A DNA stretch of 64,000 nt from an uncultured Prevotellaceae bacterium. GTDB lineage: Bacteria; Bacteroidota; Bacteroidia; Bacteroidales; Bacteroidaceae. Made by a program: the position numbers and the translations under genes. The notes below the pieces were generated by a model, which was not told where the DNA came from, ran no database searches, and saw only the letters and a list, made by a program, of their open reading frames with translations. Location: contig ONLL01000010.1 of the NCBI GenBank assembly GCA_900318685.1, positions 1 through 64,000 of the forward strand. Direction: 5' to 3'. This document shows, piece by piece, positions 1-64,000 of the stretch. How positions within the stretch are numbered: the first letter of the stretch is position 1; every line of letters begins with the position of its first letter.

Positions 1-7
1 AACAATT

Positions 8-29
8 TGCGAACAAAATGCGAACAAAA
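8..29. repeat. tandem 11-bp direct repeat
   Basis: Two exact head-to-tail copies of TGCGAACAAAA, 8-18 and 19-29. They lie about 125 bp left of the tRNA remnant at 153-198, in AT-rich sequence with no gene. If the left side is the tail of an integrated element, they could be arm-type recombinase sites. They could equally be the edge of a longer repeat cut by the window. The repeat is seen; the role is inferred. Confidence 0.5.
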
Positions 30-152
30 TCGCCCATTAATTGAGGTTTATTAAAATTTCACTTTTGCGCTGCAAAGTTACAAAATAATTGTGAGACAAT
101 AACTTACAAAGCCAAGAAAAATTTTATAAAACCTCAAAAAATTTTATTTTAA

Positions 153-198
153 CAGACTCATAATCTGGAGGTCCCAGGTTCAAGCCCTGGCTGGTCCA
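153..198 (+). tRNA. 3' half of a tRNA-Met(CAU); truncated, probable att remnant
   Basis: The sequence reads as the 3' part of a tRNA: anticodon loop CTCATAA (anticodon CAT) with 3' stem TCTGG, T arm CCAGG-TTCAAGC-CCTGG, acceptor strand CTGGTCC (191-197) and discriminator A198. The partner 5' acceptor GGACCAG and the D arm are absent; AT-rich sequence replaces them from about position 152 leftward. A terminator-like hairpin follows at 209-226. Integrases that target tRNA 3' ends rebuild an intact tRNA at one end of the element and leave the displaced native 3' half, with its terminator, at the other end. That geometry would put the element to the left of the window. This copy cannot give a functional tRNA. 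Confidence 0.8.
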
Positions 199-208
199 CA
201 CTGATAGT

Positions 209-226
209 CTCAAGAATGGTCTTGAG
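209..226 (+). terminator. hairpin after the tRNA remnant
   Basis: CTCAAGA-ATGG-TCTTGAG is a perfect 7-bp stem with a 4-nt loop, followed by GCTATTTCTTTT. It sits 10 nt after the tRNA 3' end, as expected for the native tRNA terminator. This supports reading the fragment as the displaced native end. Confidence 0.7.
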
Positions 227-275
227 GCTATTTCTTTTCACATACCCTCACTTTGTTACGATCAAAATGACTTGA

Positions 276-2372
276 TTACTGACGCAGTTGATATAGCGGG
301 CGGTGATCCTTGGTATCCAGGGGCTGCGTGGCTTTGCTGCTCCCTAGAGGGGTGATGCTGAGGTTGTCGAAGTAAGGTGTACAGACTCGCTTCTTCTGCA
401 ATGGAGCTATGAGTCCTGCCATTCCTTTTTTATAATGGTCTGAGGTTGCGCTGAGCACTTCCTTGCCGTCGATGTAGCCAGTAATCTGGTCACCGATGAA
501 ACGCAGTCTGAGGTTGTGCCACTGCAGCGATGAGATGTCCGGCACTTTGGCTGTAGCCAGTGTGTACTCACCTCCTATCTCCACATCCTTACGCGCCAGA
601 ATGATGGCTTGTTGCTCAGCGTCGCCTATCAGTTCCTTGGGGTCTGGTTTTCCGCGTGAGAGGATGAGGGTGCAGTTGCCTTGGTCGTCGAGTTTCATGT
701 AATATCCCTTGACCCAGACTCCATAGCCTGTACCCACGTCACATAGTCGCCCCATCACTCCAGCCTCATCGCCGGGTGTGAGATAGACATCGGCACTGAC
801 CTCATAGTCGCGCCAGGCTGAATCGCCCAGGATGGTGTAATGATGCCATTCAGGAGCCCAGCTGAGGGTGTGCTCGCCTACCACCTGACGGATGCACTGG
901 CCTTGACCTTCTGGACGTGTTGTGAGTTCGAATGCTCCAATGATATCTGCCAGATAGCGGGGCAGATACCCCCAAGTGGAAGGCTGGGTGTACTGGTCGA
1001 AGTTGTCTGCATAGGGAAGCGGGAAAGGTGCTGAGGCAGGGATATCGGTGAACGATCCTTTCTGCTGACCAGTGGTGGTGGAGAGAGAATAGACGGTGCC
1101 AGGCTCAAGGGTGATGGTGAAGTGCCCGCTTTTCTGACTGATGTCCTGCTGTCGCACAAACTGTTCCTGGGCATTGCTCATCCAGACGCAGAGTGCCTTG
1201 CGGCTGAGTCCCTTGGGCAGACGCACTTCCACGCTTTGTGCACTCTTGGCATCCTTGGTTTCGATGATGATACTATAGTCATCCGTAGCTGGATTGCGCA
1301 TCATGACCATGCTGCCTCCACCTTCCAGCTTCACGCATCCCTGATCAATGTACTGCCATCCCACAGCCGAGAACTGTCCATAGTGAGCATAGCCCCACAG
1401 TGCCTCGCGCAAGGAATAATGTCCGCTCCAGGGCTCACGGGCCAGCAACATAGCAGGATCCTGGCTGTAGGGTTCGAGGGGATAGACACCGGCGATGTCA
1501 TACCAGTTGATAATGCGTGTGGCACCACTGACGATGTAGTTCTCATTGAAGCACTTGACGATGCTGATGAGGCAGTTGAAGCCCTTGAGATAGACATGGT
1601 CCTCGCTGTTCCAGATGGGTTTCCCCATTGCCTCTATGGCTGTGCGCTGTTCCTGTGAGATAGGGATCTCGCTGTAGGTGTGGGCACAGACGGCATCAAG
1701 AGCGTCGGCCAGCTCCTTGTCCTGCTGCATGTACTTGACAAAGTCCAACTTCGATTTGCCCCAGTTGCCGAATCCATGCAATTTCACCTCCTTGAATCCA
1801 CGCTCATTCATGGCCTTGCGCATCTTCTTTGCAAAGTCCCCGTTCCAGCCTCTCTCGTTGTGACAGCCCAGTGCATCCAGCTCCATGCCATGCACCTGCC
1901 TCAGTCCCTGCATCCAGGCGATATAGTAGTCCACCATGTCATCAGACCAGCAACTGCCCACCCATGCCGGTGAGCTCCAAGCCGTAGCATCCAGAGCCAG
2001 CTGTGGATTGCGCTTGTGTGCTTCACGCATCACCCACCAGATGTAGCCACGCATGAAGTTGTTGTCGCCTCGATAATGACTATGAGAGGGCATAGACCCT
2101 TGAGTGCTGTTCCCGTCGCCAGGCACTTCCACAAGCATGGCACTGACGCTGGCTCCGAACATGGGTTTGAACACCAGGTCCATGATCTGCGAGCGCTGGG
2201 GCTCAGGGTAGTCCTTGAGCAGCACGGAGGTGGCACCACCACCATTCACAGCTCCAATGCCATCGAAACGCTTACCCTGCTGGAGATTAGTAATGCGGAT
2301 GATCTGTGTGGCATTTGCGGCACCGACAGCCAGTGCCAACAACAATGTGAGAAGCGATAACTTTTTCATCAT
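276..2372 (-). CDS. GH59 galactocerebrosidase-family glycoside hydrolase, secreted
   Basis: A 698-residue protein with a signal peptide (about 1-21). Residues 30-440 follow the galactosylceramidase (GH59) pattern closely: FDGIGAVNGGGATS near 36, YPEPQRSQIMD near 55, FGASVSAMLVEVPGDGNS and the PSHSHY segment. The acid/base glutamate is E173 in the CHNERGW context, and the nucleophile is E257 in WNSED. A C-terminal segment (about 450-690) looks like a concanavalin/LamG-type sandwich (a YADNFDQY start and a DGKEVLSATSDHYKKGMAGL end). GH59 enzymes release beta-linked galactose; whether the substrate here is a glycolipid or a galactan cannot be told. Monocistronic, minus strand. Confidence 0.87.
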   Translation of the reverse strand: MMKKLSLLTLLLALAVGAANATQIIRITNLQQGKRFDGIGAVNGGGATSVLLKDYPEPQRSQIMDLVFKPMFGASVSAMLVEVPGDGNSTQGSMPSHSHYRGDNNFMRGYIWWVMREAHKRNPQLALDATAWSSPAWVGSCWSDDMVDYYIAWMQGLRQVHGMELDALGCHNERGWNGDFAKKMRKAMNERGFKEVKLHGFGNWGKSKLDFVKYMQQDKELADALDAVCAHTYSEIPISQEQRTAIEAMGKPIWNSEDHVYLKGFNCLISIVKCFNENYIVSGATRIINWYDIAGVYPLEPYSQDPAMLLAREPWSGHYSLREALWGYAHYGQFSAVGWQYIDQGCVKLEGGGSMVMMRNPATDDYSIIIETKDAKSAQSVEVRLPKGLSRKALCVWMSNAQEQFVRQQDISQKSGHFTITLEPGTVYSLSTTTGQQKGSFTDIPASAPFPLPYADNFDQYTQPSTWGYLPRYLADIIGAFELTTRPEGQGQCIRQVVGEHTLSWAPEWHHYTILGDSAWRDYEVSADVYLTPGDEAGVMGRLCDVGTGYGVWVKGYYMKLDDQGNCTLILSRGKPDPKELIGDAEQQAIILARKDVEIGGEYTLATAKVPDISSLQWHNLRLRFIGDQITGYIDGKEVLSATSDHYKKGMAGLIAPLQKKRVCTPYFDNLSITPLGSSKATQPLDTKDHRPLYQLRQ

Positions 2373-2413
2373 TTATTTATTTTAGCAGATGTAGTATTTC
2401 CTGTAGTCCGCTG

Positions 2414-2421
2414 CAAAGATA
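2414..2421 (-). promoter_or_regulatory. -7 promoter box for the GH59 gene
   Basis: On the minus strand this reads TATCTTTG, matching the Bacteroidetes -7 consensus TAnnTTTG, about 40 nt upstream of the start. No convincing -33 box lies at the usual 19-20 nt. Confidence 0.55.
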
Positions 2422-2648
2422 ATCAATTTTTTTCAAACTAAGCTAATAATTAGCCATAAAAATGCTATTTCACATGCTTTTCTACACTTTTCCAAGGTAA
2501 AAGACCTGGAATTCAAGTTTCGAAAGCTTTGCTTGACTTGGAGTGTAGGAGTTTAGGAGTCTAGACAAGAGAGAGGGGAACCCCATCGCTGAGATTCCCC
2601 CCTGAGTCCTTTTGCAAGGCATATATAAAATCTATGGAACTATCACTT

Positions 2649-3320
2649 TTAGCGGCGACCATGATGGGTGTTGTGGGCTCTTCCACGGCCTGGGCCAGGT
2701 GCTGCATGACCACGACCAGGAGCTGCAGGAGGAGGAGCTACATGACCTCTGCCATGAGCAGGAGGAGGAGCTACATGACCTCTGCCATGAGCAGGAGGAG
2801 GAGCCATGTGACCACGGCCAGTGTCACGCCAAGTAGTGCCGTGCACCAGGGGCCTTCTGTCTGCATAGAAGTGAGCTGCCAGACGGTTGTGGCCACCACG
2901 ATAGCTCACATACACTGAGGGACGAGCCCTGAAGAATCTGCCCCTGTCAGTATAGTGGGTGTAGATGTGCAGGCGCCACACTCCGGCATCCCAAGCCAGG
3001 GGACGATAGAAGTAGCCCAGGGTGAGGTAGCGGTCATACTGCAGGGCTGTGAGGACATAGCGCAGGTCAGCATTACGACGGGCCCACCACGATCCATAGA
3101 GGTCATCCCTGCCAGTAACACTCATCAGGTAGTCGAGGTTGATCTCGTAGACTGCATCATATTGAGCATCCGTCAGGCCCAGCTCATAGGCCATCTTGTC
3201 GCTCAGGAACAAGGCCTCTCTCCTTGCGTTCTCATAGCTCATGGCTGAGCGGGGAGGCATAGCTGCGTTGGCTGCGATGGCTATCGTCATCATCATGGCC
3301 AGGATCATCATCTTCTTCAT
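2649..3320 (-). CDS. secreted protein with Gly/Arg/His/Pro repeat tail
   Basis: A 223-residue protein of unknown function. It has a signal peptide (about 1-19). A globular part (20-160) contains LGLTDAQYDAVYEINLDY, which resembles the LTxxQ motif of Spy/CpxP-type periplasmic proteins. The low-complexity tail (about 165-223) is rich in Gly, Arg, His and Pro, with near-identical HGRGHVAPPPA repeats. The tail is encoded by a 33-bp tandem DNA repeat, so its length may differ between strains. The start is the first Met, and a promoter lies about 55 nt upstream. Metal or polyanion binding by the His/Arg tail is only a guess. Confidence 0.75.
   Translation of the reverse strand: MKKMMILAMMMTIAIAANAAMPPRSAMSYENARREALFLSDKMAYELGLTDAQYDAVYEINLDYLMSVTGRDDLYGSWWARRNADLRYVLTALQYDRYLTLGYFYRPLAWDAGVWRLHIYTHYTDRGRFFRARPSVYVSYRGGHNRLAAHFYADRRPLVHGTTWRDTGRGHMAPPPAHGRGHVAPPPAHGRGHVAPPPAAPGRGHAAPGPGRGRAHNTHHGRR
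2728..2812 (-). repeat. 33-bp coding tandem repeat
   Basis: Two perfect 33-bp units (2728-2760 and 2761-2793) and a third partial, diverged unit. Each encodes an 11-residue HGRGHVAPPPA-type repeat of the secreted protein. Because 33 is a multiple of three, gain or loss of units keeps the frame. Confidence 0.85.
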
Positions 3321-3373
3321 AATATGTTTCTCCTATTCTTTAAAATGGTTCGACTTATTAACTTTTCTCGCTG

Positions 3374-3404
3374 CAAAGGTAGGCCTTTTTTGCGTGCTCC
3401 GCAA
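3374..3404 (-). promoter_or_regulatory. promoter for the repeat-tail protein
   Basis: On the minus strand, TTG (3404-3402), 20 nt, then TACCTTTG (3381-3374). Both boxes fit the Bacteroidetes sigma-ABfr pattern. Confidence 0.65.
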
Positions 3405-3499
3405 GGGATTATTCCTAAAGTGGAGGGTGGAATACTCTATACTTTGAGGGGAAATCCCTATAGCCCTGTATTTAGTCATAGGTCGCTACGCTCAAAATT

Positions 3500-3540
3500 A
3501 AAAGCCCTCCCGCACCAAAAAAGCACGGAAGAGGCTTTTT
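3500..3540 (-). terminator. possible terminator after the HU-like gene
   Basis: On the minus strand, AAAAGCC and GGCTTTT arms close an imperfect hairpin about 40 nt past the stop of the gene at 3578, followed by AATTTT. The inner stem has mismatches. Confidence 0.4.
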
Positions 3541-3577
3541 AAACTCCCCTCCCCTTGGGATGGGCAGGGAGTGGATG

Positions 3578-4135
3578 TTAAGGTCTGGGCTCATCATCAC
3601 CACCATCACCACCACCCGAGTCATCACCACTCGGAGTGATACCGCTGCCAGTGGCATTCTGGGCAAGCTCGAAGCGCACATCCTTCAGCATGGTGGCAGG
3701 ATGGCTGTAGGTGCTCACCTCATAGTCCACCACCGTGGGCACACCATTCACCAGGGCAGGACGCTGCACAGTGGCAGTCTCACCGGTGGGAGTGGAGGTG
3801 GTCTCAGGGGCAAAGAGCACGCGGCTCTTCTTCACATTGGCGGCAGTGCAGCCTTCCTCCGTGTCAGAGGGAGAGCTAGTGATGCCCACCTTGAAGATGC
3901 CGATGCCCTCGATCTTCACCTTCTGACCAAGCTCGAAGTAGTGTTTCATGGCCATTCCAAGCTCGTCGAGCACTGCTTTGCAGTCAGAGCGCTTCACTGA
4001 GGCCTGCATCTGGATGTAGTCGGCCAGCTCGTCGGTGGTGATGAACTTCTTGTCGTAGACGGCTCTGACATAGTACTTGCCAAACATCTTCGACAACTCA
4101 TTCGTGTTTTTGTACTTTTGAACTTTTTGTGACAT
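3578..4135 (-). CDS. HU-HIG family DNA-binding protein
   Basis: A 185-residue protein. Residues 1-125 fit the Bacteroidetes HU-HIG (HU, histone-like, Ig-associated) family: a helical dimerisation part (TTDELADYIQMQASVKRSDCKAVLDELG), then an IHF/HU-like beta segment (FELGQKVKIEGIGIFKVGI). Residues 130-165 are a short extension. The tail is Gly/Asp-rich (GDDSGGGDGGDDEPRP). Such proteins are nucleoid-like DNA binders, and as I recall they are often found in Bacteroidales accessory islands near VirE_N/DUF3987 proteins, one of which is encoded at 6356. It has its own promoter with a long leader of about 85 nt. Confidence 0.85.
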   Translation of the reverse strand: MSQKVQKYKNTNELSKMFGKYYVRAVYDKKFITTDELADYIQMQASVKRSDCKAVLDELGMAMKHYFELGQKVKIEGIGIFKVGITSSPSDTEEGCTAANVKKSRVLFAPETTSTPTGETATVQRPALVNGVPTVVDYEVSTYSHPATMLKDVRFELAQNATGSGITPSGDDSGGGDGGDDEPRP

Positions 4136-4226
4136 AGTTGTAAACTTTTATTAAGATTAATAACTAAGGATTATTTACCGGAATAACAGCTCCGAAACTG
4201 GCATTCTCTAATGCTTTTCTACGCTA

Positions 4227-4258
4227 CAAAGGTACAAAAAAAATCTGAAATCACCAAA
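4227..4258 (-). promoter_or_regulatory. promoter for the HU-HIG gene
   Basis: Minus strand: TTTG (4258-4255), 20 nt, TACCTTTG (4234-4227). The predicted transcript starts about 85 nt before the ATG. Confidence 0.75.
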
Positions 4259-4280
4259 CTTTTTGGCAACTTTTTTTAAT

Positions 4281-4310
4281 AAAAAAAGCACCCTTCTCGA
4301 GGATGCCTTT
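4281..4310 (-). terminator. rho-independent terminator after hicB
   Basis: On the minus strand, AAAGGCATCC pairs with GGGTGCTTTT (10 bp with two G-U pairs), followed by a T run. It lies 15 nt past the hicB stop. Confidence 0.8.
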
Positions 4311-4324
4311 ATTCTGCCTGGTGA

Positions 4325-4741
4325 CTATGGCACGACGGCCATCAGCTCTTTGCCAATCTTATGAATACCATCCACTATACGCTCCCTCTGATGAGACCGG
4401 GCCTTTTTAAGTCCGTTAGCATAGTGTGACAACTGATGCTGATTGATGCCAGAGGCGCGGCTGATGGCAGCCAGCGACAGATAGGGGCTATAGGCTTTCA
4501 GCAATGAGGTGGCATCCAGAAATTTATATTCAAACTCGTACTCCTTATTGACAAGCCACCCAGGCACCTCGTCGCCATCCTCAACCATGCCCTCCACATG
4601 GAATTCAAGGCTCTCCCTGGCCTCTTTCTGCAGCTCTACAAACGTGTCGGCTGTAAATGCCACTGCTCCAGGCACATTCTCTCCCAGTGATGCCGAGAAA
4701 TTGTTCTCACACCAAGATACGTCTACTCTGATCTTCTCCAT
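4325..4741 (-). CDS. hicB: HicB-family antitoxin, apparently without a HicA partner
   Basis: A 138-residue protein. The N-terminal part (about 1-72) has the HicB partial-RNase-H-like pattern (VDVSWCENNFSASLGENVPGAVAFTA, then a LEFHVEGM helix). The C-terminal part (about 80-130) has a helix-turn-helix (LSLAAISRASGINQHQLSHYANG) of the XRE/Cro kind. HicB normally neutralises the HicA mRNA interferase and represses the hicAB operon. No HicA-sized gene is visible on either side, and the gene has its own promoter and terminator. It may be an orphan regulator or a relic. Confidence 0.8.
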   Translation of the reverse strand: MEKIRVDVSWCENNFSASLGENVPGAVAFTADTFVELQKEARESLEFHVEGMVEDGDEVPGWLVNKEYEFEYKFLDATSLLKAYSPYLSLAAISRASGINQHQLSHYANGLKKARSHQRERIVDGIHKIGKELMAVVP

Positions 4742-4798
4742 AGCTTGATGACTTCTCTTGTCTTATAAGCTTTCATCTGATTTCTCCTTTATCGCATG

Positions 4799-4830
4799 CA
4801 AAGGTAATAAAAATAATACCAATATACAAA
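4799..4830 (-). promoter_or_regulatory. promoter for hicB
   Basis: Minus strand: TTTG (4830-4827), 20 nt, TACCTTTG (4806-4799), about 58 nt upstream of the ATG. Confidence 0.7.
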
Positions 4831-5010
4831 TAAAAACTATGAAAAGTATTCGTTTTAATATCTTTTTAACATTCCCCCTTCCTCCGCAGCCTCCTTGTAG
4901 TGCTCCGGCGGCCTTCTTGCTGTTCTTCTGCGGCTTGTTTGTTGATGTGGGGCGGTGCTTTTGATGATGTCTGTGGGGCTTGGGGTGGAACTATGTTTGT
5001 ATGCCCATTC

Positions 5011-5039
5011 ATGACAGATGACAGATGACAGTTTTATTT
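5011..5039 (+). repeat. 29-bp (ATGACAG)x3 repeat, copy A
   Basis: Three tandem ATGACAG heptamers followed by TTTTATTT. It is a perfect inverted match of copy B (5189-5217) and matches copy C (8765-8793) in direct orientation. It lies in the gene-free stretch between hicB and the 321-aa gene. Confidence 0.9.
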
Positions 5040-5040
5040 T

Positions 5041-5188
5041 AAAGGGGTCCTCTCTCCTATTCTTGGTCTTTTTCATATTATCTTTATTATTATTTATTTA
5101 TCATAATATATACATTATTATATTATATAATATGTTTAATAAACTATGATATACTAGATCAGTGTTGTGAGAATGGTATGGCAGGCCC
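5041..5188. other. AT-rich spacer between inverted repeats
   Basis: About 150 bp flanked by inverted copies A and B. The central part (about 5085-5160) is almost pure A/T with short TATA-type palindromes. ATGCCCAT-type octamers also occur as an inverted pair outside A and B (near 5001 and 5233). The arrangement recalls an iteron-flanked unwinding region next to a primase-like gene, but no function is shown. I see no gene between 4742 and 5295. Confidence 0.5.
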
Positions 5189-5217
5189 AAATAAAACTGT
5201 CATCTGTCATCTGTCAT
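5189..5217 (-). repeat. 29-bp (ATGACAG)x3 repeat, copy B
   Basis: Reverse complement of copy A, with no mismatch over 29 bp. With copy C it brackets the two plus-strand genes 5296-8752 in inverted orientation, with the TTTTATTT ends facing outward. Confidence 0.9.
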
Positions 5218-5245
5218 CGAGGATGTGAAAAATGGGCATTCATTC

Positions 5246-5276
5246 TTGGTGGTTTCGATTTTTATAGTTAACTTTG
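5246..5276 (+). promoter_or_regulatory. promoter for the 321-aa gene
   Basis: TTG (5246-5248), 20 nt, TAACTTTG (5269-5276). The start codon at 5296 is about 20 nt further on. Confidence 0.7.
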
Positions 5277-5295
5277 CAGAAAGTAATTTGAATAC

Positions 5296-6261
5296 ATGAG
5301 CAGAATAATAAAGAAAGGCGGCAAGAGCCGACTATTGACTGGCGATGGGCGGGTTCTCAGTCTCGAGGAGCTGCAGCAGTTGCACGAGCAGGTTATATTG
5401 GGATCAGGGACGCCGTATGTGACTGGTTCTCAACTGTTCAAGCCCGCCAAGTGGAGTTACCACAGGGGGAGAGGCAGCATCAGGGGAACGGCTGCTAAGT
5501 ATTATATAGTGTTTCCTCCTGGCAAGGACGGGATGAAGGAGACGATCGAGAAGCTGTTGGAGAAGTCGGGAAAGCGAGACCTTGCCGATCTTCTGGGCAT
5601 CAGACCTGGAGGGTACGAGCTAGTCAGATTGATGCATGCCAGGCCCAGGAAGAGCCGTCAGATGAAGTCGCCGCGCGATATATCCACTTTACTGGACCTC
5701 TACCGGCTGAAGAATGCTGCTCCCCGAAGGCCCCGCCCCAATGCCATCTCCATCGACTCATCGCTGCACAGCCAAGCCGAAATTGAAAAGATGACTGTCT
5801 TTTTCGAAGAGAACAACATCGACGTGACCTGGCTTGACTCTGCGCAACTGGGTAAGGAGAATTCGCTCCAGGCGGCCATCACCCACCTTAACTCGCCCGA
5901 AGCCGTAGCTCCCCGCTGCAACATCATGTACGGCTACGACTATGCCTGGGTGAAGCGTGCCATCGACAAGAGATTGTTTCCCGGCGCTGAAAAGATCAGG
6001 AATTATTCGTTCCCGCAGTTCAAGAGGTATATGGAGCAGCTGGGCTTCAAGAATGTGGCGGGTGCGAAGACGCTGGCCAAGTATTACAATCAGGCTGAAG
6101 GCACCAAGCTGCCCTGGACGTATAAGGACTGCACCGACCGCCGCGATGAGGCCCTGCGCCGCAACCGCATCGTAGGCAAGTTCTTAGAGATGATGTATGA
6201 GGCCTGGGAGGTCATTAAGAAGGATGGCGAGAGTGCCATCACCGGAGGACAAAGGGGCTGA
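5296..6261 (+). CDS. uncharacterised basic protein next to primase-like gene
   Basis: A 321-residue protein I do not recognise. It is basic at the N terminus (MSRIIKKGGKSR), has no signal peptide or membrane segment, and is rich in Lys/Arg around 110-150. A helical C-terminal part (about 225-315) contains YSFPQFKRYMEQLGFKNV and RRDEALRRNRIVGKFLEMMYEAWE. Its basic character and position, between repeat B and a primase/helicase-like gene on the same strand, suggest a nucleic-acid role such as initiator or accessory replication protein. That is inference from context only. It has its own promoter, and the next gene has another. Confidence 0.75.
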   Translation: MSRIIKKGGKSRLLTGDGRVLSLEELQQLHEQVILGSGTPYVTGSQLFKPAKWSYHRGRGSIRGTAAKYYIVFPPGKDGMKETIEKLLEKSGKRDLADLLGIRPGGYELVRLMHARPRKSRQMKSPRDISTLLDLYRLKNAAPRRPRPNAISIDSSLHSQAEIEKMTVFFEENNIDVTWLDSAQLGKENSLQAAITHLNSPEAVAPRCNIMYGYDYAWVKRAIDKRLFPGAEKIRNYSFPQFKRYMEQLGFKNVAGAKTLAKYYNQAEGTKLPWTYKDCTDRRDEALRRNRIVGKFLEMMYEAWEVIKKDGESAITGGQRG

Positions 6262-6297
6262 TGCCGAGAGCCATGCGCCGCTTTATGCGCCATTCCA

Positions 6298-6327
6298 TTG
6301 AGGGCTGAAATAATAGTTGTACCTTTG
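6298..6327 (+). promoter_or_regulatory. promoter deciding the primase-like start
   Basis: TTG (6298-6300), 19 nt, TACCTTTG (6320-6327). An in-frame ATG at 6317 would fall inside the -7 box, so translation more likely starts at the ATG at 6356. Confidence 0.75.
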
Positions 6328-6355
6328 CAATGTGAAATTTCAAAACATTGCAAAT

Positions 6356-8752
6356 ATGAATACAACAGCCATTTTCGCAGTCAACCCCCGCCCGAAGGAC
6401 AGTAAGACGGGAAAGATCATGGGCAAGTACCATCGCGGCTATGCCGAGCCTGCCACGGCCGAGACTGTGCTGGAGATGATCAGCCGCGAGGACGTTAGCC
6501 AGACGGTGACAGCCATCCGCAACGGCCAGGTAGAACTGAAGGATCAGCTGCCCTCGGTGTGCCCCCACTACTCGATGTTCCGCCGCAACCACCGCGCCCA
6601 AGCCGACATCGTGCCCGAGGCGTTCACCTACAAGACCTGCATCGACATCGACGAGCCTCTATTGGTGGAGCAGGCCAAGGAGAAGGCCCTGGAGGTGAAT
6701 GCCGACGAATATTCCGAATGGGAGCATGCAGTACTTTACATCGACTATTCTCCCCGTAAGAAGCTCCACATCTGGGTGCTCATGCCTAAGGGAATGACCA
6801 TCGAGGAGAGTCAGCGAGCCTTCTGTGAAGAGATAGGAGTGCCCTACGATGAAAGCTGCGTCACTCCCGAGCGCTACATCTACATGACCGGTGACGAGGT
6901 CTATCGTTCCGACAACTGGCTCAAGCCCCTCTCCAACAAGGAGATAGAGGAGCGCCGCGAAGCCTTCCTCGCCCGTGGACTCGACATGGACGGCCGTAAG
7001 CTGGAGTCGGGCAGCAAGGCTCAGGCACAAACCATAACTGCCGCCGCCCAGGACTCTCAGAAACCTTGTCTGGAACAGCCTCAGCCGGCCGACGACCGCA
7101 CCCGCTACATTGTGGCCGAATGCCTGAAGGAGGCAGGACTGCAGGTGTGTCATCTCAATACGATAGGAGGCATTCACAACGCCGTGAAGAGCATGCTCTC
7201 CGTAGGTGCCACTCAACTGCTTGGACAAGGTGAGCTGCTGGGCGTGCTGCGCGAACTGATGCCTCAGTACTGGGACGACCCCAACATACTGCAGCTCATA
7301 GCCGATTTCTATCAGAAGTACACCGACACCAGCCAAAAGATGACCCAGTTCCAGCGCCGCGTCTTCGCCGAGAGCCTTCGCCTGGACAGCCATCGTGAGA
7401 CTTCAACCGCCGAGAAAGCAGCAGCGATAGTCATCGACGAGCAGCAGCACAAGGTCGTCTATGGTGACAAGGCCTCACTCTCCGACATCTATTCATCGCC
7501 CGAGCCTCCCATGCTGCCTGAGGTGCTGCCTCGCTTGCCCAAGGCCGTCACAGCGCTCACTCCCGACGAGATGAAGGCCACCGTGGCACAAGGCATGTTC
7601 CCCGCACTAGGTGTCTATCCGAATGGAGCGAAGTACCTCTTCATCGACAATCAGTACCGTGAGCTGCGCATGAACTGCCTCGTCATTGCCGAGACGGGCA
7701 GCGGTAAGGACACCAGCATGAAGCAGCCCCTGAAGCACATCACCAAGCCTATGGTCGATCGCGACAACATCAACCGCAAGCGCCTGCAGGAATTCAACGA
7801 GCAGTACAACTCGAAGTCAGCCAATGCCGACAAGCCCAAGCGCCCTGTCGACCTCATCATACAGCATGTCAGCCCCGACATCACCAGCGCACGACTGTCG
7901 CAATGCATGGCCGACTCGCAGGGAGCATTTCTCTACACACATCTGCATGAGTTTGAGCAGTGGTACGGCATCGAGGGTGTCAGGGGAATAAGCTGCACCT
8001 TCAAGAACCTCAAACTGGCCGATGACGAGGATAACCCCTTCGGACAAGAGCGTGCTGGAGCGCAGAGCGTCAACTATCGCGGTCCGCTGGGACTGAACTG
8101 GAATGCATCGACCACACCCACCAAGGCGCAGTACATGTTCCGCCATGTGCTCATCGACGGACCCATCAGTCGACTCTGCCTGGCCACTACGCCCTACATG
8201 GGACTCGGAGCACCCATACCTGTCTATGGACGATATGACCAGCGCTACGACGAGTCACTCAAAAAGTTCATCGACTGTCTGAAGGCAACAACAGGTGAAA
8301 TCTACTGCAAGCAGGCATGGAAGCTGACAACACAACTCAAGGCAGAGTGCGACCAGTTTGCCCAGCAGACACAGGATGAGGTGTTCGACAACCTCTCGCA
8401 CCGCGCACTAGTGCATGCATTCCGCAAGGCCTGTCTGCTGTACTCAGCCAACGGAAACAAGTGGGAAAAGGCTATTGAGGGATTCTGCCGCTGGAGCCTG
8501 CACTACGACCTCTGGCTCAAGCTCCACTTCTTCGGCGACCTCATACGCAATGCTGGCAGTCAGATACACACATCTCACCGTGGACCTAGCAACCTCCTCG
8601 ACCTGCTTCCTCAAACTTTCAAGTATCAGGATGCCGTCAACGTGCGCATGCAGATTGGAAAGGATGCCGAACATGCTGCCAACATGCTCAGTCAGTGGGT
8701 GCATCGCGGCTACATCATCCGCCTCTCCAACGATACTTTCAAAAAGGCATAG
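6356..8752 (+). CDS. VirE_N/DUF3987-type primase-helicase-like protein
   Basis: About 798 residues from the ATG at 6356. The N-terminal third resembles the BT4734/VirE N-terminal domain, a primase-polymerase-like fold: CIDIDEP, HAVLYIDYSPRKKLHIWVLM, then CVTPERYIYMTG. A linker (about 225-330) leads to a DUF3987-like region whose P-loop-like stretch AETGSGKDTS is near residue 445. HLHEFEQWYG, about 95 residues later, may be an acidic Walker-B-type site. Such proteins are found in Bacteroidales mobile and accessory islands and are thought to be replication proteins. The stop is 12 nt before repeat copy C. Family assignment is good; biochemical activity is not shown. Confidence 0.78.
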   Translation: MNTTAIFAVNPRPKDSKTGKIMGKYHRGYAEPATAETVLEMISREDVSQTVTAIRNGQVELKDQLPSVCPHYSMFRRNHRAQADIVPEAFTYKTCIDIDEPLLVEQAKEKALEVNADEYSEWEHAVLYIDYSPRKKLHIWVLMPKGMTIEESQRAFCEEIGVPYDESCVTPERYIYMTGDEVYRSDNWLKPLSNKEIEERREAFLARGLDMDGRKLESGSKAQAQTITAAAQDSQKPCLEQPQPADDRTRYIVAECLKEAGLQVCHLNTIGGIHNAVKSMLSVGATQLLGQGELLGVLRELMPQYWDDPNILQLIADFYQKYTDTSQKMTQFQRRVFAESLRLDSHRETSTAEKAAAIVIDEQQHKVVYGDKASLSDIYSSPEPPMLPEVLPRLPKAVTALTPDEMKATVAQGMFPALGVYPNGAKYLFIDNQYRELRMNCLVIAETGSGKDTSMKQPLKHITKPMVDRDNINRKRLQEFNEQYNSKSANADKPKRPVDLIIQHVSPDITSARLSQCMADSQGAFLYTHLHEFEQWYGIEGVRGISCTFKNLKLADDEDNPFGQERAGAQSVNYRGPLGLNWNASTTPTKAQYMFRHVLIDGPISRLCLATTPYMGLGAPIPVYGRYDQRYDESLKKFIDCLKATTGEIYCKQAWKLTTQLKAECDQFAQQTQDEVFDNLSHRALVHAFRKACLLYSANGNKWEKAIEGFCRWSLHYDLWLKLHFFGDLIRNAGSQIHTSHRGPSNLLDLLPQTFKYQDAVNVRMQIGKDAEHAANMLSQWVHRGYIIRLSNDTFKKA

Positions 8753-8764
8753 GTCTGTTAAAAG

Positions 8765-8793
8765 TGACAGATGACAGATGACAGTTTTATTTT
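8765..8793 (+). repeat. 29-bp (ATGACAG)x3 repeat, copy C
   Basis: Begins TGACAG and then carries two further ATGACAG units and TTTTATTT, matching copy A except at its first base. It lies just past the primase-like stop codon and forms an inverted pair with copy B, 3.6 kb apart. Confidence 0.9.
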
Positions 8794-8799
8794 GGCATA

Positions 8800-8841
8800 T
8801 AAAAACGGGCAAGGTCTCCGAGCGTGGGGGCCTTGCCTGTT
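8800..8841 (-). terminator. terminator for the beta-helix lipoprotein gene
   Basis: Arms 8804-8814 and 8831-8841 form an 11-bp stem with one G-U pair. On the minus strand it is followed directly by TTTTT. It may also slow plus-strand transcription coming from the primase-like gene. Confidence 0.75.
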
Positions 8842-8871
8842 TGATTGATTGAATGGTGAGGTTCGCTGAGG

Positions 8872-9876
8872 CTACTCCTCATAGTCCTCCTCTACATCAG
8901 CGTAGTTATCGGAATCACGGTAGTCCATGTTGACATCACAGTTGGAGAAGCGGACATTGTCTGCGTCGTCTCCATTGTGATGCTCTATGGAGCTGTTCTT
9001 CACGCGAATCTCACTCCAGCAGCGGAAGAGCTGGCCATGGTTGTCCTCGAAGGTGCAGTGGTCGAAGATGATATCCTTGCAGTACTCTCCTACGCTGACG
9101 CCACTCATGTTGTCGTAGATCTTGCAGCCCTTTACCGTGACATCATCGGTGGAGTAGATATAGATGCCACAGTCGCTGCATCCGTAGAACTCTGAGTTAC
9201 GCAGGAGCAGGTTCTCTGAGTGGTCTGCCTGGAGGCCGTTGACTCCACATCCATAGAGGCTGCACTTGTCGACGATGATGTTGGAGGAGCCCTCTGCATA
9301 GACCACATCTCCTGAGCAGTCGCCTGCATCGGTGTGGCCCATAGTGAGGTTGCAGAGGACTACGTTGCTGCAGTCCTTGAGGTAGATTACCTCTGCATAG
9401 CGCGGTGTGACCTCGAGGTGTGCCCCTTCTTCGGCTGTGCCCTCTATGAAGAGGTTCTTGAGGCCTACGAGGATGAGGCTCTTGCCGTCGTACTCATCAT
9501 TATAATACACTCCCTTCTGGCTGTAGCTGCGGTCGTACTCAAAGAGCTCTCCCTCGTCTACCAGCTCATCAATGGCTTCTGTGAGCTCCAGGGTCTCGAC
9601 ATGTGGGATGATGATGTGGCGGTTGCTCTTGAGGGCCTTGATAAACTCCTTGGCAGTCTTGACGGTGACTTCCTTGGGTTCTTCTGTCTTGAAGTAGTTA
9701 CGATAGTTGCCGAAGAAGGAGTCATCGTCTGGGTCCATCATTTCTTCTTCTTCGTCAGCTGTGGCTGAGGCTTCTTTCTCTGTCTTGCCGCCTTTGCATG
9801 CTGTCAGTGCCAGTACTGCAATGAGCAGGAAGGCAGCTACGGTGGTGCATGTGGTGAGGAATCTTTTCTTGTTCAT
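8872..9876 (-). CDS. beta-helix lipoprotein
   Basis: A 334-residue protein with a lipoprotein signal (lipobox LTAC, Cys27). A very acidic linker (about 35-55) follows. Residues about 130-310 form a right-handed parallel beta-helix of the NosD/pectate-lyase type, with repeated short turns of the kind NIIVDKCSLYGCGVNGLQ, LLLRNSEFYGCSDCGIYI and VTVKGCKIYDNMSGVSV. The end is again acidic. It should be a surface or periplasmic protein. The fold is typical of polysaccharide-binding or -cleaving proteins, but I see no catalytic signature. Its own promoter and terminator make it monocistronic. Confidence 0.8.
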   Translation of the reverse strand: MNKKRFLTTCTTVAAFLLIAVLALTACKGGKTEKEASATADEEEEMMDPDDDSFFGNYRNYFKTEEPKEVTVKTAKEFIKALKSNRHIIIPHVETLELTEAIDELVDEGELFEYDRSYSQKGVYYNDEYDGKSLILVGLKNLFIEGTAEEGAHLEVTPRYAEVIYLKDCSNVVLCNLTMGHTDAGDCSGDVVYAEGSSNIIVDKCSLYGCGVNGLQADHSENLLLRNSEFYGCSDCGIYIYSTDDVTVKGCKIYDNMSGVSVGEYCKDIIFDHCTFEDNHGQLFRCWSEIRVKNSSIEHHNGDDADNVRFSNCDVNMDYRDSDNYADVEEDYEE

Positions 9877-9917
9877 TGTCGTTTAGGGTTTTTTAGGTGA
9901 TTAATACTTTCTGAGGG

Positions 9918-9949
9918 CAAAGGTAGCGATTTTGAGTGAGACTGCCAAA
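9918..9949 (-). promoter_or_regulatory. promoter for the beta-helix lipoprotein
   Basis: Minus strand: TTTG (9949-9946), 20 nt, TACCTTTG (9925-9918). It lies directly beside the DnaA-box cluster. Confidence 0.7.
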
Positions 9950-9965
9950 GATTTGTGCACTTTTT

Positions 9966-10194
9966 TGTGGATAACTGTGTGGATAACTTGTGGAAAACGG
10001 TGTGGAAAACCACAGCGGGGTGGTCTGTGTGTGGAAAAAAGAGAGGTTATTACGCCTTCTGGATGAAGTTTTCCACAAAAATATGCGGGAAATTTTTATA
10101 AACTTTGTATCTTTGCACCGAAAAAGGAAATTGTGGATAAGTGTCGTTGTGGGCTTATTATCAGCGAGTAATAATTCACAGGTGGTGTGGATAA
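9966..10194. other. DnaA-box cluster, candidate replication origin
   Basis: Four exact TGTGGATAA boxes (9966-9974, 9978-9986, 10132-10140, 10186-10194). Three TGTGGAAAA boxes with one mismatch lie at 9989-9997, 10001-10009 and 10030-10038, and one inverted TTTTCCACA at 10069-10077. The first four boxes are spaced 11-12 bp, about one helical turn, on the same face. An AT-rich stretch (10078-10110) lies between the two groups. This is what a bacterial DnaA-dependent origin looks like. No gene is seen from 9877 to 10319. Confidence 0.6.
10108..10115 (+). promoter_or_regulatory. -7 box upstream of nadA
   Basis: TATCTTTG, followed by a leader of about 200 nt that contains two of the DnaA boxes and a 13-A run (10295-10307) just before the start codon. 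No clear -33 box. Confidence 0.5.
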
Positions 10195-10319
10195 CGCTGA
10201 TGCCACGGCGGAATAACTTTCTGGGCAAGAAAAAGGGCCTCGAGTTTTCAACATATTCACGCCACATCATCCTTATCATTCTATTTTTAAAAAGAAAAAA
10301 AAAAAAAGAATATAATAAT

Positions 10320-11300
10320 ATGGTGTTGAAAAAAGAGTGGATAGAGCAGGGATACATCGATGAGCCGGTGGACCTGCAGGCAGAGATTCGTCGTCTGTGT
10401 GAGGAGAAGAATGCCATTGTGCTGGCTCACTACTATACTACTGGCGACATTCAGGAGGTGGCTGACTTCATAGGTGACTCGCTGGCCCTGGCACGCAAGG
10501 CTGCCCAGACTGACGCGAAGATCATCGTGATGGCTGGTGTGCACTTCATGGCTGAGACTTGCAAGCTGCTCTCGCCTGAGAAGCTGGTGCTGTGTCCTGA
10601 CCTGAATGCAGGTTGCTCGCTGGCTGACTCGTGCAAGGCTGAGGACCTGAGGAAGTATAAGGAGGAGCATCCGGGCTACAAGGTGGTGAGCTATGTGAAC
10701 ACTACTGCTGCCGTGAAGGCTCTGACGGATGTGGTGGTGACCAGCGGCAATGCCAAGCAGATCGTGGACACGTTCCCTCAGGATGAGAAGATCATCTTCG
10801 GTCCTGACTATAACCTGGGATCATATATCAATGCTGTGACAGGCCGCCAGATGCTGCTGTGGCAGGGTGGATGTCATGTGCATGAGCGCTTCTCGTTGGA
10901 GGCCATCGTGAAGCTTAGGCAGGAGCATCCTGGAGCCCTGGTGCTGGCTCATCCTGAGTGTAAGGGTCCGGTGCTGAAGGTGGCTGATGTGGTGGGGTCA
11001 ACGGCCGTGCTGCTGAAGCATGTGGTGGAGCATCCTGAGCATGAGTATATCGTGGCTACTGAGGCAGGCATCCTGCATGAGATGCATCGTCAGTGTCCTC
11101 AGACGGTGCTCTATGCCGTGCCTCCTGAAGTGTCGGAGGGCTCTGTGGGCTGTCACTGCAACGAGTGTCAGTATATGAAGATGAACACGCTGCTGAAGAT
11201 CTACAACTGTCTGAAGTATGAGTGGCCCAGCGTGGAGGTGGATCCTGAGATTGCCAAGGATGCGGTGAAGCCGATTGAGAGGATGTTGGGGCTGTCATAG
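10320..11300 (+). CDS. nadA: quinolinate synthase NadA
   Basis: A 326-residue protein that condenses iminoaspartate with dihydroxyacetone phosphate to quinolinate in NAD synthesis, using a [4Fe-4S] cluster. Family motifs are clear: AHYYTTGDIQEVADFIGDSL near 36-55, MAGVHFMAETCKLLSP near 71-86, and likely cluster cysteines C99 (LNAGCS), C214 (HPECKGP) and one of C278/C280/C283 (VGCHCNEC). The frame stays open further upstream, but family homology begins right after the ATG at 10320, so that start is chosen. nadB and nadC are not in the window. Confidence 0.96.
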   Translation: MVLKKEWIEQGYIDEPVDLQAEIRRLCEEKNAIVLAHYYTTGDIQEVADFIGDSLALARKAAQTDAKIIVMAGVHFMAETCKLLSPEKLVLCPDLNAGCSLADSCKAEDLRKYKEEHPGYKVVSYVNTTAAVKALTDVVVTSGNAKQIVDTFPQDEKIIFGPDYNLGSYINAVTGRQMLLWQGGCHVHERFSLEAIVKLRQEHPGALVLAHPECKGPVLKVADVVGSTAVLLKHVVEHPEHEYIVATEAGILHEMHRQCPQTVLYAVPPEVSEGSVGCHCNECQYMKMNTLLKIYNCLKYEWPSVEVDPEIAKDAVKPIERMLGLS

Positions 11301-11362
11301 AGAGGATGTTGGGGCTTTGACAAAGCCCCAAACTAAACCTTAAAACCTCAAACCCACCCCTT

Positions 11363-11381
11363 CCCCTCCCGAGGGGAGGGG
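11363..11381 (+). terminator. GC-rich palindrome downstream of nadA
   Basis: CCCCTCCC-GAG-GGGAGGGG is a perfect 8-bp stem with a 3-nt loop, followed by GGATTTT. It is probably the nadA terminator, though the T run is short. The same arms recur at 54972-54990. Confidence 0.5.
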
Positions 11382-11435
11382 GGATTTTGAATGATTTTTA
11401 TTGATTTTTAGGTTTTTCCATCCACCATTCCCCCT

Positions 11436-12632
11436 CTAGTTGGAGGGGGCTAGGGGGAGGCTCTTTTTACCTGCTTCTACTCTTATGCCCTTTGTGGCTT
11501 TATTTATGCGGCGGCCTTGGAGGTCGTAGATGGGTTTGGATGTTGGGGTGGGAGTGGTGAGCTCGGTGATGCCTACCAGGACCTTGGGCTCCAGCATCTC
11601 GTTGATGAAGTAGTTGATGTTGGCCTGGCTGACGTAGAGACGGTTGGTGAAGTAGTACTTGAACTTGTCCTGCAGGGTCTCGCCGTTGAGGGAGTTGATG
11701 TACTCATAGGCGAAATCTACGTTGTTCTTTGTGCGCAGCTTGTAGAAGGAGGTGAGCTCATAGTCCTTCATCATGTTCTCGTAGGACACACCCAGGAGGC
11801 CCTCCAGTAGCCATGCCAGGAGACCTGTGCGGTCAGCTCCAGAGATGCAGTGCTGATAGACTGGACGACCCTCCTGCAGACACTTCACGATGAACTCAAA
11901 CTCCTTCCTGTAGCGCTGTGTCCAGCTGTAGCCTGTGAGGTGCGAACGGTCACAGCATCCACTGTTGTTGGTGAAGAGATAGGTGTTGTCGTCGGCAGTG
12001 AATCCAAAGGCTGAAATGCCTGCACCGTCATTCTCACTGGCCTCACGCAGGTCTATCTCTGCCTCTATGCCCAGCTGCCGGAGAGTGGCAAGGTCCTCCT
12101 CTGAGGTGTGAATGCTGCCGTTGAGCTCAGCACCACGGTATATCTTGCCATACTTGATGACATTGCCGTCCTCAGTCTCCCATCCTCCCATGTCGCGTAT
12201 GTTGAATGCTGTGGGCACATAGATCATGCGTACCCTGCCTGTGGTCTTGATCTCTCCCTGCATGAGCACCTTGCCGTCAGCCTCCATCTTATAGAAGTAG
12301 ACGCGCTCTGGTATGAGGTTGTAGATCCTGACCACTCCCTCGCTGACAGGAGTCTCCTGGGTGATGCAGTCAGAGAAGTCGATCATCTCACTGTAGGTGA
12401 CTGTGACCTTCTGGGCAGTGGTCTCTGGGATGGGCAGCTCAGCAGGTCGTGGCATGTCCAGCCGCACTCCATCCTGGAGGTATTGTGCCACCTGGCTCTC
12501 TGTGCTGTAGGCATACGACACCTCATCGAGGTAGTCCATCACTGCGTCGTTCTCCAGATTGACATAGAGTGTCTGTGCCATTGATGCCCTGACCACGAGG
12601 CACATCCCTATTGCTATCAGCGTTCGTTTCAT
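11436..12632 (-). CDS. secreted tyrosine-protein phosphatase
   Basis: A 398-residue protein with a signal peptide (about 1-19). An N-terminal sandwich-like part (20-130) precedes a PTP-like phosphatase domain (about 135-330) of the Y_phosphatase3 type. It has FNIRDMGGW, GKIYRGAEL and the P-loop HCISGADRTG, the HCxxGxDRTG signature of protein-tyrosine and lipid phosphatases. The C terminus (IYDLQGRRI, then KGIRVEAGKK) resembles the sorting tail of type IX-secreted proteins. It is the last gene of the minus-strand run, 40 nt after cotH, and a G/C-rich hairpin overlaps its stop codon. Confidence 0.88.
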   Translation of the reverse strand: MKRTLIAIGMCLVVRASMAQTLYVNLENDAVMDYLDEVSYAYSTESQVAQYLQDGVRLDMPRPAELPIPETTAQKVTVTYSEMIDFSDCITQETPVSEGVVRIYNLIPERVYFYKMEADGKVLMQGEIKTTGRVRMIYVPTAFNIRDMGGWETEDGNVIKYGKIYRGAELNGSIHTSEEDLATLRQLGIEAEIDLREASENDGAGISAFGFTADDNTYLFTNNSGCCDRSHLTGYSWTQRYRKEFEFIVKCLQEGRPVYQHCISGADRTGLLAWLLEGLLGVSYENMMKDYELTSFYKLRTKNNVDFAYEYINSLNGETLQDKFKYYFTNRLYVSQANINYFINEMLEPKVLVGITELTTPTPTSKPIYDLQGRRINKATKGIRVEAGKKSLPLAPSN

Positions 12633-12672
12633 GTTTGCTATGTTTTAATATTTACGTTCTTTTGGGAGGGGG

Positions 12673-14334
12673 CTAGTGGAAGGCTACTTTCTTCCCATTA
12701 ACAATATATATTCCCTTAGACATACTGGCGGGAGAGACCCGTCGGCCTGTGAGGTCATAGATGATTTCATCAGCACGCACAGGAGACTCCACAAGGGGAG
12801 TGATGGCCTCAGGAATGACCTGCTCGGAGAGAGGGAATCCCTCACGGTCAAGGTCACGCAGATGACGTGTGAGCCAGCTCTTGATGTAGCTGATCTCATA
12901 GTCGAAGCTCATCAGCTCACCATTGATATCACTGTCGCCACTCCAGCGTGTGGTCTCACGCTTGGCAGCCCCACTGCGTGTGATGAGGTCATAGTAGTAT
13001 TCATATCGACGCTGCAGGCTGTCAGTGGCCAGTATGCCCTTGCGCAGCTCAGCATAGCGTGTGTTGAGCTTGTCCACAAAGTTGTCCACATCCAGCTGTA
13101 TGAGCCGCTTGGTGAGTCCGAAGGTCATGTCGAAGAGGAAGTGGGGTGATATGAAGTCAGGATTGAACTGTGAAGCCCATCGCTGTCCCACAGTGCAGTC
13201 GAGGTCCCATGCTGCCAAGGTGAGCTTCTTGTCGACAGTCTTGTCGTATACAGCCCAGTAGATGTTCTTTCCGTAGTTGTCAATGGCGTTGAGGGCACTT
13301 CCAAAGATGCAATAGTCTACCAACACAGGTATGTCGAAGTACTCTGCCACATGGTCACGGAAGTCCTGCTCGCTGCTCATCACCACAAAGTCGATGGCAT
13401 TGTAGAGGGTGGTCCAGTCGGTGGTGTCACTGTCAGCGAGGTCAGGGTATTTCACTTCGAAGTGGTCCCACTGCTCAGAGAGGTTGTTGGTGGGCACATA
13501 GAGGGTGTCGTACATCAGTGGATAGCCCCATCCCTTGGCCTTGTAGAGGCATCCGCGTATGTTGCCCTCAGCATCGATCTTCTTGACCTTCATCTGCTTG
13601 CGGTCCATGTTCTCTGAGAAGTTGTATATGCCCATGTACTCATCGTTAAGAAACACCTCTACCACCCTGCCGCTGATGGCTGAGCGAGCCTTGGGCTCCT
13701 GCTGGGCATAGTAGAGGGGAGGGGCCATGTCGCTCCAGATGTCCATAGCCACGCGGTTTCTGAGTCTGAAGACATCAGGCTGTCCTGCATCGAGTATCCA
13801 GTTGTTGTCGTTCCTCATGCCCAGCAGCTTTCGGTCTTCCTTGAGCTTGATCTTGTAGTTGCGCTTATGCTTGTCGGGAGTGTTGGTGGTGCTTCCACGC
13901 CATTTGATAGATGCCTGCAAGGTGTCGGCATAGGCTTTGTCGGGCTCATAGAGCAGCATGGTGCCATTCTGATAGTCATAGCCGAAGCTGCCGTTGAGCT
14001 GGATGATGGGGAGGAAGGTGAACTTGATGAATCGGCTGTCAGCCAGTCCATTGTTCTGTATGAAGGTGACAGTGAAGTAATTGTTCGATGAGATATTCTG
14101 GAAGGTGAAGCTGTTGTTCTCCACATTTCTGCCGTTGATGATGATCTGTCGGCAGTTGTCATCCTTGCTCACTGCCAGGGTGATGTCCTGGTTGAAATTG
14201 CTTTCAGGCACAGTGATGAGATAGGTGCTAGTCAGCCTGTCGTAGGATGCCTGGCGTCCTCCTATCATCAGTTGTGCCTGTACGGCCGTGATCCATACAA
14301 GCATCAGGAGCGTGGTGACTATCTTCTTCTCCAT
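12673..14334 (-). CDS. secreted CotH-kinase family protein
   Basis: About 553 residues starting at MEKKIVTTLLMLVW. An in-frame ATG 45 nt further upstream would spoil the signal peptide. The CotH family is an atypical protein kinase. Characteristic stretches are IKWRGSTTN, KRNYKIKLKEDRKLLGMR, NNWILDAG, FLNDEYMGIYNFSENMDRKQM and the LAAWDLDCTVGQ catalytic segment. The C terminus (IIYDLTGRRV, KGIYIVNGKKVAFH) has the secreted-protein tail also seen in the phosphatase gene downstream. It overlaps the upstream acyltransferase gene by 16 nt, so translation is probably coupled. Confidence 0.85.
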   Translation of the reverse strand: MEKKIVTTLLMLVWITAVQAQLMIGGRQASYDRLTSTYLITVPESNFNQDITLAVSKDDNCRQIIINGRNVENNSFTFQNISSNNYFTVTFIQNNGLADSRFIKFTFLPIIQLNGSFGYDYQNGTMLLYEPDKAYADTLQASIKWRGSTTNTPDKHKRNYKIKLKEDRKLLGMRNDNNWILDAGQPDVFRLRNRVAMDIWSDMAPPLYYAQQEPKARSAISGRVVEVFLNDEYMGIYNFSENMDRKQMKVKKIDAEGNIRGCLYKAKGWGYPLMYDTLYVPTNNLSEQWDHFEVKYPDLADSDTTDWTTLYNAIDFVVMSSEQDFRDHVAEYFDIPVLVDYCIFGSALNAIDNYGKNIYWAVYDKTVDKKLTLAAWDLDCTVGQRWASQFNPDFISPHFLFDMTFGLTKRLIQLDVDNFVDKLNTRYAELRKGILATDSLQRRYEYYYDLITRSGAAKRETTRWSGDSDINGELMSFDYEISYIKSWLTRHLRDLDREGFPLSEQVIPEAITPLVESPVRADEIIYDLTGRRVSPASMSKGIYIVNGKKVAFH

Positions 14335-15311
14335 GCAGTAATTTTGTGCAAAAATACAAAATAATTTGAGAATAACCAAGCAATGACGGTACTAATTACA
14401 TAAACAAGGGCAAAAGCGACGATAATATGCCAGTATTGGCCTTCGTAATAGAACGAGAAATGGTGTAACAGCTTGGTGACAGCCATAGGCACTGCTCCAC
14501 AGAAGAAGTAGTAGGTGAGGGAGTGCATGCCGGTATATTGTATGAATGGGATCCTGGGCAAGGGACTGATCAGGTTCTTGAGCAGACAGATGCCCAGCAG
14601 CATGTCGACGATGAACAAGGGATAGCAGGTGATCTCCACTCCATCGATGACCCACGACTGATGTGTTCTCTGCACGTAGATTTTGATGATGACCAGCAGG
14701 AGCAGGCAGAGCAGGGTGACGAGGGGCTTGCTGAGCATCCTAAGCCGGGGCTCGTATTGCCTGTACATATATCCTATATATACGAAGAAATAGGCTATGA
14801 GCGAGTTGTGAATTTTCCAGTAGTTGTACTCATTGTTTAGATGTCCTGTCAGCAGGTAGGCTCCGACGAGGGCTATCCAGGGAAGGAGATGGAACAGCCA
14901 GGTCCTGCGGATGAGCATGGCACAAGCAAACTCTATCTCGGCTATTGCCAGTGTGGCTATGAACCAGGAGCCCTTTCCTTCGAGTATGCGGGTGATGACC
15001 TCCTGGAGTGAGTAGTCGGTCATGGCTGCCTTGGGAAGGGCCAGCAGCAAGGTGAAGGAGAAGTAGGGGAAGATGATTCGCCTGATGATGGAGCGCATCT
15101 TCCTGGAGAAGATAAAGGTGGTGATGTCGGAATGGAAGAGATAGCCCGAGAGGAAGAAGAAGTCCACAAGGACATTGGCCACATAGAAATTGTAGGGTAT
15201 GATCTCACGGCCGTCGTTGTAGTAGGCTTCAGTATGGAAGAGCAGAATGGCCATCATGCAGATGCCTCGCATCTGGTCCACCCATAGTGTTCTGTTAGAT
15301 GTGCTAATCAT
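14319..15311 (-). CDS. acyltransferase-3 family membrane protein
   Basis: A 330-residue polytopic membrane protein. The start WVDQMRGICMMAILLFHTEAYY fits the acyltransferase-3/OatA pattern (R near 15, H near 26), with some ten hydrophobic segments to the end. These enzymes move acetyl or similar groups onto sugars of envelope glycans or glycolipids. It overlaps the neighbouring genes on both sides (8 and 16 nt). Next to a GT-C-like protein, it may act on the same envelope glycan. Confidence 0.85.
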   Translation of the reverse strand: MISTSNRTLWVDQMRGICMMAILLFHTEAYYNDGREIIPYNFYVANVLVDFFFLSGYLFHSDITTFIFSRKMRSIIRRIIFPYFSFTLLLALPKAAMTDYSLQEVITRILEGKGSWFIATLAIAEIEFACAMLIRRTWLFHLLPWIALVGAYLLTGHLNNEYNYWKIHNSLIAYFFVYIGYMYRQYEPRLRMLSKPLVTLLCLLLLVIIKIYVQRTHQSWVIDGVEITCYPLFIVDMLLGICLLKNLISPLPRIPFIQYTGMHSLTYYFFCGAVPMAVTKLLHHFSFYYEGQYWHIIVAFALVYVISTVIAWLFSNYFVFLHKITAWRRR

Positions 15312-16542
15312 GACGTCTTATCCTGTTGATGAAAAGGGCCGAGAGCATGATGACAAAGGGCATGAAAGGCTGATGGAAGCGGGCCTCACCATGACCTACG
15401 AGGAGCAGCATCACTGTGCCCAGCAGGATGACTGCGAGGGGCAGCAGGTGGGTGGAGTGACGATAACAGAGCAGGCTGAGTAGGGCTGTGAGCAGCAGCA
15501 GATAGTAGTAGAGCAGGTTGACTATGGTGAGCCATTGCACTGCCGACCAGCGTGGGAACTGGGCCTTCAGGGTCGGCATGCTCAGCTCGTCGTACATGTA
15601 TTCACGTTGCTGCTTGTGGGGCAGGAAGGCACAGAAGTTGACATTGTCGGATACAAAGGTGGCTGCCAGCTTGTGGGGCATCTGACTGAGGTATTCGGCC
15701 TTGTTCTCACTGAGCCAGCTGAAGAACATGCTGCGCCACATGCGGTCCTTCTGGGTGACACTGAGCTTGGTGTCGTTGCAGATGGTGGAGGGATTGAGGG
15801 TGAATGTGCCCTTCTGGCTGTCGTTATCCCATGAGTACTGCATCAGGGCCATCCATCCCGTCTTGGCCTGATAGAGGAATTCTCCTGTGCGCAGGTAGCT
15901 CAGCGAGCCTATGATGCATATCATGACGATGTAGCCTGCCACAAGCTTGAGGCTCTTCCTGAGGTGGAACAGGCTGGCCACGATGAGTGCTGCCAGGAAA
16001 ACAATGGAGAAGGGACGGATCCAGTTGGCTATGGCCAGGATGACGCCTGCAGCCACATGCCATCCCTTGGTGACGAACATCCATACTGCCAGCATCGAGA
16101 GGAAGATGAAAGGCACCTCGCTGAGCAGGGATGTGGCTTCGCCGTAGTTGGCAGGATAGAGGATGTAGAGCAGGAGCACCAGTCGGGCTATCCTGTGGGA
16201 CGTAGTGGCAGATGAATGCTTCTGCAGCAGATGCAGGCTTGTGTCGTAGAGCAGCCAGGCCGTGGCTCCCTTCATGAGGGCATAGACCACAAGGAGGGGC
16301 ATGATGGAGCCTGTGAGCCACAAGGATGCCACGACGAGATTGATGGACCCCAGGTTCCAGAGGAAAGCATAGTCATGGAGTTGTGAAGCGATGGGATAGA
16401 GCTGATGCTGAGCCAGGGATTCGCGTGCCAGTGCCAGATAGCCTTCACTGTCGGGATAGGGTGTGTAGCCCAGGACGAAGATGAGGGCTATCTGCACCAG
16501 TGTGAAGAGCAGGATGACTATCTGATCACGGCGATCTTGCAT
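15304..16542 (-). CDS. GT-C-like membrane glycosyltransferase
   Basis: A 412-residue polytopic protein with about 10-11 hydrophobic segments. It has an early luminal acidic motif ([14 protein letters not shown], near 28-40) of the kind that provides the catalytic Asp in GT-C enzymes (GT39/PMT-like, ArnT-like). No closer family is recognised. Such enzymes transfer sugars from lipid-linked donors on the periplasmic face. The gene overlaps the end of rdgB-porZ by 25 nt and the acyltransferase gene by 8 nt. Confidence 0.7.
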
Positions 16543-19142
16543 ACCGTTCCCTTTTTGCCGTCGCTAGTGGCAGTAGCTACCATATACACCCCACTGGCTA
16601 CACGGTGTCCAGAACGGTCACGTCCATCCCAGGTGAAGGTTCCTCCATTGGAGCGTCCCTCTGCCACAAGCTGTCCGCTGGCTGTGAGAATCTTCACATC
16701 AGCATTGAGGGTGAGGCCTACGATGGTGATGAGTCCATTGTAGCCTGAAGCCACAGGATTGGGATAGGCATAGACATTGTCCTTACTCATCTCGACAGAG
16801 GCATCGATGGCATCGCCCATGTAGGAGCAGAGCCCGTTGTCAGTGCCAAAGAACACCTCGCCTGTCTCATTGTTGATGGCAATAGACTCGATGTTGTCAG
16901 AGAGCAGCGGACTGTTGAGGGTGGTGAAGTTCTGCAGCTGGGTCATGTTGTCGGCACTGATGAGGTAGGCTCCAGCACCGTATGTACCTATCCACTTGCG
17001 TCCTCCTCCGTCAATGGCTATGCACGAAATGTTGGCACCATTGAGCAGGTAGTCGGCAAAGTTGGAGCCATCATTGCGTGGCACTTTCACCTGAGTGACG
17101 TGTGTGTCCTGGATGTAGACATTGCTGCTCTCGACGAGGAACGGGCCAATGCTGGTGCCTATCCAGATGTTGCCTTCGAAGTCTTCGGCAATGCTCTGGG
17201 GGCTGTAGTTGTCGTAGGTGGTGCCATCCTGGTTGGTGAGCAGCTTGAACGAGTGCAGCACTTGGTTGCTCTTGGGGTCGTAGCAGTGGATGGAGGAGCT
17301 GCCCCAGAAGTCATTGACAAACCATAGCAGTCCTCGGCTGTCGATGAAGAGATGCTTCATGTGGCTGAGGCTCTTGCCGTTGTCCATGAGCTCTTCCTGG
17401 GGGATGGAGGTCAGCTCGCCTCCCTTGGGGATTTGCATCAGTGAGTTGTCGGTCACCTGGCTCTGCAGCAGCCAGAGGTTGCCTTCATCATCGTACTTCA
17501 CCGTTTCCACCAGCACATACTTGTTGCTCGTGGTGGCAGTATGGAGGATGCTGTTGTCCTTGTGGTAGTACTTCACCAGCTGTCCGTCGTAGTACTCAAA
17601 GAGTCCTGGTCTGCCGCCGGCAAAGATATGCTTGTTGTCCAGAGGGTCGACATCCACTGAGAGCATATCCACAAAGCGCCAATCACTTTTCTCTGCACCG
17701 TCCACACCAGTCATATCATCCTGCAGGAAGGTCCATTCATCATCGTGGTTGATCTGCACGGTGCCAGGACGCTGTAGGTCACCATCGGCACTGTATCCTC
17801 CTCCGCAGGTATAGAGCACACCATCCTTCATCCGCATGAAGCCGAAGTGGTTGTACTTGGGTCCTCCTGGGCTGAGTGTCCTGACTATATCGATGAAGTC
17901 GTCCCAATCAGTAGAGGTGGTGGCAAAGATGTCGGCAGGAGCTTCAGCAGCAGACCAGTTGTGGCTGTCGATGAGGTTGCTGGAGAGCAGTCCCTTGAGC
18001 ACGCTGCCCTTGGCTGTCTGCACATAGATAGTGGTGGCATCAGTGCCTATCTTCATGATGTTCTGGTTGAGGATGTAGGACTCGGCTATCTCCATGCGCT
18101 TCATGTTGACCTTCACCACGCCGAAGCCTGTGCCCAGGTAGGCATATTCATCAGCGATGTAGATGGTGTTGATGGTCTTGTCCTGAGTCATCGTCTTCGA
18201 GTAGAGGGCACTGATATTGGTCACATTGCCTTCACGGTCCATCAGGTCGATGTTGGAGTTCTGGTAGCAGATGATGAGTCGGCTGGTGGCAGGATTCCAG
18301 GCTATTGCGCTGATGTAGGTGTCGCTCAGGGCATTGACCTTGTCGTAGGTGGTGATGGAGTTGTCTGTGAGGTTATAACTGTACAGGTCGTTGGAGGCAC
18401 GCACAAAGAGGGTGTTGCCAGCCTTCACGATCTGCTGGGGCTCATAGTACGACATGTAGGCTTTCCAAGTGCCTATCTGAGCTGAAGCAGTGAGGTTCAT
18501 GAAGAAGAAGAGACACAGCGACAACACACCCTTCAGCAGATACTCGGCCAGCTTTCTGGTGGCACGTCCACGATGGCTGATCTGGTTCTTGATAGTCTCA
18601 CCCAGCTCGGCAAAGGTCTTGTCGTAGCCCTCAGGCTGGAAGATGGGATCATAGCCGAAGCCCCCTACCCCACTCCGCTCATGGGTGATCTCTCCGTCGA
18701 CGATGCCTTCAAACAGATGTTCCTGCTTGATGCTGGTGCATCCACAGGGGCATACATCCTTCTTCTGCAGCAGGGCAATGACTGTGCGGAACCTGGCCTT
18801 GCGGTTGTCCTTGTCAGCCAGTTCATGGAGCAGCTTGGTCATGTTGGCCTCTGAGTCGTGGGCTTCACCAGCATAGCGGGCACTGTAGACACCAGGGGCT
18901 CCGTCGAGGGCTTCCACCTCCAGGCCAGTATCATCGGCAAAGACATCGCAGTGGTAGTGCTCCCAGATGTACTCAGCCTTCTGACGGGCATTCTCCTCGA
19001 GCGTGGTGCCAGTCTCTGGTATGTCCTTGTCGCAGCCTATGTCCTGAAGCGACAGTACTTCTACAGAGTCATCCAGGATATGGCGTATCTCCTGCAGCTT
19101 ATGCTGGTTGTTGGTAGCAAAAACTATTCTTTTCTTCTTCAT
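16518..19142 (-). CDS. rdgB-porZ: in-frame fusion: RdgB/HAM1 NTP pyrophosphatase + PorZ
   Basis: One 874-residue frame with two complete proteins. Residues 1-201 are an XTP/dITP diphosphatase ([60 protein letters not shown]), a cytoplasmic house-cleaning enzyme. Residues 202-222 are a full signal peptide ending in TASAQ. Residues 223-874 are a PorZ-like type IX secretion protein: [20 protein letters not shown], beta-propeller repeats, and a C-terminal sorting domain ([19 protein letters not shown]). No stop separates them. Possible internal starts for PorZ are GTG or TTG codons at residues 206-207. It may be a true fusion cut by signal peptidase, or two products from one frame. Confidence 0.88.
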
Positions 19143-19149
19143 GATTCAA

Positions 19150-20109
19150 TCATTTCGGAGTCCCCTCCTTCTGGGAAGTGTCGGGGGTGGGCTTTACTTT
19201 CACTTTTATCTGGTCGAAGCCTTCACCAAAGACACCAATGACGGAGCTCTGCGATACAAAGGCCTGGGGATCGATCATCTTGATGAGACGGAAGATGGCA
19301 GTGCTCTCACTCTTCTTGGCGAGTATGCAGAGCACCTTGCGCTCCTTACCAGTATACCACCCATGTCCGTCGAGGATGGTCACTCCGTGCTCCAGCTTTG
19401 TGCCTATGGCATTAGCTATCTCCTGCCACTTCGACGAGAAGATGAGGAACTGCACAGACTGGCGCTGACGGTTCATGATGAAGTCGACCATGAAGTTCTC
19501 GATGACCATTGTGCAGAGTCCGAACACCACCATGTGAGCCCTCTGCAGCATATCGCCGAACTGAGGCACCAGCAGACAGGAGCCTATGATGATGAGATCG
19601 AGGAAGGTGAGCACTGTGCCCAGCGACACATCCCTGTATTTATTCACAGAGGCAGCGATGATGTCAGTACCTCCTGTAGAGCCGTTGTTCAGGAAGACTA
19701 TGCCCAGTGCCGAGCCTGTCATCGTACATCCCAGGATGAGCGACATGAAGTTCTGGCCCTCGCCAAGGATCTTGACGAAATGACCTGACTCATCTACAGG
19801 CAGCATCGACTGGAACAGTCCCAGCAGGAACGACAGCATGGTGAAGGCATAGATGGTCTTCGACAGGAATTTCCACCCAAGGATGTGCAAAGCCACGATG
19901 CCCAGCACGACATTGATGCCAAAGTAGGTGTACTCCAGGGGAAAGCTGGTGGCATAGAACACAATGGCGGATATACCTGCCACACCTCCCGTCACAATCT
20001 CATAGGGCATGAGGAAGACGGTGAAGCCAAAAGCATACAGGATAAGGCCGAGGGTTATGATGACATAGTCCTCGACCTCCCTGAGTATCATCTTATGATC
20101 GATAGTCAT
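19150..20109 (-). CDS. yitT: YitT family membrane protein (DUF161 + DUF2179)
   Basis: A 319-residue protein. Several membrane segments (about 15-200) carry the YitT pattern (LILYAFGFTVFLMPYEIVTGGVAGIS, NNGSTGGTDIIAA). A soluble C-terminal DUF2179 domain (about 215-300) follows, with GHGWYTGKERKVLCILAKKSE. The family's physiological role is not well defined. It lies 20 nt after leuS and 7 nt before rdgB-porZ, so it is probably co-transcribed. The tail after about 300 is Lys/Pro-rich. Confidence 0.88.
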   Translation of the reverse strand: MTIDHKMILREVEDYVIITLGLILYAFGFTVFLMPYEIVTGGVAGISAIVFYATSFPLEYTYFGINVVLGIVALHILGWKFLSKTIYAFTMLSFLLGLFQSMLPVDESGHFVKILGEGQNFMSLILGCTMTGSALGIVFLNNGSTGGTDIIAASVNKYRDVSLGTVLTFLDLIIIGSCLLVPQFGDMLQRAHMVVFGLCTMVIENFMVDFIMNRQRQSVQFLIFSSKWQEIANAIGTKLEHGVTILDGHGWYTGKERKVLCILAKKSESTAIFRLIKMIDPQAFVSQSSVIGVFGEGFDQIKVKVKPTPDTSQKEGTPK

Positions 20110-20129
20110 CCCTTGAAGCCCTTCAGTTA

Positions 20130-22991
20130 CTAGCGTAGTACTACGTTGATCATGCGCTTGGGCACGATGATGATCTTCACAATCTGCTTGCCTTCCACAT
20201 ACTTGGCTGTGCGCTCATCCTCGCGTACTGCCTGCTCAATGGTCTGATTGTCAGCATCAGCAGCAAACTGCATCTCGAAGCGTACCTTGCCATTGAACTG
20301 CACACCCATCTTGATCTGGTTCTCCACGAGGTACTCCTCGTTCCACTTAGGCCACTGGGCATCGCAGACAGAGCCTTCCTGGCCCAGCATCTCCCACAGC
20401 TCCTCAGCGATGTGTGGAGCAAAGGGAGCGATGAGGATGACGAGGGTCTGCATCACGTCCTTGTTCTTGCACTTCAGCTGTGATAGCTCGTTGGTGCAGA
20501 TCATGAAGGCCGAGATGGCTGTATTGTAGCTGAAGGCCTCGATGTCCTGTGTCACCTTCTTGATGAGCTTGTGCAGTGACTTCAGCTCCTCAGCCGTTGG
20601 GTCTGTTGCGACTGAGTCGCAACTTACTGAACTGACCATATTCCAGAACTTCCTCAGGAAGCGGTGGCAGCCGTCGATGCCAGCTACATCCCAGGGCTTT
20701 GACTGCTCGATGGGGCCAAGGAACATCTCATAGAGGCGCAGCGTGTCAGCACCATAGTTGTTGCAGATGTCATCAGGATTGACCACATTGTACTTCGACT
20801 TCGACATCTTCTCAATGGCCTGGCTGACGATGTACTTGCCTTCAGCATTCGTGATGAACTCAGCATCGCTGAACTCAGGGCGCCACTCACGGATCTTCTC
20901 CACATTGAGCTCCTTGCCTTCCACCGTGCTGATGTCAGTATAGATGGGATCGGCCTCTGAGCCCTTGTAGAAGTAGCGGTTTTTCTTGGCATCATTGTCA
21001 TACTGCACGTCCAGCAGGTCGAAGCTGACATACTGGTTGGTGCCCTTGAGACGGAAGACAAAGCTCGACCATCCCTGAATCATGCCCTGATTGATGAGCT
21101 TCTTGAAGGGCTCTTCCTCGCAGCTGTAGCCGCAGTCATAGAGGAACTTATTCCAGAAACGGCTGTAGATAAGGTGGCCGGTAGCATGCTCTGAGCCTCC
21201 CACATAGAGGTCTACGTTGCGCCAGTATTCATCAGCACTGTTGCCTACGAGGGCCTTGTCGTTGTGGGGGTCCATATAGCGCAGGTAGTAGGCTGAGCTT
21301 CCTGCAAAACCAGGCATGGTGTTCAGCTCGAGGGGGAAGACACTTTTATTGTCGATTGCAGAACAATCGACCACTGAGTCGGTCTTGGTGTCCCAGGCCC
21401 ATTTCTTGGCGCGGCCCAATGGAGGCTCACCTGTCTCTGTGGGCTTGTATTCGTCGATTTCAGGCAGCTGCAGGGGCAGGCACTCCTTCGGCACAATGTA
21501 GGGCATATCGTCCTTATAGTAGATGGGGAAGGGCTCACCCCAGTAACGCTGACGACTGAAGATGGCATCACGCAGTCTGTAGTTCACCTTCACACGTCCC
21601 AGGCCCTGCTCTTCCACGAACTTCTTCGTAGCTGCAATAGCCTCCTTGACAGTGAGTCCGTTGAGTGAGAACTTCTCAGAGGCTGAGTTGCACATGATGC
21701 CCTCCTTGGCGTCGAAGCTCTCCTCAGAGACGTCTGCTCCCTCTATCACAGGAATGATCTTCAGGTTGAAGTGCTTGGCAAAGGCATAGTCACGACTGTC
21801 GTGGGCAGGCACAGCCATAATGGCTCCAGTGCCATAGCCGGCAAGCACGTATTCTGCTATCCAGATGGGGATTTTCTCGTCTGTGAAGGGATTGATGGCA
21901 TACGAGCCTGAGAAGACACCAGTCACTGAGTGGTCCATCTGGCGCTCTCTCTCTGTGCGCTTCTTCACATAAGCCAGATACTCGTCTACGGCCTGCTGCT
22001 GGTCAGGGGTGGTCAGCTCTTTCACCAGTTCGCTCTCAGGTGCCAGCACCATGAAAGTGACTCCAAACATCGTGTCGGCACGAGTGGTGAAGATGGTGAA
22101 ATGCTTGTCGCTGTCAGCAACATTGAACTCTACCTCAGCACCCTCTGAGCGGCCTATCCAGTTGCGCTGGGCTTCCTTCAGCGAGTCACTCCAGTCGATT
22201 TCCTCCAGACCATCAAGCAGGCGCTGGGCATAAGCTGAGGTGCGCAGACACCACTGGCGCATCTTCTTCTGCTCCACAGGGAATCCGCCACGCTCAGACA
22301 CACCATTCACCACCTCGTCGTTGGCCAGTACAGTGCCCAGGGCAGGACACCAGTTCACCATTGTATCTGCCAGATAGGCAATGCGATAGTTCATCAGCAC
22401 CTCCTGCTTCTTCTTCTCTGAGAAGTTATGCCAGTCGGCAGCAGTGAAGTGCAGCTCTTCTGTACCCAGGGCGTGACAGTTTTCTGTGCCCATCAGCTCG
22501 AAGTGCTCGATGAGCTTGATGGTGGGCTGAGCCTTGTTCGACGAAGTGCTGAAGTAGCTGCGGAACATGCGCTGGAAGGCCCATTGTGTCCACTTATAGT
22601 AGCCAGGATCACAGGTGCGAACCTCACGGCTCCAGTCGAACGAGAATCCTATCTTGTCCAGCTGCTCACGATAGCGGTTGATGTTCTGCTCAGTAGTGAT
22701 GGCAGGATGCTGACCCGTCTGGATGGCATACTGCTCGGCAGGCAGGCCATAGGCATCATAGCCCATGGGATTCAGCACGTTATAGCCCTGCTGACGCTTG
22801 TAGCGGGCATAGATATCACTGGCAATATATCCCAGCGGATGACCTACATGCAAGCCTGCCCCACTGGGGTAGGGAAACATGTTCAGCACATAGAATTTCT
22901 TCTTATGTTCGTCCTCTACTACGCGATAGGTACCGTTCTCCACCCATCGCTTCTGCCATTTCTTCTCAATTTCTCTGAAGTTGTATTCCAT
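20130..22991 (-). CDS. leuS: leucyl-tRNA synthetase
   Basis: A 953-residue class I synthetase charging tRNA-Leu. The HIGH motif is HVGH (residues 48-51) within [20 protein letters not shown]. The editing domain has [13 protein letters not shown] and the [19 protein letters not shown] stretch. The KMSKS motif lies near 727 ([17 protein letters not shown]). An anticodon-binding and C-terminal domain follow. It is slightly long because of an insertion between the catalytic halves (about 640-700). It is the first gene of the seven-gene minus-strand run and has a complete promoter 26 nt upstream. Confidence 0.97.
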
Positions 22992-23016
22992 ATATGGTTA
23001 TGTTAGTTTCAACCTG

Positions 23017-23047
23017 CAAAGATACTGCAAAAAGATGAGAACGCAAA
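23017..23047 (-). promoter_or_regulatory. promoter for leuS and the downstream run
   Basis: Minus strand: TTTG (23047-23044), 19 nt, TATCTTTG (23024-23017). The predicted leader is about 20 nt. Confidence 0.75.
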
Positions 23048-23259
23048 ATAATTGGCGAAAAAAATTGCTCCTTCACTTTGAAGGCATCTTCCGAAAGTTG
23101 TGAATAGTCTTTACAAATGCCTCTTCGTGCTTCAAAAATTTCCATAGAAGCCATCAGAAGACCGAAAATTCGCGAAATTTGGCCACTTTCACAACCTGCT
23201 GACAATGAGAAAGTTGCCGATTTCAGAAACTTTCTCCATTCCCCTGGTTTAACCAAAGT

Positions 23260-23348
23260 GCCACTTTTGGTCACGCCCGTCGGCCACTTTGGTCTTGTCC
23301 GACGGCCACTTTGCTATAGCTCCTCCGCTACTTTGCACAGCAAGATGG
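23260..23348. repeat. degenerate 22-23-bp tandem repeats in leuS upstream region
   Basis: Four units start with GCCACTTT or GCTACTTT at 23260, 23283, 23305 and 23327, spaced 22-23 bp. A stray GGCCACTTT lies near 23179. The surrounding 22992-23622 has no gene I can support; besides these repeats it holds the divergent promoters. Confidence 0.65.
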
Positions 23349-23565
23349 CTGTCCGGCATGCACAAAACAGCCGTCGGGCAACCCCAAAATCACCATCCGA
23401 GCTCTTCAAAGTTGCTTTTTTGCCTCTTCCAACTCCCAAAATACCCTCAAAAAGAGTCCTTTTCTGCCTGGAAAGCATCACTGCAGAGGGTCGTTTTTCT
23501 GTCAGTTTACTTTACACTTCGTTATCTTCCTTCCATTCGCAAGTGATAATTTTACGAGCAAAAAC

Positions 23566-23596
23566 TTTGCCGTTTGAAAAAAAATGCCTAACTTTG
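23566..23596 (+). promoter_or_regulatory. promoter for the lipoprotein-PL11 pair
   Basis: TTTG (23566-23569), 19 nt, TAACTTTG (23589-23596). The start codon is at 23623. Confidence 0.75.
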
Positions 23597-23622
23597 TGCC
23601 CCAATAGAACTATAGCTTTACA

Positions 23623-24132
23623 ATGAAGAAAACAATTTGGCTGATGGGACTGGCACTGCTAGGTATGGTAGTCCTAGGTGCTTGCAGCGACAAGAAGACA
23701 AGCAAGAACGTTGACCTTAACGACGAAGATGAAGAACTGGTTGAGGACGAAGATGATGCTGACAACAGTGACATCGCTGACTTTGATGAGGCCGATGAAG
23801 ATGGGGATATGGACGAAGAGGATCGCCCCATGACCCCTGAGGAGCAGGAGGCTTTTGAGAATGAGGTGTGGATGGACCTTGGCGGCACATACTTCTTCTT
23901 TGGCGATCACTCGGTCATCCTCGATGTCTTTTCGGAAGACGACACCAAAGCCAAGCTCACAATAGACGACGAGGAGTTTATTGCTACCATCGACGAGATG
24001 ACAGGTGAGATCAACGTCTATGACGACAAAAAGAACGAAACAGTCTTCAGTGGCTTCGTCACAGCAGGTGGCAACATGATCAGTGGCACATTCCGTGGAA
24101 AGCCGATTAAGGCACAAGGTGTAGGAGATTGA
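23623..24132 (+). CDS. acidic lipoprotein of unknown function
   Basis: A 169-residue lipoprotein (lipobox LGAC, Cys21). A strongly acidic region (about 31-75) consists largely of Asp and Glu. A small beta-rich domain follows (about 85-165: MDLGGTYFFFGDHSVILDVF, TKAKLTIDDEEFIATID, TVFSGFVTAGGNMISGTFRGK). I do not recognise the family. Its stop is 2 nt before the lyase start, so the pair is one operon; it may be a surface partner of the lyase, or unrelated. Confidence 0.8.
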   Translation: MKKTIWLMGLALLGMVVLGACSDKKTSKNVDLNDEDEELVEDEDDADNSDIADFDEADEDGDMDEEDRPMTPEEQEAFENEVWMDLGGTYFFFGDHSVILDVFSEDDTKAKLTIDDEEFIATIDEMTGEINVYDDKKNETVFSGFVTAGGNMISGTFRGKPIKAQGVGD

Positions 24133-24134
24133 GA

Positions 24135-26960
24135 ATGTATCTGAGACAATCAATGCTGGGGCTGGCTTCATTGCTCCTGGTGAATAATGTTTTTGCACAG
24201 TGGTCGACTCCCGTTGAGCAAATGGAACAGCTCGATCGAGGCATTGTGGTAGTACCTGGTCAGAGTGGAGGACGCTTTGTGAGTTGGCGCCTGCTGGGTA
24301 CTGATAATCCTGGCATTACCTTCGATGTGGTGCGCGATGGCACTGTCATTGCCAGCAACCTGAGTGCAGCAACTAGCTATCAGGACAATGGCGGCAATGA
24401 AAGCAGCACTTATCAGGTGGTGGCTTGCGTGGATGGCGACGTGGTGGAGACTTCTCTGGCCAGTCATTTGTGGACTGATATCTATACTAGCGTGCAGCTG
24501 CAGCGTCCTGAGGGCGATGGCTGTACCTATACACCCAACGATATGTCAGTAGGTGATGTCGATGGTGACGGAGCCTATGAGCTTATCGTGAAGTGGGACC
24601 CCTCAAACTCGAAGGACAATGCCAGCGGAGGTACCACGGGCAGCTGTATTCTCGATTGCTATCGGCTCAATGGCACTCAGCTATGGCGCATTGATCTGGG
24701 CAGGAATATCCGTGCTGGTGCTCACTACACCCAGTTCATGGTGTATGACTTCGATGGCGACGGAAAGGCAGAGATGATGTGCAAGACGGCTCCTGGCTCT
24801 CTCGATGGGCAGGGCAATTATGTTACTGCAGCAGCTACTGACACCAATATCAAGAATGCTGACAATAGCGCTGACTATCGCAATAATGGCAGGATACTCA
24901 GCGGACCTGAGTACCTCACTGTGTTCAACGGAGAGAATGGTACAGCCATCCATACCATCTGGTATAACCCCAATCGTGCAGGCAACTATGGACGGGCCGA
25001 CGACCATCCTAGCAGCAGTGGTTTCTGGGGTGGTGACACTTCAGGCAATCGTGGTGACCGTTTTCTGGCTGCTGTGGCCCATCTTGACAAGAATCAGCGA
25101 AAGGCCAGCGGCATCTTCTGCAGAGGATATTATGCCAGAGCCTATGTGTGGGCTGTAGATTTCGATGGACATCAACTGAGTCATCGCTGGCTGCATTGCT
25201 CGTCGTCGGCAATATCCTATAGCGTGACCAATGCCAACATGCAGACCACCAGCTATAGTGCTTCGCAGAGCACTAGCGGTGGAGGCTCTGCCACTCTCTA
25301 TGGCAATGGCAATCATAACATCAGTATTGCTGATGTCGATGGCGATGGATGTGACGAAATCATCTGGGGTTCAGCTGCTTGCGACCATGATGGACAGCTG
25401 CTCTATGGTGTGGGATTTGGTCATGGGGATGCGATGCATCTGGCCGACTTACTGCCTGATCGTCCTGGATTGGAGGTCTTCGATGTCCATGAGAATAAAG
25501 GGACGTATGCTTGGGATATCCATGATGCACGCTCAGGAGAGGTGCTCCTGAAGGGTGGGCCCTCAGGTGTGGACAATGGCCGAGGTCTGGCAGCCCACGT
25601 CGATGCCAACTATCGTGAGAGTTTCTTCAGTTCAGCGGCTGACAATCAGACACGAAACTGTGGTACTGGCGAGGTTGTATCTGAGTATGGGCCATTGATT
25701 AATAACTACCGCATCTTTTGGGATGGTGACCTGCAGGAAGAGCTGTTGGGTGACATCTCACGACATAACCAGCCCATTCTCGAAAAATGGAATGGCAACG
25801 GCTATTCTCGTATGTATCCCAAGAGAAACACCAATCTCTATAGTATCGGCAACTCAATGACCTGCAATGATACCAAGGGTACTCCCTGTCTGCAGGCCGA
25901 CATCCTGGGTGATTGGCGCGAGGAGATGATCTTCTACGATGGTGTTGATCCCTCACGCATCAACATCTTCACAACCAATATTCCCACCAACTATCGTGTT
26001 CCCACCCTGATGCACGACCATACCTATCGTATGGGTATAGCTTGGCAGAACGTCAGTTATAATCAGCCACCCCACTTGGGATTCTTCCTGCCTGACTACA
26101 TCGAGTTTGTTGAGAACGGAATGATAGAGCCAGACGATGGCTTGGCCACAGTGCTGATGCAGGACTATGAGCAGGAGAGCGATGCTTCGTTGTGGACCTT
26201 CACCAGGTACGTGACTCGTGGGGACCTTACCCTGCAGACAGGCGACAGCAGCCAAGGTAACTACATACAGTTCGCTTTGCCTCAAGGTGTCAACTCCACA
26301 CCAGTCTATACACGAATTGACTCTGGCTGCGAAAGCTATACGTTGGAGTTTGAGGCAGCCTTCGGCTCAGGAAATACAGATGGCAGTGAGTTTGTAGTCG
26401 TCACGCAGGGAGGCAATATGGAAGTGCCGCAGAAGGACTTTTGGTACTATTATCGAAGCTATAACAACGGCCTCCACTCGCTGATGCATCTGGACATCCC
26501 TGCCAAAAGCTCGACGGCTACAATCAACAGCGATGAGGCTACGACAGCTGAGCTGGCTAACGGCAACTGGTATCAATACCAACTGAAGGTGGACGGCCAG
26601 CAGCGTATCGTTAGTTACACGATTGCCAGGAAGTCGACAGGCAGTATTGTTGCCAGTGGAACGTATGCTCTGCCTGAGGGAACTACCAGCACGCGCCTGC
26701 AAGGCTTCTACTATCTGGCAGGACGCTATTATGGTTCGATGAAGATCGATAATATCAAGGTAATTGTTCCAAAGGGCGATGTCAATGGCGACGGCAAGGT
26801 CACCATCGCTGATGCAGTAGCCATTGTGAACCACATCCTTGGGCAGACGCCATCAGCCTTCAATATGCTTGCAGCTGACGTTGACAATGACAGCGAAGTG
26901 TCAATAGCCGATGCAATAGCTGTGGTGAACATCATACTGAGTAACTCTGTTGGCTCATGA
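24135..26960 (+). CDS. PL11 rhamnogalacturonan lyase with dockerin-like tail
   Basis: A 941-residue secreted enzyme of the YesW/YesX (PL11) type, which cleaves the rhamnogalacturonan I backbone of pectin. A TTG 6 nt upstream is less likely as start than the ATG at 24135. Signal peptide about 1-21, then an Ig-like N domain (MEQLDRGIVVVPGQSGGRFVSWRLLG). The eight-bladed propeller has repeated calcium loops (DVDGDGAYELIVKWDPSNSKD, DFDGDGKAEMMCKTAPG, DVDGDGCDEIIWG) and the end motif HDHTYRMGIAWQNVSYNQPPH. A CBM-like sandwich (about 685-865) follows. The tail has two dockerin type I-like repeats (GDVNGDGKVTIADAVAIVNHIL and a second copy). No cohesin is seen nearby. Confidence 0.9.
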   Translation: MYLRQSMLGLASLLLVNNVFAQWSTPVEQMEQLDRGIVVVPGQSGGRFVSWRLLGTDNPGITFDVVRDGTVIASNLSAATSYQDNGGNESSTYQVVACVDGDVVETSLASHLWTDIYTSVQLQRPEGDGCTYTPNDMSVGDVDGDGAYELIVKWDPSNSKDNASGGTTGSCILDCYRLNGTQLWRIDLGRNIRAGAHYTQFMVYDFDGDGKAEMMCKTAPGSLDGQGNYVTAAATDTNIKNADNSADYRNNGRILSGPEYLTVFNGENGTAIHTIWYNPNRAGNYGRADDHPSSSGFWGGDTSGNRGDRFLAAVAHLDKNQRKASGIFCRGYYARAYVWAVDFDGHQLSHRWLHCSSSAISYSVTNANMQTTSYSASQSTSGGGSATLYGNGNHNISIADVDGDGCDEIIWGSAACDHDGQLLYGVGFGHGDAMHLADLLPDRPGLEVFDVHENKGTYAWDIHDARSGEVLLKGGPSGVDNGRGLAAHVDANYRESFFSSAADNQTRNCGTGEVVSEYGPLINNYRIFWDGDLQEELLGDISRHNQPILEKWNGNGYSRMYPKRNTNLYSIGNSMTCNDTKGTPCLQADILGDWREEMIFYDGVDPSRINIFTTNIPTNYRVPTLMHDHTYRMGIAWQNVSYNQPPHLGFFLPDYIEFVENGMIEPDDGLATVLMQDYEQESDASLWTFTRYVTRGDLTLQTGDSSQGNYIQFALPQGVNSTPVYTRIDSGCESYTLEFEAAFGSGNTDGSEFVVVTQGGNMEVPQKDFWYYYRSYNNGLHSLMHLDIPAKSSTATINSDEATTAELANGNWYQYQLKVDGQQRIVSYTIARKSTGSIVASGTYALPEGTTSTRLQGFYYLAGRYYGSMKIDNIKVIVPKGDVNGDGKVTIADAVAIVNHILGQTPSAFNMLAADVDNDSEVSIADAIAVVNIILSNSVGS

Positions 26961-26998
26961 ACTAGGAAAAAAAGTCGTATGAATAATATATACAATCA

Positions 26999-27595
26999 AT
27001 GAAAAAGATTCTTGTGATGATAGCAGCAGTCATGATGGCTGTAACGAGTGTGAATGCACAGAATGGTTACGATGACACGAAACATGAGGTGGCTGTCACC
27101 TATGGCGTTGGGTCAACCTCGCAGTGGCTGGACGTCTATGAGGAAATGGGTACCATTATTTTTGGTGCCTCTTACTCTGACTCGGAATTCACAGGCCCCT
27201 ACTCCGTCGAGTATTTCTATCACATGAAGAACTGGCTTGGCGTAGGCGGCATCTTTGCCTATGGTAAGGACACACAGGATATGCTCATATCGAATAAGGT
27301 GGTAGGCCAGAACTACCATAGGTATTATACGCTGATGCCTGCTGTGAAGTTCGACTGGCTGCGTACTAGGAATTTCGGATTGTACTCGAAGTTAGGCATT
27401 GGTGCCACGCTGCGTCATGAGTCCTTTAAGCGCGATGACAGCAGTGTCAAAGACGACAGCAGTTCTGATCTGCATGTCAACTGGCAGCTGTCGTTACTGG
27501 GCGTTGAGGCTGGTCTTCCTAATGTGCGCGCCTTCTTTGAACTTGGTTTTGGTGAGCAAGGTATCTTAAATGCAGGTTTGAGATATAAGTTTTAA
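26999..27595 (+). CDS. outer-membrane beta-barrel protein
   Basis: A 198-residue protein with a signal peptide (about 1-20, ending VNAQ). Alternating hydrophobic strands and a final aromatic residue (AGLRYKF) are typical of small outer-membrane barrels. Substrate or role unknown. It lies 38 nt after the PL11 gene and 36 nt before the TRL lipoprotein gene on the same strand. Confidence 0.8.
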   Translation: MKKILVMIAAVMMAVTSVNAQNGYDDTKHEVAVTYGVGSTSQWLDVYEEMGTIIFGASYSDSEFTGPYSVEYFYHMKNWLGVGGIFAYGKDTQDMLISNKVVGQNYHRYYTLMPAVKFDWLRTRNFGLYSKLGIGATLRHESFKRDDSSVKDDSSSDLHVNWQLSLLGVEAGLPNVRAFFELGFGEQGILNAGLRYKF

Positions 27596-27631
27596 CCTAT
27601 TTATTAATACATTTTTTAAAACAAACAAGTT

Positions 27632-27931
27632 ATGAAAAAGAATGTGATTACCTTTGCTGCTTCGGCAGCTCTTGCAATGCTCATGCTGAGCAGCTGTGCA
27701 ACAATCAACAGTGGTGCTGCCCTTACTGAGAAGGGTCCTATCGGCCAGAAGGTGGGAGAGGCACAGAGTTCTTATTTCCTCGGTCTCTGGTCGTCGAAGG
27801 GCGAGCAGAACAACATCAAGCAGGCTGCTGAGAATGGTGGCATCAAGAAGGTCACGCAAGTGGAGTACATCGACCAGAGTGTCTTCTTTGGACTTTTCAT
27901 CAAGCACACCACCCGTGTCTATGGTGAGTAG
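27632..27931 (+). CDS. TRL-like lipoprotein
   Basis: A 99-residue lipoprotein (lipobox LSSC, Cys22). The body matches the TRL family: GPIGQKVGEAQSSYFLGLWSSKGEQNNIKQAAENGGIKKVTQVEY, then FGLFIKHTTRVYGE. The name recalls a tRNA-associated locus in which the family was first seen; the cellular role is unknown. A strong terminator follows at 27970. Confidence 0.85.
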   Translation: MKKNVITFAASAALAMLMLSSCATINSGAALTEKGPIGQKVGEAQSSYFLGLWSSKGEQNNIKQAAENGGIKKVTQVEYIDQSVFFGLFIKHTTRVYGE

Positions 27932-27969
27932 TCTCACACTCATGTGGCGATGACCATTTAATGATACCC

Positions 27970-28015
27970 TGCGGCAGCAATTCGTCTGAAAAGAAAAGCT
28001 GCCGCATGGTTTTTT
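27970..28015 (+). terminator. rho-independent terminator after the TRL gene
   Basis: TGCGGCAGC (27970-27978) pairs with GCTGCCGCA (27999-28007), then TGG and six T. It closes the transcription unit before mutS. Confidence 0.85.
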
Positions 28016-28026
28016 CCAACCTTTTC

Positions 28027-28057
28027 TTTGCCATTTGGAAAAAAAGGAGTAACTTTG
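28027..28057 (+). promoter_or_regulatory. promoter for mutS
   Basis: TTTG (28027-28030), 19 nt, TAACTTTG (28050-28057); start codon at 28088. Confidence 0.75.
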
Positions 28058-28087
28058 TAGCTCGAATGTAAATAAGAAGAGAAAGAG

Positions 28088-30706
28088 ATGGCAAAGAAGG
28101 ACGGGGAGATGACCCCAATGATGAAGCAATTTTTCGACCTGAAGGCAAAGCATCCCGATGCTGTGCTGCTGTTTCGATGTGGTGACTTCTATGAGACTTA
28201 CTGCGAGGATGCCGTGATAGCTTCGAGCATCCTGGGCATCACCCTGACCAGGCGCAACAACGGCTACAACAAGGGCGACGAGATGGCAGGCTTCCCTCAT
28301 CATGCCCTCGACACCTATCTGCCTAAGCTCATCCGGGCTGGCAAGCGCGTAGCCATCTGCGACCAGCTGGAAGACCCTAAGTTGACGAAGAAACTGGTCA
28401 AGCGAGGCATCACTGAGCTGGTGACTCCAGGCGTGGCCCTCAGCGATAATGTGCTGAACTACAAGGAGAACAACTTCCTGGCCTCTGTACATTTCGGAAA
28501 GTCGGCCTGTGGTGTGAGCTTCCTCGATATCTCTACGGGTGAGTTCTTAACTGGCGAAGGCACTTATGACTATGTGGAGAAGCTGCTGGCCAACTTCCAA
28601 CCCAAGGAGGTGCTTTTTGAACGGGGGCGCCGTCATGACTTTGAGCGCTACTTTGGCAATCGCTTTTTCACTTTTGAGCTCGATGACTGGGTGTATACTG
28701 AGCAGACGGCTCATCAGAAGCTGCTGAAGCACTTCGGCGTGAAGTCGCTGAAGGGATTTGGCGTTGAGCATCTGAAGAACGGCATAACGGCCTCAGGCGC
28801 CATCCTGCAATATCTGGAGCAGACCCAGCACACCCAGATAGGTCATATCACCCAAATCAGCCGTATTGAGGAAGAGAAGTTTGTCAGACTCGATAAGTTT
28901 ACCATCCGCTCTCTGGAGCTGGTGCAGCCCATGCAGGAAGATGGTCGCAGTCTCCTTGATGTTATCGACCGCACTGTGTCGCCTATGGGAAGCCGTATGC
29001 TTCGCCGCTGGTTGGTATTCCCACTAAAGGAGGAGAAAGCCATCAACGAGCGGCTGGATGTGGTAGAATACTTCTTCCGTGATATTGACTTCCGACAGCT
29101 GGTCGATGAGCAGATACATCGTGTTGGCGACTTGGAGCGCATCGTCTCAAGAGTGGCAGTAGGACGAGTATCCCCTCGAGAGGTCTTGCAGCTGAAGAAT
29201 GCCTTGGAGGCAGTACAGCCCATCAAGGCGGCTTGTCTGGAGGCAACCAACGAGGTGCTGAAGGGTCTGGGCGAGCGTCTCTCACTCTGTGAAGAAATCC
29301 GCGACAGGATTAGTCGTGAGATTACCCTCGACCCTCCCCAGCTGGTGCAGAAGGGTGGCGTCATCCAGGATGGTGTAAACGAGGAGCTCGACGAGCTGCG
29401 CCGCATAGCCTATAGTGGCAAGGACTACCTGCTGCAGATACAAAACCGCGAAGCTGAGCTTACGGGCATCCAGAGCCTGAAGATAGGCTATAACAATGTC
29501 TTCGGCTATTACCTCGAGGTGCGCAATACTTATAAGGACAAGGTGCCTGCAGAGTGGGTGCGCAAGCAGACACTGGCTCAGGCTGAGCGCTACATCACCC
29601 AGGAACTGAAAGAATATGAGGAGAAGATACTGGGCGCAGAGGATAAGATCCTGTCGCTCGAGGCACAGCTCTTCACCGACCTCGTGCAGGCCATCCAGCA
29701 GTTTATCCCTCAGATTCAGACCAATGCAGCACTACTGGCACGCATCGACTGCCTGCTCTCGTTTGCCAAGACAGCTGAGGAGCATCGCTACATAAGGCCA
29801 GTCATTGATCAGTCGGATGTGATAGATATCCGTCAGGGGCGTCATCCTGTCATCGAGACAGAGCTACCCATTGACGAGCAGTACATACCCAACGACATCA
29901 TGCTCGACCAGGAGCGACAGCAGATCATCATTATCACAGGTCCTAACATGGCGGGTAAGTCGGCCCTGCTGCGACAGACGGCTCTCATTGTGCTGATGTC
30001 CCAGATAGGATGCTTCGTACCTGCTGAGGCTGCACGCATCGGACTGGTGGATAAGATCTTCACTCGTGTGGGAGCCAGCGACAATATCTCACTGGGCGAG
30101 TCGACGTTCATGGTGGAGATGACTGAAGCCTCTAATATATTAAATAATGTGACGCCACATTCGCTCGTGCTCTTCGATGAGCTGGGACGAGGCACCTCCA
30201 CCTACGACGGCATCTCTATTGCCTGGGCCATCGTCGAGTATCTGCATGAGACTCCTAAGGCTCGTGCACGTACACTCTTCGCCACCCATTATCACGAGCT
30301 GAACGAGATGGAGAAGAACTTCAGCCGTATCAAGAATTATAATGTCTCAGTGAAGGAGGTAGACGGGCGTGTCATCTTCCTCCGCAAGCTGGAGCGTGGT
30401 GGCTCAGAGCACTCGTTTGGTATCCATGTGGCAGAGATAGCAGGTATGCCTAGGAGCATTGTCAAGCGTTCGAACGTCATCCTGAAACAGCTTGAGGCAG
30501 AGAATGCATCAGTGGGGAAGGCAGGCAAGCCCATCAGCGAGATTGCCGATACACGCGAAGGCATGCAGCTTTCCTTCTTCCAGCTCGACGACCCGGTGCT
30601 CTGTCAGGTACGTGATGAGATTCTTGGTCTCGATGTGAACAACCTCACTCCCCTGGAAGCTCTCAATAAGCTTAGCGACATCAAGCGCATCGTGGCAGGG
30701 AAATGA
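28088..30706 (+). CDS. mutS: DNA mismatch repair protein MutS
   Basis: An 872-residue mismatch-recognition ATPase. Domain I contains the mismatch-binding FxE motif ([15 protein letters not shown], near 30-45). The connector, core and clamp follow. The ATPase has Walker [14 protein letters not shown] near 617, [14 protein letters not shown], Walker [18 protein letters not shown] and the switch segment [10 protein letters not shown]. Length is normal for MutS1. Monocistronic; its stop is 4 bp from the stop of the convergent gene at 30710. Confidence 0.97.
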
Positions 30707-30709
30707 ATA

Positions 30710-31111
30710 TCATCTTGAGGTACTCTTAGCGCTGATCTTCTTGCCTTCCTTGCTCCAGATGAAGATCCAGCTGCCTTTGCGGCTGGTGATGGTATTGCTG
30801 CTGACGCCAACGATCTCACCCACGTCTGAGACGTTCATTGATTTCAGCGTCTTGCCCTTGGCATCGTAGATATAATAGAAGGAATAGCGCTTCGCCACAA
30901 AGAAATCGCTGCCCCAGCCCTGCAGTTCACCTACGCTGCTGCGTGACAGTCCGCCAATCTTCTTGCCTTGCTCGTCATATACGTAGTACCAGTTCTTGGT
31001 CTCTTCAATATACGAAATCTGCTGCTGCTGAGCCTGTGCTACAAGCGACAACATGAGAAACAGCGTGGTGCAAAGAGCCTGCTTGTAATGTCTTAGACTG
31101 AAGTACTTCAT
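30710..31111 (-). CDS. small secreted protein with internal repeats
   Basis: A 133-residue protein with a signal peptide (about 1-27, ending AQAQ). The mature part is three imperfect repeats of roughly 36 residues with the pattern W/Y-YY-Y-x-x-x-GKk (YYVYDEQGKKIGGLSRSSVGELQG, YYIYDAKGKTLKSMNVSDVGEIVG, IFIWSKEGKKISAKS). I do not recognise the family. Convergent with mutS. Confidence 0.75.
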   Translation of the reverse strand: MKYFSLRHYKQALCTTLFLMLSLVAQAQQQQISYIEETKNWYYVYDEQGKKIGGLSRSSVGELQGWGSDFFVAKRYSFYYIYDAKGKTLKSMNVSDVGEIVGVSSNTITSRKGSWIFIWSKEGKKISAKSTSR

Positions 31112-31313
31112 ATCAAAATATCCTTTTGTTCCATATTTGTTATAGTCGGTCTATGATAACGAAAGAGGACACCCGTCATCACGACAGACACCCTCCTAAT
31201 TTAGGTATTCGGTCAGCTTGCGATGCAAAGCCGAAACCTGAAAACTAGTAATTTGTATTCGCTGCACAGACGAGCCGCTGCCCAAATCTGCCAATTCTTT
31301 AATAATTCGGGTG

Positions 31314-31321
31314 CAAAGATA
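31314..31321 (-). promoter_or_regulatory. orphan -7-like box
   Basis: TATCTTTG on the minus strand, within 31112-31457. No gene with a convincing start lies between it and the gene at 30710, about 200 nt downstream. It could serve that gene with a long leader or a small RNA. Apart from this and the tandem repeat at 31342 I see nothing in the stretch. Confidence 0.35.
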
Positions 31322-31341
31322 AGAAAAAAGTTTGAAAGTGC

Positions 31342-31389
31342 GCTTGTCCATTTTGTCCATTTGCTTGTCCATTTTGTCCATTTTGCTTG
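31342..31389. repeat. 21-bp tandem repeat
   Basis: Two exact 21-bp units (31342-31362 and 31363-31383) and a short remainder. Each unit contains TTGTCCA and TTTGTCCA. Open frames across it give MDK or KWT repeats in two frames, so coding is unlikely. Confidence 0.75.
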
Positions 31390-31457
31390 GACAACGAAAA
31401 ACATCGATGGAATGAGCGATTTTTGAATCTCGTTTCTTCATGTTTTTTTCATGCCTT

Positions 31458-32363
31458 TCAGTAATTGCCGTAGTTTTTAACGAAAGGAATGTTGTCGAGG
31501 TCGCATTGGTCGGCTGCGCGAACCCACACAATCTTGGTGGTATCAGACAAAAGAAGGTCGGTGCGATAGACTCCAAGGAAGACAAAAGTGGTGTCGATGA
31601 GGTCTTTCATAAAGACGATGCGCACCTGTTTCTTAGCAATGAAGTTATAGTAGGCTTCTCTTTGTCGTTGACGGATCATCTCTTTCAGTTCTTCTGTATC
31701 TTCACCATCCTCAGCCACTGGTGTCCAGTATTCGGTGATGGTGGGCATGAGGCTGTCGGGATTGCCGTCGTTATGGTAAATGGGGTTGTGGTATTGCGGC
31801 GACCAGACGACGATGTCCTCTTGACCAGGCACGAACTGATAGTGGCGGCTCTCTGTGGCTGTGATGCCAAAGAGAGGCAAGAAGTCGTCATAAGTGGCGA
31901 AGACCTGGCCTTTCTTTAAGATACGATGGTCGTCTACAAGGTTGGTGCCGGTCGAAGAATGCGGCAGTAGGAGCAACAGGGCGACAGCAGCAACAGCGAC
32001 GAGGGCTGCCAGTATCAGCAGGCCCTTGCTGCTAAGACGACTCTTGGTATTCGAGGATTCTGGGGGTAAAGTTGTTTCGGGGGATGCGGGGTGCGTTGTG
32101 ATTTCACTACCTCCGTGCGAAGTACAAAAGGCCAGCCAGTCCGTATATCCTACGAAGCGGGCCAGCTGGTTGAGGGTGTACTGGCGTGGGACGACCTCTT
32201 CAGAGAGGTAGCCCCAAATGCGTTTCAAGGTAGTAGTGCTGATCCTGTAGTGCAGCTCGTCATTGATGCAGTTTGACAAGAATTCGAAGTCCTTATTGGT
32301 TTCCGGCTTCTTGCCAATCTTAGCCTCAATGGCTTCTCGGAGCTTTGACAGGGCAATGTTCAT
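31458..32363 (-). CDS. single-pass membrane protein with N-terminal HTH-like domain
   Basis: A 301-residue protein. The N-terminal domain (about 1-90: [15 protein letters not shown], then [19 protein letters not shown]) looks like a DNA-binding helical domain found in Bacteroidetes proteins. A Ser/Thr/Pro linker and a membrane segment (about 113-133, Ala/Val/Leu-rich) follow, then an outside domain (about 140-300). The layout suggests a membrane-anchored regulator that senses something in the periplasm; the ligand is unknown. It starts 4 nt inside the end of lgt and is therefore probably coupled to it. Confidence 0.7.
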
Positions 32364-33283
32364 CGTTGTTTCTTTTGTGCACGAATCATACAGTAGATGC
32401 CGACGATAACGAAGGGGATGCTGAGCAGCTGTCCCATGTCGAGAGGCATGCCTTGCTCGAAGGCCACCTGCTCCTTCTTGAGGAACTCGATGAAGAAGCG
32501 GAAGGTGAAGATCCAGGTAAGGCAGAGTCCGAAGTACCAGCCGGTGCCAACTTTAGTGGAGAGCGGAGAGTTTGGAGTGGAGAGTTTAGAGTTTAGAGTA
32601 GAGAGTTTGCTACCGCGCTGAGGGGGTGTGGGCGTGGCCTTGTCCTTTTTATATAGCCAGAGCATGAGGATAAACAGCAGCAGATAGGCGATGGCCTCAT
32701 AGAGCTGGGCAGGATGACGGGGGAGTCCGTCGCGCTGTACGAACTCGAAGGCCCAGGGCACGCTGGTGACGTTGCCGATGATCTCAGAGTTCATCAGGTT
32801 GCCCAGGCGGATGAAGCAGGCCGTGATGCCAGTAGCAATGGCGATGTTGTCGAGGACCTGCCAGATAGGCACCTTCGTGTGTCGCACATAGAGCCAGAGG
32901 GCGATGATCAGTCCCAGTGTGCCGCCGTGAGAGGCCAGGCCCTCATAGCCAGTCATCTTCCATTCCCATGTCTCTGGCGAGATGAAGCGTATGGGCAGCA
33001 GCATCTCGATGAAGCCCTTCACGCTGGTGAGATACTGTCCGGGCTCATAGAAGATGCAATGTCCCAGACGTGCTCCGATGAGGATGCCCAGAAAGCAGTA
33101 GATGAACAGCGGGTCGAACTTCTCGTCGGGAATCTTCTGGTCCTTGAACAGACGGCGAACGACGATGTAGGCCAGGGCCAGTCCTATCAGCCAGCACAGT
33201 GAGTACCAGCGGAAGGTGAGTGGCCCGATATGGAAGGCGTCGAGCGACGGGTTCCACGCGATGTATAGCAGTAGACTCTTCAT
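32360..33283 (-). CDS. lgt: prolipoprotein diacylglyceryl transferase
   Basis: About 307 residues starting at [17 protein letters not shown]. Upstream in-frame sequence is not Lgt-like and contains the promoter. Lgt adds diacylglycerol to the lipobox cysteine of prolipoproteins in the inner membrane. Family features: [47 protein letters not shown], and [13 protein letters not shown], which includes the Lgt signature. Residues about 225-244 are a serine/leucine/asparagine-rich insertion ([20 protein letters not shown]) encoded by simple repeats and absent from typical Lgt. The predicted leader is only a few nucleotides. Confidence 0.93.
32551..32609. repeat. A/G-rich minisatellite inside lgt
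   Basis: Degenerate units of GAGAGTTTAGAGT type, 59 bp, in frame within lgt, encoding the [17 protein letters not shown] insertion between two membrane segments. Related coding repeats occur at 47257-47296 and 49587-49621. Confidence 0.75.
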
Positions 33284-33291
33284 GATGGGGG

Positions 33292-33322
33292 CAAAGGTAC
33301 AACAAAAAACCGAGACCGCCAA
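33292..33322 (-). promoter_or_regulatory. promoter for lgt
   Basis: Minus strand: TTG (33322-33320), 20 nt, TACCTTTG (33299-33292). The -7 box is only 8 nt from the ATG, so the leader would be about 3-5 nt. Confidence 0.65.
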
Positions 33323-33521
33323 TATTTTATGCCATGATTTAACAAATTTAGTATGAAGTACCTCGTCTCGAAGGTCATACCCAGGCGGCATACGTTGCCG
33401 CTGTGGCCGCTCTCCTCTCCACAAAGATACGAAAAAATCTGCGAACCGCCAAACGATTCGCAGATTATTCGCAACTGTAGGATGAAGCATTGCCTCATTC
33501 CTTTTCGCTGTTCCTGCCGAT

Positions 33522-34137
33522 TTAGCGCCAGTTGTCGCCGCTGGTGCCCAGGGTCAGGCCTGCGTTGCCCTTGATGACCTTGGCACCGCCGTTGACGCGC
33601 TGGTCGATGAGCGTGGTGATGTCGGCGATGCTCACCCGTTCGTCATTGTTCACATCGCTGACACCCGTCGTTTCAGTCTTGCCGACGACGATGTCCGCCA
33701 GGGTGCTCAGGTCGACGCCGTCGAGGACATTCAGCTTGAAGACGGCACGGAAGACGTTGACCATCGTCTCTGCCGAGGGATAGCATAGGGTGTTGCCATC
33801 ACCGAGGTGGAGCATGGTCTTGTCTGCAGCCTCCACGCTCAGTGGCGAGTAGAAGCCGTAGAAAGTCACGGCGTCGGTTGCCACTTCGGTAGTGGAGCCC
33901 ATGATGGTCACTCCCATGAAGAATAGGTCGCTGATGGCGTCGCCACTGTCCCATTTCACGATGTAGGGCTTGCCGGCCTCTATAGCGGTCAGGTTATCGG
34001 TGAAGGTGAGCGTCAGCGTGCCGTTACTATTGTCGTAGGATGCGCTCTCCAGCGTTGTCGCCGCACGACGTCAGCACCGGGCTGCAGATAATCAGGATGG
34101 CAGCCAGCATCCATGTAAGGTTCTTTCTCTTGAACAT
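33522..34137 (-). pseudogene. broken lipoprotein gene with dockerin-like tail
   Basis: Translation from the ATG at 34137 gives a lipoprotein signal (MFKRKNLTWMLAAIL, then LTSCGDN) that hits a stop after about 36 residues. One frame over, reading from about 34070 continues as TLESASYDNSNGTLTLTF and AIEAGKPYIVKWDSG into an open frame to 33522. That frame carries DVNNDERVSIADITTLID, a dockerin-like repeat. So a signal peptide is joined out of frame to the C-terminal domain of a secreted protein, probably by an internal deletion. A sequencing frameshift cannot be excluded. It follows the dockerin-tailed gene at 34208 by about 70 nt. Confidence 0.7.
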
Positions 34138-34207
34138 TTCTTTTTTTACGTTTCCCGTTTATTACAATTATTGAAGTTTTCCAAGTTGCGGAGCGGGACC
34201 CAACGCC

Positions 34208-35092
34208 CTATTTCCCTAGGATGATGTCGACAATGGCCAGTGCATCGTTGAGGGTGATACCCGCTTTGCCGTCGACATCAGCCGAGTTGCTGTTGAAGAT
34301 AGCCGGCGTGTGGCCCAAGAGGTAGCTGACGACTGCTGCCACGTCGGCAATGGTCACCTGTCCATCGGCATTGACGTCGCCTAGAGCAGCAGATCCGCTC
34401 TTAACCACTATGTGTACAGGATTGGCAGGCATGGTAAAACTGAAAGTGTTAACACTGGAACGGGTGTAGGGCAACTCGTCCTCAAAGGTCATGTTACCAC
34501 TTGTTACCAGCTCGTAGACCTTCACACTGGTCACGCCCTGGCCTTCCGGCGGAGTAGCCGTGAAGGTGACGGTCTCACCCGCCTTCTCCTTCGTCTTATT
34601 CCCTTCCACTGTGACGCTGCCCGTTATAGTGATGCCATAATCTATATCGTCCGGCATGCACACGGCCTCTATCTCAACATTGCGAGCGGGCATAGTGAAA
34701 GTGTACACTGCGCCCTCGGTCACGGTGGTATAGGCATCGTCGAAGGTGCCGCTGAAGTAGTACGACTCCAGACGATAGCCAAACGCCGACTCGTCGGCTG
34801 CACGTCGCGGTGCCTGTTCTCTGTGTCGTGATGCTGCCGACATGGCCTGCCAGTACTCTGCCTCGCTGCACTCGTAGTAGAGTTTGAAGCTTTGGAAGGT
34901 GCTGCCGCTGACGGGTGTTAGCGTCACGGTGATAGCATCGCCCTCGGCATAGCCGTTGTTCTGTGGACCAATGCTTACTGTGCAGTGCTGCTGCTTGACG
35001 ACGCTGATGGTGTAGTCCGCCGACTGCGCCTGCAGTGGGAGGATGGCTCCCACGCAGGCCAGCAGTGTTATCAGATATTTCGTTGTTTTCAC
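34208..35092 (-). CDS. secreted protein with dockerin-like tail
   Basis: A secreted protein of about 294 residues. Two starts are possible: an ATG at 35125, which overlaps the upstream gene by 26 nt, or a GTG at 35092, 8 nt after its stop. The GTG gives a compact signal peptide (MKTTKYLITLLACVGAILPLQAQ split by cleavage after AQ) and is preferred. The mature part has two beta domains of the bacterial-repeat kind (YTFTMPARNVEIEAVC, FSFTMPANPVHIVV), then two dockerin-like repeats (GDVNADGQVTIADVAAVVSYLL, ADVDGKAGITLNDALAIVDIIL). It probably follows the giant surface protein in one operon. Function unknown. Confidence 0.75.
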   Translation of the reverse strand: MKTTKYLITLLACVGAILPLQAQSADYTISVVKQQHCTVSIGPQNNGYAEGDAITVTLTPVSGSTFQSFKLYYECSEAEYWQAMSAASRHREQAPRRAADESAFGYRLESYYFSGTFDDAYTTVTEGAVYTFTMPARNVEIEAVCMPDDIDYGITITGSVTVEGNKTKEKAGETVTFTATPPEGQGVTSVKVYELVTSGNMTFEDELPYTRSSVNTFSFTMPANPVHIVVKSGSAALGDVNADGQVTIADVAAVVSYLLGHTPAIFNSNSADVDGKAGITLNDALAIVDIILGK

Positions 35093-35099
35093 TGTCGTA

Positions 35100-38000
35100 C
35101 TATTTGTTTGAGTATTTCTTACCATTGTAGATGTAGATTCCCTTCTCGGGCTTGCCGTCCAACTGTCGGCCGTTCAGGTCGTAATAGCGTTCAGTACCGT
35201 CGCTGTCGACGAGACGAAGGGTGCTCACGCCTGTGAGATCGACATCCTCGAAAGTCATGCCCAGGCTGCGTGCACCACTGAAGCTATTCTCGAGCAGGTA
35301 GGCTCGGAAGGGTGCTATGTAGGCATTGCCGTTGTTGGCCGGCACCTTCTGCCATTGTCCGTCGACAAGCATGAACAACTCTTGCTCGGTGGCTGTTTTG
35401 TTATCAATGCGGCTAAGCGTGCCGCGCATGGTGTAGCCCGCTAGGCGCCATTCGTTGGCCGCACTGGCAAGAACACCCGACGATGCCGGTATGCTGGCAT
35501 CCCCGTCGTGGTTGAGTGTGGCGGTCTTGTCTACCAATCGCACGACATAGGGCATTAGGGCATTCATCGTGCCGTCCGCCACTTCAGTCATGGTCAGCAT
35601 ACTGCCATTGCTGTCGGTTGGACTGTATGCCTTTGCCTTGCTGGTGTCAAGGGTCAGGCCGTAGGGCAGCATAGCCGAGAATACCCTACCCTTGCCCACG
35701 AGCGCACGGCTGTTTTCCACGCTGCCGGCCTCGAAGGCGTAGGGCACGCAGTAGTCGCGGCTGTCAATCAGACGGAACTTCTTGGCGTAGAGCTCTGAGC
35801 CGTCAGCCACCACGATGTTGGTGCCGGTGCTGGTACCATAAGCCTTCGGCAGGAAGACAAGCGTCTGCAGCGAGTCGATGCCGAGGCGGGCCAGGCCACG
35901 CTTCTTCACATCGTCGATGACATTGGTGGAGTCGCACATCAGCATGTCGACGTAGCTCAGGTTCTTGGCATTGCTGAAGAGGTTGTCCTCCATCACCTCG
36001 AGCGTCACGGGGAGTGTAATCTTCTCAAGGGCGGTCAGCTGTTCGAAGTCGGCACGTTTCAACGTGTCGACAGCGGTATAGGCCAGTGGTGTAAGATTCG
36101 TGATGCCAGTACGATTGCTGAACCACCCGCTGACGTCCTCCACGTCGAACAGGTCGTCCTGCGTGGCGGCAGCATGGGCGGCGAAGGCAGCGAACGACTC
36201 GTCGTCGTCGAACTCACCCGCAGATATAAGATTGGTTCGCGTGCGGTTGCGCGTGTACTTATCATCGGCCAGGTACTTGTCCAAGAGTGAGGGACGGACA
36301 TAGAACGCGTCGAACGTCGGACTATAGTTGTTGTCCACCATCTGCACGATCCAGTGGTCGTCGGTCAGCGGCAGCTTGTCCTCGGTGAGGATATAGAGGC
36401 GTGTGAGCATCGCATCGTCGTCGAACGAATCCCAGTTGAAGTCGGTCGTCTTGTCGCCGATGACACACACCTCCAGTGCCTCACACTCCTGCAAGGCCCT
36501 CGACTGCACGGTGGTACACGTCTTTGGCAGGATGAGCGTCTTCAGACTATAGGCCTGTAGCAGTGCATAGGAGGGCAGCGTGTCATTGCCCACGAACACG
36601 GTACTGTTGTTGTGTGTGACCGTGAGCCAGCAGTCGGGAGCCACGTCCCAAGAGCTGTGCTCCAGTGTGGCGTCGTAGAGATCGAGGTACTCCAGCTTGC
36701 CCATGTAGTTGCGGGTGTTGGTCCATGGGCAGAAGCCGGCAAGGTAGCGCAGGATGCTGAAGTCGGCACCCGAAAGCGGGCCTACTATCTTCAACTTTTT
36801 GTACCGGCTGTAGTCGCCGCGTGCGCTCGTGATGTATTCGATGGTTTCGCCACGGTTGGTGAACGGGTTGCGATTGTCGGTTGTCACCGTGAGTCCAAGG
36901 GCCTGTGCAAGCGTGTTCTTCTCCGTCACGGTGATGGTGATGATCTCGTCGTCGGTGTAGCGGTTATCGTCCACATTAATATATTGAGCATACTGCGGCC
37001 AAGCCTCACGATAGCGTTTGCAGAGATCCTTCGGCACGTAGATGCGGAAGTCGTCGTGGAACCAGTTGACCTGGAAATCGAAGGCATTGTTGGCGATGGC
37101 AGGTATACTGTCGGTCGAGATGTAGATGTCGGAGAGCTGGTAGCACTGGCTGAACACGCCCGAGCCGATGTATTTCACCGAGTCAGGGATGGCGATGTGC
37201 TCCAACACGGTGCAGCCGCGGAAGACGCCATCCTCGAGCGTGCGCACGTTCTGGAAGTAACGGAACTCGTCGAAGGAACGGATGCTGGTGTTACCGGCGA
37301 AGATGCCTTTCACGCTCTCCAGCCCGAGATACTCCGAGGGGAAGTAGTGCTCCTTGTCGGTCAAGGCGCGCAGCACAGCATCGTCTTCGAAGACAGACAT
37401 TACGCTCTGCGTGCGCTGTGTCAGCCGCGGGTCGCTCATATAGTCGGCCAACTGTGCCTGCGGCACATAGACCACTTGTATGTTGGCCTCCCAGGGGTCA
37501 TCGCTCTCGGAAGAGGCGAACTGGTCGGTCAGGAAGACCAGCTCCTCTATGCCGTTGAGGTTCTGCAATAGGTCGCGGGTGTACTTCGTGGTGTTGCTTC
37601 CCACGGCGATGCGCTTCAGAGAGGTGGCATCCTGGAAGGTGTTCTCTCCTATCTCAGTGACGCTTGCGGGCAGCACAACGCTCTCCAGTGCGTTGCAATT
37701 GTGGAACATATATTCGCCAACCCAGTTGTCCTTCTCCAGGTATTCATCCACGCCATAGCCGTTGTACGAGTGGTCGTCGTCCCGCTTCAGCTCAGCATTC
37801 CAGAGGTTCAGGTAGCGTAGCTGTCCGTCGGTGAACTCGCTCTCCCAGGCGTTGGCACCCATCAGGTGGCGCAGCACGCCGATGTCATCGCCATTCAGCG
37901 GTCCGCTGACAGTCAGGGAGTCATACTTGGCGTAGTTGCCCTGCAGGTAGCGGATCTTACTGTTCTCTTTCACGGGCGTCAGGCCCAGCTTGTCGGCCAC

Positions 38001-41000
38001 CTGGCCCACGCCGGTAGTGGTGATATGGGTCAGCTTCGGGTAATTGTCGATGCTGACGATATACTGGGCATAGTCACTCCACGCCTGCTTATAGGCATTC
38101 ACCTTCGCGGCAGGCACGTAGATCTTCAGGCCATCGTGAGCATCGAATTGCTCGAGGCCGAGGAGCGTGGCCGGTGTCTCGCCAAGCACGATGATGGTGT
38201 TCAGGGCCGTGGAGCCGGCGAAGGCTCCCTGCTGTATGGCTGTCACCGAGGCCGGAATCTCTATCTCAGTCAGGGACGTGCAGCTGGAGAACGCATTATC
38301 CCCTATGCGCTTGATGGTCGAGGGCAGCACGATATTACTCAGGTTGGTGCAGCCGTAGAACCACTGGTCGCCCACATAGTCGAGACCTACGCTCTCAAAC
38401 TGCTTGAAGTCAGCGAAGGAACGGATGTTGCCATTATTGGTGAACCGACCATCGAGCCAGGAGAATCCGATGCCGGCAATACGCGCCAGGTCGATGTAGT
38501 TGTCCCAGTAGTCATCGTCGGTGCCGGTGGCAGCGGGGTCGTAGTAGCGCATGTCCTTCAGCGCCTCATACACAGCCTCGTCGGTCTTGCGAATGATGCA
38601 GGGCATGAAGCGATCGCAGTAGACAGCCCACGTCGAGTCGGCCTCAAACCAGCTTACCTGCTGCGGCATCATTTTTATGCGCGCCGTAGTGCCGTCGAGG
38701 ATGCCCTTGCCCACCTTCACCTGCTGCGGCGTGAGGGCCTGCAGCTCGTTGGTGCCGTCGGTCTTCATATAGACGAGGTCAATGTTCACCAAGTTCCGGC
38801 AGTCGGCAAAGCAGGAGTCCTGCAGCGTGATGTCGAGACTGCTGTAGCTGTCACCAATGCCAGCCCATCCCATCAGGTCGGTGAAGGAGACAGTGCGCAG
38901 CATGCTGTTGCCGTAGAAGGCCTTACGGGCCACGTAGTCGAGCTGGTAGTTGTTGTACGTACCGATGTCGTTGCAAAGTTTCACAGCACCTTGGTGCCGC
39001 TGTGCGAAGCCAAAGTAGTCCACTTCGTCCATGCCAGTGACGATGGTATGTTCGATGAGGTGTCCGCTCACCTTGTTCTCCTTCTTGATGGAGTTCTGCT
39101 CGTATGCATAGGCATAGTTGGCACCGTATTCACGGTATTGGGTTACTGGCTGGGCGTTGCTGTAGGTGAAGTACTTCGCCAACGGAGCCCACGACTCGTT
39201 GTCAAGGAAATCCTGACGGCGGCTCTCGTCGATGACGATGTGGAAGTACTCCGGGTCGAGTCCTGCGAAAATGTTGTCACCGGCCAGCACGAAGTTCTCC
39301 GGTCCAAGGGCGCGCGTGCCACCATCGTTGTCCATCAGCAGCAGGTTTAGCTCACTGAGATTGGTGCATCCCACGAAAGCCGAGTCAGGGATGGTCAGCA
39401 GCATCGGCATCGAGGCGTTGCTGGTCTGCCCCTCGTTAGCATGGAATCTGACAGTCTTCAGGTTGACCTTATTGCGGAAGGCATCCTTGGCAAAGGTCAT
39501 CGTGATGTTCGACGTGGTGCTGTTGCCGTCGTTGTCGAAGCCGGCATAGATGACGACATTCTCATGGTTGCCTGACACATTCTTGATATAGGTATGGTAG
39601 AGGAGGTTCTTCGACGGCGTGGTGATGACGTAGCCACCACCCACGAGGCCCACCTGATGGATGTTCGACAGGATGTTGGCCCTCATACCCTTCTGCAGGG
39701 CGTCGCCGTTGTAGTAGCCCGTGCCACCCCAGCCGGCAGTGGCATACTGCGCCTGCGTGGTGACGGCAGCCGAATAGGCCCCAATCTCGAGGAGCTTAGT
39801 CTTCAGCAGATCTTTCTCTGCTGCCTTCAGGATGGCTGTCAGTGCACGATTATACAGCATCTTGGCTTCGAGCGTCCTCTGGGTTGCAATCTTTATTCCC
39901 TCAGTCACAGCTTCGCTTAGCACCTGACACATATTAGCACCGAGTTCTCCGTTCATACGTGACAGCATACCGAGAAATTCAGAAACAAAAGTTTCTGTAG
40001 GCACGCCCTCTGCCGTTAAAAAACCATTCCGCAATAAGGTCTCCTTGATGAAAATATTCTTGAAGATGTCGGCAGCATAAGACTGTCGGCCATAGAAAGC
40101 ATACACGGCAACAAGATCTTCGGTACCTCCACCTTGCAGAAGAAATTGTTCTACCTCAGGCAGCAAGGTCGAAGATCCTTTGATGTACGCCTCGTTTTGA
40201 GCTGCCGTCTCGAAGGCAAGTCGCGCACTCTCCACCTCTGCCGACAATGCCTTTGTGCTGGATGAGGTGATGGAGGTGGAGGATGCCAGCGAAGCCAGCA
40301 TGATGGCTACTTCGATGGCGATGCGCGGAGCCGTCCACCACGACACGTCCTGGCTGACCACCTGCGACGTCTGCATGATGCCGCCGGGAGCGGTGATGTA
40401 GCCGTAGGTCAGGCCATCCTTGGTGAAGTCGGACCTCTCGCCCAGCGGGTCGTAGTCGACAGGCTGGATATAGGCTATGTAAGGTGCCCAGTTGGGGTCG
40501 TCGAGGAAATCCTGGTAGAGGTTGGGCGATACCTGGATCTTGAAATCCTTGGGCACAGACCCGGTGGTCCCGATGGCACCTAGGCGTTGAGTCATCTCGT
40601 CGAACGACGTAGCATCCCTCAGTTGCTCATAGTCAGGACGGCCGAAGATATTATCGCCGGGGATGACATCCTTCGGGCCGAGCGTCTCCCAGTGGTCGGT
40701 TCCGTCCGTCACCTTATAGAACAGGCGTTGCACCTTTAGATTTGTGCAGCCGGCGAAGGCACCGTTGGGAATAACGAACTTCAGGTCGCTGTAGCTGTTC
40801 GACGAGTTGCCGTTGGTCTGGTGGAACTCGATGGCCTTCACGTGGGTGTTGCCGGCGAGGGCTCCGCTCTGCAGGTTGATGGTCTTGTAGTTGTAGTACG
40901 AGCCAGGGTCGTTGTAGATGCGCACGAGGCCGTTCTCATCGTCGATGTCCTCGTCATCGATGCCTACGACACTGGTGTAGTAGACGTTGCAGCCATCCTT

Positions 41001-43511
41001 AGTATCGAGCAGCGAGGCCGCGCTGAACTGCTGGTAGTTGCCACTCCACGTGCCTATCTGTTTCATCATCTGACTCTTGCCGCTATCGTCGTTCTTCAGG
41101 GCTTCCAGGTCCTGATAGTCGCGGAACCATCGATACTTCACTCCGTCGACGGTGAAGTCGGCCGACGAGAACTCATTGATCTGAATGCGGCTGCGCCAGG
41201 GACGCCACGTGTCGCTGGCAAGGAAGCTCCGGTATGCCTCTGGATGGACGCTGATCTTCATCTGGCTGCAGCCCGCAAAGGCATCGCTAGCAATGGTCGA
41301 CACCTGATGGGGCGCGAGCCCATCCCAGTGGTTGGTGCCATCGGTGGTGTACTGCACGAACTTCACCTCTTTGAGGTTCGTGCAGCCCTCGAAGGCACCC
41401 TCGCCGATGCTGAACATGAAATTCGTTAGGGCATCGTAGTTGTTGGCGTCGCTGTCCATGAAGTACAGATGCTCCATCGCCGTGCAGTCCTTAAAGGCAT
41501 GGGGTGCGATGATACCCACGTGGGAGTAGGTGCGCCAGTCGCCCACAAGATCGTTCTGAATCCAAACGCCGGTGAGACCATTGAACGTGGTGTTGGGATT
41601 GTCATGGTCGTAGCCCGTAATGGCAGTGATCTCAGCCTGCTTGTTGCCCACCTTCTTCACGAGGTTGGCTTTCTTGTCGGACGCATCATCGTTCTCAAAC
41701 ACCCATCCTTGCGCGATACGTTCCTCGTCGCTGATGAAGAAGTGGTAGTCGCAGCGCGAGAGGTAGCGGTAGGTGATGCCGTCGATGGTGCGTATGCATT
41801 CGGGATCGGGGATAGGGGTATTCGAGATGCTGAGTATGGGGGGACCCTGCACGTCGAGCAGCTGGTGCCGTCCGTTCTTGGTGAAGCAGTCGCTGACGAA
41901 CATGCCATAGTTCATGTCGATATGCCAGTGGTCGAACGCAAAGCCATTAGGTACATAGGTTTCAATAATAGCACCGTTCGTCCAATAGTGCTTGCCACCG
42001 AACTGCACGGTGGGATCGCTCACGAACTTATAGGAGCATAGCTCGTCGCTCATGGTGACGCCATCGAACACAAACGTGCCCTGCGCCTTCGACATGCCAC
42101 TCGTGCGATAGCAGCGGTCGAGGGTGATCTCGTAGTCGGTGCTTCCGTCGCTCGGGGTACAGGCATAGTAGAGGGCAACATTGTTGTACCCTTCGTAGGT
42201 GCCCTGCTCCAGACAGTTGGTGATGGTCTGCCGGTCTTTCGTGGTATAGTGGCTCCAGCCGATGAAAGGCGCGGCATAGCTGCCATCGTTGTGATACTCC
42301 ACGCTGATCATGCCATCGAAGAGGCAGTCGGAGAGCTTATTGCATGCCTCTGAGCCGTGACCGATGAAGCCACCGGCATACAGTCCCCCGTCGTGACGCC
42401 TTTCGCAGACATTGGCAGAGACCCGACAGTCTTCAATGATATTCGTCGGTATCTGGCCGTCCGCCCGGCCCTCGCATGCGCCCACGAGGCCTGATGTGTG
42501 GAGTATGCCTTTGACGAGGCCTATGATGTGCAAGTGGCGGATGGTGGCTCCGCATACGTAGTGGAAGGGTGCTGTGAAGGCATCATCACTAAGAATCCAT
42601 ACACCCAGTTCATGGCCGTCGCCGTCGTAAATACCGGCGAAGGGGGCATCTTTTGTTCCCACCATCTCTTCGACTTGATCGATGTCGACAGTCTGGCGGA
42701 AATACAGTCCTGCATAGCTATCGGTGGCACTGCCTTCGGAAAGAGTTTTCCAGTCGTCCTTACTCTTGATTAGGAACGGGTCGCTGAGAGTTCCAAAGCC
42801 ATCCCATGAGCCTATGAATGCTTCACCGTCGTTCAGAGAGATTCTATCGGATGTCGTATTCCCATCGACGAAGAAGTAGGTGCTGGGGGCTGTGCTGTTG
42901 TAGGTGCCATAGCCCGAGGTGAACACCCTCTGCTTCTTTTCAGGGTTCACGCCTATGTAGGCTCCTTCGGTGAAGGCTCCAGTGACGTTGATGAGCTGGT
43001 TCTTTGCCAAGTAGAGGTCGTCACCGGTATTGTCTCTCACCACGGGGTTGCCCTGCATGTTGATGTTGCTTTCTGAGCCCGCGACGTAGATGCCGCCGCC
43101 TTCCCGTGTAGCGGTATTGCCAGTAATGGTGCCGCCTTTGATGGTCAGCTCACAGCCCTCGCTGACGTAGATGCCGCCGCCCACATAGGCCCAGCCGCCA
43201 GTGATCTTGCCACCGGTTTGGCTGTCTGTGATGGTCAGCTTGGCACCATTCTGGACAAAGATGACCTGACCATCTCCGGCGGCATCCCCCAAAGCGCGCC
43301 TCAGCGTGTGGCCGTTCAGATCGAGTGTGACAGTCCGACCGTCGATGACCAGCCGGCCAGCAGTGAGTGTGAAATCACCGCCGAGTTTCACAGTACTGCT
43401 CTCGTTAACTAACGTACGCAGGGCTTCCTCATTCATGGCAGTGCCCTGTGCCCATGCTGCCTGCGCCACGATAAACAATGTGGCGAGGATGGTGAGTGAC
43501 TTTCTTCTCAT
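35100..43511 (-). CDS. giant BspA-like leucine-rich-repeat surface protein
   Basis: A 2803-residue protein with a signal peptide (about 1-21, ending AWAQ). Residues 70-175 are a beta-helix-like stretch (GGGIYVSEGCELTIKGGTITGN). BspA/Treponema-type leucine-rich repeats recur from about 650 to 2540, with IGEGAFEGCTNLKEVKF, IGDNAFSSCTSLTEIEIP and IGENTFQDATSLKRIAV. Residues about 1050-1260 are a helical, Ala/Glu-rich stretch that interrupts the repeats. The tail (YYDLNGRQL, KGIYIYNGKKYSNK) resembles a type IX sorting signal. BspA proteins mediate adhesion in related species; a role as adhesin or surface scaffold is inferred. It has a full promoter. Confidence 0.88.
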   Translation of the reverse strand: MRRKSLTILATLFIVAQAAWAQGTAMNEEALRTLVNESSTVKLGGDFTLTAGRLVIDGRTVTLDLNGHTLRRALGDAAGDGQVIFVQNGAKLTITDSQTGGKITGGWAYVGGGIYVSEGCELTIKGGTITGNTATREGGGIYVAGSESNINMQGNPVVRDNTGDDLYLAKNQLINVTGAFTEGAYIGVNPEKKQRVFTSGYGTYNSTAPSTYFFVDGNTTSDRISLNDGEAFIGSWDGFGTLSDPFLIKSKDDWKTLSEGSATDSYAGLYFRQTVDIDQVEEMVGTKDAPFAGIYDGDGHELGVWILSDDAFTAPFHYVCGATIRHLHIIGLVKGILHTSGLVGACEGRADGQIPTNIIEDCRVSANVCERRHDGGLYAGGFIGHGSEACNKLSDCLFDGMISVEYHNDGSYAAPFIGWSHYTTKDRQTITNCLEQGTYEGYNNVALYYACTPSDGSTDYEITLDRCYRTSGMSKAQGTFVFDGVTMSDELCSYKFVSDPTVQFGGKHYWTNGAIIETYVPNGFAFDHWHIDMNYGMFVSDCFTKNGRHQLLDVQGPPILSISNTPIPDPECIRTIDGITYRYLSRCDYHFFISDEERIAQGWVFENDDASDKKANLVKKVGNKQAEITAITGYDHDNPNTTFNGLTGVWIQNDLVGDWRTYSHVGIIAPHAFKDCTAMEHLYFMDSDANNYDALTNFMFSIGEGAFEGCTNLKEVKFVQYTTDGTNHWDGLAPHQVSTIASDAFAGCSQMKISVHPEAYRSFLASDTWRPWRSRIQINEFSSADFTVDGVKYRWFRDYQDLEALKNDDSGKSQMMKQIGTWSGNYQQFSAASLLDTKDGCNVYYTSVVGIDDEDIDDENGLVRIYNDPGSYYNYKTINLQSGALAGNTHVKAIEFHQTNGNSSNSYSDLKFVIPNGAFAGCTNLKVQRLFYKVTDGTDHWETLGPKDVIPGDNIFGRPDYEQLRDATSFDEMTQRLGAIGTTGSVPKDFKIQVSPNLYQDFLDDPNWAPYIAYIQPVDYDPLGERSDFTKDGLTYGYITAPGGIMQTSQVVSQDVSWWTAPRIAIEVAIMLASLASSTSITSSSTKALSAEVESARLAFETAAQNEAYIKGSSTLLPEVEQFLLQGGGTEDLVAVYAFYGRQSYAADIFKNIFIKETLLRNGFLTAEGVPTETFVSEFLGMLSRMNGELGANMCQVLSEAVTEGIKIATQRTLEAKMLYNRALTAILKAAEKDLLKTKLLEIGAYSAAVTTQAQYATAGWGGTGYYNGDALQKGMRANILSNIHQVGLVGGGYVITTPSKNLLYHTYIKNVSGNHENVVIYAGFDNDGNSTTSNITMTFAKDAFRNKVNLKTVRFHANEGQTSNASMPMLLTIPDSAFVGCTNLSELNLLLMDNDGGTRALGPENFVLAGDNIFAGLDPEYFHIVIDESRRQDFLDNESWAPLAKYFTYSNAQPVTQYREYGANYAYAYEQNSIKKENKVSGHLIEHTIVTGMDEVDYFGFAQRHQGAVKLCNDIGTYNNYQLDYVARKAFYGNSMLRTVSFTDLMGWAGIGDSYSSLDITLQDSCFADCRNLVNIDLVYMKTDGTNELQALTPQQVKVGKGILDGTTARIKMMPQQVSWFEADSTWAVYCDRFMPCIIRKTDEAVYEALKDMRYYDPAATGTDDDYWDNYIDLARIAGIGFSWLDGRFTNNGNIRSFADFKQFESVGLDYVGDQWFYGCTNLSNIVLPSTIKRIGDNAFSSCTSLTEIEIPASVTAIQQGAFAGSTALNTIIVLGETPATLLGLEQFDAHDGLKIYVPAAKVNAYKQAWSDYAQYIVSIDNYPKLTHITTTGVGQVADKLGLTPVKENSKIRYLQGNYAKYDSLTVSGPLNGDDIGVLRHLMGANAWESEFTDGQLRYLNLWNAELKRDDDHSYNGYGVDEYLEKDNWVGEYMFHNCNALESVVLPASVTEIGENTFQDATSLKRIAVGSNTTKYTRDLLQNLNGIEELVFLTDQFASSESDDPWEANIQVVYVPQAQLADYMSDPRLTQRTQSVMSVFEDDAVLRALTDKEHYFPSEYLGLESVKGIFAGNTSIRSFDEFRYFQNVRTLEDGVFRGCTVLEHIAIPDSVKYIGSGVFSQCYQLSDIYISTDSIPAIANNAFDFQVNWFHDDFRIYVPKDLCKRYREAWPQYAQYINVDDNRYTDDEIITITVTEKNTLAQALGLTVTTDNRNPFTNRGETIEYITSARGDYSRYKKLKIVGPLSGADFSILRYLAGFCPWTNTRNYMGKLEYLDLYDATLEHSSWDVAPDCWLTVTHNNSTVFVGNDTLPSYALLQAYSLKTLILPKTCTTVQSRALQECEALEVCVIGDKTTDFNWDSFDDDAMLTRLYILTEDKLPLTDDHWIVQMVDNNYSPTFDAFYVRPSLLDKYLADDKYTRNRTRTNLISAGEFDDDESFAAFAAHAAATQDDLFDVEDVSGWFSNRTGITNLTPLAYTAVDTLKRADFEQLTALEKITLPVTLEVMEDNLFSNAKNLSYVDMLMCDSTNVIDDVKKRGLARLGIDSLQTLVFLPKAYGTSTGTNIVVADGSELYAKKFRLIDSRDYCVPYAFEAGSVENSRALVGKGRVFSAMLPYGLTLDTSKAKAYSPTDSNGSMLTMTEVADGTMNALMPYVVRLVDKTATLNHDGDASIPASSGVLASAANEWRLAGYTMRGTLSRIDNKTATEQELFMLVDGQWQKVPANNGNAYIAPFRAYLLENSFSGARSLGMTFEDVDLTGVSTLRLVDSDGTERYYDLNGRQLDGKPEKGIYIYNGKKYSNK

Positions 43512-43624
43512 GCTGCTTTTGGTAATTGTTTAAGAGATAATTTGCTGCGATTCGCTGTACGAGGTACGGGAATACCCTTCCGCGAAGGTTTGCTTTTTAG
43601 TTCAATGATGTTGCTAAATTCTTG

Positions 43625-43656
43625 CAAATATACGCATTATTGCCTGAAAATCCAAA
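43625..43656 (-). promoter_or_regulatory. promoter for the giant surface protein
   Basis: Minus strand: TTTG (43656-43653), 20 nt, TATATTTG (43632-43625). The leader is about 105 nt. Confidence 0.65.
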
Positions 43657-43872
43657 CCTTCCTTTTGTATATTAACAATTATTAAGGTAGACGTACTGCC
43701 GAAGGCGGATTCCTCCGTGCTAAGCACGGGTGATGGGTATTCTGCGGTTCGTGAAGACTGCCATGTGATTTTTTGTTGTGTTTTTCCGTCATCTTACACT
43801 ATCGTCTTTAACTCCCTGAATCACATAGCAGTAGATGCAGTGTAGGTAGTTTGGTCATCTTACACTGCTACT

Positions 43873-43905
43873 TGTGGTACCAAAACAAGTTGTTTTGGTG
43901 CCGCA
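43873..43905. other. strong intergenic hairpin
   Basis: GGTACCAAAACA (43876-43887) pairs with TGTTTTGGTGCC (43891-43902) around a 3-nt loop, with outer pairs extending the stem to about 15 bp. No T run follows on either strand. The gene-free stretch 43512-44053 also contains a small CCGTGCT/AGCACGG hairpin near 43712, two CATCTTACACT copies and the tandem repeat at 43970. Confidence 0.7.
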
Positions 43906-43969
43906 CATCATAGCTCTTGCAGTGCGAAGTCCGCTCCTTTGCACTTGCGTTTGCGCTCGCAGCCTATGC

Positions 43970-44035
43970 TCCGACGGCTCGAGAGATACGTTCCGACGGC
44001 TCGAGAGATACGTTCCGACGGGGCGAGAGATACGT
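43970..44035. repeat. 22-bp tandem repeat, three units
   Basis: Units 43970-43991 and 43992-44013 are identical; 44014-44035 differs at two bases. Each contains TCCGACGG and CGAGAGATACGT. The last unit plus the following TCTCTCGC forms a GCGAGAG/CTCTCGC hairpin just after the ychF stop, a possible weak terminator. Confidence 0.85.
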
Positions 44036-44053
44036 TCTCTCGCTGGCATTAGC

Positions 44054-45154
44054 CTACACGTTGAACCGGAAGTGCATGATGTCGCCGTCCTGGACGATGT
44101 AGTCCTTGCCCTCGACGCCCATCTTGCCGGCCTCGCGCACGGCGGCTTCCGAGCCGTAGTGGATGTAGTCGTCGTACTTGATGACCTCGGCCCGTATGAA
44201 ACCCTTCTCGAAGTCGGTGTGGATGACGCCGGCGCACTGCGGAGCCTTCCAGCCGCGCTTGTAGGTCCAGGCTTTCACCTCCATCGGTCCGGCTGTGATG
44301 AAGGTCTCGAGGTTGAGCAGGGCGTAGGCCTTCTTGATGAGGCGGTTGACGCCGCTCTCCTCCAGGCCGAGCTCCTCGAGGAAGAGCTGCTTGTCGTCGT
44401 ACGACTCCAGCTCGGCGATGTCCTCCTCGGTCTTGGCAGCGATGACCATCATCTCGGCTCCCTCTTCCTGTGCGAGCTCCCCTACCTTGCGTGTCCACTG
44501 GTTGCCGTCGCGGGCGTCCTGCTCGGCGACGTTGCACACGTAGAGCACGGGCTTTGAGGTGAGCAGGAAGAGCTGGCGGGCGCAGTCCTGCTCGTCCTTC
44601 GTTTCAAACTCCACCACGCGGGCGTTCTTCCCTTGGTCGAGCACTTCCTTGTATGCCTTCAGTACGGCAAGCTCCACCTTGGCATCCTTGTTGCCGGCAG
44701 CGGCAGCCTTCTCGGTCTTGGCCAGTCGGCTTTCGATGGTCTCGAGGTCCTTGAGCTGCAGCTCGGTGTCGATGATCTCCTTGTCGCGGATGGGGTCGAT
44801 GGTGCCGTCGACGTGGGTGATGTTGTCGTCGTCGAAGCAGCGGAGCACGTGGATGATGGCGTCGGTCTCGCGGATGTTGCCCAGGAACTTATTGCCCAGG
44901 CCCTCGCCCTTCGAGGCCCCCTTCACCAGGCCGGCTATGTCTACTATCTCGCACGTGGCGGGTACGATGCGCCCGGGGTGGACGAGCTCGGCCAGGCGTG
45001 TGAGCCGCTCGTCGGGGACGGTGATCACGCCCACGTTGGGCTCAATGGTGCAAAACGGAAAGTTGGCTGCCTGCGCCTTGGCGCTCGACAGACAGTTGAA
45101 CAGTGTTGACTTGCCTACGTTGGGCAGTCCTACAATACCACATTTCAATGACAT
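44054..45154 (-). CDS. ychF: YchF/Ola1-type P-loop ATPase
   Basis: A 366-residue Obg-related protein that prefers ATP and associates with ribosomes. The G1 loop GLPNVGKSTLFN is at residues 8-19. FPFCTIEPNVGVI and DIAGLVKGASKGEGLGNKFL mark G2/G3. The specificity motif is NVAEQD rather than NKxD, as in YchF. A helical coiled-coil insert (about 130-200) and a C-terminal TGS domain (RAEVIKYDDYIHYGSEAAVREAGKMGVEGKDY) follow. Two tandem promoters lie upstream. Confidence 0.96.
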   Translation of the reverse strand: MSLKCGIVGLPNVGKSTLFNCLSSAKAQAANFPFCTIEPNVGVITVPDERLTRLAELVHPGRIVPATCEIVDIAGLVKGASKGEGLGNKFLGNIRETDAIIHVLRCFDDDNITHVDGTIDPIRDKEIIDTELQLKDLETIESRLAKTEKAAAAGNKDAKVELAVLKAYKEVLDQGKNARVVEFETKDEQDCARQLFLLTSKPVLYVCNVAEQDARDGNQWTRKVGELAQEEGAEMMVIAAKTEEDIAELESYDDKQLFLEELGLEESGVNRLIKKAYALLNLETFITAGPMEVKAWTYKRGWKAPQCAGVIHTDFEKGFIRAEVIKYDDYIHYGSEAAVREAGKMGVEGKDYIVQDGDIMHFRFNV

Positions 45155-45194
45155 CTTGTTTATTTACGATTTACGGATTTACGATTATCGAGTG

Positions 45195-45226
45195 CAAAGG
45201 TACGAATAAGCGAGCGAAAATGCAAA
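45195..45226 (-). promoter_or_regulatory. ychF promoter, proximal copy
   Basis: Minus strand: TTTG (45226-45223), 20 nt, TACCTTTG (45202-45195). The spacer contains CTTATTCG, shared with several other promoters in the window. Confidence 0.75.
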
Positions 45227-45269
45227 TGTTTTTGCAATTTTCCGAGCGGGAGTGCCTTCGAGCATAGCT

Positions 45270-45300
45270 CAAAGGTACGAATTAGCGAGTGAAAAGCAAA
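45270..45300 (-). promoter_or_regulatory. ychF promoter, distal copy
   Basis: Minus strand: TTTG (45300-45297), 19 nt, TACCTTTG (45277-45270). It lies 75 bp from the proximal copy and is similar to it across about 35 bp, so the promoter seems duplicated. Confidence 0.7.
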
Positions 45301-45302
45301 AG

Positions 45303-46349
45303 CTAGTTCTTTTTCCTGTTGATGCGCAAGCGATAGTTCCTGATGGTGCTGTCCTTGACGAAGAGGATGCGGCATATGTCCTTGTCGGAGAATCCCATTT
45401 CAGAAAGAATCAGGAAGGTGGTATGGCGCAAAGTCAGCGATGAGTAGGCAGTTGTCAGTTTGTGATACTCATGTGGGAAGGTGTAAGTATAGTAGTCGAT
45501 GAAGCATTGCTCATCGTCTACGGAGATATTTTTCATTGTGCTACCAGCCTTAACAAGGTCGTAGTATTGTTTGCCCTTGCCTATTCGCAGCATGTTGGCT
45601 TCTTGCAGTTGTGCTAACTGCTGCTTCAGTTTGTCGATTTTGCTATTGTTACTGCTTGATTGTGATTCCAGATATGCGATGCGCTCCCTGAGCCGTTCTT
45701 CTTCCTTGAGGTGGTTGTGAGCATCTTTCTCTTTTTTCTGATAGAAAGCTACACAGAGAGTGGCAACTGTGACGAGCAATAGTAGCGGCCAGTATAATTG
45801 ATGGTGAAGGAGCTGATATTCTGTCGAAAGTGCCATTGGTGAAAGGAACAGTGGATTCACGTTTGTTTTGAAACATGTTAGTTGCTGTTTCAATGCCGAG
45901 ATGATGCTGTCGTCACTTGCGTCAGCTAGAGAGATGGATTGCAGGAACCTTAACTTTTGGGAAAACAGTGAATCTGGCTTATAATTGGAATAGCTTTGCT
46001 GTTGATGAGCCAGCATACAGTGGTCGACAAAATAGAGGAAAAACCTTTGGGCTTCGTCAAGGTTTCTGTCTTCTAGTTGCCCCATTGTCTTGTAATAATA
46101 GGCATTAGCGATGCAGTTGTGATTGTGGATTTTGAAGAATCCTCTTTCTTTGAATACAGCCTCAGGGATGTCTTTCAGCATGCTGATGGCTTTCGTGCTG
46201 TCCTCCATCAGCAGCCTTTCCACCTTGAGTAGTCGGAACGATCCCTGAGAGGTGTTCGGCTCAACAGCCCATCTATCCTCATCCTTCGCCGAAGTAGGAA
46301 GGCTGAGGAGGATTATCATCATCAGGGCGATTACTGTTCTTATTCTCAT
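45303..46349 (-). CDS. membrane-anchored HTH regulator
   Basis: About 348 residues from MRIRTVIALMMIILLSL. An ATG 12 nt upstream overlaps the -7 box. Signal peptide (about 1-20), a periplasmic helical part (25-180), a membrane segment (about 187-207), a coiled coil (about 210-255: KEEERLRERIAYLESQ, KIDKLKQQLAQLQEAN), and a C-terminal LuxR-like helix-turn-helix (LRHTTFLILSEMGFSDKDICRILFVKDSTIRNYRLRI). The layout matches the DUF6377-type regulator at the right edge of the window but is shorter at the N terminus. Such proteins probably sense periplasmic signals and control transcription. The target is unknown. Confidence 0.78.
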   Translation of the reverse strand: MRIRTVIALMMIILLSLPTSAKDEDRWAVEPNTSQGSFRLLKVERLLMEDSTKAISMLKDIPEAVFKERGFFKIHNHNCIANAYYYKTMGQLEDRNLDEAQRFFLYFVDHCMLAHQQQSYSNYKPDSLFSQKLRFLQSISLADASDDSIISALKQQLTCFKTNVNPLFLSPMALSTEYQLLHHQLYWPLLLLVTVATLCVAFYQKKEKDAHNHLKEEERLRERIAYLESQSSSNNSKIDKLKQQLAQLQEANMLRIGKGKQYYDLVKAGSTMKNISVDDEQCFIDYYTYTFPHEYHKLTTAYSSLTLRHTTFLILSEMGFSDKDICRILFVKDSTIRNYRLRINRKKN

Positions 46350-46358
46350 AAGCGACTG

Positions 46359-46390
46359 CAAAGATACAAACTATTATTCAATTTTGCAAA
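46359..46390 (-). promoter_or_regulatory. promoter for the membrane HTH regulator
   Basis: Minus strand: TTTG (46390-46387), 20 nt, TATCTTTG (46366-46359). The ATG at 46349 would be about 5 nt from the transcript start. Confidence 0.7.
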
Positions 46391-46407
46391 TATAAATGCT
46401 TGATAAC

Positions 46408-46446
46408 AAAAAAGCCAAGGAAAGAACTTTCCTTTCCTATGGCTTT
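46408..46446 (-). terminator. terminator for the small membrane protein gene
   Basis: AAAGCCA + AGGAAAG (46411-46424) pairs with CTTTCCT + TGGCTTT (46432-46446, one bulged A). On the minus strand a run of T follows directly. Confidence 0.8.
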
Positions 46447-46485
46447 CCGAGAGAGAGAAATTAAAAACACTTTTATCTTGAGGAT

Positions 46486-46902
46486 TTATGGCTTTACATG
46501 AAAGAGGTTGATCCAATCGTCGTGTACGACAGTATTCAGCAGCACCATGATGATGACTGAGAGGATGAGCACCACTGGCCGCCGCTCACGGAAATAGACA
46601 GTTGCAAGGATAATACTGCAAATGACTGCAATGGGTATAAACAATGAAAACAGCGTAGCACGGAATTCAGTGATTCTGATTGGAAGCTCAAGCAGGATGC
46701 GTCCAAGAATTACCGCAGCAACGATAGGCAGGCCGAAAGTTTCTGGCTTTGCATATTTCTGCAGCAGTAAAAATGTAAGGACAAAGAAGCAGATAGATTC
46801 TGCCCATGCTACTGCATACAAGGTATAGCCCGCTGTCCAGAACGTCAGCAGAAACGTCAGCATAGAAAGCAGGAATGCGATGAGAAAACTTGATTTTTTC
46901 AT
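46486..46902 (-). CDS. small polytopic membrane protein
   Basis: A 138-residue protein with four hydrophobic segments (about 5-27, 30-48, 60-75 and 82-126, the last probably two helices). No motif I recognise. Own promoter and terminator. Confidence 0.7.
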   Translation of the reverse strand: MKKSSFLIAFLLSMLTFLLTFWTAGYTLYAVAWAESICFFVLTFLLLQKYAKPETFGLPIVAAVILGRILLELPIRITEFRATLFSLFIPIAVICSIILATVYFRERRPVVLILSVIIMVLLNTVVHDDWINLFHVKP

Positions 46903-46936
46903 AAGGACAATAAATATTTAGTTAGATTTTTGCTGG

Positions 46937-46968
46937 CAAAGTTAGGATGAAATTTACAAACATCCAAA
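46937..46968 (-). promoter_or_regulatory. promoter for the small membrane protein
   Basis: Minus strand: TTTG (46968-46965), 20 nt, TAACTTTG (46944-46937). Confidence 0.65.
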
Positions 46969-47108
46969 TATATTTTAAAGTTTTTTCGGGATGCGTCGCA
47001 GTGAGGATGATATATATATTGTGCTGAGCAATAATAAGTTATTCTCCTTTTTAGGCCTTGAGACGAATGCAAAGTGCGACACATTCAGCTATCCTGTTGC
47101 TTAAAAGT

Positions 47109-47157
47109 GTTTTGCAGACTCAACAGAAATGAGAATAATCTGTTCAGTCTGCAAAAC
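47109..47157. terminator. long inverted repeat after the C10 protease gene
   Basis: A 19-nt left arm (47109-47127) and right arm (47139-47157) pair with a single C-C mismatch around an 11-nt loop. It starts 12 nt past the stop of the protease gene. The T run on the minus strand is short (CACTTTTAAG), so it may terminate or protect the mRNA 3' end. Confidence 0.6.
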
Positions 47158-47168
47158 AGATGGTTTGG

Positions 47169-48158
47169 CTATCTTACAACAATTTTTCTGCCATCCTTGA
47201 TATAAATACCTGGGGCCTGTGGGAGCTGGACGGGGCGTCCGTCGAGGGTGTATATGGTGGAGGGCGGAGGGTTGAGGGTGGAGGGAGGAGGGAGAATGGC
47301 GTCGTCAGTGTGCGGGGGTGCCTGAATGCCGATGGTCATGTCCTGATAGAAGTTGAACTTGTAGCCGTCGGGGTTCAGCTTGCCGATGTCGTAGTAGCCG
47401 TCCTGCTGGCCGTTCCATCCCCAGTTGACGTGCACATAGCCGTCGTCACGATAGCCGTCGATGATGAAGGAGTGGGCATAAGCACCATGCGTGAGGCTCA
47501 CATCGATGGCTTCGTAGAAGATGGGCCGCCCTTCGGAGAGCTCACGGTAGACCATCTCCATCCATTCGCGCTCAGTATAAAGGTAGCGTAGCTTCGTCTC
47601 TATCAGGCTGTTGTCGTATCGGAAGTTGTCGCCCAGTGCCTTGGCAGTGGCAAAGTTAGTGGTGGCTGAGGCTGACTGTCCGAAGATCATCTGACTGGCT
47701 ACGGCGCAGTGGTAGAGCAGTTCGGCCACTGCCCTACCCTCTTGTTCTGTATAGTCGGCAGAGGAATAGTCGTCGAGCATCGCGTCCCAGTCGTAGGTGG
47801 TCTGGCTGAAGTCGACAGCGAACACATGGCTGTTGCTGCCTGTGAGCGGATAATTGACGCTGGCAGTGCCCTCTCCCTGCAGGGGCCAGCGGTGGTAGCG
47901 CATGATCTGGCCGATGGCTACTGCCACGCATCCCACACGGCAATGGTCCTCATCTGGCAGGTATCCTCCCCAGGGCGTGGGATCAGTCAGCGGACACATA
48001 TAATTATAAGGTGCACGCTGGCCCCAGACCGAGGTGATGAGGGGCCCTGCCTGTGAGGGAAAGCCCATGCTTGCGGGAGGAATGGTGGCCAGTGATGTCA
48101 TGCTCCAGCCCAACGCCATCAAGCCTATAAAGGATCGAAATAGTCTATGTCGGTTCAT
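47169..48158 (-). CDS. peptidase C10 (streptopain-like) cysteine protease
   Basis: About 329 residues from MNRHRLFRSFIGLMALGW. The ATG 21 nt upstream would overlap the sialidase gene. Signal peptide about 1-24. Counted from the upstream ATG, the catalytic Cys84 lies in RVGCVAVAIGQIMRYHRWP and His236 in AHSFIIDGY, followed by VNWGWNG, the C10 pattern. PLITSVWGQRAPYN precedes the cysteine as in mature streptopain. There is no long propeptide or inhibitor domain, unlike SpeB. The C terminus (IYTLDGRPV, GIYIKDGRKIVVR) resembles a secretion tail, and a simple-repeat stretch (PPPSTLNPPPST) precedes it. It is translated right after the sialidase gene. Confidence 0.87.
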   Translation of the reverse strand: MNRHRLFRSFIGLMALGWSMTSLATIPPASMGFPSQAGPLITSVWGQRAPYNYMCPLTDPTPWGGYLPDEDHCRVGCVAVAIGQIMRYHRWPLQGEGTASVNYPLTGSNSHVFAVDFSQTTYDWDAMLDDYSSADYTEQEGRAVAELLYHCAVASQMIFGQSASATTNFATAKALGDNFRYDNSLIETKLRYLYTEREWMEMVYRELSEGRPIFYEAIDVSLTHGAYAHSFIIDGYRDDGYVHVNWGWNGQQDGYYDIGKLNPDGYKFNFYQDMTIGIQAPPHTDDAILPPPSTLNPPPSTIYTLDGRPVQLPQAPGIYIKDGRKIVVR

Positions 48159-48165
48159 CCTGTAA

Positions 48166-49779
48166 TTACTTTTGTGCATTGTTGGCGAATTGGCTGATCT
48201 GCTCTTTGGTGATGGTGACGAATGTCAGCGCATAGCCGTTGCCGGCGCTGTACGACTCGTCCTCATAGAGGATGGCCAGGCCGCCGTCGTTGAGCCGAAT
48301 CATCGTGGAGTAGGCGGCTCCTCCTGGCTGAATGTTCATGATGTCGGCCCACGTCTTCCCCTCGTCAGTGCTCATAGCCAGCGTAAGGTTTTCTCTGGCC
48401 GATGACTTGACGTAGGTGTGGAGCAGGAGATCGTTGTCGCCCTGTGTCTTGCGGCTGTAGTAGAGGATGTCGGCATTGCAGGCATTGCCGCTGATCTGAC
48501 TGCTTCGCCAGGGGCTGCCCCATTTGCTGGCATCGGCATGCCCACGGTTGAAGCCTCTGTTGCCCGTATGCCGCACCGACAGCAGAAGACTGCCGTCGTT
48601 GAGCTGTTCAAGCTTCGACTCGTCGCCACCTGCATAGGCGTTGGCTGGTCCCATTGTCCAGTGCTCGCCTTCGTCGGTAGAGCTGATGATGTAGCATTGG
48701 GGCGATGTCTTGTTGTCGTAAGTGAGGCAGTTGTTGGTGAACATGACGGTGCCGTCGAAGGTGGTGAGTCCCTTGCCAGAAGAGATGAAGTTGCCATAGA
48801 ACCCCAGCTCGTTGGTCTTGTTGTTGACGGCATCGGTGAAGTTCGTGTCATAGAGCTGACGTGGTGCTGTCCAGGTGACGCCGCCATCGTCGCTGGTGCA
48901 GACGACTGCATGGCGCATGCCGTTCCAGTACACCACCGAGCCGGCAGCCATCATGCAGACGAGGCGTCCGCCCCGCGTGCGGGCGAGTGCGGGGTCGCCA
49001 TAGCCGTAGCCGGCGGTCGTCTGGCCGTCGCCCGTGGCGATGATGTTCTGTGCTGACCACGACCGTCCTCCGTCTGAGCTGCGTCGAATGCTCACGTCAA
49101 TCTTATGGTTGCCCAGGTCGGCATTGCTGTCGTAGCGCCGGTCGCAGGCCACGACGATGTTGCCCTCCTTGTCGAGTATCATTGCCGGAATGCGATAGAA
49201 GCGGCAGTTGTCGGAAGTGGGCACATAGGCGATACTCTTCACGTTGAAGATTCTGGCCTCGCCCTTGGGGTCGCCGCTGTCGGCAGGTATCTCGATGGTC
49301 CGCTGCGTGCCGTTGTAAGTATAGCTGATGGTGGTGAGAGCGGCGTCGACCATCGCTGCCAGCTGTGCATCGCCTTTGATGGCGGCAGTGAGATAGAGGT
49401 AGTTAGAGCCTTTCTTCAGCGTATAGCCCCCCTGCAGGCCGATGGTCAGGCTGCTGCCTTCGGGCTTGACCTGTGCCAGTAATCGGGGTGCGGCGTCGGC
49501 ATAGAACTCTGGGTTGTCCGACTGATAGATGCCCAGCCAGTTGATGTTCTTGCAGGTGTTGCCCTTCAGCGTGATGCCTAGTTGGTAGATGGTGGATGGA
49601 GGATTGTGAAGGGTGAAGGGTATGCTGATGCGCAGTAGCAGGGCTTTGTCCTCATTGCGTCCTACGGTGTGATAGCCCTGCTTTACTGATATGTCTGCTG
49701 CCTTTAGCAGTGCGTCGGAGGCCTGAGTGGCCATAATCCAAGCTAGGAAGGCGGTAACAAGGAGCATCGTTCGTTTCAT
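48166..49779 (-). CDS. exo-alpha-sialidase, GH33
   Basis: About 537 residues starting at MKRTMLLVTAFLAWIM; upstream in-frame sequence is not signal-like. Sialidase N-terminal domain (about 25-190), then a propeller with the arginine-triad motif FYRIPAMI and four Asp-boxes (SSDGGRSW, TSDDGGVTW, STDEGEHW, STDEGKTW). DRRYDSNADLGNHKIDVSIR and SKLEQLNDGSLLLSVR are also typical. It releases terminal sialic acids from mucin and other glycoproteins. A simple-repeat-derived stretch (TLHNPPSTIYQLG) lies in the N domain. It forms a two-gene operon with the C10 protease 7 nt downstream. Confidence 0.93.
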   Translation of the reverse strand: MKRTMLLVTAFLAWIMATQASDALLKAADISVKQGYHTVGRNEDKALLLRISIPFTLHNPPSTIYQLGITLKGNTCKNINWLGIYQSDNPEFYADAAPRLLAQVKPEGSSLTIGLQGGYTLKKGSNYLYLTAAIKGDAQLAAMVDAALTTISYTYNGTQRTIEIPADSGDPKGEARIFNVKSIAYVPTSDNCRFYRIPAMILDKEGNIVVACDRRYDSNADLGNHKIDVSIRRSSDGGRSWSAQNIIATGDGQTTAGYGYGDPALARTRGGRLVCMMAAGSVVYWNGMRHAVVCTSDDGGVTWTAPRQLYDTNFTDAVNNKTNELGFYGNFISSGKGLTTFDGTVMFTNNCLTYDNKTSPQCYIISSTDEGEHWTMGPANAYAGGDESKLEQLNDGSLLLSVRHTGNRGFNRGHADASKWGSPWRSSQISGNACNADILYYSRKTQGDNDLLLHTYVKSSARENLTLAMSTDEGKTWADIMNIQPGGAAYSTMIRLNDGGLAILYEDESYSAGNGYALTFVTITKEQISQFANNAQK

Positions 49780-49814
49780 AGGAGAAGCAGCTTTTTCGGT
49801 TTTTAATTGCTCGG

Positions 49815-49845
49815 CAAAGATACGAATAATAATCTGAACAGCCAA
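49815..49845 (-). promoter_or_regulatory. promoter for the sialidase-protease pair
   Basis: Minus strand: TTG (49845-49843), 20 nt, TATCTTTG (49822-49815), with TTATTCG before the -7 box. Confidence 0.65.
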
Positions 49846-50064
49846 GCGAAAGCTGGGAAAAATAGCAATTCTCCTTCATTCAGGGTGCTGCCTAGGCCTT
49901 CATTTAGTCGAAGATTGTCATTTTTACACTTTGATATTCCGTCCACTCTTTTTGAGGTGACATTATTATATAAACATACTGAGACGCAGAGAGATAAGTT
50001 GCTGACGGAATTGTAATCTTCCACTTTTTCAGCCTATAGTCTCGCCACGCATGCTTTTTTTGCT

Positions 50065-50072
50065 TAACTTTG
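50065..50072 (+). promoter_or_regulatory. -7 box for the SusC-led locus
   Basis: TAACTTTG about 64 nt before the susC start. No -33 box at the usual distance, which may mean an activator is needed. Confidence 0.6.
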
Positions 50073-50135
50073 CACCGCAGAAACCCCGTGAAAGCAGATT
50101 TCTATTTCAATCATTAATAATTAACTAACAAAGGT

Positions 50136-53100
50136 ATGAAAAAAAGCAGGTATCTATTGTTGCTGTTGGCACTCGCGGTGTCAATGGCTACTCATGCCCA
50201 AGGAATCTTGGGAACTGTGACTGACGACCAGGGAGAACCCATCATCGGGGCCTCGGTCGTAGAGAAAGGCAATCCTCAGAACGGCACCATCACCAACGTC
50301 GATGGCCAGTTCACGTTGAGAGTCAACGTGGGGACTCCTGTCATCGTTTCTTATATCGGCTACCTCCAGCAGGAAATGAAGGCCCACAACGGCATGGTGG
50401 TGCGCCTGCAGGAAGACGCCCAGACGCTGAACGACGTGGTGGTCATCGGCTACGGCGTGCAGAAGAAGAGTGTGGTCACCGCCTCTATCGCGAAGGTGAG
50501 CGCTGAAGACCTGGAAGGCAAGACACGCCTAAGGGCTGAGGATGCCCTGAAGGGCATGGCCGCTGGTGTGAGTGTCACGTCGGCCTCTGGTCAGCCAGGC
50601 TCAAAGTCGCTCATCCGCATTCGTGGTATCGGCACCATCAACGACTCCGAGCCTCTCTACATCATCGACGGCATGCCCACTAACCAGGACGGTATGGAGA
50701 GTGTGAATCCTGAGGACATCGAGTCGATCGAAGTGCTGAAGGATGCTGCCTCAGGTGCTATCTATGGTGCCCGTGCTGCCAATGGTGTAATCCTCGTCAC
50801 CACGAAGAAGGGTAAGATTGGCAAGGCACAGATCAACTACAACTTCTCCACCGGCTGGCAGTCGGCATGGAAGAGGCGCGATGTCACTGGTGCCACCGAC
50901 TATGCCATCCTGCAGAATGAGCGCAAGGTGGAGAACGGCATGGCTCCCGCGTTTATGGATCCCTACAACATCGTCGATGCCAACGGTGACAAGGTCATGG
51001 GCTTTGGCACTGACTGGCAGGATCTGCTCTTCAACGACAATGCCCCCATCACCCAGCACGATGTCAGTATCAGCGGAGCATCGGAGCAGGGCAACTACTA
51101 CCTCTCGCTGGGCTATTTCTCTCAGGAGGGTATCGTGGGCGGTAACTTCGGCCAGTCGAACTACGATCGTCTGACCATCCGCTCGAACAACAACTACACC
51201 CTGCTAGATCTCTCTAAGGAGCGCGACTTCCTGAACAAGCTCGACCTAGGTGCCAACATTTCTTATATGCGTGTGCACAATACGGGCATCGACGCTAACT
51301 CTACCTGGGGCTCACCCCTCGGCTCGGCCCTCTATTTGGCTCCCACGCTGCCCGTCACCCTGCGCGGCGGCTACGATGAGAACGGCAATGCCAACATTGG
51401 TCAGCGCATGATTGACCAGTATCCGCAATACGACATGTACGTCGATGCAAACGGCAATCCCTATACCGTGCCCAACTTCATCGGTAGCTATCAGGAGCAG
51501 AACAACCCCATCGCCATGATGCAGCGTAACCCAAGCAAGAACTGGAGCCATAAGCTAATGCCCAAGTTCTCGCTCGACCTCCAGTTGTGGGACAATCTGA
51601 AGTATCATTTCACCTACAGCGCCGAGCTCTCCTTCTGGGGATATAATGCTGCCACGTTGGAGAAGTACTACCTCTCGGGCAACAACAATGCCGACCACAC
51701 TTCGGCCACGGCCTACAAGGGCAACAACTCTATCTGGCAGGTGGAGAACACGCTGACTTACGACAAGCAGATGGGCAAGCACAGCATCGGAGTGGTGATA
51801 GGACAGAGTGCCCTGAAGTCGAAGGGCGACGAGCTGGGCGGTTCTCACTGGTATCTGGTGAACCCCAACAAGCCTTCGCTGAACTACACCACTGGCGGCG
51901 ATCTCGAGCTGACCACCGATGCCGACGGCAAGGTGACGGGTGCCAAGAGCCTGGTCGGTGCTTGGGGCGGTCCCTATGTGGAGCATCGCCTGAGCTCACT
52001 CTTCGGACGTGTGAGCTACAACTACGACGAGCGCTACATGCTGCAGGCAACGGTGCGTCGTGACGGCAGCTCGCGTTTCGGCTCGAACAAGAAATATGGT
52101 ACCTTCCCCTCGGTATCAGTAGGTTGGAACATCATGAACGAGGAGTTCATGGAGTCGCAGCGCGACTGGCTGTCGAACCTGAAGCTGCGCGCCAGCTGGG
52201 GTAAGAACGGTATCGACAACATACCCGACTTCCGCTTCAGCACCCAGACCACCACAGGTGGCAACAACAACTATTACTTCGGTAAGCAGGCCGGTATGGT
52301 CTACGGTTCGAAGTCCGACCACCTGGCCAACGAAGACCTGCGTTGGGAGGAGAGCGAACAGACCGACCTCGGCCTCGACTTCGGTTTCTTCAACAATCAG
52401 CTGACCTTCAGTGTTGACTACTATGTGAAGAAGACCAACGGTATGATCATCCAGACTCCTATTCCCAGCTATGTGGGTGAGGAGAAGCCCTACGCCAACG
52501 TGGGCGATATGAAAAACTCCGGTTGGGAGTTTGAGCTGGGCTACAAGTGGCACATCAGCGATGCCAACTTCTCAGTGAAGGGTAATGCCAGCTACCTGAA
52601 GAACGAACTGAAGAATCTGGGTAACGACACCGGCTTCCTGAACTACGGCATCTCGCAGTTCAGCGATGGCGGCACACGTGCTGAGAACGGACAGCCCTTC
52701 CCCTTCTTCTATGGTTACAAGACCAACGGCATCTTCCAGAACGTGGCTGAGGTGAATGCCTATACCAATGCCAACGGCGCACTCATCCAGCCTGAGGCTC
52801 AGCCTGGCGACTTCCGCTTCGTCGATATGAATGGCGACGGACAGATCACTAGCGACGACCGTACCAACATCGGTAACGGCGTGCCCACATGGACCTTCGG
52901 TCTCACCTTCAACGCTGAATGGAAGGGCTTCGACCTGGGTCTCTTCTTCCAGGGTGTCAGCGGTGCCGATGTCTTCGACGCCACCTACCGTCAGGACATC
53001 GAGTCGGCCAACTATCCCACCTGGGTGCTGCAGCGCTGGACGGGCGAGGGAACCTCGAACACCGTGCCCACGTTGGGCAACTCGAAGAACTGGGTAATCA

Positions 53101-53357
53101 GCGACATGTATATCCAGGACGGCAGCTACCTGCGCCTGAAGAACCTCACGCTGGGCTACACGCTGCCCCGCATGCTGACTCAGAAGATTGGCATCAACCG
53201 CCTGCGCATCTACGGTCGTGCCGAGAACCTCATCACCTGGACCAAGTACTGGGGCTTCGATCCTGAAATCGGTTCGAGCGTCACCTCTATGGGCGTTGAC
53301 TACGGAGTCTATCCGCAGGCTCGCACCTGGACCATTGGCTGCAACATTTCACTATAA
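50136..53357 (+). CDS. susC: SusC/RagA-type TonB-linked outer-membrane transporter
   Basis: A 1073-residue protein. Signal peptide (1-22, ending HAQ), a carboxypeptidase-D regulatory-like domain (about 23-105: GTVTDDQGEPIIGASVVEKG), the TonB box and plug (about 107-230: VVIGYGVQKKSVVTASIAKV, then IDGMPTNQDGMESVNPEDIESIEVLKDAASGAIYGARAANGVILVTTKKG split over the SusC signature), and a 22-strand barrel to the C terminus. It imports oligosaccharides with the SusD lid. First gene of a five-gene plus-strand locus. Confidence 0.95.
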   Translation: MKKSRYLLLLLALAVSMATHAQGILGTVTDDQGEPIIGASVVEKGNPQNGTITNVDGQFTLRVNVGTPVIVSYIGYLQQEMKAHNGMVVRLQEDAQTLNDVVVIGYGVQKKSVVTASIAKVSAEDLEGKTRLRAEDALKGMAAGVSVTSASGQPGSKSLIRIRGIGTINDSEPLYIIDGMPTNQDGMESVNPEDIESIEVLKDAASGAIYGARAANGVILVTTKKGKIGKAQINYNFSTGWQSAWKRRDVTGATDYAILQNERKVENGMAPAFMDPYNIVDANGDKVMGFGTDWQDLLFNDNAPITQHDVSISGASEQGNYYLSLGYFSQEGIVGGNFGQSNYDRLTIRSNNNYTLLDLSKERDFLNKLDLGANISYMRVHNTGIDANSTWGSPLGSALYLAPTLPVTLRGGYDENGNANIGQRMIDQYPQYDMYVDANGNPYTVPNFIGSYQEQNNPIAMMQRNPSKNWSHKLMPKFSLDLQLWDNLKYHFTYSAELSFWGYNAATLEKYYLSGNNNADHTSATAYKGNNSIWQVENTLTYDKQMGKHSIGVVIGQSALKSKGDELGGSHWYLVNPNKPSLNYTTGGDLELTTDADGKVTGAKSLVGAWGGPYVEHRLSSLFGRVSYNYDERYMLQATVRRDGSSRFGSNKKYGTFPSVSVGWNIMNEEFMESQRDWLSNLKLRASWGKNGIDNIPDFRFSTQTTTGGNNNYYFGKQAGMVYGSKSDHLANEDLRWEESEQTDLGLDFGFFNNQLTFSVDYYVKKTNGMIIQTPIPSYVGEEKPYANVGDMKNSGWEFELGYKWHISDANFSVKGNASYLKNELKNLGNDTGFLNYGISQFSDGGTRAENGQPFPFFYGYKTNGIFQNVAEVNAYTNANGALIQPEAQPGDFRFVDMNGDGQITSDDRTNIGNGVPTWTFGLTFNAEWKGFDLGLFFQGVSGADVFDATYRQDIESANYPTWVLQRWTGEGTSNTVPTLGNSKNWVISDMYIQDGSYLRLKNLTLGYTLPRMLTQKIGINRLRIYGRAENLITWTKYWGFDPEIGSSVTSMGVDYGVYPQARTWTIGCNISL

Positions 53358-53408
53358 AAACCCACCTTCGTGAATAATTAGTAAAAACACCATAAAAAGA
53401 ATCCAAAT

Positions 53409-54959
53409 ATGAAAACTAAGAATATAAAGCATTTCCTCGCTGCTGGTTTGGTATGTTGCGGTTTTACCGCAACCCTCACCTCCTGCAGCGACGATTTCCT
53501 GGAGGTGACCAAGCCCGACGGCGAGCCCCTGGAGGAATACTATGTCAACGAAACGACCCTCAACGAGGCACTCACCTCGGCATACGCTCCCCTGCACTGG
53601 CCCGACTGGGATAATGTGGCTTACAACGACCTGACCGTCGACGCCGAAATCATGGGCGACGACTTCTGGGTGGGCGGCTCCAGCAATACCGACAACCAGC
53701 ACTGGCACCGTCTGTTCAACTTCGAGGCTGACGGCAACAATACCCTGGGCACCCTCTGGGGCGACTTCTATAGTGGCATCAAGCGCTGCAATGACGCCAT
53801 CAAGTATGCTTCATGGGGCAATGCCAGCGAAAAATTCTGCCGCTCTATGGAGATGCAGGCCCGTCTGCTTCGCGTGTACTATTATAACATTCTGTGGCAC
53901 TTCTATGGTAACGTGCCTTTCTACATTGAGAACCTGAGCGTGCCCTACACTGCTCCTCAGATCACTGCCGACGAGATCTACGCCCGCCTGCTGCCCGAGC
54001 TGGAGGAGATTATCGCCTCGAAAGTGCTGCCTCTGCGCTGGGGAGATGCCGATGCCGGCCGTGTGAGCCAGGCTATGGCCTACATGCTCTATGCCGAGAT
54101 GGTGATGTATCAGAACGACGCTGCCCGCTATCCACAGGCCCTCGCCTATATGAAGGAGCTCATCGCCAGCAACGACTACGAGCTGAACCCCGACTTTGCC
54201 AACATCTGGCAGGAGAGTGGTGAGTGGTGCAAGGAGAGCATCTTCGAAATCAACTATAACGACGACCAGGCTCAGCGCGACTGGGGCTGGGCTGCCCTGA
54301 ACGCTGGTGGCAGCGTGTTCCCCACCCTCTGCTCGCCCAACGCATGGCCTGGCGGCGATGGCTGGGATACTGGTAACGACGGCTGGGGCTTCCTGCCCGT
54401 GAAGGTGGAGACCTACAACATGTATGCTGAAGGCGACCTGCGCCGCGATGCTACTATCTGGGACGTTCGTGGCTACAGCTATACTGAGCGCTATCAGGAC
54501 ACCCACCTCTGGCACGGCAAGTATCGCCCGCAGTCAGCCAACAATGTGGACTGCCCCACCTCGAAGAACCTGAACTACAACAACAACAAGCGCATCTATC
54601 GCTATGCCGAGACCCTGCTCAATGCTGCCGAGCTGCTGTTGCAGACGGGTGGCAGTACCAGCGAGGCTGCAGGTTATGTCAGTCAGGTGCGCCAGCGTGC
54701 AGGACTCGCTGCCGTGAGCAGCGTCACCATCGACGACATCTTTACTGAGCGTCATCTGGAGTTCTGCGGCGAGGGCAAGCGCTACTTCGACCTCGTGCGT
54801 GCTGAAGGCATCAGCGGTGCCACCCAGAAGGCCAGCACCGTGCTCGTGCCCGACAACTACGGCTACCGCACTAACTCATGGACACCTTCCAAGAAGCATA
54901 TCCCTCTGTCACAGTCTGAGCTCGATGCTGATCCCAGCCTGAAGCAGAACGAATATTAG
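53409..54959 (+). CDS. susD: SusD/RagB-type glycan-binding lipoprotein
   Basis: A 516-residue lipoprotein (lipobox LTSC, Cys26). The SusD fold is indicated by the N-terminal CSDDFLEVTKPDGEPLEEYY, the TPR helices (LRVYYYNILWHFYGNVPFY, RVSQAMAYMLYAEMVMYQND) and the C-terminal RYAETLLNAAELL and RHLEFCGEGKRYFDLVR. It caps the SusC barrel and binds the target glycan. It lies 51 nt after susC. Confidence 0.95.
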   Translation: MKTKNIKHFLAAGLVCCGFTATLTSCSDDFLEVTKPDGEPLEEYYVNETTLNEALTSAYAPLHWPDWDNVAYNDLTVDAEIMGDDFWVGGSSNTDNQHWHRLFNFEADGNNTLGTLWGDFYSGIKRCNDAIKYASWGNASEKFCRSMEMQARLLRVYYYNILWHFYGNVPFYIENLSVPYTAPQITADEIYARLLPELEEIIASKVLPLRWGDADAGRVSQAMAYMLYAEMVMYQNDAARYPQALAYMKELIASNDYELNPDFANIWQESGEWCKESIFEINYNDDQAQRDWGWAALNAGGSVFPTLCSPNAWPGGDGWDTGNDGWGFLPVKVETYNMYAEGDLRRDATIWDVRGYSYTERYQDTHLWHGKYRPQSANNVDCPTSKNLNYNNNKRIYRYAETLLNAAELLLQTGGSTSEAAGYVSQVRQRAGLAAVSSVTIDDIFTERHLEFCGEGKRYFDLVRAEGISGATQKASTVLVPDNYGYRTNSWTPSKKHIPLSQSELDADPSLKQNEY

Positions 54960-54971
54960 GCCCACCCCCAA

Positions 54972-54990
54972 CCCCTCCCCAAGGGAGGGG
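54972..54990. other. GC-rich palindrome between susD and the binding-protein gene
   Basis: CCCCTCCC-CAA-GGGAGGGG, an 8-bp stem with a 3-nt loop, 12 nt after the susD stop. The arms equal those of the hairpin at 11363-11381. It may weaken read-through or shape mRNA stability inside the operon. Confidence 0.6.
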
Positions 54991-55031
54991 AGATAAGATA
55001 GACCATTAACATAAATAAAGCATAAACAATT

Positions 55032-57569
55032 ATGATTAGCAAGAATATAAAATTGTTCCTCGTCAGCAGTCTGGTATGTTGTGTTGCCAACACAACCTTC
55101 ACCGCCTGCTCGCCCGACGAATTCGAAGGCGCTGACCCCGCAGGGTTGCCCACCGCTGGCGGCGCTGACTTCCAGATGACCGTCGACCAGGAGACCAACC
55201 AGATGGTGGCCACCTATACGCCCTCTGCCGGCACCTATCCAGTATGGATCATCGATGGTGCCAGCTACTCCACCCTGCAAGAGGTGGGTTACACCAATAC
55301 CGAGGCTGGCACGCATACCATCGAGCTGCGCATTGGCAACCGCAACGGCATCAGCCAGGCCGGTGTCAAGAAGAGTTTCACCTTCAACGAGACAAAGGTG
55401 GACTGGAGTACCGACTTCCGCCGTATCACCGGCAAGGAATGGCGCATCGCCAACCGTGAGGTGGGACACATGGGCTGCGGCCCTGCTGGCACCGATGCCA
55501 CTGAGTGGTGGAGTGCTGCCGTGAACGACAAAAAGGACTTCGGTGTCTATGATGACCGTATTTCCTTCACCGCCGACACCCGTAAGGGAGGTTCCTTTAC
55601 CTACAATGCCGGTGCCGACGGCATGACCTACGTGAACAAGGGATGCACTACCTGGGGTACGCAGAATAATGATGCTGATGTCGACGTAGCCATTGGCAAC
55701 CAGACCACTACCTGGGAATTCTCAATCCTTGACTGGACGAACGCCAATGGTGAGGTTATCACTGGAAACAAGTACATCCAGCTGGCTGCCAACACAGCCT
55801 TCCCCTACATCAGCTCTGACACACAGTATCAGAACCCGCTTTTCCGCGTGGAGCAGCTCACCAATTCGAAGATGGTGCTCTTCTATGAGACACCCGATCG
55901 CTCCATTGCCTGGCGATTCGTCTTTACCAGTGCTGCTGACCAGCGCTTAGTCGAGGAGAGCGGCTTCGATGCCAACAGCGACTTCAACCTCTGGAAGGGC
56001 ATCACCCCAACCATGTCGTTCTACTACAACCCCGACCCCAGCTGGGGCAATGATCAGACAGCCCTCATGGAGTCGCTCTTCAAGATGGGCAACAACGACT
56101 ACACCGTCAGCATCCCGCAGCAGTGCTATGCCGAGTGGCAGGCACAAGTGCACTTCCACACCGCCCTCGTCGCCTCGGCTGCCACGAGCTACGACTTCTC
56201 GTGCATCCTCACCTCCGACCGCGACATCGACGGCGTGGTGGTGAAGCTCACCAACGAGAACGACTCCGAGGCTATCATCGACGAGCATGGCATCAGCCTG
56301 AAAGCCGGCCAGGAGTATGTCTTCTGGAAGAGCGACGTGCCTGGCAAGGACCTCAACCCCGTGAAGCTCGTCTTCGACTTCGGCTATGCCGCCGGTGAGA
56401 CCAACGTCAACATCTCAAGCATCGTGCTCAAGGAACATGCCAACGACGACGGCACCATCGTGCCCAGTCAGCAGGGCGGCGGTGAGGAACAAGGCGTCAC
56501 ATGGGTGGCCGTCGACTCACCCGATAACCTGGCCGCAGGCTTCAACACCAAGGGTGAGATGAACTTCTGGTGGAGCGATGCCTCATGGAGCCAGATTGGC
56601 GACCCTGAATTTTCCTACGCCGGTGGTGTCTACACTATCAAGTCCGTCGATGCCACCGTCAGTGAGTGGCAGGCCCAGAACTCCATCCAGAACGTGGCCA
56701 TCAACATCGAGGAGGGCCAGGCCTATGACCTGCGTGTGAAGCTTGTGACCAACCAGGAGCTGGGTCGCTTCACGCTGAAGCTCTGTGAGCAGGATGACGA
56801 CGACAACACCCTTGTCTACCGTGGCGACCTGAAGCTCGAGGACGGTGAGAACATCATCGAGCTGACCAATCTCGTGGCTGCCTACAGCGGCAACAAGGCC
56901 GACAAGGCCAACAAGGGGTCATTCACCGAAGGTAAGTTCTTCATCGACCTAGGCGGATGCCCCGCCGGCTTCGAGCTGCAAATCAGCGACCTCATCGTGC
57001 AGAAACATACCGCACCCGCCGTTGACGAGAGCGACCCCACCCTCGTGGACTGGGCTGCCGCCGACGCTGCCGAGAACCTTGGTGCCGCCTTCAACAGCAA
57101 AGGAGCGATGAACTTCTGGTGGAGTGATGCCTCGTGGAGCCAGATTGCCGATCCTACCTTCTCCTACGCCGACGGTGTCTACACCATCAAGGCCGACAAT
57201 GCCACCGTCAGCGAGTGGCAGGCCCAGAACTCCATCCAGGAGGTGGATCTCAATATTGAGGCCGGCCAGGCCTACGACATCAGCGTCCGTCTGGAGGCCA
57301 ACCAAGAGCTGGGACGCTACACGCTGAAGCTCTGCGAGCAGGACGATGACGACAACACGCTGCTCTATCGTGGCGACCTGAAGATGGAGGACGGCGAGAA
57401 CATCGTGCAGTTTGCCAACCTCGTGGCTGCCTACAACGGCAACAAAGCCGACAAGGCCAATCCCGGTGCCTTCACCAAGGCAAAGTTCTTTATCGACCTG
57501 GGTGGCTGTCCCGCCGGCTTTGAAGTGAAACTGAGCCAGATCATCGTCCAGAAGCACAAGCTGAAGTAA
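55032..57569 (+). CDS. surface glycan-binding lipoprotein with duplicated CBM-like modules
   Basis: An 845-residue lipoprotein (lipobox FTAC, Cys26), with a signal sequence resembling that of the preceding SusD. An Ig-like N domain (about 45-120), a middle region (125-480) with a sandwich domain, and two tandem modules (about 491-659 and 668-843) follow. The modules are roughly three-quarters identical, sharing MNFWWSDASWSQI, ATVSEWQAQNSIQ, LKLCEQDDDDNTL and FFIDLGGCPAGFE. Their exposed Trp residues and position suggest carbohydrate-binding (CBM4/9-like) domains. It takes the place usually held by SusE/F-type proteins. Confidence 0.85.
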   Translation: MISKNIKLFLVSSLVCCVANTTFTACSPDEFEGADPAGLPTAGGADFQMTVDQETNQMVATYTPSAGTYPVWIIDGASYSTLQEVGYTNTEAGTHTIELRIGNRNGISQAGVKKSFTFNETKVDWSTDFRRITGKEWRIANREVGHMGCGPAGTDATEWWSAAVNDKKDFGVYDDRISFTADTRKGGSFTYNAGADGMTYVNKGCTTWGTQNNDADVDVAIGNQTTTWEFSILDWTNANGEVITGNKYIQLAANTAFPYISSDTQYQNPLFRVEQLTNSKMVLFYETPDRSIAWRFVFTSAADQRLVEESGFDANSDFNLWKGITPTMSFYYNPDPSWGNDQTALMESLFKMGNNDYTVSIPQQCYAEWQAQVHFHTALVASAATSYDFSCILTSDRDIDGVVVKLTNENDSEAIIDEHGISLKAGQEYVFWKSDVPGKDLNPVKLVFDFGYAAGETNVNISSIVLKEHANDDGTIVPSQQGGGEEQGVTWVAVDSPDNLAAGFNTKGEMNFWWSDASWSQIGDPEFSYAGGVYTIKSVDATVSEWQAQNSIQNVAINIEEGQAYDLRVKLVTNQELGRFTLKLCEQDDDDNTLVYRGDLKLEDGENIIELTNLVAAYSGNKADKANKGSFTEGKFFIDLGGCPAGFELQISDLIVQKHTAPAVDESDPTLVDWAAADAAENLGAAFNSKGAMNFWWSDASWSQIADPTFSYADGVYTIKADNATVSEWQAQNSIQEVDLNIEAGQAYDISVRLEANQELGRYTLKLCEQDDDDNTLLYRGDLKMEDGENIVQFANLVAAYNGNKADKANPGAFTKAKFFIDLGGCPAGFEVKLSQIIVQKHKLK

Positions 57570-57573
57570 CACC

Positions 57574-58680
57574 ATGAGAAACATGATATTAGTCAGTTCA
57601 ATGCTCGTCATCGCCATGGCCATCACCGGCTGTGGCGGCGACGACGCCCACGACCCTGTTGCCGATGCCGCTGTCATCAGCACCTCCTTGGAGAGCATCA
57701 CCGCTCCCGCCGATGGCGGCACCTACAGCGTCAGCGTCACGACAACGGGCAAGGAGTGGGGGGCTTATGCCGATCAGGACTTTATCACGGTAGAATCCAG
57801 CAATACGGCAGCCCAGTCGGGCACTATCACGGTCAAGATACCTGCTAATCCTACGACCAGTGCCCGCACGGGCTCCGTCAACATCATGTCGGGCTCTGCC
57901 CGCAAGGTCATCGGCGTACAGCAGGAGGCTGCCGCTCAGTCGGCCTACTACGCTCCTGAAGGCTATGCTCTCGTCTGGCACGATGAGTTCGACAAAGGGG
58001 CGGAGCTGAATGCCGCCGACTGGACGCATGAGGTGTGGGGTAAGGGTCGTGTGAACAATGAGCTGCAGGAATATGTCAACCACCGTACGCCCGAAGGCCA
58101 GCTGGTGACTGAGGTGCGTGGTGGCAAGCTGCGCATCACCGCCCTGAAGGAGAACGGCAAGGTCTACTCCGGCCGCGTCTACGCCAAGGTGAAGGAAGGC
58201 TGGACCTACGGCTACATCGAGGCTTCAATCAAGCTGCCGAAGGGCAAGGGCACTTGGCCTGCCTTCTGGATGATGCCCGTAAACTTCCGCTCGTGGCCTG
58301 CCGATGGCGAGATCGACATCATGGAGGAGGTGGGCTATCACCCCAACTATGTATCGTCGAGCCTTCATGCCAACGCCCACGTGCATACCAAGGGCACGCA
58401 AGTGACTCACGAGATGAAGTGCGAGGGTGCTGAGGACGAGTTCCACACCTACGCCATCAAGTGGACTCATGAGAACATCACCACCTATGTCGACGGCCGT
58501 GTGCAACTCTCGTACGACAACAAAGGCAAGGGTCGTGACGACTGGCCCTACGACGATCCATTCTACGTCATCCTCAACCTCGCATGGGGTGGTGACTGGG
58601 GTGGCGCTATGGGAGTGGACGAGACCGCCCTCCCCGCTACGATGGAGATAGACTATGTACGTGTTTTCCAAAAGAAATAA
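57574..58680 (+). CDS. BACON-GH16 endo-beta-glucanase lipoprotein
   Basis: A 368-residue lipoprotein (lipobox ITGC, Cys20). A BACON domain (about 36-118) has the typical WGAYADQDFITVESSN and VIGVQQEAA ends. A GH16 catalytic domain (about 125-368) has the active-site motif EIDIME, with nucleophile E246 and acid/base E251. NNELQEYVNHR and GTWPAFWMMP are as in laminarinases and lichenases. It probably cuts beta-1,3- or mixed-linkage beta-glucan at the cell surface. It starts 4 nt after the binding-protein gene. Confidence 0.93.
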   Translation: MRNMILVSSMLVIAMAITGCGGDDAHDPVADAAVISTSLESITAPADGGTYSVSVTTTGKEWGAYADQDFITVESSNTAAQSGTITVKIPANPTTSARTGSVNIMSGSARKVIGVQQEAAAQSAYYAPEGYALVWHDEFDKGAELNAADWTHEVWGKGRVNNELQEYVNHRTPEGQLVTEVRGGKLRITALKENGKVYSGRVYAKVKEGWTYGYIEASIKLPKGKGTWPAFWMMPVNFRSWPADGEIDIMEEVGYHPNYVSSSLHANAHVHTKGTQVTHEMKCEGAEDEFHTYAIKWTHENITTYVDGRVQLSYDNKGKGRDDWPYDDPFYVILNLAWGGDWGGAMGVDETALPATMEIDYVRVFQKK

Positions 58681-58681
58681 C

Positions 58682-59911
58682 ATGAAGAAAGCACTCTCTT
58701 ACCTCGTCGTCCTCCTGCTGGCTGCCTGTACTGCAGGCGGCGGGCAGAAGGCGGCTACGGGTTTCGTCACCATTCAGGGCACCGACCTCATCCAGCCCAA
58801 TGGCGAGAAGCTGCTCATTCAGGGCACGAACCTGGGCAACTGGCTCAACCCTGAGGGTTACATGTTTGGTTTCAGCCGCACCAACTCAGCGTGGATGATC
58901 GACCTGCTTTTCAAGGAAGCCGTAGGTCCTGACTTCACCGCCGATTTCTGGAAGCAGTTCAAGGACAACTATGTGACACGTGCCGACATCGACTTCATTG
59001 CTCAGCAGGGTGCCAACACCATCCGCCTGCCCTTCAACTACAAGCTCTTCACCGACGAGGACTATATGGGGCAAACAGGCGCAAAGGACGGCTATGAGCG
59101 CATCGACAGCGTCGTCAGCTGGTGCCGCGCCAACGGGCTCTACCTCATCCTCGATATGCACGACTGCCCAGGTGGACAGACGGGTGACAACATCGACGAT
59201 GGGCACGGCTATCCCTGGCTCTTCGAGAGTGAAACGTCGCAGCAACTCTTCTGCAAGATTTGGCGCGAGATAGCCGACCGCTACAAGCAGGAGCCCGTCA
59301 TCCTGGGCTACGAGCTGATGAACGAGCCTATCGCCCACTACTTCGAGAACCGCGACTCGCTCTACCAGCTGCTACAGCCCCTCTACCAGCGCTGTGTGAA
59401 AGCCATCCGCGAGGTCGACCTGAACCACATCATCCTGCTGGGCGGCGCCCATTGGAACAGTTTCTTCTGGATGCTCGACGATGCCTCCTACGACGACAAG
59501 CTGATGTACACCTGTCACCGCTATGGAGGTCCGGCTACCGCTGAGGCCATCAGTCACTACATCAACTTCCGCGACTCCATTCAGCGCCCGATGTATATGG
59601 GTGAGTTCGGTCACAACACGATGGAGTGGCAGAGCGATTTCGTGCGGGTGCTGAAGCAGGCGAACATCGGCTACACGTTCTGGCCCTATAAGAAGGTCGA
59701 CGGCTCGTGCATGATGGGCATTCAGCGTCCTGAGGGATGGGACAGCATCGTCGTCAGCTATTCCGAGACACCCCGAGGCACCTATCATGAGTGGCGCGAG
59801 GCACGTCCCGACCAGGCAACGTTCCGCCGTCTGCTCACCGAGTTTGCCCAGAATTGCCACTTCGACCGCTGTCAGCCTCAGACCGACTACATCCAGTCGA
59901 TGGGGCTTTGA
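58682..59911 (+). CDS. GH5 beta-glucanase/glucosidase lipoprotein
   Basis: About 409 residues starting at MKKALSYLVVLLLAAC (lipobox Cys16). An ATG 27 nt upstream lies inside the GH16 gene and would spoil the signal. GH5 features: GTNLGNWLNPEGY near 48-60, which recalls exo-beta-1,3-glucanases; NTIRLPFNY; LILDMHDCPGG; acid/base E215 in LMNEP; and nucleophile E308 in YMGEFG. It likely degrades the oligosaccharides made by the GH16 enzyme. Last gene of the locus, starting 1 nt after the GH16 stop. Confidence 0.92.
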   Translation: MKKALSYLVVLLLAACTAGGGQKAATGFVTIQGTDLIQPNGEKLLIQGTNLGNWLNPEGYMFGFSRTNSAWMIDLLFKEAVGPDFTADFWKQFKDNYVTRADIDFIAQQGANTIRLPFNYKLFTDEDYMGQTGAKDGYERIDSVVSWCRANGLYLILDMHDCPGGQTGDNIDDGHGYPWLFESETSQQLFCKIWREIADRYKQEPVILGYELMNEPIAHYFENRDSLYQLLQPLYQRCVKAIREVDLNHIILLGGAHWNSFFWMLDDASYDDKLMYTCHRYGGPATAEAISHYINFRDSIQRPMYMGEFGHNTMEWQSDFVRVLKQANIGYTFWPYKKVDGSCMMGIQRPEGWDSIVVSYSETPRGTYHEWREARPDQATFRRLLTEFAQNCHFDRCQPQTDYIQSMGL

Positions 59912-60085
59912 CATCAAGACGAATGGACGAAAGGACGCTAATAGTTGTCTTTGTTTTTCGCACAGCGAGTTGTCTTTATTATGAAATCAAGGCAGGCCTC
60001 TATACCTTACGGGTGTAGGGGCTTTATCTTACGGGTATAACCCTTCAACCCTAAGGCTAAAGCCCTTCAACCTACTGGGTAAAGT

Positions 60086-60169
60086 TAAAACTGAGTCAAT
60101 GATAGCTAAAACTGTGTCGGTGATTGCTAAATCTGCGTCAATGAATGATAAATCAGCGCCAATATTAGG
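60086..60169. repeat. 21-bp degenerate tandem repeat, four units
   Basis: Units at 60086, 60107, 60128 and 60149, each starting TAAAACTG, TAAATCTG or TAAATCAG and containing GTCAATGAT-like sequence. The gene-free stretch 59912-60335 also has GGGCTTTA...TAAAGCCC inverted arms (near 60018 and 60055) and the palindromic repeat at 60204. Confidence 0.75.
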
Positions 60170-60203
60170 TATTTTTTTCTATCCCAGTATAATCTTACTT
60201 GAG

Positions 60204-60240
60204 ACAGAAATTATGCTAATTATTATAATTTCTGTCAGTT
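60204..60240. repeat. 37-bp palindromic direct repeat, left copy
   Basis: The first 32 bp form a hairpin (ACAGAAATTAT ... ATAATTTCTGT, 11-bp stem, 10-nt loop); CAGTT follows. It differs from the right copy (61029-61065) at one base. The two copies stand 825 bp apart in the same orientation and bracket the two-gene cassette. Confidence 0.9.
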
Positions 60241-60284
60241 CATCACTCACTTTCGTTCGAAAATGAAAATAAATCCAGATTCAT

Positions 60285-60315
60285 TTTGTTTTTTGCTCAC
60301 TTATTCGTATCTTTG
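60285..60315 (+). promoter_or_regulatory. promoter for the two-gene cassette
   Basis: TTTG (60285-60288), 19 nt, TATCTTTG (60308-60315). A near-palindrome (60266-60287) overlaps the -33 box. About 56 bp of this region is over 80% like the promoter at 61776-61806 by eye. Confidence 0.75.
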
Positions 60316-60335
60316 CACCGTCAAACATCGATGAT

Positions 60336-60488
60336 ATGTCATATACAAAAGAACCAATGGTAATAGATCACCCTTCAGAGAAGCTACTGAAGGCGATTGA
60401 AAAACTCAGGAATCATAAACTTGCAAAGTTGGAGGAACTTCGCCAAATGAAACCTGAAGAGTTCTCCCGTCGTGTAATATTGGCATAA
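60336..60488 (+). CDS. 50-residue small protein, first gene of cassette
   Basis: A predicted 50-residue protein (MSYTKEPMVI start, FSRRVILA end), mostly charged helix (EKLLKAIEKLRNHKLAKLEEL). No signal or membrane segment. Its stop overlaps the next start by one base (TAATG), so the two are translationally coupled, and it follows a full promoter. The size, charge and coupling resemble antitoxin or small-partner genes; no family is recognised. Confidence 0.6.
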   Translation: MSYTKEPMVIDHPSEKLLKAIEKLRNHKLAKLEELRQMKPEEFSRRVILA

Positions 60489-61006
60489 TGGAGGCATCGT
60501 ATTCTATCATCCAGAAAGATAATGAATATCGTATTTTGCTGACTTCTGTTGATATAGAAGTCTTGCCTGAACGTATTCAAAGGGTTATTGTCAGTAGGAA
60601 AGTTGATATAAGCGAACTGATGATAGAACGTGTTCGTGGTAATAGTACTACCGGGCAGGATGTCCTACATGATATTACAGGCTGGATTGCAGAACAGTTT
60701 GCTAGTTATCCCAATTTGATTATTTACTATTCATGTGACGATATGACGCCGATACCGTCTAGGAACACAAATAGTGATAATAAAGACATGCCCGTCAATG
60801 CATATAGGAGCAGATTGTTTACACATATCTTCGATTCCTATATGACAAGCCACCAAGTTTCAGGAGTGATAAATACTCCGATACAACTAGACAACTACGA
60901 AAACGGTATTGGCTATAGTTTGTTCTTCCATTTTATAGCAAGAGAAAAACATAGTGATATCGTTGAGATGCTAAAAGAAGACATTAGAGAGGTAAGCGGG
61001 AAGTAA
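60488..61006 (+). CDS. 172-residue protein of unknown function, second gene of cassette
   Basis: A soluble-looking protein with no signal peptide. An N-terminal beta part (about 1-60: YSIIQKDNEYRILLTSVDIEVL) is followed by a helical/beta C part (LIIYYSCDDMTPIP near 75-90, YRSRLFTHIFDSYM near 105-120, then SLFFHFIAREKHSD). It faintly recalls Bacteroidetes DUF6169-type proteins, which I cannot verify. Base composition is clearly more AT-rich than the neighbouring glucan locus, suggesting recent transfer. Flanked by the 37-bp repeats. Confidence 0.65.
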   Translation: MEASYSIIQKDNEYRILLTSVDIEVLPERIQRVIVSRKVDISELMIERVRGNSTTGQDVLHDITGWIAEQFASYPNLIIYYSCDDMTPIPSRNTNSDNKDMPVNAYRSRLFTHIFDSYMTSHQVSGVINTPIQLDNYENGIGYSLFFHFIAREKHSDIVEMLKEDIREVSGK

Positions 61007-61028
61007 CATTTCGTTCTTTCTTTCTTGA

Positions 61029-61065
61029 ACAGAAATTATGCTAATTATTCTAATTTCTGTCAGTT
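61029..61065. repeat. 37-bp palindromic direct repeat, right copy
   Basis: Same sequence as 60204-60240 with one substitution (A to C at 61050). It directly abuts the transposase remnant, whose open frame runs into the repeat. Confidence 0.9.
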
Positions 61066-61675
61066 TGAGGGCATGGAGCTCAGGCTGTTCTTTGTGCAGT
61101 ATGGAAAGAACACTACGTGGAACATTCTGCTCACTACCGACAAGGGGCTTTCGTTCATAAAGGTCTTTGAATACTACCAGATCCGCTGGAATCAGGAGGT
61201 GATGTATCGCGAGAGCAAGCAGTACCTCGGACTCGGAAAGTGCCAGTCAACAGACTTCGATGCACAGATTGCAGACTGTACGCTGGCACTGGCCACATAC
61301 ACGATACTTACGCTTTACAGGAGATTCGGGGAATATGAGACAATGGGTGAACTGTTCAGGCAAATGCAGGCTGACCTGATGGCACTCACGCTATGGCAGA
61401 GAATACTACCGATAATGGCGCAGATACTATACAGGCTGTGTCATCTGTTTGGCGCAGATCTTGAGCAAACAATGCAGACTCTGCAGGCTGGTGGAGATGA
61501 GAGTGAAGAAATTATGCTCATGATAAGCATGCTACCAGTCCTGAACAAGGGAGAATGAGCAAAAGTACTGAGATTAACGTATTTTTGACAAATAGAAATC
61601 GACGATAAACAGACGGACCTCAGCATAGGTTACCACTTTAAAACATCATAAAATCAGGGGTGGGAAACTTTAGTA
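61066..61675 (+). mobile_element. truncated IS4-family element: transposase C-terminal half and right end
   Basis: The frame ending at 61558 encodes about 163 residues of an IS4-family DDE transposase: the beta-strand LRLFFVQYGKNTTWNILLTTD and the exact IS4 signature Y(2)R(3)E(6)K as YQIRWNQEVMYRESK, followed by QYLGLGKCQSTDFDAQIADC. The catalytic Glu is present. The N-terminal half with both catalytic Asp residues is missing, cut at the 37-bp repeat. The sequence after the stop (to about 61675, ending near GGGTGGGAAACTTTAG) is probably the right end of the element. No matching left end is visible in the window. Confidence 0.85.
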
Positions 61676-61775
61676 TCTAATTGGCCTTCTTGGTTTATCG
61701 CCCCTCTTTTTTCCCCATTTTGAGGCTCGCTACGAAGGAACTTTTGCCCGCAGACGAAAATAAATCGCGATTTAT

Positions 61776-61806
61776 TTTGCGTTTTGCCTGCTTATTTGTA
61801 TCTTTG
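61776..61806 (+). promoter_or_regulatory. promoter for the DUF2271-DUF6377 pair
   Basis: TTTG (61776-61779), 19 nt, TATCTTTG (61799-61806). A perfect 22-bp palindrome (61757-61778, centre TCGCGA) overlaps the -33 box and may be an operator. Confidence 0.75.
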
Positions 61807-61848
61807 CGGCACGAAACAACGTTATTAATAACCAACAACTGTTAGACA

Positions 61849-62433
61849 ATGAAGAAAATTCTAGCATTTTGCGCAATTGTCGTCGTCTGCATTACGATGA
61901 TGGCTGGTAACGACGCAACGGAGAAAGCAGGTAAGACACTGGAGGTGTCGTTCGAGTATGAAAAGCAGAGCGGCCCCGGGTCCAACCAGTATGCCGTGTG
62001 GGTGGAGAATGCTGAGGAGCAGGTGGTGAAGACGCTCTTCGTCACCTCGTTCACCACGAAAGGCCGTGCTCGCGGCAACCAGGCTCCCGCTCGTGGCTAT
62101 ACCTATCGTCCTGCCTGCGTGCCCACATGGGTGACGCATGCCAAGGCACCTGAGATGAGTGATGAGGAGATCGACGGCTTCACCGGCGCCACACCTCAGA
62201 GCGGCCGTCAGGTCTTCACTTGGGACCTGAAGGACAAGGACGGCAAGGATCTGCCGAAGGGAACGTACAAGGTGTGTGTCGAGGCTACGCTCTTCAACAG
62301 CAGCATCGTTCTCTATACCGGCACGTTCACCCTCAAGGACAAAGCAGGTGAGATCAAGCTGACCTCCAGCCTGACGCAGCCCGACGAGCAGCATGCCAAC
62401 ATGATCAAGGCTGTGCAAGCCTGCCTGAAGTGA
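61849..62433 (+). CDS. DUF2271 periplasmic protein
   Basis: A 194-residue protein with a signal peptide (about 1-19). DUF2271 features: NQYAVWVENAEEQVVKTLFV, VPTWVTHAK, DGFTGATPQSGRQVFTWDLKDKDGKDLPKGTY and a final strand region. Family members are often found next to flavin- or heme-related membrane proteins, and a structural role is assumed; there is no such partner here. Its stop is 4 nt before the DUF6377-type gene, so the two are one operon. Confidence 0.85.
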   Translation: MKKILAFCAIVVVCITMMAGNDATEKAGKTLEVSFEYEKQSGPGSNQYAVWVENAEEQVVKTLFVTSFTTKGRARGNQAPARGYTYRPACVPTWVTHAKAPEMSDEEIDGFTGATPQSGRQVFTWDLKDKDGKDLPKGTYKVCVEATLFNSSIVLYTGTFTLKDKAGEIKLTSSLTQPDEQHANMIKAVQACLK

Positions 62434-62437
62434 TGCT

Positions 62438-64000
62438 ATGAGGGCACTTCTGACAGCATCGCTGCTGCTCGTCAGCCATCTGTTCGCCCAGGGCCAGGAC
62501 ATGCAAGAGCTTTATAGGCAGATAGATGACGCTATCGAGCATTCGGCGGAGTATGTGGCGCAGTACGAGCAGCTGACGGCCAGTCTGCACAGCGATTATG
62601 AGCAAGCTGCCGACCCAGAGCGGAAGTATGAGCTGGCGATGCAGCTCTACGGCCGCTATCGTGCTTTCTGCAACGATTCGGCGCTGGTCTTTCTTGAGCG
62701 TGCCCGTGAGATGGCCGTCAGGAAGGGACGCCCTGACCAGGCTGCCGACTGCGATGCGCTGAAGGCCTTTCAATGCTCTACGGTGGGACTCTATACTGAG
62801 GCGCTGTCGACGCTGAAGGGCATCGACAAGGGTTGCCTCGACACGTTGGGGCTGGCTCATTACTACAAGGCCTATATGCACGTCAACGGTGAGCTGGGCT
62901 ACTACACTCAGATTGATGCTTTCCGCAGCGAATACTATGATGCTGAAGGCCTCTACCGTGACTCACTCTATAGTGTTGTCGACCAGCATAGTCAGGACTA
63001 TAAGATGTACCGCCTGACGCAGCTGTTGGCTCAGCAGCGTTGGCAGGAGGCACTCGATGTGAGCGACGAATGGTTGCGTGGTGTGAAGCCCGAGCAGCGT
63101 GACTATGCTATTGCCAGTTATTATCGTTACCTTATACTCATCGCCCAGCAGAAGCGTCAGGAGGCTCAATACTGGCTGGCACAGTCGGCACTCTGTGATA
63201 TCCAGAATGCCGTGATGGACCAGGCGTCGCTGTTGGCACTTGCCGAGCAGCTGAATGCTGACGGCGATTTCGATCGCTCGTATCGTTATATACGTTTTAC
63301 TTGGGACTGCAACAATCGCTTCAACACCCGTATGCGCTCGTGGCAGATCTCGCCCATCCTCACCGTCATCGAGAGCAACTATCAGAATGAGCTGCGCAGC
63401 AATGCCCGGGTGCTCCGTGTGGCCATCTTTAGCGTGAGTCTGCTGGCGCTGTTGCTCATAGCCTTGTTGCTGTTCCTGCATCGGCGCAACAAGCAGTTGG
63501 CTGCAGCACAGGGAGAGCTGAAGGAGGTCAACTCGCAGCTGACGGGCAGCAATGAACGGCTGGCTCTGCAGACGCAGGAGCTCTCTGATCTCAACTCCCA
63601 ACTCTCAACGCTGAATGCTCAACTCTCGGAGGCCAATCGTGTGAAGGAGGAGTATATCGGGCGTTTCATGAGCCTTTGCTCGCAGTATATCAACAAGCTT
63701 GACGACTATCGCAAGATGGTGAATCGCAAGATGAAGAACCGCGAGCTTGACGAGCTGTTCCAAATGACGAAGTCGACGGAGTTGAAGGAGAAGGAGCTGG
63801 AGGAGCTCTACGAGAACTTCGACTCTGTGTTCCTGCATCTCTTTCCGGGTTTCGTCGATCAGTTTAATGCGCTTCTCCAGCCCGACGTGCAGATTCATCC
63901 CCGTGAGGAGGGTCGCCTGAGTACCGACCTCCGCATCTTCGCCCTCATCCGTCTGGGCATTGAGGACTCCTCGAAGATAGCCGAGTTCCTGCATTATTCC
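62438..64000 (+). CDS. DUF6377-type membrane regulator, cut by window end
   Basis: An open frame from the ATG at 62438 to the last base, at least 521 residues with no stop. Signal peptide (about 1-19, ending LFAQ), a long periplasmic helical-repeat region (20-320), a membrane segment (about 329-349), a coiled coil (about 350-400 with SQLTGSNERL, LNSQLSTLNAQLSEAN) and the start of a C-terminal domain (VKEEYIGRFMSLCSQYINKLDDYRKM, then TDLRIFALIRLGIEDSSKIAEFLHYS), which ends at the edge inside the expected helix-turn-helix. Members of this family are likely envelope-signal-responsive transcription regulators. Its closeness to the glucan locus suggests it might control it. Confidence 0.85.
   Translation, partial: MRALLTASLLLVSHLFAQGQDMQELYRQIDDAIEHSAEYVAQYEQLTASLHSDYEQAADPERKYELAMQLYGRYRAFCNDSALVFLERAREMAVRKGRPDQAADCDALKAFQCSTVGLYTEALSTLKGIDKGCLDTLGLAHYYKAYMHVNGELGYYTQIDAFRSEYYDAEGLYRDSLYSVVDQHSQDYKMYRLTQLLAQQRWQEALDVSDEWLRGVKPEQRDYAIASYYRYLILIAQQKRQEAQYWLAQSALCDIQNAVMDQASLLALAEQLNADGDFDRSYRYIRFTWDCNNRFNTRMRSWQISPILTVIESNYQNELRSNARVLRVAIFSVSLLALLLIALLLFLHRRNKQLAAAQGELKEVNSQLTGSNERLALQTQELSDLNSQLSTLNAQLSEANRVKEEYIGRFMSLCSQYINKLDDYRKMVNRKMKNRELDELFQMTKSTELKEKELEELYENFDSVFLHLFPGFVDQFNALLQPDVQIHPREEGRLSTDLRIFALIRLGIEDSSKIAEFLHYS

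Follow-up and report, generated by a model that had tools for sequence, protein, structure and literature searches.

The window, by which we mean the whole 64-kb stretch of DNA analyzed here, carries a compact cassette of DnaA boxes and other conserved elements immediately upstream of nadA. The cassette begins with a left array (9966..10038, + strand) of five exact boxes starting at 9966, 9978, 9989, 10001, and 10030, the first four at 11–12-bp steps. It continues with an inverted box, TGTGGAAAA, inside a conserved GTTTTCCAC block (10069..10077, − strand), a promoter-like block of Bacteroidetes type (10092..10117, + strand), a central box (10132..10140, + strand), and a right box (10186..10194, + strand); the inverted, central, and right boxes are recognized both by motif match and by alignment. 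Within the promoter-like block lies TATCTTTG at 10108–10115, which we take to be the −7 motif of the Bacteroidetes promoter class; no clear −33 motif was identified in 10092..10117. Two weak inverted boxes follow on the − strand (10245..10261), TTTTCAACA at 10245–10253 and ATATTCACG at 10253–10261, which have one base in common and carry two and three mismatches to TTATCCACA, respectively. Next come a DnaA-trio-like run that is our candidate unwinding element (10266..10289, + strand; ATC ATC CTT ATC ATT CTA TTT TTA) and an A-rich stretch from the trios to the nadA start codon (10290..10319, + strand), which could be an extension of the opened region. The nadA gene itself (10320..11300, + strand), a quinolinate synthase by PF02445 (E = 8.1e-118) and NF006878 (above cut-off), is a neighbor that we place outside the putative origin.

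This arrangement recurs in relatives. We aligned the 450 bp upstream of nadA from 76 of 80 nadA loci (four with short upstream sequence were dropped) together with the window, and conservation begins with the left array and continues up to the start of nadA. Reading toward nadA, the alignment shows repeated TGTGGATAACT, the inverted box, the promoter-like block (approximately AAAAAAGATATAAACTTATTAATTTTGCACC), the central box, and the right box; after these, at its right end, come the weak inverted boxes (in many relatives TTATCAAC-TTATCAACG), then CATCAT..., then A-rich DNA. The left array keeps its position in the 76 relatives and varies in its number of boxes. The central box is the best conserved of all, and stands at a near-constant spacing from the promoter-like block, which is itself conserved.

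The original prediction of eight boxes within 230 bp, seven of them in one orientation, is borne out by an exact search. TGTGGAWAA matches at 9966, 9978, 9989, 10001, 10030, 10069 (−), 10132, and 10186, giving four copies of TGTGGATAA and four of TGTGGAAAA, with 7/8 on the + strand, and there is no exact box in the rest of the 64-kb window outside 9966–10194. Such boxes had been said to be rare by chance, and they are: 0.68 matches are expected in the window, and none of 100 shuffles reached eight. The predicted helical phasing holds in part, since the first four boxes are separated by near-helical steps of 12, 11, and 12 bp but are not exactly phased. The cluster was also taken to end at 10194. 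It is real, but it extends further, because a ninth, one-mismatch box lies at 10245–10253 (−), and the unit as a whole runs to about 10320. Dense clusters elsewhere in the genome would weigh against an origin here, and we searched the assembly from which the window comes (3.96 Mb in 66 contigs, 87% complete). It has 54 exact boxes, including the eight in the 9966–10194 cluster, and no other 500-bp stretch in its 66 contigs has more than two; the next-closest pairs are 100 bp (contig C30) and 431 bp (contig C15) apart. When 54 points were placed at random, more than three fell within 230 bp in none of 20,000 trials. In this assembly, at 87% completeness, the cluster is therefore both beyond chance and unique.

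An AT-rich stretch had been noted between two groups of boxes. It exists (10060–10139, 68%–70% AT), but richer DNA, at 72%–80% AT, is at 10260–10339, beside the boxes and over the trio-like run. Known unwinding modules of the kind called the basal unwinding system (BUS) have three parts (PMC8287927): a DnaA box that departs from TTATCCACA at no more than two positions, a spacer no longer than 16 bp, and three or more NAN triplets on the complementary strand. The predominant trio is 3'-GAT-5', above all beside the box. The window conforms to this rule with TTTTCAACA at 10245 (two mismatches), a 12-bp spacer, and eight triplets at 10266–10289, all eight having T as the middle base and so reading 3'-NAN-5' on the other strand. 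Among the 77 regions (window included), searched over their last 110 nt, the box-spacer-trio rule is satisfied in 50 and failed by 27. By comparison, 20 shuffles gave 2–8 of 77, the other strand gave four, and the leftmost 110 nt of these regions gave ten. A second weak box with at most three mismatches occurs at a fixed place in 69 of the 75 rows that are long enough (window included), and a run of at least three trios follows in the expected frame in 45 of these 69 regions, compared to none and two in the other frames and a mean of 7.5 (maximum 17) in shuffled sequences. The trios themselves depart from the consensus: the first is ATC (3'-TAG-5') rather than 3'-GAT-5' in 59/69 regions, and CTA (3'-GAT-5') appears as the commonest third trio (16/69), so that the predominant 3'-GAT-5' trio is not the one found next to the box. 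To judge from these patterns, the duplex would more likely open at the run at the right end than in the AT-rich gap at 10060–10139. We set the gap aside as an unwinding element because it contains the promoter-like block, and this block can disappear from a cassette that keeps its boxes and trios, as in locus L040 and in the inverted copy of locus L042.

The position of the cassette on the chromosome was assessed from cumulative GC skew, sampled in 20-kb stretches from the four relatives that are assembled in one or three contigs among 60 genomes of the same genus; the window's own contig informs on local skew only. The cassette lies at the sampled minimum in three of the four. In G024 (67 stretches, 3.52-Mb contig) a flat minimum spans 1.44–1.52 Mb and the site is at 1.5097 Mb. 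In G045 (21 stretches over 3.33 Mb, a resolution of >100 kb) the lowest value is at 2.753 Mb, the next at 2.960 Mb, and the site at 2.7637 Mb; a box group at 23.9–24.1 kb of this genome was considered as a rival origin and rejected, given a sampled minimum near 2.75 Mb, where the cassette sits. G010 (contig C3, 15 stretches, 1.98 Mb) has a shallow minimum at 0.7935 Mb, with the site at 0.8034 Mb. The fourth relative, G016 (20 stretches, 3.17 Mb), has an irregular skew with an undetrended minimum near 2.88 Mb and a detrended broad low at 0.4–1.12 Mb, within which its element, a weak profile match (26 bits), lies at 0.662 Mb.

Local skew changes across the cassette as well. In the window it is −0.013 over the 9.96 kb to the left, and +0.098 over 9.7 kb and +0.064 over 39.7 kb to the right; the final 43.6 kb of the contig are flat (−0.013, +0.012, +0.023). 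Between 50001 and 60000, a span of about 10 kb, the GC skew is negative and the AT skew is positive, opposite to most of the right side, which possibly reflects opposite-strand genes or an inversion. Of 56 loci that extend at least 3 kb to either side of the cassette, 50 show lower skew to the left than to the right, and 45 do so when the first kilobase on the right is omitted. The flank means in these loci, to which gene orientation contributes, are negative on the left in 37 and positive on the right in 51. Adjacency to dnaA, common for origins and not required of them, is not seen. In the single-contig relatives G024 and G045, dnaA is 840 kb and about 786 kb, respectively, from the cassette; in G000 and G010 the two are on different contigs. 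In the assembly of the window, no exact box occurs within the 20 kb surrounding dnaA on contig C22.

Clusters of DnaA boxes are also known at datA- or DARS-like sites, and a site that titrates or reactivates DnaA near an origin, without being the origin, would look similar at the level of boxes. The skew sampling leaves room for this reading, as it locates the origin only to tens of kilobases in G024 and to more than 100 kb in G045. Against it, there is no second cluster in the 64-kb window and no box in the 43.6 kb of the contig that lie outside it (loci L029–L031), and the weak boxes and trio-like run fit an unwinding module. We consider a titration site very improbable, and favor the reading of the cassette as the chromosomal origin.

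The range of the cassette was examined by box counts and by a profile. At least two exact boxes are present in the 450 bp upstream of nadA in 62 of the 76 loci, versus four of 1,735 control stretches from the same loci, and the cassette is kept upstream of nadA in records of Prevotella, Segatella, and Xylanibacter. Of 60 genomes of the same genus, only 31 gave a BLASTN match to the 441-bp region. We read the misses as divergence and built profile R1 (85 positions, 32 training rows; at least 55 bits for a strong hit), which recovered some of the missed genomes, for example G003, G026, G028, G045, and G053. R1 also matches, at 56 bits or more, 11 of the 14 nadA upstream regions with fewer than two exact boxes; among the remaining three, L042 and L046 are weak at nadA and L064 has no match. 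In 16 chosen genomes of the genus, some of the R1-searched genomes being records of training loci that match by construction (G059 is seemingly L043), R1 gave a strong hit in 11, ten of them single-copy and G044 with three. Lower scores were obtained for G012 (33.7 bits) and G016 (26.4 bits), weak ones for G004 and G008, and none for G009. As far as neighboring genes and the like tell, G003, G010, G024, G026, and G045 are outside the training rows. Under stricter filters, a family draw of 121 genomes yielded one strong hit in ten of 11 same-genus genomes and no hit in the same-genus G158. Outside the genus the same draw gave weak hits alone (14 genomes, at most 25.5 bits), which we read as promoter resemblance.

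Where there is a strong hit the cassette is single-copy, except in G044. In that record nadA occurs three times, and every copy is accompanied by an origin-like cassette (L025 on C26, L026 on C30, and L027 on C13); C26 and C30 share 89% identity over 5.7 kb, and one dnaA was found. Contamination is a likely explanation.

The proximity to nadA raises the question of whether the boxes belong to a DnaA-controlled regulatory region of this gene, through which NAD synthesis would be coupled to the cell cycle, with no origin involved. A promoter-like block among the boxes, a nadA start at 10320, and the two or more boxes in 62/76 upstream regions are what one would expect of such a region. Natural separations of cassette and gene speak against it. 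The cassette stands before a DUF3108 ORF in five genomes (G003, G010, G026, G101, and G127; PF11306 was confirmed on the G010 copy). A protein search found no nadA in G003 or G016, and in G026, G101, and G127 the view of nadA is limited to a 3-kb locus. The nadA of G010 lies at 1.72 Mb, 0.9 Mb from the cassette, and the 500 bp upstream of it contain no exact box. Locus L042 has the entire cassette, with its trios, in inverted orientation about 3.7 kb from nadA; nadA there lacks exact boxes and gives only a weak profile match. A 649-aa ORF at 2322–4271 of this locus, GyrB/ParE-like by eye, ends where the inverted cassette begins. Since cassette and nadA dissociate, and in three relatives the site falls at the minimum of the sampled skew, regulation of nadA as the sole role of the boxes is largely refuted and we regard it as very improbable.

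Returning to the cassette as origin, the promoter-like block is separable in its turn: it is replaced or degenerate, with boxes kept, in L040, in the inverted L042 copy, and in G016. Boxes and trios are both kept in L040, and L041 is similar by score and alignment. The G016 element (L270, G016:C1:662387, with no nadA found) has boxes, a trio-like run that reads by eye ATT CTT CTT ATT CTT, and a degenerate promoter-like block. A GT9 glycosyltransferase match is present in 28 compared loci, several of which are the same site. It lies upstream of cassettes linked to nadA as well as those of G010 and G016, and is absent within the short loci of G003, G026, G101, and G127. Its presence upstream of cassettes of both kinds makes it possible that cassettes with and without nadA share one ancestral place.

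To the left of the cassette, the window segment 3578–8752 looks like an inserted island. It has an HU-HIG protein (3578–4135), a sub-threshold HicB-like ORF (4325–4741), and two large + strand ORFs (5296–6261 and 6371 to 8752) with no Pfam or NCBIfam match. The possibility, also raised in the original prediction, that the boxes are the origin of an integrated plasmid or mobile element draws on these island-like neighbors, but it is extremely improbable and goes unsupported because the cassette is conserved across the genus, where it is single-copy in strong-hit genomes except G044, and no Rep or relaxase family was found among seven window proteins scanned.

We conclude that 9966–10320 is very probably the chromosomal oriC of a Prevotella-type bacterium, as indicated by a cluster unique in its assembly, a conserved cassette separable from nadA and dnaA, and a position at the lowest sampled skew in three relatives out of four. 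On this evidence the chromosomal reading of the original prediction is sustained. We infer from the sequence that DnaA would bind the boxes of the left array, the central box, and the right box, and that a DnaA filament would be guided from the weak boxes at 10245–10261 onto the trio-like single strand at 10266–10289. The duplex would then open at 10266–10289 and further into the A-rich DNA that precedes nadA, and loading of the helicase would lead to bidirectional replication. The promoter-like block probably drives nadA, in which case transcription would cross the unwinding element. A more doubtful idea is that the built-in promoter is kept beside nadA or DUF3108 to couple expression of the neighbor, often a gene of NAD synthesis, to origin opening, with DnaA acting on both.

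For rumen and gut bacteria that are represented mainly by fragmented genomes, these results provide a 350-bp candidate origin that can be tested. Growth-rate estimates from read depth, and the orientation of genomes, could then be anchored without recourse to dnaA. The cases in which cassette, promoter block, and nadA have come apart naturally are a clear-cut way of testing which components a Bacteroidetes origin requires.

The proposed origin is of an ordinary bacterial type, far from dnaA. Its right end resembles the BUS of the Bacillus subtilis type in combining a two-mismatch box, a 12-bp spacer, and complementary-strand NAN triplets (PMC8287927); it differs in its first triplets and in that dnaA is not adjacent to the cassette. 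The expectation that many Bacteroidetes origins do not sit beside dnaA agrees with the report that oriC is commonly far from dnaA in this group (PMC4755523). In the openly accessible literature that was searched, we found no nadA-adjacent Prevotella origin, cassette, or such module. A Prevotella origin far from dnaA is itself already predicted: the same source (PMC4755523) gives an Ori-Finder oriC for chromosome I of P. intermedia OMA14 at 1,498,452–1,498,927 (476 bp). By description rather than by sequence, the two are alike in their multiple DnaA boxes, GC-skew transition, location away from dnaA, and similar length, whereas neither a trio module nor a conserved cassette is described in the consulted passages of that report. 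To that prediction, the present analysis adds a defined cassette, a probable unwinding module, and natural separations from nadA.
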